From the NCBI GenBank assembly GCA_021826925.1, contig JAKAYB010000003.1, positions 1 through 36,822 on the forward strand: a DNA stretch of 36,822 nt, written 5' to 3'. Each line of letters opens with the position of its first letter. The stretch's first letter is position 1. Source of the stretch: Thermoplasmata archaeon. GTDB taxonomy: Archaea; Thermoplasmatota; Thermoplasmata; Thermoplasmatales; Thermoplasmataceae. A model generated the notes under the pieces. That model was not told the DNA's origin, searched no databases, and saw only the letters and a program-made list of their open reading frames with translations. Both the position numbers and the translations under genes were made by a program. Of this stretch, positions 1 through 36,822 are shown piece after piece.

Positions 1-263
1 GCTTAGTGTATAGTATACTTCTTGGCTTAGTTTACTTTATCTAAGTGATATAATTTAATGTTCTATTCAACCTAGTAACGATTTTATTGCGTAGTCGTAA
101 AGACCATTTTAACAGGTCTCCTGTATTTAAAAAGATATCGCTGAATTATCATAAGGTTTTTGGAACTACAAATTATATTATATTCATAAGACAGGAAATA
201 AGATGGATGTAATTCGCAGATTAATATATCTGCACATGATATAGTTATGGATAGGAATAAACC

Positions 264-689
264 ATGGCCAACGATAAAATTCAAAATCACGAGAGTTTAA
301 TCAGGAAAGAGATGGATAAATTAAAAGAAGAAGACCTATCGGATCACGCTCCACTGATTTCCAAATCCGTTGTGAGGAAGTTAGTAGGATTACTATCGAA
401 ATCAGGAAGTACGGAAATATCTCTTAATGCTGATAATTTTAATTACACTGTTCAGTTTGTTGAATTTGTGAAGCCTCTGCAGGATGGGAATGACGGTGTA
501 TTCGATGATCTACCCTCGGTGGATGACATTGACAATATTTCGTCCTTTCATGTCTTAGTATCGGAGAATAATGAAAAAAATATGACAGATGTTCAGTTCA
601 GAAACAATGTTGTAGAATGTACCCCTGCGAGAATGAGAAAATTTCTCCTAAGGCTTCAGTTAGCAATAGTAAACGCAGAAGAGCGATAA
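264..689 (+). CDS. hypothetical protein (141 aa, charged, helical/soluble)
   Basis: Uninterrupted ORF with ATG start; no family recognised. Confidence 0.55.
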   Translation: MANDKIQNHESLIRKEMDKLKEEDLSDHAPLISKSVVRKLVGLLSKSGSTEISLNADNFNYTVQFVEFVKPLQDGNDGVFDDLPSVDDIDNISSFHVLVSENNEKNMTDVQFRNNVVECTPARMRKFLLRLQLAIVNAEER

Positions 690-884
690 ATAACATCTTT
701 TGCAACCCCACACAAAGTGAAGACAAAGAAATAGCATTCTAAAAATGCATACCTTAGTTGTTTAATCCATAGGGTTCTAAAAAAATCAATTTTTCGATTT
801 TGACAAAAAGTTGACAGAACAGCTTCAAAATTAAAGGGTATAATTAACAAACTGGAATATAAAAATCGAAACTGGGCCCACCGA

Positions 885-1175
885 GATCAATGAACAGCGT
901 ATCGATCGCTTCCCTGCCGATGTTTTTTTTAGCTCGTTTATAACAAGTGTTTGCTCACCTATGATCTTTGTAAGCTCATCGATCCTCTTATCGTACTCGT
1001 TTCCCAAAGGTTCCTCTGCGAGGGCCTTCTTTCCACCCTCGAGGAAACGTTCCCTTCATCTGTAGAACTGTGTCACTAATATCCCATGTCTACGGCACAG
1101 TTCTGCAATGTTTGTTGATGTGAATGATTCTATCACTATCTGGACCTTCTGCTCGACCGTGAATCTCTCAGTCAT
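885..1175 (-). pseudogene. IS3/IS911-type transposase OrfA remnant (HTH_Tnp_1), in-frame stop plus homopolymer frameshift
   Basis: Minus-strand translation from ATG 1173-1175: MTERFTVEQKVQIVIESFTSTNIAELCRRHGILVTQFYR*RERFLEGGKKALAEEPLGNEYDKRIDELTKIIGEQTLVINELKK. TGA at 1056-1058 replaces the expected Trp of the 'FYRWRERF' motif; the frame is lost at the T8 run 923-930. Confidence 0.75.
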
Positions 1176-1338
1176 TTCAAATCACCGTATTCTCTGGAGT
1201 ATGCAGGAGTTTCGAAAAACCCGCTCTGAACTTCGCCTTATATCTAGCTCGTAGTATATTATCTCTCTTATAACTGTACAAATAATAAAGGGAGCATGTC
1301 AGTTACGTTTATGTACATCCAAACCAATATAGATATTG

Positions 1339-1516
1339 ACCACCTCCTTTGTGGTTCGTGAGAGTTAGAGTCGGAGTATGCTCGACAGTCTTCTATTCAC
1401 CCTTGTTTCAGGGTAGTATGTCGAGACGAAGGGCAGCGAATCTAAAGAGCGGCCTCATGGGCCAAGTGAAATTTCTGCTGCCTTCCGACTCTCACGCTAC
1501 ATCGTCATATAGCGTG
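1339..1516 (+). ncRNA. putative IS110-family bridge RNA (structured 5' non-coding region of an IS110-like element)
   Basis: Serial hairpins directly upstream of the IS110 tnp start: ACCAC/GTGGT (1339-1343/1351-1355); CTCGACA/TGTCGAG (1381-1387/1419-1425) enclosing ACCCT/AGGGT (1399-1403/1410-1414); GGCAGC/GCTGCC (1432-1437/1477-1482) enclosing GGCC/GGCC (1451-1454/1460-1463); AGAGTCGG/CCGACTCT (1367-1374/1485-1492); CACGCTA/TAGCGTG (1493-1499/1510-1516). Confidence 0.6.
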
Positions 1517-1593
1517 ATGGAATGCTTAAGACCCAGGAAAGGAAAAATTAACATCCACCTATAGTTATTATGGGATCACCGTTTAAGGAGGTG

Positions 1594-1748
1594 ATGATTC
1601 CACGTATACGGGAATGGATATACATTCAAAAATAATTGTATGCACCACTCTGGATGCAAACGGAAAAATAGTGAGAAAGGACAGTTTTGATAACAGTTTT
1701 GACAGGCTGCAGGAATATATTTTCCAGTTCCATGAGAGAGATATGTTA
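1594..1748 (+). pseudogene. IS110-family (DEDD) transposase, N-terminal fragment only
   Basis: Frame 1596: DSTYTGMDIHSKIIVCTTLDANGKIVRKDSFDNSFDRLQEYIFQFHERDM, typical IS110 N-terminus with the first catalytic Asp (GMDIHSK); similarity stops abruptly near 1745. RBS-like GGAGGTGATG at 1588-1597 lies in a different frame from the homologous stretch. Confidence 0.7.
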
Positions 1749-2030
1749 ACCTCTATGCGCAAAAATCTCTCTTTCCTCTTCATTAAGTGACTCCATAAAT
1801 TCTGCGTATAATAGTGGCCCTTCTGATCTCTCATTTGAGAACATTTTGTCAATTCTTTTTAAGGAATCTTGGATCTGTGATTCTCTTAAGAAAGGCTCAA
1901 ATGCATTATCTACTTCCTTAATCCTATTACCATAATGGTCGAGTACATAAACTATGTCATATGCATCTTTGGTGAATGCGGATATTGTTAGCATGACGCC
2001 ATTATCGGACTTACCTTCAAGTGTTCTCAC
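1746..2030 (-). CDS. hypothetical protein (94 aa), possibly N-terminally truncated
   Basis: Open frame; the same frame continues upstream of the called Met (VKWPIFRYIAKIREFVRTLEGK...) to a stop. Confidence 0.4.
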   Translation of the reverse strand: MRTLEGKSDNGVMLTISAFTKDAYDIVYVLDHYGNRIKEVDNAFEPFLRESQIQDSLKRIDKMFSNERSEGPLLYAEFMESLNEEEREIFAHRG

Positions 2031-2166
2031 AAATTCCCTGATTTTCGCGATGTAGCGAAATATTGGCCATTTAACCTAATCATCTCCATAGTTGACATCA
2101 GAAGGCACCAATGTTTCCTATGTATATCTCACAAAAAAGTGGTTCCGCTGGATCTGTTGCAGGATT

Positions 2167-3717
2167 TTACTGCGTCTTGCTTCCATAAATTTCCTTCAAC
2201 ATGGCTTTGTTTATTTTTCCGCTCCCGGTTTTTGGAAGTTCATCTGTAATAAAGACTCGCTTAGGCCATTTGTATGATGCTAGGGATGTGCTGCTTTCGC
2301 AGAATTTAATTATGTCGTTTGGCGACAGGCCGTCTTTCTTGGGAACAACAATTGCGGTTACCGCTTCTATCCATCTTTCATGCGGGATCCCTATTACCGC
2401 GACCTCTTTCACATCGGGATGTGAAGATATAAAGCCTTCAACTTCCTGTGGATATATGTTTTCTCCGCCTGATATGATCATTTCATCAATCCTTCCAAGA
2501 TAGTACATTAGATTGTCATCATCTACCCTTACTATGTCCTTTGTGTTGAACCATCCGTCATTAAAGCGCTCCAGATTCAATTCTGGTCTGTTTAGGTAGC
2601 CGGGTGTGATTGTGTCACCCTGCAGAAGTAGGACTCCTTCCCTGCTATCTTTCAATTGACCTTTATCACTGAAACTTTCCGGTTTTACTATCCTGAATCT
2701 TCCAACCTGTTTCATGATAGAACCCATGGATCCGAGTTTCCATTTCTGGCCTTCCGCGTACGAAACGATAAATCCCGCGGCCTCAGTCAGACCGTATATT
2801 TCCCTGAGTGGAACTTTGAAAAATTCATTGAAATATGATATTATGGGATCTGGAGTGGGCGATCCTCCAAAGAATATGAATCTGTAGGTGAATTTATCCC
2901 TTTTGAGGTCCCCCATAGATTTGATGTTGTTCACCGTATCCACGACCATGGTTGAGACCAACCCTGACCATGTCGCCTTCTTGTTGATGGACAGATCAAT
3001 CCATTCCCTGGCATTCCACTTCGGCAGAAGTATTATTCTGCCCCCTGAAAAGAGCGCGGGAAAAGTTCCGCATTGAAGGCCGCCGACATGGAATAAAGGA
3101 ACATTGTTCAGAAGAGTGTCTGTTGATTTCAGTTTCCAGGCATCCATAACCATGTGGATCGATGAGGAATTGTTCCTGTGGCTCTGCCTCACCCCTTTAG
3201 GCTTTCCTGTGGTGCCGGATGTGTACATAACCATTGCATCATCGCCATCGAGGGCCCAGTTTTCGCCATCCCCCTTACTCTCATGATCCGATTTGTAAAT
3301 ATGGCCAAAACTGTTTTCAGTGTCTTCCGGCCCCTGCACAACAGTTTTGAGAGATGCGTTACGATTAAGTACCGGAGTCAGCCTCTCCTTTTCTTGCTCA
3401 GAGAGTAAAAGATATTTCAGTCCAGCGTCATCAATCACGAACTGTATATCATCGACAGAAAATCTGTTGTTGATCGGCACAGCAACCGCGCCTGTCTTCC
3501 ACGTTGCATAGAACGATGCAAGATAGTCCACCGACATGGGTAGCAGTATCCCTATTCTGTCATTTCTTTTGACTCCAGCATTCGAAAGGTAGCTTGCAAG
3601 ATTCTCCGCCATCTTCCCAAAATCCTTATATGACACCTGCCTCCCTGATTCCTCTATAGCAATATTTTCAGGATGTTCAAGTACAGATCTATCCAGATAG
3701 GATGCCAAATTAACCAT
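2167..3717 (-). CDS. AMP-forming acyl-CoA synthetase/ligase
   Basis: 516 aa; P-loop MYTSGTTGKPKGV; IYGLTEAAG; GGENIYPQEVE; C-terminal LPKTGSGKINK lysine motif. Confidence 0.95.
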   Translation of the reverse strand: MVNLASYLDRSVLEHPENIAIEESGRQVSYKDFGKMAENLASYLSNAGVKRNDRIGILLPMSVDYLASFYATWKTGAVAVPINNRFSVDDIQFVIDDAGLKYLLLSEQEKERLTPVLNRNASLKTVVQGPEDTENSFGHIYKSDHESKGDGENWALDGDDAMVMYTSGTTGKPKGVRQSHRNNSSSIHMVMDAWKLKSTDTLLNNVPLFHVGGLQCGTFPALFSGGRIILLPKWNAREWIDLSINKKATWSGLVSTMVVDTVNNIKSMGDLKRDKFTYRFIFFGGSPTPDPIISYFNEFFKVPLREIYGLTEAAGFIVSYAEGQKWKLGSMGSIMKQVGRFRIVKPESFSDKGQLKDSREGVLLLQGDTITPGYLNRPELNLERFNDGWFNTKDIVRVDDDNLMYYLGRIDEMIISGGENIYPQEVEGFISSHPDVKEVAVIGIPHERWIEAVTAIVVPKKDGLSPNDIIKFCESSTSLASYKWPKRVFITDELPKTGSGKINKAMLKEIYGSKTQ

Positions 3718-3871
3718 GATTATCTCTACGCTAATATGAGATTACTAGATATTAACGTTTACCATTTACTTCATCTAATTTATAGATATTTTAAAATGAT
3801 AGCTAATATCACATGTTTTTGGACATGAATAAAGTTTTTAAGCCATGATACTGCTATCTTATTGATAGATC

Positions 3872-5347
3872 ATGTTAAACGTTTCGGATGTCCTTGATCG
3901 GTCCTCGGAAAAATGGCCCAGTAAAGATTTTCTATATTTTAACGACAGAACATCTAGCTTTGAGACGTTCAGAGAAAGGGTTCTCGGATGGGTATCGTAT
4001 CTTAGAATGAGTGGTGTAAAGGCCGGAGACGTTGTCGCTGTTTTCTCTAAAAACAGGCCCGAAATGCTTGAACTTTGGATGGCCGTAAATCGTATAGGTG
4101 CAGTGTATTCTCCATATAACTTCAACCTCAAACAGGATGAGATTAAGGCGCTTATCCAAGATTCCAGACCTGTTATTCTTTTCACTGATACTGCCTTAAA
4201 CACTGATCCTGGAACTAGAACAGTGGAATTTGACAGAGTAAATCTTAAAGATACTGACGATTTTGTCTATCAAACTGACCCAAACGATGTTTCGACTCTT
4301 CTTTACACCTCGGGAACTGAATCTGCTCCAAAAGGCGTTATGAACACCCATCTAAACTGGTATTCCTCGTTATTGAGTTCTATACATGATCTGGACTGGC
4401 GTCATGATGATGTGTTTTTGTTGAGCATTCCTGTTTACCATGTGGCTGGCATGTACACATTCTTAGGCTTCATGAATGTTGGGGCCTCCATAGTACTTGA
4501 GGCTGTTCCAAATCCAGCTGAAATAGTTTCCTTGATAAACGATTACGGTGTTACATATCTTATTTTTCCACCCACTGTATTCATAGGGCTTTCTCAGTTT
4601 GTGAAAGAGCCCTTCGCTTCTGTGAAAAAGTGCATCAGCTTTGGTGCTTTCATAAGTGAGACGCAGTTTGATGCAGTCTCCAAGATTTTCCCTGGAGTGC
4701 AGTGGAGAAATTATTACGGCATGACTGAGACCACTCCAATGGGAACAACGCTTCAACCAGGTGATTTTGAAGACAGAAAGGAATCTATAGGGAAGCCTCA
4801 TATCAACATCTCTCTTAAGCTTGTCAAGGATGATGGATCCGAGGCTAGAATAGGAGAAGTTGGGGAGATACTGATGAAAGGACCTACGGTTGCCAAAGGT
4901 TATTTCAATGACAAAGCAAAGACCAAAGCTTCCTTCGATGGCGGATGGATCAGGACCGGAGACCAAGCAGTAATGGACAACGAGGGTTTCCTTTACTTTG
5001 TAGATAGAAAGAAGGACATAATCCGCACAGGCGGAGAGAATGTTTCTTCCATAGAGGTAGAGAGAGAGCTTCTTACACACAGATCCATTGGAGAAGCTGC
5101 GGTAGTAGGTATAAAACACCCTTATTGGATGGAGGCAGTAACCGCATTTGTCACCGCCAGAAAAGATCAGAAGGTGGTACCTGATGAGATCATTGAATAT
5201 CTTAAACCAAGAATCGCAAATTACAAGATACCTAAGAAGATCATAGTTCTCCCCTCTCTTCCGCATAATGCAAGCGGGAAAATACTCAAGAAGGAACTAA
5301 GGGAGCAATACAAGGACTCATACATGAACGATCAGGTGAAAAAGTGA
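3872..5347 (+). CDS. AMP-forming acyl-CoA synthetase
   Basis: 491 aa; LLYTSGTESAPKGV, YYGMTET, GGENVSSIEVE, LPHNASGKILK. Confidence 0.95.
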   Translation: MLNVSDVLDRSSEKWPSKDFLYFNDRTSSFETFRERVLGWVSYLRMSGVKAGDVVAVFSKNRPEMLELWMAVNRIGAVYSPYNFNLKQDEIKALIQDSRPVILFTDTALNTDPGTRTVEFDRVNLKDTDDFVYQTDPNDVSTLLYTSGTESAPKGVMNTHLNWYSSLLSSIHDLDWRHDDVFLLSIPVYHVAGMYTFLGFMNVGASIVLEAVPNPAEIVSLINDYGVTYLIFPPTVFIGLSQFVKEPFASVKKCISFGAFISETQFDAVSKIFPGVQWRNYYGMTETTPMGTTLQPGDFEDRKESIGKPHINISLKLVKDDGSEARIGEVGEILMKGPTVAKGYFNDKAKTKASFDGGWIRTGDQAVMDNEGFLYFVDRKKDIIRTGGENVSSIEVERELLTHRSIGEAAVVGIKHPYWMEAVTAFVTARKDQKVVPDEIIEYLKPRIANYKIPKKIIVLPSLPHNASGKILKKELREQYKDSYMNDQVKK

Positions 5348-5757
5348 CCGCAGAGGATAAAACTACCGAAGGCAGGACAATAACCGAAACCGATCTTGTG
5401 ATGTTCTCATATTTCACGGGAGACTGGACGTATCTTCATACAGACAAGGAAATGGCGGAAAAAAGCATTTTTGGTGAACGGGTGGCCCACGGCTATCTCA
5501 CACTGTCCGTTTCTCTTGGTCTTATGATCCGCTCCGGCGCAATCAATACTGACATATTCATAGCGCTGAAATCTATAGAAAGGGTCCGTTTTCTCAAACC
5601 CGTGAAAATAGGCGATACAATAACAGTATCATACTCAGCAGAAAGGAGAGAATCTAGGCCTGGTTCGGTTGTGGTAACACTTTCTGCGAAGACATTCAAC
5701 CAGAGAAAGGAGTGCGTGATGGAATTCGTCACAGTGCACCTTGAAAAAAAGAGATAA
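5344..5757 (+). CDS. MaoC-like enoyl-CoA hydratase/dehydratase (hot-dog fold)
   Basis: GTG start overlapping the previous stop (GTGA, 5344-5347); MaoC/hydratase-2-type motif YFTGDWTYLHTDKEMAEKSIFGERVAHGYLTLS with the D...H pair. Confidence 0.88.
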   Translation: MTAEDKTTEGRTITETDLVMFSYFTGDWTYLHTDKEMAEKSIFGERVAHGYLTLSVSLGLMIRSGAINTDIFIALKSIERVRFLKPVKIGDTITVSYSAERRESRPGSVVVTLSAKTFNQRKECVMEFVTVHLEKKR

Positions 5758-5773
5758 AACGGAGATATAAGTT

Positions 5774-7027
5774 ATGAAATCGTACAGACAATTGAAAAGT
5801 GAAAAGAGGAGAGTTGCGGTCGTGGGAACAGGACAGACCAAATTTGAGGCGAGGACTCCGGATAAAACCTATTATGAACTTGCCCTGGAAGCCGCCATGA
5901 TGGCCATGAGCGATGCGGGAATTATCCCAGAAAACATAGATTCGGTCGTTTATGGAATTTATAACGACTTATTTGAGAGGCAGATAATGCCGGATACGTA
6001 CGTTCATGATTACCTTGGAATGTACGGGAAACCTGGGATCAGGATCACAACTGGCGGTGCTACTGGGGGCTATGCATTTAGGTCCGGATATTCGGAGGTT
6101 GCTTCCGGTCTTGCGGATGTCACCCTGGTGATAGGTGTTGAGAAGGCTCAGGACTGTTACGACTGGGCTCAGGGAAAAACAACACCAGAAGTCATAAAGT
6201 CCATCGCCTATAGCGCAGATATGACTTGGGAATTCCCTCTCGGGACTTCTGCTGCCTCCTCGTACGCCATTCTCGCATCTGCGCACATGAAGAAATATGG
6301 CACCACCGAGGAACAGGCTGCACTAGTTAGTGTGAAGAACCATGGAAATGCCATCAACAATCCATTTGCTCAAAGTCCAATGAAGATAACTGTTGACGAG
6401 GTAATGCAGTCCAGGATGATTTCCTACCCTTTCAAGATGCTTGACTGTTCCCTTTACACTGAGGGTGCATATGCACTTGTTCTGATGAGTGAGGAAAAAG
6501 CCAGAGAAGCTGGAGTTAAGGATCCGGTCTGGGTTATGGGCATAGGTTCATCCAACGACAAGTCCTTCACCGGATCAAGAACTGTGAATGACAGGTTGGG
6601 AAAATATGGAGACATAGCTGATCTGAGGAATCACTACGAATCCGCGGCACTGGCTTACAGAATGGCAGGCATCCAGAATCCGAGAAAGTCGATTGATGTC
6701 GCTGAACTCCATGACGCATTCAGTTTTACAGAAATTCAGGCTTACGAGGCTATGGGCTTCTGTGAAAGAGGCAAGGGAGGGAAATTTATAGAGGACGCAG
6801 TTCCAATGATAGGTGGTGATCTTCCAGTATCCCCTTCCGGCGGCCTTCTGGGTGCCGGACATGCAGTTGGAGCAACTGGGGTGATGCAGATAGGTGAAGT
6901 TGTAAATCAGCTGAGAAATAAGGCGGGAAAGAGACAGGTGGAGATAAATAGAGGTGCTGGATTGGCGCATTCAATCGGCGGGCCAGGATCGTCATACTGC
7001 TCTGTGTCAGTGCTAGGAGTGGATTGA
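5774..7027 (+). CDS. thiolase-superfamily protein (SCP-x/Ltp2-like), lacking the nucleophilic Cys
   Basis: 417 aa; GTGQTKFE N-terminus, ELHDAFSFTE, GHAVGATGVMQ, GGPGSSYC; nucleophile loop reads TTGGATGG rather than ACxSGG. Confidence 0.9.
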   Translation: MKSYRQLKSEKRRVAVVGTGQTKFEARTPDKTYYELALEAAMMAMSDAGIIPENIDSVVYGIYNDLFERQIMPDTYVHDYLGMYGKPGIRITTGGATGGYAFRSGYSEVASGLADVTLVIGVEKAQDCYDWAQGKTTPEVIKSIAYSADMTWEFPLGTSAASSYAILASAHMKKYGTTEEQAALVSVKNHGNAINNPFAQSPMKITVDEVMQSRMISYPFKMLDCSLYTEGAYALVLMSEEKAREAGVKDPVWVMGIGSSNDKSFTGSRTVNDRLGKYGDIADLRNHYESAALAYRMAGIQNPRKSIDVAELHDAFSFTEIQAYEAMGFCERGKGGKFIEDAVPMIGGDLPVSPSGGLLGAGHAVGATGVMQIGEVVNQLRNKAGKRQVEINRGAGLAHSIGGPGSSYCSVSVLGVD

Positions 7028-7028
7028 A

Positions 7029-7586
7029 TTGAAAACATCGACCGAAAAGGCCAGGGAGACTGCAAGAAAGGAACTTAAGTCCGAACCTTTGGAAAGCGTG
7101 ATAGACCGGATTATTTTTGAAAAACTTAACCAGAATTCGTCTGTTCTGGAACACGAGAAGTATTTTGAGATTCCTGATAAGATGGTCATGTTCTATAAAT
7201 ACAGCTACGGGAAGCAGTCAAGGTTCTTCTCTGAACTCATGAATCGCGCTGAACTTTACGGTTCCAGGTGCACTAAATGCGGAATCGTTCATTTCCCACC
7301 AAGATCGAGATGCTCTGAATGTTACGGGGAAACTGAATGGAAAAAAGTGAGTACCGAGGGAATTGTGCTGTCCAGTACAACCTCCTGGTATGCGACCTCT
7401 GAGTTCTTTGATAAGGTTCCCTACGCAGTTGGATACGTCAAGCCTATAGATGCGGATACCGGTATACTTCAGAGAATAGACCTCAAAGGGAGAGAAAGGA
7501 TTGAACCCGGCACAAAAGTTATCGCAAGGTTTAAGGAAAAGAGGAAAGGAGTTGTTTCTGATTTCTGGTATGAAATAATGGAGTGA
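7029..7586 (+). CDS. DUF35 OB-fold / rubredoxin-like Zn-ribbon acyl-CoA-associated protein
   Basis: TTG start; CTKCGIVHFPPRSRCSEC Zn ribbon followed by an OB-like domain; adjacent to the thiolase gene. Confidence 0.88.
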   Translation: MKTSTEKARETARKELKSEPLESVIDRIIFEKLNQNSSVLEHEKYFEIPDKMVMFYKYSYGKQSRFFSELMNRAELYGSRCTKCGIVHFPPRSRCSECYGETEWKKVSTEGIVLSSTTSWYATSEFFDKVPYAVGYVKPIDADTGILQRIDLKGRERIEPGTKVIARFKEKRKGVVSDFWYEIME

Positions 7587-9103
7587 TACCCCTGAGAGCG
7601 ATACAGCTGCTTCAGATGATGGAGGAGAGCCTTCTCAAGAGTATCAGGGAGACTTTCATCTTTTACGGCAGGACTTATACGTCTGGCGATATTGTGGGAA
7701 TGTACAGGTCTGTTGCAGGATACCTCACTGAACTTGGTATCGGCAACGGGGATGTGGTTGCTATTGATCTTCTTAATCGGCCGGAACTGATTATAATCAT
7801 CATGGGATCGTGGATGGCTGGTGCCACGGTTACTCCCATAAACGTTCATCTAAAGGAACAGGAGATCTCCTACCAAATTGCGGATTCAGGGGCAAAAATA
7901 GTCTTCGGGGAATTATCCTACAGGGAAAAGATCGAAAATGCCATTGAAAGGACAGGAGTGAGAGTTGAAAAGGTAATTTTGGACTTTGATAAGGGTGATT
8001 TATCAGGAGACCTCTACAGAAAGGTCTTTCATGGGAAGGCGAATTTTACTGCTTCCCCAGACAATCCTGATGATCTTTTTATTATATACACCTCAGGTAC
8101 CACGGGAAAACCAAAGGGCGCAGTTCTCACAGCGCAGAATGTTTACAGAGAAGCCATTCAACTTCAACACGCCGTTGGTCTAGAAGACAGCGATAGGATC
8201 ATAATTATCCTGCCTCTTTTTCATGTGAACAATCTCATGTTCAGCATTGCCTCCATCCTTAAGGGAGGATCCCTTGTTATTCTCAGGAAATTTGATCCTG
8301 AGGAGTTCTTTGAGTCTGTGAAGAAATACGAGCCTACCATTTTTTCGGGCGTACCCACAATTTACAAGATACTCTTAGACTCAGCAAACGAGGGTCATAT
8401 AGCAAGCCTTTCTTCACTCAGGATTGGAATTTGCGGTGCTGCCCCCATGCCAGTGAAATGGTTTGAAGACTTTGAGAAGGCATATGGGATAAAGATAATC
8501 GAGGGATACGGGATGACTGAAGGCACGGTAGCCTCAACAATAAACCCAAGGTTCGGGACAAGAAAAATAGGATCTATAGGTATACCACTGCCCGGACAGG
8601 ATGTCAGAATTTTTTCAGAGAACGATGAGGATCTGCCGCCTGGTCAGATTGGGGAAATTGTGATCAGAGGGCCAAACGTCATGAAAGGGTATCTCAACAG
8701 GAAACATGAAACTGAAGGAACTCTCAGAAATGGTTGGCTTCACACTGGTGATCTTGGATACATGGACAACGATGGTTATTTTTACATTGTTGACCGGAAG
8801 AAGGATATGATTATAAGGGGAGGAGAAAACGTGTACCCAAAGGAGGTTGAGAACGTAATCAGTACAATGCCTGGAGTCTCAGAGGTGGCAGTAGTCGGAA
8901 AAAAAGACGAGAAATATGGCGAGGAAGTTGTTGCCTTTATTGTTAGGAAGGATGCGCAAATGAGCGATACACAGGTAATTGATTTCTGCAAATCAAATCT
9001 TGCATGGTACAAATGCCCGAAGGAGATTTTTTTCATTGATGCACTACCAAAGAACTCTGTCGGAAAGATCCAGAAAAATGAACTGAGGGATGCCTTAAAG
9101 TAG
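7583..9103 (+). CDS. AMP-forming acyl-CoA synthetase (long-chain/o-succinylbenzoate-like)
   Basis: GTG start overlapping the previous stop (GTGA); IIYTSGTTGKPKGA, EGYGMTEG, GGENVYPKEVE, LPKNSVGKIQK. Confidence 0.95.
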   Translation: MIPLRAIQLLQMMEESLLKSIRETFIFYGRTYTSGDIVGMYRSVAGYLTELGIGNGDVVAIDLLNRPELIIIIMGSWMAGATVTPINVHLKEQEISYQIADSGAKIVFGELSYREKIENAIERTGVRVEKVILDFDKGDLSGDLYRKVFHGKANFTASPDNPDDLFIIYTSGTTGKPKGAVLTAQNVYREAIQLQHAVGLEDSDRIIIILPLFHVNNLMFSIASILKGGSLVILRKFDPEEFFESVKKYEPTIFSGVPTIYKILLDSANEGHIASLSSLRIGICGAAPMPVKWFEDFEKAYGIKIIEGYGMTEGTVASTINPRFGTRKIGSIGIPLPGQDVRIFSENDEDLPPGQIGEIVIRGPNVMKGYLNRKHETEGTLRNGWLHTGDLGYMDNDGYFYIVDRKKDMIIRGGENVYPKEVENVISTMPGVSEVAVVGKKDEKYGEEVVAFIVRKDAQMSDTQVIDFCKSNLAWYKCPKEIFFIDALPKNSVGKIQKNELRDALK

Positions 9104-9121
9104 TTCTCTACATCTGAGAAC
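9103..9121 (+). terminator. possible stem-loop at the 3' end of the acyl-CoA operon
   Basis: GTTCTC(tacatct)GAGAAC starting within the stop codon of the 7583-9103 CDS; not followed by a T-run. Confidence 0.3.
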
Positions 9122-9315
9122 GTTGCAATGCGTGCACCGGGCTTAGCCGGGATCAGCGTGATTGTGTGATATTGCCTCATCCTATCATTGTGTTGTTTGT
9201 TACCGTCTCTATATGTATAATAAACCGCAGAACCGATCGTTTCGGGAAACTAGCATTATGGCAAAAATGTTGTATATATTTTACAATTTACAGTATCCTG
9301 ATCTCTCTGCTTTTA

Positions 9316-9590
9316 CTACCACGATACCTTTTCAAGTGCATCAAGGATGTCCTTCTGCTCTCTTATCCTTTCCAGCTCTATGGTGTGTCGCATCATCCAC
9401 CAGGATCTCTGAGGCGGTGTCGATCATGAATCTGATTTCCATTGACATGCCCAGAAGCCTTTTCCTGTATGTTGCCTCGTATTCTTTTGAATCTGTGATC
9501 GCCGGCACTGGGAATTTCCCCCTGTATTCCTGCATCAGTGCATTTATGTTATTTCTGAATGTTTCGTATTCAGACTGTGTGATGACGAAA
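9316..9590 (-). pseudogene. frameshifted small ORF (partner of the DUF2080 gene), probable transposon-associated protein
   Basis: ...ITQSEYETFRNNINALMQEYRGKFPVPAITDSKEYEATYRKRLLGMSMEIRFMIDTASEILVDD then, after a 1-nt shift near 9388-9396, RHTIELERIREQKDILDALEKVSW* (stop 9316-9318); both halves look like one coding protein. Confidence 0.5.
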
Positions 9591-9620
9591 GTATAATATA
9601 TATTGAGTATATATATCTTT

Positions 9621-9785
9621 GTGAAGAAGGTCAAAGTTGTTGAGGCCAATGAGATTACGGTTAAGAACATTCAAGCCTATATGGAAAGAGTTGTGACAAA
9701 ATTCGGATCAGGAGCAAAGGTGGACTGCCCCAAGGAATTCCTGGGAAAGAAAGCCTATCTTATAATTGAAAAGGATGATGAATGA
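9621..9785 (+). CDS. DUF2080 family (putative transposon-encoded) small protein
   Basis: GTG start; VKKVKVVEANEITVKNIQAYMERVVTKFGSGAKVDCPKEFLGKKAYLIIEKDDE, matching the 'xxxGxSAKVxxPKExxGKxxxVIxxE' DUF2080 signature. Confidence 0.65.
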   Translation: MKKVKVVEANEITVKNIQAYMERVVTKFGSGAKVDCPKEFLGKKAYLIIEKDDE

Positions 9786-9962
9786 CGACTTATGTCCAAA
9801 AGTCCCTTACTCTCTATTGTTATTTAAAAATGTAAATAAAATGAACAAAAACAAATAAAATTTTTTGTTGCATGCGAATACCCTAGAATACTGTGTCGGC
9901 GAACGACGATTAAAATAAAGCATTACAAATGTAAGTGTTTTTGTATACACACGTATAGAGAA

Positions 9963-10035
9963 CGGGCCCACCGGGATTCGAACCCGAATTATAGGCTCCG
10001 GAGGCCTATGTGATGATCCATTACACTATGGGCCC
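9963..10035 (-). tRNA. tRNA-Arg (anticodon CCG)
   Basis: Minus strand GGGCCCA-TA-GTGTAATGGATCATCAC-A-TAGGC-CTCCGGA-GCCTA-TAATT-CGGG TTCGAAT CCCG-G-TGGGCCC-G: 7-bp acceptor stem, TTCGAAT T-loop, anticodon loop CTCCGGA. No encoded CCA. Confidence 0.93.
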
Positions 10036-10523
10036 TAACTCTTGTAGCCTATCTCTCTAAGTAGTTTTATTCTTTTGCCTCTCTGCAAGGCATCTTCTAT
10101 ACCAAGAGGGGAGTAACCATCGATTACTCCTAAAATTCCACATCCCCTTTCGAGCTCTGCAAGAATGACATCCACAGGGTTACTTGTTGCAGCAAAAATT
10201 CTTCCGACTTCCTGGCAATTCTTGATCGCGTTAAGAATACTGATAGGAAACGCATTTTTTAATATAATTAGGAAAGTATGTCCAGCTGATAATTTCTTAA
10301 GGTTCTCCAAAGCCACCTCTATTAAATGACGATCGTTGCCCTCAAACCTGAGGAGTCTTTCACCTGAAGCCTCCGAAAACGCCAGAGCGTACTTTGCTTG
10401 TGGTACATAAGTTTTGATTATTTCATTTAAGTCTTCAACCGTCTTTATGAAATGAGAATATCCGAGTATTATGTTGGAATCTTCTGGCACTTCCAAACTT
10501 ACCGTTTTTATTTTTGTTTCCAT
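10035..10523 (-). CDS. adenosine-specific kinase (PF04008/DUF355 family)
   Basis: 162 aa; motifs AFSEASGERLLRFEGND, GHTFLIILKNAFPISILNAIK, ATSNPVDVILAE...GILGVIDG characteristic of the family. Confidence 0.85.
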   Translation of the reverse strand: METKIKTVSLEVPEDSNIILGYSHFIKTVEDLNEIIKTYVPQAKYALAFSEASGERLLRFEGNDRHLIEVALENLKKLSAGHTFLIILKNAFPISILNAIKNCQEVGRIFAATSNPVDVILAELERGCGILGVIDGYSPLGIEDALQRGKRIKLLREIGYKS

Positions 10524-10595
10524 ACTTCGATAATATAAAGATTAAGATTAAGTTTGCCTCTGAACAAAAGAATTGTACAAAATTAAATAACTGTT

Positions 10596-12164
10596 ATGTA
10601 TATCATTTTCGTGGAGTTTTACGAGCTCATTGCATCCGAGATAAACAGCTCGGAATTAACCGACAACAGCAGATTGCAGAAACGGAAACTGGAACTTTCG
10701 AGGAAATTAGGCCTTGATCACGTTCCAAGTAATTCCGAGATACTTGCTTCTGGATTAGTTGAGAAAGATAAACGAGAAATTCTGAAAATCAAGCCCACTA
10801 GAACTATGTCCGGAGTTGCAGTAGTAGCCGCAATGACATCACCGGAGAGATGTCCACATGGCAAGTGTATTTTCTGTCCGGGCGGTGTAGACAATAATTC
10901 TCCGCAATCATATACTGGCTATGAACCATCTGCCTTACGCGGCAGAGCAAACAATTATGATCCTTATAACATAGTTTTTAATCGGTTAAAGCAACTGGAA
11001 ACTATTGGCCATGATACAAGCAAGGTCGATCTTATCGTAATGGGTGGCACTTTCACTGCACGAGATAATGATTACCAAACTATGTTTGTTAAAGGTTCCA
11101 TGGATGCTATGAATAAATTCATTTCACCGAGTCTTGAGTATTCTATAGCGAATAATGAAACGGCCTCCAGAAGATGTATCGGGCTTACAGTGGAAACAAA
11201 ACCTGATTGGTTTTTTGAAAGAGAGATTGATTTTTCACTCTCTTACGGTACCACAAAGGTAGAGCTTGGAGTACAGATACTCAATGATAAGATACTTAGG
11301 CAGAATGGAAGAGGACATGGCATTCAGGAAATTATAAGATCTTCTGCCCTCTCCAGAGACGCAGGCCTTAAAATAGTCTATCATCTCATGCCAGGAATGT
11401 ATGGTTCCAGCATAGCAGAAGATAAAAAAAGCTTCGACCTGATGGTGTCCGATCCTGATTACAGGCCAGACATGCTTAAGATATACCCAACACTTGTGGT
11501 CAAAGGTACATCATTATACAGGCTGTGGAAACTCGGTAAATACACCCCACCAGATACAGAAGATGCTGTGGATCTTATCACATATTTCATGAAAAATATG
11601 CCACCATGGATACGCGTACAGAGGATGCAACGCGATATCCCCGTGAAATTTATAGAAGCAGGTGTAAAGCGAAGTGACCTAAGAAATCTCGTTATGGACA
11701 GATTGAGGGAAGAGGGAATAAAGACTTGGGAAATAAGGACCAGGGAGATAGGACACAGGAGATCCAGGGTAAAATCTATAGGGATAACCAGGCGTGATTA
11801 TAAGGCTTCAAATGGAAAGGAGGTATTTCTTTCTATTGAGGATGAGGAACATATTTATGGTTATCTTCGGTTAAGAATACCGAGCGAAAACTCACATAGA
11901 CAGGAGATCCGCGACGGTTCCATTGTAAGGGAAATTAAAGTACTTGGGGACGTTGTTCCAATCGGGTTTCATGAAGAGGAGCAGTGGCAACACCACGGCC
12001 TTGGAACTAACTTGATGAAAGAAGCGGAAAGGATTTCAAAAGAGGAATTTGATAGAAGGAGAATCTTAGTTATAAGCGGAATTGGAGCTCGTGAGTACTT
12101 CAGAAAACTCGGTTACGAGCGACTGGGACCATACATGGCGAAAGACGTGGCTGGATTGAAATAA
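10596..12164 (+). CDS. elp3: Elp3-like tRNA uridine-34 carboxymethyl synthase (radical SAM + GNAT)
   Basis: TSPERCPHGKCIFCPGGVDNNSPQSYTGYEP radical-SAM cluster; VMGGTFTARD; C-terminal GNAT with HHGLGTNLMKEAE and GAREYFRKLGY. Confidence 0.95.
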   Translation: MYIIFVEFYELIASEINSSELTDNSRLQKRKLELSRKLGLDHVPSNSEILASGLVEKDKREILKIKPTRTMSGVAVVAAMTSPERCPHGKCIFCPGGVDNNSPQSYTGYEPSALRGRANNYDPYNIVFNRLKQLETIGHDTSKVDLIVMGGTFTARDNDYQTMFVKGSMDAMNKFISPSLEYSIANNETASRRCIGLTVETKPDWFFEREIDFSLSYGTTKVELGVQILNDKILRQNGRGHGIQEIIRSSALSRDAGLKIVYHLMPGMYGSSIAEDKKSFDLMVSDPDYRPDMLKIYPTLVVKGTSLYRLWKLGKYTPPDTEDAVDLITYFMKNMPPWIRVQRMQRDIPVKFIEAGVKRSDLRNLVMDRLREEGIKTWEIRTREIGHRRSRVKSIGITRRDYKASNGKEVFLSIEDEEHIYGYLRLRIPSENSHRQEIRDGSIVREIKVLGDVVPIGFHEEEQWQHHGLGTNLMKEAERISKEEFDRRRILVISGIGAREYFRKLGYERLGPYMAKDVAGLK

Positions 12165-12406
12165 CTCTGCTCATTCTCTATCTAGTCATTCCTAAATTGT
12201 TAGATGGTCTAAAACCGTACGAGTCAGAAAGTAGTTATGAAAACGACGCCAGATGTTTCTTGCTTTCAGGCTTTCAAAATTCCGCAAATGCCGAACACTT
12301 GCTATCTTTTGTTTTATATTTTAGTGTCTGAACGTGCATAAATTTAGCCCTCAAAGAATGATTTACACATTTTTAAATATACGTGTTGCATTAATGCGAG
12401 AAACCG

Positions 12407-12496
12407 ATGATTGTAGCATACCTCGCATTGGGCCTTATAGTATTTGGCCTTGTATTATACCTTATCTATGCAATAGTCGGAGCTGAGAAATTTTGA
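12407..12496 (+). CDS. kdpF: KdpF-like small membrane subunit (29 aa)
   Basis: ATG...TGA: MIVAYLALGLIVFGLVLYLIYAIVGAEKF; single TM with a KdpF-like C-terminus (cf. E. coli ...YALINAEAF); stop overlaps the TTG start of kdpA (TTGA 12493-12496). Confidence 0.82.
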   Translation: MIVAYLALGLIVFGLVLYLIYAIVGAEKF

Positions 12497-14262
12497 CTAA
12501 TTTAGATGTAAGTGGTAATGGTTCTTTTTGGGGCATGTTTTTTCTCCAGAACCGATTGGTCTCTGGCGCCATAATAATCATAATTTACATATTGATAATG
12601 CTGATTTTTGCCTATCTGATTTCTGGCTACATAAGCAGCATATATCTTGACAGAAAGACTTCAGTTGACAGAATACTTAAGCCTATTCTACTTTTCGCTG
12701 AGAAATTATTTGGGGAAGATTCATCCAAAAAGATGAAGTTAAGAGAGTATTTCTTGACTCTAGTCTTATTCAACGCCTCTGCGGGTATTATAGCCTTCCT
12801 CTTTCTTTATTTTCAGAATAGAATCCCGTTTTTCGGCTCTTATTATCAATATAGCCCATCACTGGTGTTCAATACAGTGACTAGTTTTTTAACTAATACA
12901 AACCTGCAGAATTATTCGAATCCATTGCATCTTTCTTATTTCTCAACAACTTTCGTCCTCATGGGTCTGATGTTTCTTAGTGCGGGGACAGGTTTTGCTG
13001 CTTCGAAGGCATTTATTCATGGCATCAAGAATGACGACGGCTACCTTGGAAACTTCTATCACGATTTCTTAGTTGCTATAATATACCTTATTTTTCCCCT
13101 TACTCTCATCGTCACCATAATTCTACTTCCACTAGGGGTGCCTCAGACAATGCAGCCTTATGTTATAGTACATCCTATTCTTTCCAACTCTATTTTCAAG
13201 GTCCCACTTGGACCTGTATCCACATGGGAAGCGATAAAGAATATAGGCACAAATGGCGGAGGATTTTATGGGGCGAACGCGGCATCACCATTTGAAAACC
13301 CTAACTGGATATCAAACCTCGTTGAATTCGTAAGTTTCACGATCATTCCTCTTGGATCATTGATGTCTCTTCGTTACATATTTAACGACAAAAGATTCGT
13401 GAATATGTTAATAGGTGTATTGTTAGGTATATTCCTTTTCACCACATTCATGACATTCTTCGGTGAGTATGTTGGCATACCACAGTTATCCATGCTGGGG
13501 ATAATTTATAACGGAAACATGGTAGGCAAAGAGACTGCAATAGGTCTTTCCCAGAGCTCGATCTTTTCAACCGGAGCGGTATTCACTTCAACAGGTGCTG
13601 CGGCGACGCAGCTACTTACTTTCACGCCTGCAGGTATTCTGGGTGTACTTGGGAACCTTATTTTGAACGACCCACTTGGCGGTGTTGGCACGGGTGTTCT
13701 CAATATATTCATGTACGTCATATTTGCCATATTTATAACCGCGTTGATGGTAGGAAAGCTTCCTGAATTGATGAGTTTGAAAATTGGATCAAAGGAAATA
13801 AAGTACTCCACGTTATCGCTGGTTACCCATCCCCTTCTAATTCTCATACCATTTGGTATTACAATTTTCTTTCTCCCGCATATCCTTGCACCTTTTACTA
13901 ATCCAAGATCGGACATAATAACGGAGATATTCTATGAATTTGCTTCAGCGGCTTCCAACAACGGATCTGCAATGGGTGGATTCACCGTTAACCAACCATA
14001 TTTGAATTATGTTGAGGGTGTGATTATGTTACTTGGAAGGTATCTTTTGATGTTTTTCCAGCTTGCTGTTGCGCAATCATTTGCATATAAAATTCCAAAG
14101 GTACAGTTGGGTAGATCCATAGATACTGGATCCTTCACTTTTGGCCTTATGCTTTTTTCCACGATGATCCTTCTTGGAGTGCTTTCCTTCTTTCCAATAC
14201 TTGCCGTCGGACCATTTGAGGCTTGGGGACATTCTTTCGGCCTCTTCATCGGAGGCGTATAA
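12493..14262 (+). CDS. kdpA: K+-transporting ATPase subunit A
   Basis: 589 aa polytopic; NIGTNGGGFYGANAASPFENP, TSTGAAATQLLTFTPAG, AASNNGSAMGG selectivity-filter motifs. Confidence 0.97.
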   Translation: MTNLDVSGNGSFWGMFFLQNRLVSGAIIIIIYILIMLIFAYLISGYISSIYLDRKTSVDRILKPILLFAEKLFGEDSSKKMKLREYFLTLVLFNASAGIIAFLFLYFQNRIPFFGSYYQYSPSLVFNTVTSFLTNTNLQNYSNPLHLSYFSTTFVLMGLMFLSAGTGFAASKAFIHGIKNDDGYLGNFYHDFLVAIIYLIFPLTLIVTIILLPLGVPQTMQPYVIVHPILSNSIFKVPLGPVSTWEAIKNIGTNGGGFYGANAASPFENPNWISNLVEFVSFTIIPLGSLMSLRYIFNDKRFVNMLIGVLLGIFLFTTFMTFFGEYVGIPQLSMLGIIYNGNMVGKETAIGLSQSSIFSTGAVFTSTGAAATQLLTFTPAGILGVLGNLILNDPLGGVGTGVLNIFMYVIFAIFITALMVGKLPELMSLKIGSKEIKYSTLSLVTHPLLILIPFGITIFFLPHILAPFTNPRSDIITEIFYEFASAASNNGSAMGGFTVNQPYLNYVEGVIMLLGRYLLMFFQLAVAQSFAYKIPKVQLGRSIDTGSFTFGLMLFSTMILLGVLSFFPILAVGPFEAWGHSFGLFIGGV

Positions 14263-16256
14263 TGAAGATCAAAATTAAAGAAATCATGCTGGATTCATTG
14301 AAGGATTTTGACCCCAGATTCCTCAGGCATAATCCCGTAATGTTCGTTACAGAGTTGGCATTCATAGTTTCAATTATAGCCGCAATAATTCCCGGTTATT
14401 TCGATCTTCCTGTTACGCCCACTTACAGAGAATTCTATGTTGCAGTCATAGTATTGTTATTTCTTACAGTCCTCGCCTCAAATGTAAGCACCGCAATCTC
14501 TGAGGGAAAAAGCAAGGCTATCACAGATTCCTTAAGAGCCTTGAAGAGAAATACCCCTGCTAAAAAGGTTGATGGAAAGAAGATTGTCGAAGTTAACTCT
14601 TCGGATTTGAAGAGAGGGGATATTGTAATCGTTGAGGCGAATGACATAATTCCTACAGATGGGGAGGTAATTGATGGAACAGGTTATGTTAACGAATCCA
14701 GTGTGACCGGAGAATCCAGACCGGTCAGAAAAATACTTGGAGACAGCGTAACAGGATCGACGGTACTTCTTACTGATAAAATTAAGGTTCTTGTTACTGC
14801 AAATGAAGGTGAAACGTTCATAGACCAGATGATTTCGATAGTCCAGACAGCAGAGAGAGAAAAGACACCAAACGAAATTTCACTGCAAGTTTTGCTCTCT
14901 GGAATTACCCTCATATTTATGATTGTTACCGCTGCACTCTTTGCGGTTTCAGGTTTTGCGGGAGTAAAACCCGATTTGATAATACTAATAGTCCTTTTGG
15001 TTGCATTAATACCTACTACAATAGGTGGATTGATACCTGCTATTGGAATTTCAGCAATTAACAAGATATCTTCGCACAACATAATTGCAAAAAGTGGAAA
15101 AGCCGTAGAAAACGCTGGTGATATAGATACCATAATCCTTGACAAGACGGGAACTATAACAGTTGGAGAAAGAGGCGCAGTAAAATTTTATCCAAACCAA
15201 GGGGTAGACTATAAGAAGTTCGTAAAATACTGTGCTATGGCTTCTTTCCAGGATAGAACCAAGGAGGGTATGTCCATACTCAAACTTGCTGAGAAAGAAG
15301 GGATAAAGATAAGCGAATCTAACTTGAAATCATTCAAATTCATCCCTTTCTCTTCCGATACAAAATTTAGCGGTATTAAAGGAAATAAAGAGGAGATAAT
15401 GAAAGGATCGTATAATGCTCTCAGGAGCCTTTATGATCTATCGGATAAGTACATAGACAGCATATGCAAGGATATTTCCCTGAGAGGTGGGACCGCACTT
15501 ACTGTTACCAGAAACAAGAAGTTCATTGGCGTTATCGAGCTCTCAGATATACTTAAGCCTGGGATACGACAGAGGCTTGAAAGACTAAAGAGCATGAATA
15601 TCAAACCTATAATGTGCACCGGTGATGACGAAATTACTGCAAAATATATATGCAGCCAGATAGGAATAACAGATTACATAGCAAACAGCAAACCTATGGA
15701 CAAATACAACGTAGTTGTTAAAGAAAAAGAACAACAAAGGATGGTAGCAATGGTTGGCGATGGGACCAATGATGCACCTGCACTGGCTAAGGCTGACGTA
15801 GGTATGGCAATGAATAGCGGAACAGCAGCTGCAAAAGAAGCAGCAAACATGGTTGATTTAGAGAATGATCCAACAAAGCTTATGGACGTAATTTTCCTCG
15901 GAAAACAGATTCTTATTACTCGTGGCTCTCTGACCACATTTAGTATAGCAAATGATCTATCAAAATATTTTGTAATAGTCCCTGCAATTTTTGCCGCCTT
16001 CTCGTCGCTGGATTTCCTGAATCTACTCGATCTTACAAATCCTATTGTTGCAATAACTTCTGCTTTAATTTTTAACACAGTAATCCTCATTGTCTTGATC
16101 CCTCTTGCCCTGAGAGGAGTCAGATACAAGCCATCATCTGTGAATGAACTCTTAAGAAGGAACGTACTTATTTACGGTCTTGGCGGCGTAATATTGCCGT
16201 TCATAGCTATAAAGGTGATATATATGATAATGATCGCAAGCGGGGCGGTATGGTGA
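14262..16256 (+). CDS. kdpB: K+-transporting P-type ATPase subunit B
   Basis: DKTGTITVG, SSVTGESRPV, MVGDGTNDAPALAKADVG; ATG overlaps the kdpA stop (TAATG), so the ORF-track start 14223 is likely too early. Confidence 0.97.
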   Translation: MKIKIKEIMLDSLKDFDPRFLRHNPVMFVTELAFIVSIIAAIIPGYFDLPVTPTYREFYVAVIVLLFLTVLASNVSTAISEGKSKAITDSLRALKRNTPAKKVDGKKIVEVNSSDLKRGDIVIVEANDIIPTDGEVIDGTGYVNESSVTGESRPVRKILGDSVTGSTVLLTDKIKVLVTANEGETFIDQMISIVQTAEREKTPNEISLQVLLSGITLIFMIVTAALFAVSGFAGVKPDLIILIVLLVALIPTTIGGLIPAIGISAINKISSHNIIAKSGKAVENAGDIDTIILDKTGTITVGERGAVKFYPNQGVDYKKFVKYCAMASFQDRTKEGMSILKLAEKEGIKISESNLKSFKFIPFSSDTKFSGIKGNKEEIMKGSYNALRSLYDLSDKYIDSICKDISLRGGTALTVTRNKKFIGVIELSDILKPGIRQRLERLKSMNIKPIMCTGDDEITAKYICSQIGITDYIANSKPMDKYNVVVKEKEQQRMVAMVGDGTNDAPALAKADVGMAMNSGTAAAKEAANMVDLENDPTKLMDVIFLGKQILITRGSLTTFSIANDLSKYFVIVPAIFAAFSSLDFLNLLDLTNPIVAITSALIFNTVILIVLIPLALRGVRYKPSSVNELLRRNVLIYGLGGVILPFIAIKVIYMIMIASGAVW

Positions 16257-16894
16257 AAATTAGAACCTTCATAAAACCTATAGCTTTGGCACTTGTCGTT
16301 CTTTTCGTGATGGGTTTTGCTTTTCCAACTGTTATGTCTGTAATCACCGAAAAAGCCCTGCCAAACCAATCAACCGGAAGCCCAGTAAAAATAGGTGGGA
16401 AAATATACGGATCATACCTTCTGGCGGAAGCATTTAACAGCTCAATCTTCTTTCAGCCAAGGCCTTCGGCAATTTCATACAATCTGAGCCAGACGGGGGG
16501 TGGGAGTTGCTCTCTTGACAGCAGCGCAATGTTGAATCTTACGGATAAATATATAAAGAAGTTTGAAAAGGAAAATCCTGGCATAAACGTATCTCAGATA
16601 CCGGAAGGCATGGTATCTTTTTCTGGATCTGGGCTGGATCCTAACATACCACTACAGGGAGCCCTTGACCAGGTAAACAGGATATCAATATCTATACACG
16701 ATTTACTGAAAAACAAGAGTTCAGACATTGGAGTAAAAAACATTACCAATTTCCTCATGAGCAAAATTAACGAGAACAAGAAACAGAATTTTCCGTTCTT
16801 CGGATCGTACTATGTCAACACCGTGTTTCTTAATTTTGCCATAATTGCCTACCTAATGAATCTCAAAGCGCTTCCTTCGAACTATCTGGATTAG
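16250..16894 (+). CDS. kdpC: K+-transporting ATPase subunit C
   Basis: Single N-terminal TM; FFQPRPSAISYNLSQTGGGS; NKKQNFPFFGSYYVN..; overlaps kdpB by ATGGTGA. Confidence 0.93.
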   Translation: MVKIRTFIKPIALALVVLFVMGFAFPTVMSVITEKALPNQSTGSPVKIGGKIYGSYLLAEAFNSSIFFQPRPSAISYNLSQTGGGSCSLDSSAMLNLTDKYIKKFEKENPGINVSQIPEGMVSFSGSGLDPNIPLQGALDQVNRISISIHDLLKNKSSDIGVKNITNFLMSKINENKKQNFPFFGSYYVNTVFLNFAIIAYLMNLKALPSNYLD

Positions 16895-16984
16895 GTACCG
16901 CATTTATAACTAATGGAATTGGAATATTATGAACAAACAAAAAGGATCAGATGATATTCTCAGGACCGGTAAACTGCCAGTTTC

Positions 16985-17803
16985 TCACTTCCTGTAAGCG
17001 ATTATATCCTGATCCGTTCCCTTGATCAGACCCTTTAAAAGCGAACTATACCGTATTCTATGGCTACCGGTTTCTTTGATCCCGATAGCTATTGCGTCAA
17101 TGCTATTTTCTTTGGTTATTTGTAAGAGCTCTTCGGAAAGGTTAGGTCTTCTGTGAGATCTCACGATACTGATTCCTTCGCCAAACTTGGATATTATTTC
17201 ACCTATATTGTCGATCAAGGAAGAGAATTTCTGAGAAGGTTTCTCATCATAATCTCTAAGGTCAGCCATAATTAACCTGCAGCCAAGGGCTTTCTTGACA
17301 TTAAGTGCAAAGAGTATGGAATCTTTTTCCACAAGTTGTTCCGAAAGAGGGATAAGTATGGTTTTATACTTTGATGCTTCCTTGTTTGTGTTTATCAGGC
17401 CAACTGGAACGTCAGAATGCTTCAGAACATAATCACCAATGTTACCAAAAACAGAAGCTGAAAACATAGATCTTTTGAACGTCGCTATCAGAATCAAGTC
17501 ATATCCACGGGATTTTGCTTCCTCCACGATGCCAAATTTGACTGCCTTTGAAGTACGTACCTTTGGCACGACCTTAACATCATTCTCCAGCCCATCCTTG
17601 TAGGCGCTAACGACTACTGATATTTTATCACTCCAAGTTATTTCTCTGATTTCCTCCTTGACAGTAAGAGCTGTTATTTCACTGCCAAAAATCTTTGAGA
17701 GCGAAAAAGCCAGGTTCAAGACAACAGCGGAGGTACTCCCTTTTGCCATGGGAACTAGGATTTTATCAACTTTAAAATGGTGAACTTTAGATGACTGGAT
17801 CAT
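16985..17803 (-). CDS. tandem UspA-domain universal stress protein
   Basis: 272 aa; two Usp-like repeats (KILVPMAKGSTSAVV.../YKTILIPLSEQLVEKDSI...), DLILIATFKRS...ADVP-like HSDVPVGLI. Confidence 0.85.
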   Translation of the reverse strand: MIQSSKVHHFKVDKILVPMAKGSTSAVVLNLAFSLSKIFGSEITALTVKEEIREITWSDKISVVVSAYKDGLENDVKVVPKVRTSKAVKFGIVEEAKSRGYDLILIATFKRSMFSASVFGNIGDYVLKHSDVPVGLINTNKEASKYKTILIPLSEQLVEKDSILFALNVKKALGCRLIMADLRDYDEKPSQKFSSLIDNIGEIISKFGEGISIVRSHRRPNLSEELLQITKENSIDAIAIGIKETGSHRIRYSSLLKGLIKGTDQDIIAYRK

Positions 17804-17943
17804 GAAATATTCATGTCATCTTTGTTAAATAATTTTTCTAAATTGGAACCAAGAACGGATAGAAGCTAAATTATTTATATAGTAGATATAATAGGATTTT
17901 CGGTTTTTCTGGCATGTAAGGGATAAGAACAATTATAGCTATC

Positions 17944-18492
17944 TTGTTACATAATATCATGGAGCATTATGGAGCTAAGAATATTTATCTACAAATTAAA
18001 CGTACCTTATTTGTGAACTGTCTGGAAATTAAACACCACCAAATTTATGGAATTCCACCAAACGAGACACTTGCTACGATTCCATGGGAAGATGCAATGT
18101 TGATCGATTATGACGCCATAATCAGCGGAAAACCTGATTTTAAGTTGTATGATTCGATCTCAAAGTTTTTAGAAATAGTGGTCTTTAATCTGTCATACAG
18201 AGTTGATGATGTGATAGATTCCATGATCTCAGGCGCATCTAAAGTTGTCATTGATTCACAATCGAGCGAAGACACCATCGATAAACTTCTGAATATATCA
18301 GGCGACATCGTTCTTCCAGCATCAAGGATAGATGTTGCATATAGTTTTACACGAAATGGTGGAAAATATTTTATATCAAATGGCCCCATTCCGTATGACT
18401 TTGAGTTATGCTACAATGTTGGAGTTGCTTTATCAAACGACAAATATGTAGATGTTAAAGATTTCCCACAGGACCTTATCCACTTCATTTAG
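17944..18492 (+). CDS. hypothetical protein, possibly degenerate HisA/TIM-barrel-like
   Basis: 182 aa ORF; only weak resemblance in 'RVDDVIDSMISGASKVVIDS...'; function not assignable. Confidence 0.5.
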   Translation: MLHNIMEHYGAKNIYLQIKRTLFVNCLEIKHHQIYGIPPNETLATIPWEDAMLIDYDAIISGKPDFKLYDSISKFLEIVVFNLSYRVDDVIDSMISGASKVVIDSQSSEDTIDKLLNISGDIVLPASRIDVAYSFTRNGGKYFISNGPIPYDFELCYNVGVALSNDKYVDVKDFPQDLIHFI

Positions 18493-19288
18493 TGGCATTG
18501 GTTTCCGATTCAGTGGAGGGTTTTTTCTCGTACCCGATTATTTTTGGACCTGCTTCCTGCTCTTTAAGGAGTTTCTTGTACTCTTTGTTTACCGAACCTT
18601 TGGAAATATTTTCGTATCCCTTGATCTTCCTGCAGTGTCCTCGGACTAATTTCCCATCTTTCCGCCTGTACGGAGGCACCCATTCGCCGCCGTCTGGGCA
18701 CTTCTCGATATCTATAAGTGTTCTTTCAAGAACCCTCAGGCGATCAGCATTGTGAGGTTCCACTATAATTGGAACCAGTTCTTTCCCAACTTTCGGCTTA
18801 ACCAGCGGACTTGATTCACTTGAGGCGGAATAATCCACAGGCTTAGGAGCGGTGACTGGTTTAACTTCTTCTTTCGTTTCTGCGACTTTGGACGGTATTT
18901 TCGCTTCTTCAACCAATGCTGGAGAAGAAGAAACAACGACCATGCCACCAACCAAAGCCAAGACGCCACCCACGACGATTCCAAAAGCAGAGGTCACTAT
19001 GCTTACAAGAGCCAATATTATAATAGTTATCCCAAAAGGAACCTTATGCCTTTTATCATTTGCCAGGAGAACACCAAGAATCATGACTATAACGCCAACG
19101 ATTGCGCCTATAATTCCTAATAGTAGATAATCCACTGAAAAATAATTAAAGGGCTTTATAATATTTGAAAGAGAAGACGGCACGTATTTTATGAAAATAA
19201 ATAAAATCCCTCCGAGTAGAATAAATCCACCGCCAACAATAGTTAAAATAAGGTCTGCGTAATTTTTCTTCGCTTCTTCGTCACTCAT
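18485..19288 (-). CDS. four-TM membrane protein with Pro-rich linker and C-terminal 'CPDGGxWVPPYRRKDGKLVRGHCRK' domain
   Basis: 267 aa; about four N-terminal hydrophobic segments, low-complexity Lys/Pro/Glu linker, compact C-terminal domain. Confidence 0.7.
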   Translation of the reverse strand: MSDEEAKKNYADLILTIVGGGFILLGGILFIFIKYVPSSLSNIIKPFNYFSVDYLLLGIIGAIVGVIVMILGVLLANDKRHKVPFGITIIILALVSIVTSAFGIVVGGVLALVGGMVVVSSSPALVEEAKIPSKVAETKEEVKPVTAPKPVDYSASSESSPLVKPKVGKELVPIIVEPHNADRLRVLERTLIDIEKCPDGGEWVPPYRRKDGKLVRGHCRKIKGYENISKGSVNKEYKKLLKEQEAGPKIIGYEKKPSTESETNATK

Positions 19289-19495
19289 TACATGAGTATA
19301 TCATATCTATTATATAAATTAAACGGTTTAATTCGCAAATATACACATTTTAGCGCTCTCCAAATTATATATAATGTTTATAGAATAAAGATGGGATCAT
19401 GCTTCCAAAATTTATTTGCACGTAAGGAATCGATCAGAGACTCGATAATTTATTAACTATAAATATTTCTATTTGAATGTAATCACATCAAGATA

Positions 19496-20164
19496 ATGAA
19501 AGAACAGGAAGATGGGGGACAAACACTTACCGAAGCCGCGTACAGATATATTTTTGATGGAATAACCAACGGCAAATTTAGAGCCGGGCAGTCCATTAGT
19601 CCAGATACGCTGTCAAAGAATCTAAACATGAGTAAAACACCAATAAGGGAAGCACTCCTTCAGTTAGAAGTAGAAAACCTTGTCTTTAGGAACGGTAGAT
19701 ACTATAATGTCATATACCTTGATGAACAGGAGGTATTAGAGCTCTATCAGCTCAGAAGGATTCTAGAATCAGAAGCGGCATACTACGCAGCAAAAAACGT
19801 TAACGAGCAGGTTGTTCGCGATCTTGATGCTGCCCTGAATGCTATAATTGAGGCTTCAAGAGAACCGAATCCGGAGCCTATTAAACTTGCAGATCTCAAT
19901 GGGAAATTTCACTCAATAATTGCAAGAGCATCAGGGAACAGGTACATAGTCCAATATACCACTGAGATAAGACTCAAACTCAAGGTAATTAGAACAACGT
20001 TTTTCAGTAGTTATGATCGTAGGTTTGACGAATCAAAAGAACATAAGAAGATATTTGACGCCATAAGACAATCTAAACCGGACCTTGCCAAGCAGTTGAC
20101 TATTGATCATATGGATAAAACGATAAAGTATGTTAAAGACTACGTCCTGAATAAAATGTATTAG
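19496..20164 (+). CDS. GntR-family transcriptional regulator, FadR/FCD subfamily
   Basis: wHTH 'YIFDGITNGKFRAGQSISPDTLSKNLNMSKTPIREALLQLEVENLV' plus FCD domain 'LYQLRRILESEAAYYAA...FHSIIARASGN'. Confidence 0.92.
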   Translation: MKEQEDGGQTLTEAAYRYIFDGITNGKFRAGQSISPDTLSKNLNMSKTPIREALLQLEVENLVFRNGRYYNVIYLDEQEVLELYQLRRILESEAAYYAAKNVNEQVVRDLDAALNAIIEASREPNPEPIKLADLNGKFHSIIARASGNRYIVQYTTEIRLKLKVIRTTFFSSYDRRFDESKEHKKIFDAIRQSKPDLAKQLTIDHMDKTIKYVKDYVLNKMY

Positions 20165-20226
20165 TGTCTTGGGATACTCCTTCTTTGATTCCCATAATTG
20201 AGTATTGGTGCTCTTAATGTGGATCT

Positions 20227-21756
20227 TTATTTTTCTTCTCTATATCTCTTTTTTAGGCTCTTAGGGCTGAACTCTGTGATTATCCTCGAAATATCTGATA
20301 TTGTTGTTTCTTTTATTAAAACAGCCACAGAGAAATATACGACTACGGACAATGCTGCAGTGCCCAACAGCACAAAAACGCTTTTGGGAGAAATAAAGTG
20401 TTCGATGAACAATATAACAGCTACCTCAGAAATTACAGGACCAATATGTTTTAAGATTCTCCAATTAAACGAAATGTGCTCTATCTTGAAAACGTTCAAT
20501 CTGTAAAGTGCTGCAGACAGTATACTGGAACTCAGTATTGCAATTGCGGCACCAGAGGCCCCTTGGGATATTCTTGTTATTCCGAAGATATTCGGCGGAA
20601 CCAGAATAAGTATAAGTATTATGTTAACAATTATCACGGAAATATCTATCCTTGCAATGATACCTGTTTTTTGCCTTGATTCCAGCACCGACCTGTATGG
20701 AGTATTAATGGCACTTATATAAGCGACAATTGAAAGCAATGAGAGCATAAGAAAATATGAGAAGTAAGTCTGTGTGAAGAGGTTCAAAATGTATCCAGCC
20801 AACAACGCAAAGTATACAACAATTGGAAGGACAAATAGGGACGTCAACCGTTCATACTCAAGTATAGAATTCTTATAATCTTCGGCCTTTTTATTCCTTC
20901 TGGATATGCTCAGCAAGGGAAGAAAGAACATAGTTAATGAAGTTGAAAGTGTTATCACAACGTTGGCAATCATCTGGCTCGTATAAAATGCGCCAGTAGC
21001 TATGTTTTGCCAGAAAAAATTGATTATCACTTTGTCTATGTTTCCATTGATCACTGCAACTGAAGACACAAACATTAGAGGTATGGCAAGCATAGTATAT
21101 GATTTGGCCAATTCCCGTGAGGGTTTCCCAATAGTCCATGGACGGCCTAGTATCATCAGTATACCAAAATAAAGTGCATACGAAATACTATATGTAATCG
21201 ATATATAAAGTGCAGGGGTATATCCTCCTGTTCCAGCGATGCCATAGCGAATAGCGAGGGCAAGAAAGATAAAAACTGAATTTCTAAACGCAGCCTCTAT
21301 AATACCAGGTATGGCCATTCTCCCGGATTTTATTTTTGCTCTGTAGTATGCATTAGGGAATCCTATTAGACTTTTGAAAAAATAGTATGGAATCAGGGCC
21401 ACAACGATCCAGAATTCTATAGGATTGTCGAATCCCCTATGAAGCACATGTACCCAGAAAAGCAATGAACCGATGACCAGAAGAACAAAGACTGCGCCTA
21501 GAATCAACTTAATTCGCAAATAGGTCGCATTACACGCCCCTACGTCTTCACCGTTGGATAATTTGATCGTGTGGGCAGTAGAATATCCGAGATCAGAAAA
21601 TAGTGAAAGTATCCCAGTGTACCCTATACCAAAAGAAACAAAACCCCATCCAGCACTGAAGTTACCAACTCGCAATATAAATAATAATCCAAGGAGACCT
21701 AAAACTGCCCCTATCACGTGCTGTATTATGACTATAGGAGAACGGGTAGATAACAA
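20227..21756 (-). CDS. flippase / polysaccharide biosynthesis (MOP superfamily) membrane protein
   Basis: 509 aa, about 14 TM; N-terminal 'GVGFVSFGIGYTGILSLFSDLGYSTAHTIKLSNGED' typical of Wzx-like archaeal flippases. Confidence 0.85.
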   Translation of the reverse strand: MLSTRSPIVIIQHVIGAVLGLLGLLFILRVGNFSAGWGFVSFGIGYTGILSLFSDLGYSTAHTIKLSNGEDVGACNATYLRIKLILGAVFVLLVIGSLLFWVHVLHRGFDNPIEFWIVVALIPYYFFKSLIGFPNAYYRAKIKSGRMAIPGIIEAAFRNSVFIFLALAIRYGIAGTGGYTPALYISITYSISYALYFGILMILGRPWTIGKPSRELAKSYTMLAIPLMFVSSVAVINGNIDKVIINFFWQNIATGAFYTSQMIANVVITLSTSLTMFFLPLLSISRRNKKAEDYKNSILEYERLTSLFVLPIVVYFALLAGYILNLFTQTYFSYFLMLSLLSIVAYISAINTPYRSVLESRQKTGIIARIDISVIIVNIILILILVPPNIFGITRISQGASGAAIAILSSSILSAALYRLNVFKIEHISFNWRILKHIGPVISEVAVILFIEHFISPKSVFVLLGTAALSVVVYFSVAVLIKETTISDISRIITEFSPKSLKKRYREEK

Positions 21757-21827
21757 CAGAAGGGTATCTCAACAATTACAATAACCTTTGTACAACCATT
21801 GGAGATTAAAATTAATATCTATGATTT

Positions 21828-23480
21828 TTAGTGCCTCTTAGTCTTTGTCATGTATGAAAATACTGCAGCTGCTATCGATACTGCTACTCCAATGTAGAAA
21901 GCAACATCTATAGAACTCATGAAAGCTGGTGCCAAAACATTTGGAAACCAGTGTATCGCTGAAATTATAGAATAGATATGTCCAACACTGCTCGGAGGAT
22001 TAAAGCCTGCAGACGCAAGTATCTCGTTAACAGGATTTTCACCGAGAAAGGCCGAAAATACTGATATTGTTGGAGGAGTACTCATGAAAGCGTTGATTAC
22101 AGATGTTGGCGCACCGATGCTTTTGAGACTTTTGAAAAATTGCATAGGAAGTGAAGTCTGAAGCGAGCTCAGTATTATAGCAAAAAATATACCTGTGCTT
22201 GCAGTCATACCGGCATTTCTCAAAGTGGAAAGCATACCGGACGCAGCCCCCCTGGACTGAACGGGGACAGAATTCATTATCAACGCGGTGTTAGGGGCGG
22301 CAAACATACCATTGCCTATTCCCATGACAAAGAGGGCGATGGCAAAATATACATATCCAAAGTCAAAAGGCAAAAAAGAAAGCCCGAGGAAAGCTCCGGC
22401 GACAAGAAGCATTCCTAATGTGGCGAGTAATTTTGGGCCATGTCTATCAGACCATATCCCTGCAAGCGGACCCATTATTAACGTACCTGCTGTGAGAGGG
22501 ACCATGTAAATGCCAGCCCAAAGTGGAGTCTGCGAGTATGGAATACCGCGGATTAAAGGAAGCCATATACCCTGTAACAGTATTATCAGAACTATCATTA
22601 CTCCGCCTCTGCCTATGGAATTAAGGAGGTTAGCCATATTGCCAGTTGAAAAATCCTTATTTTGAAATAGTGAGACGTTGAACATTGGCTGCTTAATCCT
22701 CTTTTCCACGAATGGAAAAATTATCAACAAAACCACACCAGATAACATAGAACCAATAACAAATGGGCTGGTCCATCCAGTGGGATTACCGTTATATGGC
22801 ATAATGCCGTAAGTGAGACCGATAAGAGTAAGTGTCAGTCCCCCGGCGAAAAGTGCAGTTCCAATATAGTCAATTTTCTGCTTTAATAATCGGGGAGATG
22901 TCTCCTTTAGTTTTAACAGGCTCCAGAACGTTCCAAGAAGACCAATTGGGATGCTAACAAGAAATACATATCTCCAGTCGTAAACAGACAAAATACCTCC
23001 AAGAATGAGCCCTATAAATGCCCCTGACATCAATGAGACCTGGTTTATTCCAAGCGCCTTTCCCCTTTCGCTTATGGGAAAAGCATCTGTTATGATAGCC
23101 GAACTATTTGCAAAGAGAAATGCTGCCCCTACACCTTGGACTAGCCTGAAAATAACAAGCTCGAGCGCCCCCGCGGTACCTGTTGAAGGAGTTATGAAAA
23201 GCAACACAGAACCGAACGTGAAGATAGCAAAGCCTAGGACAAAGAGCTTTACACGCCCAAATATATCTGAAAGCCTCCCAAAAGTAACCAAGAGAGTGGC
23301 AGTTATTATGTTGAAACCCATTAGGAGCCAGAGAAGATATACGAATGAACCTGGGGCAAAAACATCAAGATGTATCCCTTTAAAAATCGCAGGAATGGAT
23401 ATCAAAATAATGGTTGTATTCACAGCAGACATGAATACTCCTATTGTGGTGTTTGAAAGTGCCACCCACTTGTACTGCAT
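21828..23480 (-). CDS. MFS transporter, DHA2 (EmrB/QacA) family
   Basis: 550 aa; 14-TM pattern; GRLSDIFGRVKLFVLGFAIFTFGS, RLVQGVGAAFLFANSSAIITDAFP. Confidence 0.93.
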   Translation of the reverse strand: MQYKWVALSNTTIGVFMSAVNTTIILISIPAIFKGIHLDVFAPGSFVYLLWLLMGFNIITATLLVTFGRLSDIFGRVKLFVLGFAIFTFGSVLLFITPSTGTAGALELVIFRLVQGVGAAFLFANSSAIITDAFPISERGKALGINQVSLMSGAFIGLILGGILSVYDWRYVFLVSIPIGLLGTFWSLLKLKETSPRLLKQKIDYIGTALFAGGLTLTLIGLTYGIMPYNGNPTGWTSPFVIGSMLSGVVLLIIFPFVEKRIKQPMFNVSLFQNKDFSTGNMANLLNSIGRGGVMIVLIILLQGIWLPLIRGIPYSQTPLWAGIYMVPLTAGTLIMGPLAGIWSDRHGPKLLATLGMLLVAGAFLGLSFLPFDFGYVYFAIALFVMGIGNGMFAAPNTALIMNSVPVQSRGAASGMLSTLRNAGMTASTGIFFAIILSSLQTSLPMQFFKSLKSIGAPTSVINAFMSTPPTISVFSAFLGENPVNEILASAGFNPPSSVGHIYSIISAIHWFPNVLAPAFMSSIDVAFYIGVAVSIAAAVFSYMTKTKRH

Positions 23481-23534
23481 TATTTTGGTATGGTAATAAT
23501 CGATATATTTCTTTACACGAGATGAAAGAAATCG

Positions 23535-24014
23535 TTAACCCACGCTTTCATCGCCATCGTTGGAAATAATCTTGAACTCAAGGCCTGCGTTCCTCGCAAA
23601 TTCTCCATCAATGTCGTCACGATCACCTACAACGATTGATCGAGAAAGATCAATATCATATTTAGAAAGGATTTTCCTCAACATGCCGGTACGTGGCTTT
23701 CTGCAGTCACAGTTCTCATCAGGCCTATGTGGACAGAAAAAGAAGTCATCTATTTTACCCCCCATTGATTCGACCCTTTTTTTTAACTCATTGTTGAATA
23801 CTTCGACTTCATCTTCGGAAAAATAGCCCCTGTTTATCCCAGACTGGTTTGTTACAACAATAACAAGATAACCTTTGTCTGAATAAAATTTTATTAGTTC
23901 TACGGCCTTTTTATAGATATGAAGATCCTTTGGATCGTGACAGTAGGGACAGTCTTTATTTATTGTCCCATCGCGATCAATAAACAGGGCAGGTCTCTTG
24001 CTAGAATTTTGCAT
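23535..24014 (-). CDS. HAD phosphatase, GmhB/HisB-N-like (heptose bisphosphate phosphatase family)
   Basis: ALFIDRDGTINKD, VVTNQSGINRGYFSE, FFFCPHRPDENCDCRKPRTGM (Zn-loop), SIVVGDRDDIDGEFARNAG. Confidence 0.9.
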   Translation of the reverse strand: MQNSSKRPALFIDRDGTINKDCPYCHDPKDLHIYKKAVELIKFYSDKGYLVIVVTNQSGINRGYFSEDEVEVFNNELKKRVESMGGKIDDFFFCPHRPDENCDCRKPRTGMLRKILSKYDIDLSRSIVVGDRDDIDGEFARNAGLEFKIISNDGDESVG

Positions 24015-24025
24015 GAAGTTCCTCT

Positions 24026-24334
24026 TTAAGATATTGCGTCGATCTTTCTGCTTACAGAATTCTCAAGATCAACTCTGTGATCTATTTTTATTATTGTCTC
24101 AACACGCTGAAAACCCAATGATATCAAGAACGATTCTGTATTTTCCAATGCATTGAAAAGCTCCTTGATAGAATTCGCCTCCACGACCGTTGCCATGCTA
24201 TTAGGGTAACACTTGAGGCCATTTGATCTGAGTGTCTCAATTGCGCGCTTGATAACCGGTCCAACAGAAATCCCCTTACCTATAGGATAAAAAGTTACAT
24301 CCGCAACTATCATGTCTTGTAATTGAATGATCAC
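24026..24334 (-). CDS. MTH1187/DUF77-family thiamine-binding-like protein
   Basis: 102 aa; MIVADVTFYPIGKGISVGPVIKRAIETLRSNGLKCYPNSMATVVEANS. Confidence 0.85.
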   Translation of the reverse strand: MIIQLQDMIVADVTFYPIGKGISVGPVIKRAIETLRSNGLKCYPNSMATVVEANSIKELFNALENTESFLISLGFQRVETIIKIDHRVDLENSVSRKIDAIS

Positions 24335-24449
24335 GTAAAACGATTTCGTCTCCCTATCAGTTTACTTAATTTTCTCTTTAATGCTTTAAACTTGGAATAC
24401 AAGATCTCTCTACAAGTTGAAACATATTTCTTGGCTTCCTAGATACCTA

Positions 24450-26804
24450 CTATCTCTGCGGAGGCTCTCTGAGTTTACAATTCTCGCAGGTTTTTCCAAA
24501 GCCTCTGTAAAGCCCTCCACATGTCTTGCAAACATGGTAAGTGTGGTGAAACTTCCACGATGTGTAAAGTCCAAGAACAGCAACAGATGAAAGTGCGATA
24601 AACACGAAAAAGTGCGTATCGAAAAACGATGATGTTACATAACTACTCTTCGGTGTTAACTTTACATTTATTGATATTGATGTGCTATTTTTGCTCTGCC
24701 CCAACAATCTAACGCTAGTTAACAGCGTAACATTCAACCTTGTTATCGCAGGATTTTCTTTCCCGAGTGAAAAATAATAAGTTCCATTATTCAGTTTTAT
24801 GATGTCGAATAGAGATCTTGATGAGCTGTTACCTTCGTATTCAAGTATTCTTAGTGTTGCTTTACCGATTTCAAATGATCCGATTTTGATTATATGCAGA
24901 CTCAGAATCATATTCGTACCTATGACGTAAAAGTTACCGGAGATATGGACCGACAAATCAGGAAAGACATATATGGATTCAGAGCTCATCGCACTGGAAT
25001 TTGTAACATAAGCCCCATTGGAACTCCAATTCAGCTTCAATGTGTAACTTCCCGGAAGTATATTGAAAGGCATATAGAATGTTTCAGAATAATTCCCTGA
25101 AACTGGGGTTTTAAGTAAGAAATGAATGGAATATACCGATCTGTTTCCTTGGATTAATGTGGCATTTATCAATGCGGTATTCAGTCGCAAGTATGATGAT
25201 AGCATGGAAAAATTCAGTATTGAATTAGCACCTGAGACAAAACTGCTTTTATCCAAATGAAAGGATACTTCAGGTACAATAACGGATAGTTCCACGTTTA
25301 GCATACTATCGTTGAAACTTGGGAAAGGCGGGAGGAATAGCGAAGTGCTTGAATTCATGAATCCTATTTCATAATTTCCTGTATAGGTAAAGTTCGAGGT
25401 TCCATTACTATATCCATAAATGAGGCTTGTCTGGCTGCCGTTCAACATATTGAATACATTCATCATAGAATCAATTTTTGAATTGATTTTCTTTGAGATA
25501 TTTTCTAGGGTATTCGATCCATCTCTGATCGCCGGATGAAAATTTATTATTGATAGTTTATGGTACATACCTCTCACCGACACGATCCTTGATAGATAGA
25601 TATCAGAGTTTATATTGCAAAATGGTGAACTGGAATAGTAAGTACCTCCCGAAATGATGGAATTCACGATGTACACACTACTTCTGTTTGCAATTATTCT
25701 GTTTTTCTCGGGATTAAGGATGTTCTTCATTATAAACAACGGATTATCATTTATGCCTAATGAAGAGTGGACTGAAAATAAAGTAGAATTCGTGAGGATA
25801 TAATTAAAAATTGACACTGGATACAGGCTGACCGTATCGTTGGAAATTAGTGTGAGCGAGAGGTTTCTGATCTCCACTGGGCTGTAGGAATTGTCAAGTA
25901 ACTTTATTTGAAAATTTGATTTGTTCCGAAACCACGCTGGTAAATGCGGGACGGAAAAAATAAAAGCTGACTGATTTCTCTGTACCCTCTCGCCATGTTT
26001 CCACGGGAGACTTATTTTTTCCACGGTTTTATCCCCGAAAAGCACCACGAGTGAATTGTTATCTTCTGTACTTACACCTGAATAATTAAATGCGACATCT
26101 CCCGAAACAACATAAGAACTACGGTAAGTTATATTTGTTTCATTAAGTGGGATGGTCGAATTCTGGGCGAAATTCGAAATCTCAGAGTTCCATACAGCAA
26201 CAGAGAAATATCTATTACCCGAGCAATTCAACAAGCCACCAATGCTACTATTTATCACATTAATTGATGAGGATTTGCTTACAATCCTCATTGTTCTTTC
26301 AAAAGGATCGCTTTTACTGAGATTCACAGGGGATATGCTGGAATTTATGACTGTTAAGCTGGATTGGTTCAGGTAAAATTCACCTGGAGAAATAATTTTA
26401 CTGCCCTTTATAATTATGGTGGAATTCGGCAAACCATGAATAAGCACCTGTCTGATCGCAGAGGAGTATTCTGTTGAAATTTCAAGTGTTGAATTATCTA
26501 GCACTAACGTCCCTATGACCCAAATCGCAATTGTCTTCAGAGTCAAATTTTCTGCTATTATGGTTGTGTTTTCGAATATCTGTTTTTTACCACTAGGTAT
26601 TACAATATTAGTTGTCAGGTACGTCGAATTGTAAATAACATCATTCAGAGGTTCCGTTTCTCTTATGCCTCTGTGAAATTCGCTCATAACTACATTAGCA
26701 TGGTGAGTTACACCCATAACGCTGGAAAACGATACGATTAAAATCAGTATTATCTGTAATATAACCAAAATGTCCTTTTTACCATTTACGGTCATTACCC
26801 GCAA
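24450..26804 (-). CDS. large sequon-rich surface-anchored protein, parallel beta-helix-like ectodomain, C-terminal TM and cytoplasmic Zn ribbon
   Basis: 784 aa; N-terminal hydrophobic signal segment, dozens of N-x-S/T sequons, repeated 'NSTLEIS/SLTVINSSI' strands, C-terminal TM then CKTCGGLYRGFGKTCENC. Confidence 0.8.
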   Translation of the reverse strand: MRVMTVNGKKDILVILQIILILIVSFSSVMGVTHHANVVMSEFHRGIRETEPLNDVIYNSTYLTTNIVIPSGKKQIFENTTIIAENLTLKTIAIWVIGTLVLDNSTLEISTEYSSAIRQVLIHGLPNSTIIIKGSKIISPGEFYLNQSSLTVINSSISPVNLSKSDPFERTMRIVSKSSSINVINSSIGGLLNCSGNRYFSVAVWNSEISNFAQNSTIPLNETNITYRSSYVVSGDVAFNYSGVSTEDNNSLVVLFGDKTVEKISLPWKHGERVQRNQSAFIFSVPHLPAWFRNKSNFQIKLLDNSYSPVEIRNLSLTLISNDTVSLYPVSIFNYILTNSTLFSVHSSLGINDNPLFIMKNILNPEKNRIIANRSSVYIVNSIISGGTYYSSSPFCNINSDIYLSRIVSVRGMYHKLSIINFHPAIRDGSNTLENISKKINSKIDSMMNVFNMLNGSQTSLIYGYSNGTSNFTYTGNYEIGFMNSSTSLFLPPFPSFNDSMLNVELSVIVPEVSFHLDKSSFVSGANSILNFSMLSSYLRLNTALINATLIQGNRSVYSIHFLLKTPVSGNYSETFYMPFNILPGSYTLKLNWSSNGAYVTNSSAMSSESIYVFPDLSVHISGNFYVIGTNMILSLHIIKIGSFEIGKATLRILEYEGNSSSRSLFDIIKLNNGTYYFSLGKENPAITRLNVTLLTSVRLLGQSKNSTSISINVKLTPKSSYVTSSFFDTHFFVFIALSSVAVLGLYTSWKFHHTYHVCKTCGGLYRGFGKTCENCKLREPPQR

Positions 26805-26905
26805 ATCGCGACCATTTTTATAACATTTATCTCAACGAGGATAAATGTTCTTAATCCACTGAATAATTGATGAGCCAATATCAGAACAAAAAAGTGCGCA
26901 ACAAC

Positions 26906-27877
26906 CTATGATACAAAAAGTTTTGATGCAGACGATTTCAGATCATTGAAGAGCTTACTCTTATTCTTTAAGTAGGCTAGATGAACCTGATCGAGTTCTA
27001 GTGTAGCATCGACAGGGAGTTCCGAGATTTTAAGATATTCTCTAAGGACCATGGATTCAAGTATACCTTCAAATAAAATAAGAAAATTGTTCTTAGTATA
27101 ACGTGTTGGTTTTGTTGTTGAAAATTTAGACATAAGATAGGCGATTAGGCTGCCTCGCGTGTAATCCCTCGATAATATCCGTTCAAGCCTCCTTAACTCT
27201 TTGATATCTGAAATTGAATAGTTACATGAGATTATCAGGTCCCTGAGAAGCCCAAGACGATAGTTTGACCACGAGGAATCCTTATCCTGGAAACGTATGC
27301 TCAGAACTTCATTTTTCTCCGCGTCGCTAAGTTTCATCAAGGATGTTGGAAAAGCGAAAACACCGTAATTAACCGTTAATCTGGAAAAAAGATCAATGTC
27401 TTCACCATTGGCTAACTCTCTCCACCCCCCGACTTGATCAATAAACTCGCGATTCATCAAGGAGAGTTCAGAATAAAATAGTCGCTTAATCTTCATCTTC
27501 AGAAAACCGTGGATTAAATCTGCATACTCAATTGGATAAGATATATTTGTGCAGAAAGGGACAATGTATTTTCCCTCAGATCTTTTGTACGCCATTTTCT
27601 TTCCGCTGCCGAAATTTCCCTTCTTTCCTTCGACAATTTGCAGATTTGGAATAGAATAAGAATATTCTTTCTTTGTCTCTTTCGCTACAGGTAAGCCTGA
27701 AATATTAGCAAGAATGAGCTCATAATCATTGCCTAGTTCTCTGGCTATTTCGTCAATGCTTTTAACGCTTGCCTCCAGCTTTGCGTCGAATTTATGTGCT
27801 GCGCCTATGAAGCTTATCTTAGGATTATACTCACGTGTCTCGAGGAATTCACGGCTTCCTAGATCAAGATGCTCCAT
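26906..27877 (-). CDS. glycosyltransferase family 2-like protein
   Basis: 323 aa; N-terminal 'EASVKSIDEIARELGNDYELILANISG', 'GSGKKMAYKRSEGKYIVPFCTNISYP', 'NREFIDQVGGWRELANGEDIDLFSRL'. Confidence 0.75.
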   Translation of the reverse strand: MEHLDLGSREFLETREYNPKISFIGAAHKFDAKLEASVKSIDEIARELGNDYELILANISGLPVAKETKKEYSYSIPNLQIVEGKKGNFGSGKKMAYKRSEGKYIVPFCTNISYPIEYADLIHGFLKMKIKRLFYSELSLMNREFIDQVGGWRELANGEDIDLFSRLTVNYGVFAFPTSLMKLSDAEKNEVLSIRFQDKDSSWSNYRLGLLRDLIISCNYSISDIKELRRLERILSRDYTRGSLIAYLMSKFSTTKPTRYTKNNFLILFEGILESMVLREYLKISELPVDATLELDQVHLAYLKNKSKLFNDLKSSASKLFVS

Positions 27878-27980
27878 ATTCTCAATATTTTATGTAATTC
27901 GAACACATTAAGGTTTTGATTTTTTTAGCAAAGTTAATTTTCATTATCGACTGTTTCCATTACGTCATTCGATCGTATAA

Positions 27981-28976
27981 TTACGAAAGTTTAACAGATA
28001 CGTTAGTTTTATCGGTTTTAACCGTTTTCCAGTCAGTATTCATAGATCTTAGGCCTTTCTTTTTCTGGATGTAATTAAAAGCGGAAAGCGCAGCAGTCGC
28101 CCCCTGACCTGCGGAGATCACTGCCTGTTTATATGGTATATCCGTAATGTCTCCACAGGCAAAAATCCCCTCAGCACTTGTGTTACCCAGTTTATCAGTA
28201 ATTATTTCCTTACTTGAGTTTAGTTTTACGAGGTCTTTTACAAAGTCGCTTTTGGCTATGTAGCCCATTTCAACGAACAACCCATCTATATTCAGTTCAA
28301 ACTCAGAAGGTGGATTAATGCCACGATTTAGAACTTTAACACTTTTTACTAACTTATCACCGTTTATTTCTTTAACGACCGAATTCAAGTAGAATTTGTT
28401 CTTTTGGTCAGAAACAAGTTGCTTATAGTTCTCATCATCCTTATCTACTCGTGAGCCTGTGTATATAATATGCAGTGTGGAGGCCACAGATGAGAGATAG
28501 ACAGCTTCTTGCAATACGTGATCCCCGATGCCAACAACAGCAATTTCTTTTCCTTTATAAAGGGGACCATCACAGACAGCACAGTAAGATACCCCATGAC
28601 CTGCAAGACGTTCCTCACCTGGAACATTCAAATTTCTTGGCGTCTTGCCGAATGCAAGTACCAAAGCCGTGGTTCTGAATTTCGATTCATTCGTCGAAAC
28701 AGAGAAATTACCATCACTGTCCCTTGTCACAGAAACAACTTCATCATAAACGTACTCGGTGCCATATTTCGATGCCTGTTGATGAAACTTATTCATAAGG
28801 TCGAAACCAGAAATGTTTTCAAAACCTGGATAATTCTCGATTTCATTGGTTAGAAGAGCCTGCCCCCCGATATCTTTTGATATAACAAGAGTTCTCAGGT
28901 TCTGCCTGGATAAGTAAAGTGCCGCGGACAGTCCAGCAGATGCCGCGCCAATAACTATTACGTCATAGCTTTCCAT
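27981..28976 (-). CDS. trxB: thioredoxin reductase-like FAD protein (no canonical NADPH motif)
   Basis: GAASAGLSAALYLSRQ, GVSYCAVCDGPLYKGKE (redox CxxC), GIFACGDITDIPYKQAVISAGQG. Confidence 0.95.
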   Translation of the reverse strand: MESYDVIVIGAASAGLSAALYLSRQNLRTLVISKDIGGQALLTNEIENYPGFENISGFDLMNKFHQQASKYGTEYVYDEVVSVTRDSDGNFSVSTNESKFRTTALVLAFGKTPRNLNVPGEERLAGHGVSYCAVCDGPLYKGKEIAVVGIGDHVLQEAVYLSSVASTLHIIYTGSRVDKDDENYKQLVSDQKNKFYLNSVVKEINGDKLVKSVKVLNRGINPPSEFELNIDGLFVEMGYIAKSDFVKDLVKLNSSKEIITDKLGNTSAEGIFACGDITDIPYKQAVISAGQGATAALSAFNYIQKKKGLRSMNTDWKTVKTDKTNVSVKLS

Positions 28977-28990
28977 GAAATATCAGTTCT

Positions 28991-29395
28991 TTACAGGTAT
29001 TTCCTAAGTTTTGCTTCCAGAACGCCTCGCGGAACTGCTCCTATCTGTGAATCGACCAGTCTGCCTTTCTTGAAAAACATTATAGTCGGTATACTTCTTA
29101 TCATGAACTGATTGGACACCAGTGGATTCTCATCGACATTCAGTTTTCCAAAAGCTGCTTTTCCAGAATAGTCTCTGGCGAGTTCTTCAACAATTGGTGA
29201 AACAAATCTGCAGGGTTGGCACCATTCAGCCCAGAAGTCCACTACAACTACATCGTTATTGGCAATTTCACTTGCAAAAGTCTGATCCGTTAAGACTTTG
29301 GGTTTACCATTATTTTGAGATGCTTGTTTATTATTTTGTCTTTCCATTATTTCCCTCATCATCTTCTGCCTTATCATATCTATGTTATCATCCAT
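28991..29395 (-). CDS. trxA: thioredoxin with ~45-aa N-terminal extension
   Basis: VVDFWAEWCQPCRFVSPIVEELA, IRSIPTIMFFKKG. Confidence 0.95.
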   Translation of the reverse strand: MDDNIDMIRQKMMREIMERQNNKQASQNNGKPKVLTDQTFASEIANNDVVVVDFWAEWCQPCRFVSPIVEELARDYSGKAAFGKLNVDENPLVSNQFMIRSIPTIMFFKKGRLVDSQIGAVPRGVLEAKLRKYL

Positions 29396-29865
29396 GTGAC
29401 AATCGCCTCATTTGCTTGAACAGTATTCAAAACTTATTAATGCATGGGATATTTATTTTACGATATTTTCTATTGCATGAAATTCTATTTTAATTCTGAG
29501 ATGCCAAGGTGTTCTGTGTTGCGATATGTGCACAATTTAAGGACACGCTCAAAATAACAAACAGACGAGTGGGGGAAGCCTCATCCCATCCAGAGCATCA
29601 TTTTCCTTTAAACAGCAGAGGGTTCGTTGTGGAGCCTATTGACGGGTATAACACTTCTTCAATGTATTCCAAAGTCTCTTGAATAAACTTTTGAGTGATA
29701 CATACAATTTTCTTACCGTGTCCATGCTTTTCGCGTGATATTTTTATTTCTACTATGATCCAAAATATAGATTACAAAAAAAGTGTTACCTTGTTGGTTT
29801 ATCTCCTTGAATGTGTTGATGTTCGACCATGTGTTGTATAGGAAATTTTGAATTACGACCATTGA

Positions 29866-31125
29866 TTAATCTTCTAAGAAGAAACTCATCATTGCTCCTG
29901 TTGACCAAGCCTGAGGGTAGCAAGGAGCTATTCTGAGATTATCATAAATTAAGGAACCGCCCTGAGTAACGCTGAAATATTCAGGCATTTTCCCCATTTT
30001 TGTGTAGGCTGCAATGATTCGCTCTCTGATTTCCCTGTACTCCCTTAGGTAACCTCTTCTCTTCAATCCCATTGCAATAATCCAGTTGTCCTGTGGCCAG
30101 ATTGCCCCCCTTTGATAAGCCTTGGCATCAAATCTTGGATCTCTGCTCGATAGAGAACGTAACCCAAATTCTGTCATCATGTCGTCCTCGAATATTCGTC
30201 CAATTATCTCCTTTTCACGTTTTCGACTAAGAATGCCACTGAATAACATGTGTGCGGCGTCACTAGTAACAGCCGTTTCAGCAACTCCATCACCGTCATA
30301 GGCAAGGGCGTAATATGATGTTTCATCTATCCAGAAATAGCTATCCAGATTTTCCCTGAGGTCGCGGATATGCCTTTCGGTATTCTCGAGAGTTTCAGCT
30401 AAGTTTTTGCTAGATTTGTAAAGCCCACCCTGCATGATTTCTTTCATCTTTACAAGAGCATAGTAGGCGTATCCTTGCACACCGACGGTATAAACAGGAG
30501 ATTTAAGCCGATCCATGATGTCACCTATTCCATCTCTCCATGACTGGGATTGCAATCCTGCTCCAATTAATGCTTTTTCGTATCCCAAAAAATAACCTCT
30601 GAAGCCATAATTTAATAAAAAAGCTAACGCATTATCTACGGCTGTCAATAATTGTTTGGAAAACGCCTTCTTCTTTCGTTGCCTTAATTCGAAGAAGAGG
30701 ATTATGAAAAGTGGAGTACTATCTACAGAGAAAAAACTTGGGCCTCTTTTCAACCATGGAATGGCCTCCCTCCTTGCCTCATAAACCGCAGGATCATCGT
30801 AGTATTCATGGAGGATCTTTCCAGGATACTCCCCCGTTTCTGCCACAACCTTTTTCCCTTGCAAAGAAGCGAGTGCATTTAATGTCTTAATTGCTATTTC
30901 AGGATCATAATCAAGTAGTTCCCAAGAAGAAATTATAGAATCGCGTCCAAATAATGCTCTGAATTTGGGGAAGCCAGCGTAAAGATATCCTTCTTTGCTC
31001 CGTAGCAAGGATATCTCCTTACCTAGTTTCTTTTTTACATTCTCTTCCATAACGCTTGAAGATATAATTCCGTTCGATAATAATGTTCCATAGGCAAACC
31101 TGACGCTTTTTGTAGTCTCACGCAT
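29866..31125 (-). CDS. glycogen-debranching / amylo-alpha-1,6-glucosidase-like glycosidase ((alpha/alpha)6 barrel)
   Basis: 419 aa; FPKFRALFGRDSIISSWELL, KILHEYYDDP, YQRGAIWPQDNWIIAMGLKR. Confidence 0.85.
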   Translation of the reverse strand: MRETTKSVRFAYGTLLSNGIISSSVMEENVKKKLGKEISLLRSKEGYLYAGFPKFRALFGRDSIISSWELLDYDPEIAIKTLNALASLQGKKVVAETGEYPGKILHEYYDDPAVYEARREAIPWLKRGPSFFSVDSTPLFIILFFELRQRKKKAFSKQLLTAVDNALAFLLNYGFRGYFLGYEKALIGAGLQSQSWRDGIGDIMDRLKSPVYTVGVQGYAYYALVKMKEIMQGGLYKSSKNLAETLENTERHIRDLRENLDSYFWIDETSYYALAYDGDGVAETAVTSDAAHMLFSGILSRKREKEIIGRIFEDDMMTEFGLRSLSSRDPRFDAKAYQRGAIWPQDNWIIAMGLKRRGYLREYREIRERIIAAYTKMGKMPEYFSVTQGGSLIYDNLRIAPCYPQAWSTGAMMSFFLED

Positions 31126-31173
31126 TGACCGTATATGATGAAACTCATAGGCTTATCTACTAGGTAAATATCT

Positions 31174-32127
31174 ATGAATATGACAGTAAACGGATTCTAC
31201 ACAGATCCCCTAGAACTGATAGGAAATACACCACTACTCAAGATGCGAAGGATGCCTAAGATAGGTGGAGCAGATGTTTTTGTTAAGCTTGAGTACTTTA
31301 ACCTAGGCGGTTCTATTAAGGATAGGGCTGCAAAGTACATAATTGAATATGCAGAGTCTGCAGGATTATTGAAACCAGATATTGAGATACTTGAGGCTAC
31401 TTCTGGAAATACAGGGATAGCCATTGCCATGCTCTCTGCTGCAAAGAATTACAATTGTACCATAATAATGCCAGAATCAGCCAGTGCGGAGAGAAGAAAA
31501 ATAATAAGTGCCTACGGAGCAAAACTAATACTTACCCCTGGGAACTTGGGAACAGCAGGAGCCATAGAGCTGAAGAATAAACTTTTGATGAAGAATCCGG
31601 GGAGATATATAGATCTTGATCAATTTAGTAACCCCGCGAATGTTTACGCACATTATTCTGGAACGGCTGTAGAGATACTCAAGCAGCTGGGTGGGACACC
31701 ACAGGCTGTTGTGATTCCAGTTGGTACTGGTGGTACAAGCATGGGCATTTCCCTACGAATGAAAAAGGTTGACAGTAGAGTAAAGATTGTCGGAGTAGCT
31801 CCTGCACTTGGAGTCAAGATCGACGGAATTAGGAATCCAAAGGACGAAAACCCATCTAAACTCATAAGAATGGATGCTTTTGACGAATTCATAGAAATAA
31901 ATGAAGAAATGAAGCAAAGAATGTTAAACACACTAAGGAATGCAGCAAGGACGGAGGGCATTTTTCTTGGCCCAAGCTCCGGGTGCGCACTTCATATTGC
32001 GCTGGAAATAGCAGAGACCATGAAACCTGAAGAGAAGGTAGTCGCAATAGCGCCTGACAACGGAATGAAATATCTTTCAACAGACAGTTTTCCTGATTTG
32101 AGCACTGATTCCGCGAACATAATTTAA
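31174..32127 (+). CDS. PLP-dependent cysteine synthase family protein
   Basis: ELIGNTPLLKMRRM, FNLGGSIKDRAAKYII (PLP Lys), EATSGNTGIAIAM, PVGTGGTSMGIS, GPSSGCALHIAL. Confidence 0.95.
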   Translation: MNMTVNGFYTDPLELIGNTPLLKMRRMPKIGGADVFVKLEYFNLGGSIKDRAAKYIIEYAESAGLLKPDIEILEATSGNTGIAIAMLSAAKNYNCTIIMPESASAERRKIISAYGAKLILTPGNLGTAGAIELKNKLLMKNPGRYIDLDQFSNPANVYAHYSGTAVEILKQLGGTPQAVVIPVGTGGTSMGISLRMKKVDSRVKIVGVAPALGVKIDGIRNPKDENPSKLIRMDAFDEFIEINEEMKQRMLNTLRNAARTEGIFLGPSSGCALHIALEIAETMKPEEKVVAIAPDNGMKYLSTDSFPDLSTDSANII

Positions 32128-32195
32128 TGCCCTCTGGATTTTCTGAGAAAGTCATGAAGACGTTATGTTTTTATTTTTACTGAAGTTTACCACGG

Positions 32196-33467
32196 GTGTC
32201 ATATATCAGTGCCGATGTTGTCGTAATTGGCGCAGGAATTGTAGGACTATCTTCAGCATACTACATAAAGAAGAACCACCCGGAAAAGAACGTATTGGTT
32301 GTCGACGAGGCCCATACGTTTGGACAGGGAAACACAGGAAAGAGTGCTGCTGGATTCAGAGATCTTTTCACCTCGGATATAAATTTCAAGCTTTCCAATT
32401 CATCGATAAAATTCTACTCCGACACACAGAAAAACGGGATAGACCTTGGAATGGAATTCGTTGGGTATCTGTTTCTTCTAGACAACGAAAATTCAAACAT
32501 AAAATATCTTATGGATCTGGCTAAAAAGACTCAGGTAAGGGAACTAAAGGTAAGTGACCTGGAGAAGTACGAATTTTTGCAAACAAAATTACCGTCAGAA
32601 GTAAAATCCATGCTTAACTTGAGTGATATAGATCTCGCATTTATAGGCGAAAATTGTGGTATTATTGAACCGGAACTTGTAGCCGAACACTACTACAATC
32701 TTGCTGTAAATGAAGGTGTTCAGTTCAAATTTGATTCTAAGGTGAAGCCATTAAAACTTGATGCTAAAGATAAACTCGACTTCCCTGGAGAGCCTTTTAT
32801 TTGGCAGGAATATATATTAAGATCAATTGAAACAGAAACTGATCATATCAGATTTGATGATCTCGTTCTGGCATCTGATGTTTGGACGACTGAGCTTCTT
32901 GACCCTACGGGCATAGATTCGCATGTCAGACCGAAAAAGAGACAGATATTTCAGCTTAGTGGAGGGCCAGTTGATAAAATTTTAAGCTCGTGGAAAGAAA
33001 ATCGTGAAAATATTTTCCCTTTCACGATACTCCCCGCGCATGGAGTCTACATAAGACCCGCCCCAAGGTATCATTCCTTATGGATAGGTTGTGCTGATGA
33101 CTACAACAGGGATTTTTCTCTTGTAGACGATCCGCAGGCTGAGGACGATTTCTACAGTTATAACATAGCTCAAGTCCTTGGTTCTTATCTCCCTTCTATC
33201 GGAGATGCAAAAATTACAGGAAAATGGGCAGGATATTACTCCTATAATACTATAGACATGACGCCTTATATTTTCAGGGAACTCAACATTATAGTTGCCA
33301 CTGGCACAAGTGGAAGTGGGATCATGAAAGCTGACAGTATAGGCAGAGTTGTTGAAGCCCTATTTTCCAACAAGGATGAGACAGAATTATACAATGGTGC
33401 TGTGATCAAGACATCCTCCCTGGGACTGCGAAACAGGTCTGTACAGCACGAAAATTTGGTACTCTAG
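32196..33467 (+). CDS. FAD-dependent oxidoreductase, DAO family
   Basis: GTG start; VVVIGAGIVGLSSAYYIKKNHPEKNVLVVD dinucleotide fold; GNTGKSAAGFRDLF; C-terminal IIVATGTSGSGIMKADSIGR. Confidence 0.92.
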   Translation: MSYISADVVVIGAGIVGLSSAYYIKKNHPEKNVLVVDEAHTFGQGNTGKSAAGFRDLFTSDINFKLSNSSIKFYSDTQKNGIDLGMEFVGYLFLLDNENSNIKYLMDLAKKTQVRELKVSDLEKYEFLQTKLPSEVKSMLNLSDIDLAFIGENCGIIEPELVAEHYYNLAVNEGVQFKFDSKVKPLKLDAKDKLDFPGEPFIWQEYILRSIETETDHIRFDDLVLASDVWTTELLDPTGIDSHVRPKKRQIFQLSGGPVDKILSSWKENRENIFPFTILPAHGVYIRPAPRYHSLWIGCADDYNRDFSLVDDPQAEDDFYSYNIAQVLGSYLPSIGDAKITGKWAGYYSYNTIDMTPYIFRELNIIVATGTSGSGIMKADSIGRVVEALFSNKDETELYNGAVIKTSSLGLRNRSVQHENLVL

Positions 33468-34189
33468 ACAAGAATACAATCGTCCGTTTTAAAGCATCTT
33501 GCAACGATTTCTCTTCCATTCTTCAGTTTAACAAATAAGGAAAAGTAATCAATTGCAGATAATGTCTTTATAGCTAGCTCAGCTATTTCGAGAAAATCGT
33601 TGATTGAAATCTTCACGACCGAGACCTTGATCTTTTCACCCATTATGCGAGTTATGCGCCTAATACCATCGTTGGGATCCAACACAATACCATAATCCTG
33701 GATCACACCAAGTTCAAATTTTTTAACATTACTTTCCAACTGAGATGGGATGATCAACCAGATCTTCCCGTAAAACATATCCAGGTTGGTTGAATTTTCA
33801 CCGGGTATTCCCGAGTAATTATTAGAGAAGGTTTTATGGTGGCAGCTTTCACACAGTGTTATGAGATTTTTGAACGTATCTTTTCCTCCATCTTTTCTCG
33901 GAATTATGTGGTGAACCTCGACTGAGAAATGGAGCTTATCATAGTTCTTGGAAGAATCAACGGGTCCCAGATAGTTCGCACCACATATTCTACACGCATA
34001 ATTGTCTCTTACTAGGACGGCTTGAGAAACAATATTCCAGGGAATACTGCTTCCAGATCTGTCGCCCTTAGGATCAAAATCTGAAACATCTGCTATGCCA
34101 AATTTTTGAGAAACATAACGCAATGTAGAAAGGGAAAGTTCAGGAATATCCTTATACGCTGTCATCTTGAAAATTTGTGCTTTATCCAC
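33464..34189 (-). CDS. HNH endonuclease-domain protein
   Basis: VRDNYACRICGANYLG...FSVEVHHIIPRKDGGKDTFKNLITLCESCHHKTF. Confidence 0.9.
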   Translation of the reverse strand: MDKAQIFKMTAYKDIPELSLSTLRYVSQKFGIADVSDFDPKGDRSGSSIPWNIVSQAVLVRDNYACRICGANYLGPVDSSKNYDKLHFSVEVHHIIPRKDGGKDTFKNLITLCESCHHKTFSNNYSGIPGENSTNLDMFYGKIWLIIPSQLESNVKKFELGVIQDYGIVLDPNDGIRRITRIMGEKIKVSVVKISINDFLEIAELAIKTLSAIDYFSLFVKLKNGREIVARCFKTDDCILV

Positions 34190-34201
34190 TCCTTAAAATA
34201 T

Positions 34202-35302
34202 TCAAACATAGGTATTGAACTTATCGAATGCTTTTCGTTGTTCTGAAGGAGTACCGAGATCACTAGGACTTTCTCCCCAAATAAATTCTGTTTTCTGCTT
34301 TTCTACAAACTCCTGGATCAGCCCTTTATCTATGCTCATGAGCACGAGGCTGGGGCCAGTATCTGCAGTTATGTATATTCCTTCATGCTTTTTCTGAAAA
34401 TCGATGAAATTTAGCAAAATTTTCAACGATTGCGGTGAGTGTATAAACACGCCCTGTGAAAGTAAAACAGAATGCATTCTGTACATTTCCTGCTGCCCAA
34501 GATAAAGCAAATTATCAATATCATACCCACTCTGGATAATGCCTTCTATCTCTCCAGCCTTCATTGCCGCCCATTCAGGATAAAACGGCGACCTTGGTGC
34601 TATCTCATGTGCATTAGAGGTCTGAATAACCGAGGGAAATGGATAACAACCAAAATGTATCTTGCCAACATCAACCGGAAGCCTTGACCCATAACTTGTT
34701 TCCTCACGAATGTATGGGTACGACATCCAAATGGAGATACCGCCAGAAACCGACCGGGTTCCAGAACCAGAAACCAGTCTGGCTAACCTAGAGATCATCG
34801 ATACTTCCTTTAGGGCGTCATCGCCGAAGACATTGGAAACCAACGATCGTGCAGTTGCTGCAGCAATGGCCGCCGATTCACCAAGGCCTTTACCTAATTT
34901 GTACTTTCTCTTGCGAGTTATTTTGAACTGGAAGGATCCTTTTATATCGTAAATATTTTTGAAAAATTCAAGCGCCCGTCTTGCTCTTTCTGTATACGTA
35001 GGTTTCTCCTCACCATCAAGTATTACATGGTCTCTGCCGGTATCCCTAATAAAAACACATTCAGAAAGGGCAATGGAAAAATCTGTCAACAAGGAAATAG
35101 AGGGAAAATTTGCAATGTTAATCGATTTGTCAAAGTAGCCAAGAAACTTTTCGAAACCAGTAATTGGGTATCCGATTCCGTAAGACTTTTTTCCGTCTTC
35201 AAGTGCTGGCTCAAAATTATGAAATCCTCTGATCACACCATTTTCGACGAGTTCTGATTCAATCCTTTTAAATGACGATCCATCAGACATATTTGATTTC
35301 AC
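34202..35302 (-). CDS. GHMP-superfamily decarboxylase, likely mevalonate 3,5-bisphosphate decarboxylase (Thermoplasma-type)
   Basis: 366 aa; KYKLGKGLGESAAIAAATARSLV, GSGTRSVSGGISIWMSYP, and retained catalytic-Asp motif ITADTGPSLVLMS. Confidence 0.75.
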   Translation of the reverse strand: MKSNMSDGSSFKRIESELVENGVIRGFHNFEPALEDGKKSYGIGYPITGFEKFLGYFDKSINIANFPSISLLTDFSIALSECVFIRDTGRDHVILDGEEKPTYTERARRALEFFKNIYDIKGSFQFKITRKRKYKLGKGLGESAAIAAATARSLVSNVFGDDALKEVSMISRLARLVSGSGTRSVSGGISIWMSYPYIREETSYGSRLPVDVGKIHFGCYPFPSVIQTSNAHEIAPRSPFYPEWAAMKAGEIEGIIQSGYDIDNLLYLGQQEMYRMHSVLLSQGVFIHSPQSLKILLNFIDFQKKHEGIYITADTGPSLVLMSIDKGLIQEFVEKQKTEFIWGESPSDLGTPSEQRKAFDKFNTYV

Positions 35303-35407
35303 CTGGGGAGATTTGAGATGCCGCCCAAATTTATATTAGATTTATAATTTATTAATGCTTATTTGTTTAATTAATGTTGTTATCCAGAACGCCCATGGCA
35401 TGATTCA

Positions 35408-36028
35408 CTATCGGCCACGTACATACTGTGAAATTTTCATTCTTGACACATAATAATCTGTAGTATCAAAAACTGGGATATTGAAGGTCTTGCATTCTTT
35501 CATTGACGTATCCATAAGAATCCGGTATCTTGGCAACTGGTCAGCGAGGCGATTGCCTGGAGATCCAGAATGGGTAAACTTTGTCCTTTCGAGTAGTTTC
35601 TTCGCATTTTCCTCCATATTTTCGACGTAAAGATATAGCATTATGATCTCGTTTCTTATATCGACGTCGACTAGCGAGGGGAGAAAGTAAAGAGATTCAA
35701 GGATAACACTCTCCCCGTTACTAATTGCGCGTCTGAATACAGAATTAAAGCCCTTGTTTATTAGTTCTGCCTGCTCTCTGAATCCTTTCTCTATGTTTTC
35801 CCTGCTATCTGTTCCAAATTGCTTCCATGCATCATAGACGCTATGCTGTATTACATTATCACCGGGAAAAAAAGGTCTCATGAATTCCCTAAGATAATCA
35901 CCAGAAAGCACTATATCAACGTTAAGTGCCTTTGCAAGATAACCAGAAATGCTTGTTTTACCGACGCCCGGTATACCACCAATAAATATTACATATTTCG
36001 AATTTTTCAATCGACCACCTCTGGCCAT
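35408..36028 (-). CDS. 2-phosphoglycerate-kinase-like P-loop kinase, candidate mevalonate-3-phosphate 5-kinase
   Basis: 206 aa; Walker A GGIPGVGKTS, 'VLSGDYLREFMRPFF'; next to the decarboxylase gene. Confidence 0.6.
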   Translation of the reverse strand: MARGGRLKNSKYVIFIGGIPGVGKTSISGYLAKALNVDIVLSGDYLREFMRPFFPGDNVIQHSVYDAWKQFGTDSRENIEKGFREQAELINKGFNSVFRRAISNGESVILESLYFLPSLVDVDIRNEIIMLYLYVENMEENAKKLLERTKFTHSGSPGNRLADQLPRYRILMDTSMKECKTFNIPVFDTTDYYVSRMKISQYVRGR

Positions 36029-36615
36029 AGTTTCATCAGATCCCTGGAATCTATTACCTCATTATACTGTGATATAATATCAAGAGCTTCATAGTATACC
36101 CTCTCTGAATATGTGGACGTAGCATCAGAAATCACAAATGGGATATAACCGTTATCCAACGCAGAGGCGGAGCTACGCAAAACATCAACTTCTGTGAAAA
36201 ATCCAGTTATGAATAGGATTTTTTTGCCACTAGATCTAATAGATCTTTTAACCTCTTCATTCATAAATATATCAGGAGATTGAACTTTTACTGGACTCAC
36301 GTTTAGAGTATAATTTGCAAATTGATCCACAAACTTCTTATCAAGCCTTGAAGGGGGCGTTATTCTTTCTTTGCGGCGATTTTCTTTTAGTTTATAGTAA
36401 CTATACAACTCGTCATCTTTGATGGTCCTTTCCTCGATGTTAAGGAACAATTCAGGAATTTGAAACTTATCGCAAGCATGTTTCAGAAAATCCAGTGCGG
36501 TTATTACTTCAAATTTACTGAAAACCTTGCTAAATGTTTCGAGTTTATGATTCAGGTGAAGTACCAGAATTTTCTTTTCATTAATAATATCTGATAGTGA
36601 AGACAATGGGTCCAT
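36007..36615 (-). CDS. isochorismatase-like cysteine hydrolase-fold protein
   Basis: 202 aa; KILVLHLNHKLETF, VQSPDIFMNEEVKRSIRSSGKKILFITGFFTEVDVLRSSASALDNGYIPFVISDATSTYSE; 22-nt overlap with the downstream kinase gene. Confidence 0.75.
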   Translation of the reverse strand: MDPLSSLSDIINEKKILVLHLNHKLETFSKVFSKFEVITALDFLKHACDKFQIPELFLNIEERTIKDDELYSYYKLKENRRKERITPPSRLDKKFVDQFANYTLNVSPVKVQSPDIFMNEEVKRSIRSSGKKILFITGFFTEVDVLRSSASALDNGYIPFVISDATSTYSERVYYEALDIISQYNEVIDSRDLMKLWPEVVD

Positions 36616-36747
36616 TATTGTGAAACACCTGGATATTTGTGAATGTTACGGAAGTCACATTAATTTGCCCAGCGATAACAGTATCGAAAAAATTTAAAAT
36701 ATTCCTCAATCGAACAAAAAAACATAAAAAGAAAATGTTTGCATTGT

Positions 36748-36822
36748 TTATTCAGATATTACTGTTCCGTCCATCCAGCTAGTTACACCCATTGGAGGCC
36801 CCATTGGATTTCCGTGACCACC
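36748..36822 (-). CDS. 3' end of an unidentified gene running off the window (…GGHGNPMGPPMGVTSWMDGTVISE*)
   Basis: Open minus-strand frame from the window edge to TAA 36748-36750; not present in the ORF track. Confidence 0.5.
   Translation of the reverse strand, partial: GGHGNPMGPPMGVTSWMDGTVISE

What the first reader, a model, noticed from the sequence alone, without database searches (positions are those of the whole stretch)
1339..1516. Candidate bridge RNA preserved next to a truncated archaeal IS110 transposase
Directly seen: between a 5' hairpin (ACCAC/GTGGT) and the IS110 tnp start there are two consecutive stem / internal loop / stem-hairpin units. Unit 1: CTCGACA [GTCTTCTATTC] ACCCT-TGTTTC-AGGGT [AGTA] TGTCGAG. 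Unit 2: GGCAGC [GAATCTAAAGAGC] GGCC-TCATG-GGCC [AAGTGAAATTTCT] GCTGCC. Unit 2 is flanked by a long-range AGAGTCGG/CCGACTCT pairing and followed by a perfect CACGCTA/TAGCGTG hairpin. Established knowledge: IS110-group elements express a bridge RNA from the non-coding end 5' of the transposase, with a 5' stem-loop, a target-binding internal loop and a donor-binding internal loop in that order. Inference: 1381-1425 is the target-binding loop and 1430-1484 the donor-binding loop. The unpaired 11+4 nt and 13+13 nt segments would be the guides. The partner transposase is destroyed here, so the RNA could be a relic, or could be used in trans by an intact relative elsewhere in the genome.
Basis: partly seen in the sequence, partly recalled or inferred. 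Interest (0 to 1): 0.85.

Follow-up and report, generated by a model that had tools for sequence, protein, structure and literature searches.

The report
Bridge RNA relic, read backwards

Summary
Window 1339-1516 is a real bridge-RNA module: its fold beats shuffles (z -3.1) and it covaries across 31 homologues. An 85% copy in the same genome lies 5' of an intact IS110 transposase on the MINUS strand, and window 1299-1343 is the 14-codon stub of that gene. So the RNA reads 5' hairpin (1516-1493), target loop (1482-1432), donor loop (1425-1381). The + strand IS110 fragment belongs to another element that landed in the 5' hairpin. Ends, targets and guides from about 40 homologues support RNA-guided targeting and donor recognition: target-guide matches exceed all 20,000 permutations, and the donor guide matches 7 of 7 nt in all 21 tested. 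The new point is polarity. This element type (clade F) and a class-wide relative (O) have the RNA upstream, as in IS110, but 10-13 bp subterminal repeats and IS1111 guide order. A sister clade (N) has IS110 order, with F's terminal sequences swapped. Polarity does not follow the transposase tree, so the gene-plus-RNA interior was inverted relative to the ends, most simply in N. Expression and activity are untested. Verdict: an ordinary relic here, a new variant of a known kind overall.

The parts
1493..1516 (-). 5' hairpin of the bridge RNA (minus strand CACGCTATATGACGATGTAGCGTG); first element of the RNA, cut on its outer side by the insertion of another element
   Evidence: identical in L008; 6 of 7 pairs in this helix show compensatory change across homologues
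1484..1491 (-). left strand of the closing helix (GAGTCGGA)
   Evidence: pairs with 1368-1375; 87% of cells paired in 31 homologues
1432..1482 (-). target-binding loop: stem 1482-1477 / 1437-1432, apical hairpin 1463-1451
   Evidence: stem with compensatory changes in 6 of 7 pairs; in intact homologues the two loop strands match the insertion-site flanks
1464..1476 (-). 5' target guide AGAAATTTCACTT; by the F rule it reads the right-end-adjacent target (predicted AG-TGAAATTTCT)
   Evidence: F rule: 5' guide ~ rc(core+right flank), 0 of 20,000 permutations; this copy's own target is not recoverable
1438..1450 (-). 3' target guide GCTCTTTAGATTC; by the F rule it reads the left-end-adjacent target (predicted CTCTTT-AG)
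   Evidence: F rule: 3' guide ~ left flank+core, 0 of 20,000 permutations
1381..1425 (-). donor-binding loop: stem 1425-1419 / 1387-1381, 5' guide GACAT (from 1422), 3' guide GAATAGAAGAC (1398-1388), apical hairpin 1414-1399
   Evidence: one loop base differs from L008; guides match the ends of the intact element (GACAT in rc of left end, ATAGAAG = right end+core)
1368..1375 (-). right strand of the closing helix (minus strand TCCGACTC)
   Evidence: pairs with 1484-1491
   Evidence: same position before the transposase start in the F homologues
1299..1343 (-). stub of the cognate transposase, VVNIYIGLDVHKRN*
   Evidence: aligns with the start of the intact 383-aa protein of L008
1515..1743 (+). 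left end and first ~45 codons of a different IS110 element (core TG, left end ATGGAATGC..., P0001 from 1614), inserted into the 5' hairpin
   Evidence: window 1511-1743 is 89% identical to L135 616-849 and similar to L136

Best explanation
The module is the minus-strand bridge RNA of a decayed IS110-family element of Thermoplasmatales ('clade F'); an intact copy sits elsewhere in the same genome. Shown by sequence: intact elements run left flank X - AG - ATGTCATGAAAAAAGTTC - [bridge RNA] - [transposase] - GAACTTTTTTCATAGA - AG - right flank Y. The target loop's 5' strand equals rc(AG+Y) and its 3' strand equals X+AG. The donor loop's strands match the element's two ends in the same sense. In the RNA's own frame this is IS621 topology (a CT core at the end of the 5' guide, AG at the end of the 3' guide). 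The gene-plus-RNA interior, however, points the other way relative to left and right target compared with IS110. That is the guide order of IS1111, combined with an upstream RNA. Inferred: the recombinase binds the RNA, joins the ends into a circle and inserts it at the AG/CT core of a site read by both guides. Sister clade N carries the same ends swapped, so the interior was inverted once, probably by recombination between the subterminal inverted repeats. The window copy is a relic: left end gone, gene reduced to 14 codons.
For: Same-genome copy 5' of an intact IS110 gene. Ends fixed by three copies in one complete genome. Covariation. Target pairing: F 19 copies, 119 and 89 against null 80.1 and 70.6, 0 of 20,000 each; the opposite polarity is at null (6,206 and 14,010 of 20,000). 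O, 9 copies: 0 of 2,000 for both sides. N, 12 copies: the reverse polarity only, 0 and 61 of 20,000. Donor pairing: 3' guide 7/7 in 21 of 21 elements including three O variants, and a right end CATAGGAG predicted from the RNA before it was found. The transposase strand folds better. IS4321 control shows the IS1111 order. F and N ends are homologous but swapped. A clade joining F and O without N is rejected, AU p 3.7e-8.
Against: No transcript or activity data. The strand test by G-U against A-C pairs was undecided (53 vs 42). Several F copies match their target poorly (G073, G002, G065b), and the register between guide and core slips by 1-3 nt in some. The F+N branch has weak support (81/58) and the tree is midpoint-rooted, so the direction of the inversion is not settled. 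The window copy's own target cannot be checked: its predicted site gives no clear excess of hits in the genome (36 vs 28 for the reversed pattern).
Confidence: 0.9

Rival explanations
1. One reading: a + strand bridge RNA of the + strand IS110 fragment, with 1381-1425 as target loop and 1430-1484 as donor loop.
For: The helices also form on the + strand and an IS110 start lies downstream on that strand.
Against: In every homologue the module sits 5' of a transposase on the other strand. The proposed target loop is the conserved one and matches element ends; the proposed donor loop varies with the insertion site. The + strand fragment's own relatives have no such module upstream.
Confidence: 0.03
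2. A solo bridge RNA still used in trans: the window copy is expressed and directs circles of the intact L008 element to its own target (CTCTTTAG/TGAAATTTCT).
For: All helices are intact in the window copy although the gene is gone, and the donor guides still match the L008 ends (GACAT, ATAGAAG).
Against: The left end and any junction promoter are lost; preserved structure is also expected of a recent loss; the predicted target is not enriched in the genome. No expression data.
Confidence: 0.06
3. F and O are ordinary IS1111-group elements whose RNA happens to lie upstream, like the exception ISMtsp17 named in PMC11187229; no inversion took place and clade N is an unrelated IS110.
For: 10-13 bp subterminal repeats and IS1111 guide order; known exceptions exist.
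Against: N shares 46-49% identity with F, the same RNA architecture and the same terminal sequences at swapped positions. F, N and O form one clade, 100/99.
Confidence: 0.2
4. Structured DNA or regulatory RNA with no guide function (for example a transposase attenuator).
For: A hairpin covers the ribosome-binding site of the gene.
Against: Guide-target and guide-donor matches far above permutation.
Confidence: 0.02

Closest known systems
IS110 group (IS621, ISEc21) bridge RNA / seekRNA elements
   Same: DEDD/S recombinase (PF01548, PF02371, NF033542), RNA upstream of the gene, 5' hairpin then target loop then donor loop, core CT in the RNA frame
   Different: F and O have 10-13 bp subterminal repeats, not 2-3 bp, and read the target with the opposite guide order; a helix closes both loops together (seen here; not reported for IS621 in the text read)
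IS1111 group (IS4321, ISEc11)
   Same: long subterminal inverted repeats; [quoted passage not shown]
   Different: in IS1111 the RNA lies downstream of the gene, in F and O upstream; the transposase of clade F is 370-383 aa and about 26% identical to IS4321
ISMtsp17-type exceptions (IS1111 with upstream RNA, PMC11187229)
   Same: upstream non-coding region with an IS1111-like element
   Different: guide order of that element is not reported in the text read, so identity of arrangement is unknown

Membership tests
IS110 family (superfamily level) | DEDD recombinase with PF01548 and PF02371 and catalytic Ser | tested here: met
   PF01548 80.8 bits, PF02371 79.3 bits, NF033542 239 bits for the L008 protein; DEDD and SG positions align with IS621. 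The window's own gene is only a 14-codon stub.
IS110 family (superfamily level) | scarless insertion at a short core, site read by RNA loops | tested here: met
   ends and 2-nt core from multi-copy comparison; guide-target permutation tests
IS110 group | RNA encoded upstream (left end) | tested here: met
   all F, N, O copies
IS110 group | guide order: bottom-strand match 5' of top-strand match | tested here: not met
   F and O show the reverse; sister clade N meets it
IS110 group | no or only 2-3 bp subterminal repeats | tested here: not met
   13 bp GAACTTTTTTCAT/ATGAAAAAAGTTC in F, 10 bp in O and N
IS1111 group | subterminal inverted repeats of 7-17 bp | tested here: met
   13 bp in F, 10 bp in O and N
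IS1111 group | guide order: top-strand match 5' of bottom-strand match | tested here: met
   F and O; IS4321 control
IS1111 group | RNA downstream of the gene (right end) | tested here: not met
   right end of F is only a few bases after the stop codon
IS1111 group | transposase in the IS1111 clade | tested here: inconclusive
   IS4321 and IS621 both sit on very long branches of the tree
Bridge RNA | transcribed and bound by the recombinase | not testable with these tools
   needs RNA-seq and a binding assay

The most novel reading that the evidence does not exclude
Clades F and O are the missing step between the IS110 and IS1111 groups: IS110 becomes F by inversion of the gene-plus-RNA interior across the subterminal repeats, and F becomes IS1111 when RNA and gene change places. 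Clade N would be a return to IS110 polarity, showing that the recombinase tolerates either orientation of its own RNA gene.
Probability: 0.35. Interest if true: 0.68.

Novelty: new variant of a known kind. Interest (0 to 1): 0.52.

Why it matters
IS110 and IS1111 elements are told apart by three features that were thought to travel together: RNA position, subterminal repeats and guide order. Here they come apart within one archaeal recombinase clade, and one step (inversion of the interior relative to the ends) explains the difference. That makes the origin of IS1111 from IS110, or the reverse, directly testable. It also gives a new set of archaeal bridge recombinases with computed guides, cores and targets. 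The relic itself is ordinary decay.

Tried and rejected
Rfam: no match even at E 1, so no known family names the RNA. Strand test by G-U against A-C pairs: undecided, 53 vs 42; replaced by folding both strands and by guide topology. RNAalifold on the automatic alignment missed the donor stem and the closing helix; scored with a named structure instead. Search for the window copy's predicted target in its genome: no clear excess over the reversed control. Pfam and NCBIfam on the + strand fragment P0001: nothing, too short. A tree with IS621 and IS4321 could not place F, N and O between the two groups because both references are on very long branches. First N test with 5 copies was only marginal (94 and 24 of 2,000); it became clear with 12 copies. 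Literature searches found no description of this mosaic, but preprints and most subscription journals are not held.

Full report
What was claimed. I checked the sequence, then looked for the same module elsewhere.

All stems are present. The fold is better than shuffled sequence (z -3.14). Rfam has no match. An alignment of 31 homologues shows 17 compensated pairs by RNAalifold, and with the full structure written out 90.5% of cells pair, with 118 double changes against 41.5 in shuffles; sliding the partners by 1-3 columns destroys the signal.

The reading must be turned round. A copy of window 1304-1516, 85% identical, lies in the same genome at C33:3909-4123. There it lies directly 5' of an intact 383-aa IS110 transposase on the minus strand (PF01548 and PF02371; NF033542; best solved relatives ISCro4 and IS621). 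Window 1299-1343 on the minus strand is the remnant of that gene, VVNIYIGLDVHKRN*. Thirty-odd further copies from the same order of Thermoplasmata repeat this arrangement (one named relative is 'Thermoplasmata archaeon WH5.bin20'). The transposase strand folds better in 14 of 16 F copies, 4 of 4 N and 6 of 8 O. The + strand start at 1614 belongs to another IS110 element: window 1511-1743 is 89% identical to the left end of L135, and it has landed in the 5' hairpin (...ATATAGCG-TG|ATGGAATGC).

Ends and targets. Three copies in one complete genome (G104) fix the ends: X-AG-ATGTCATGAAAAAAGTTC ... GAACTTTTTTCATAGA-AG-Y. The repeats are 13 bp. I extracted X, Y and both strands of the target loop for 19 clade F copies, checked by script that the strings lie in their loci, and permuted targets among copies. 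The 5' strand matches rc(AG+Y) (119 vs 80.1) and the 3' strand matches X+AG (89 vs 70.6), each exceeding all 20,000 permutations, while the opposite assignment is at chance. Examples: G074 ATGATGGCT, G065a CAATACCT, G063 GCTAAAG. Clade O, elements from another family of the class (transposase about 31-34% identical to F), has the same architecture with ends AG-TGGACGTGAAAACGC / GCGTTTTCACGGG-AG and the same polarity, 0 of 2,000 on both sides; for example L139 GCGGGTCCT and L144 GCATGCTCT, both 9 of 9.

Donor recognition. In all 21 elements compared, the donor loop's 3' strand carries 7 nt identical to one element end plus core, and the 5' strand 4-6 nt of the other end. The match covaries: ACGGGAG, ACAGGAG and ATGGGAG in O; ATAGAAG and ATAGGAG in F; ATAGTAG in N. 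For one F subgroup the right end CATAGGAG was predicted from the RNA and then found. The window copy's donor loop fits the L008 ends.

Two polarities. Clade N (46-49% identical to the main F copies) has ends X-CT-ACTATGAAAGAAG ... CTTCTTTCATGACAC-CT-Y. Its 5' guide matches X+CT (0 of 20,000) and its 3' guide rc(CT+Y) (61 of 20,000), not the reverse; for example L187 TCTGATCTCT (10 of 10) and L118 GCACACAAG (9 of 9). Its left end is homologous to the reverse complement of F's right end and vice versa. In the RNA's own frame both clades obey IS621 rules with core CT; what differs is the direction of the gene-plus-RNA block between the ends. F, N and O are each single groups and together one clade (100/99); the best tree joins F with N (81/58), and a tree joining F with O without N is rejected (AU p 3.7e-8). 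Since F and O share polarity, one inversion on the N branch is the simplest history; recombination across the inverted subterminal repeats is an inferred route.

Against the literature. The IS110 group has the RNA upstream, short repeats and bottom-strand match first; the IS1111 group has the RNA downstream, 7-17 bp repeats and the order reversed (PMC11208160; PMC11187229). IS4321 as an IS1111 control shows AAAACGGAA = rc(right flank) 5' of the other match (TATTTTC across the joined site) in its downstream region. F and O therefore combine IS110 position with IS1111 repeats and order; N combines IS110 position and order with IS1111-like repeats. PMC11187229 mentions rare IS1111 members with upstream RNA but the text read gives no guide order for them. 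I found no report of this mosaic in the papers held.

What is shown and what is not. Shown by sequence: strand partner, structure, ends, guide-target and guide-donor matches, polarity. Inferred: transcription, binding, circle formation, inversion route. Not settled: whether F/O is an evolutionary intermediate, and whether the relic RNA is still used in trans by the intact L008 enzyme (the donor guides would allow it; promoter side lost; predicted target not enriched).

Noticed in passing
window 1515-1743 and L010 (G000:C22) about 520-735: A second IS110 element with its non-coding region downstream (core TG) is inserted in the 5' hairpin of a clade F element. The window keeps its left half, and C22 keeps its right half followed by F's left end, at the same site (ATATAGCG-TG-TTCCTAAG). 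Either two hits at one target site or one insertion later split.
   Followed up: partly
L135 1905-2218 (G105:C4): The right end of a relative of that second element abuts a repeat array with unit about 68 bp (GTTTCAAAAGTACTAGTTAGTATGGCAG plus spacer), which looks like a CRISPR array.
   Followed up: partly
L078 / L122 (G073:C58 near 5843) and L079 / L123 (G070:C3): A clade F and a clade N element stand head to head and share a single core (CTTTCATAGT-AG-ATGTCATG), in two genomes.
   Followed up: no
window about 900-1180, - strand: Frameshifted remnant of another transposase: an N-terminal helix-turn-helix (MTERFTVEQKVQIVIESF..., pieced by eye across frames; PF01527 E 2e-6). The window's first 1.8 kb is a graveyard of insertion sequences.
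   Followed up: partly
L095, L096, L098-L101, L103: Many clade F copies keep a well-formed RNA while the gene is broken within the first codons, some at the same spot (after GLDVH or GLD), often by another insertion.
   Followed up: no
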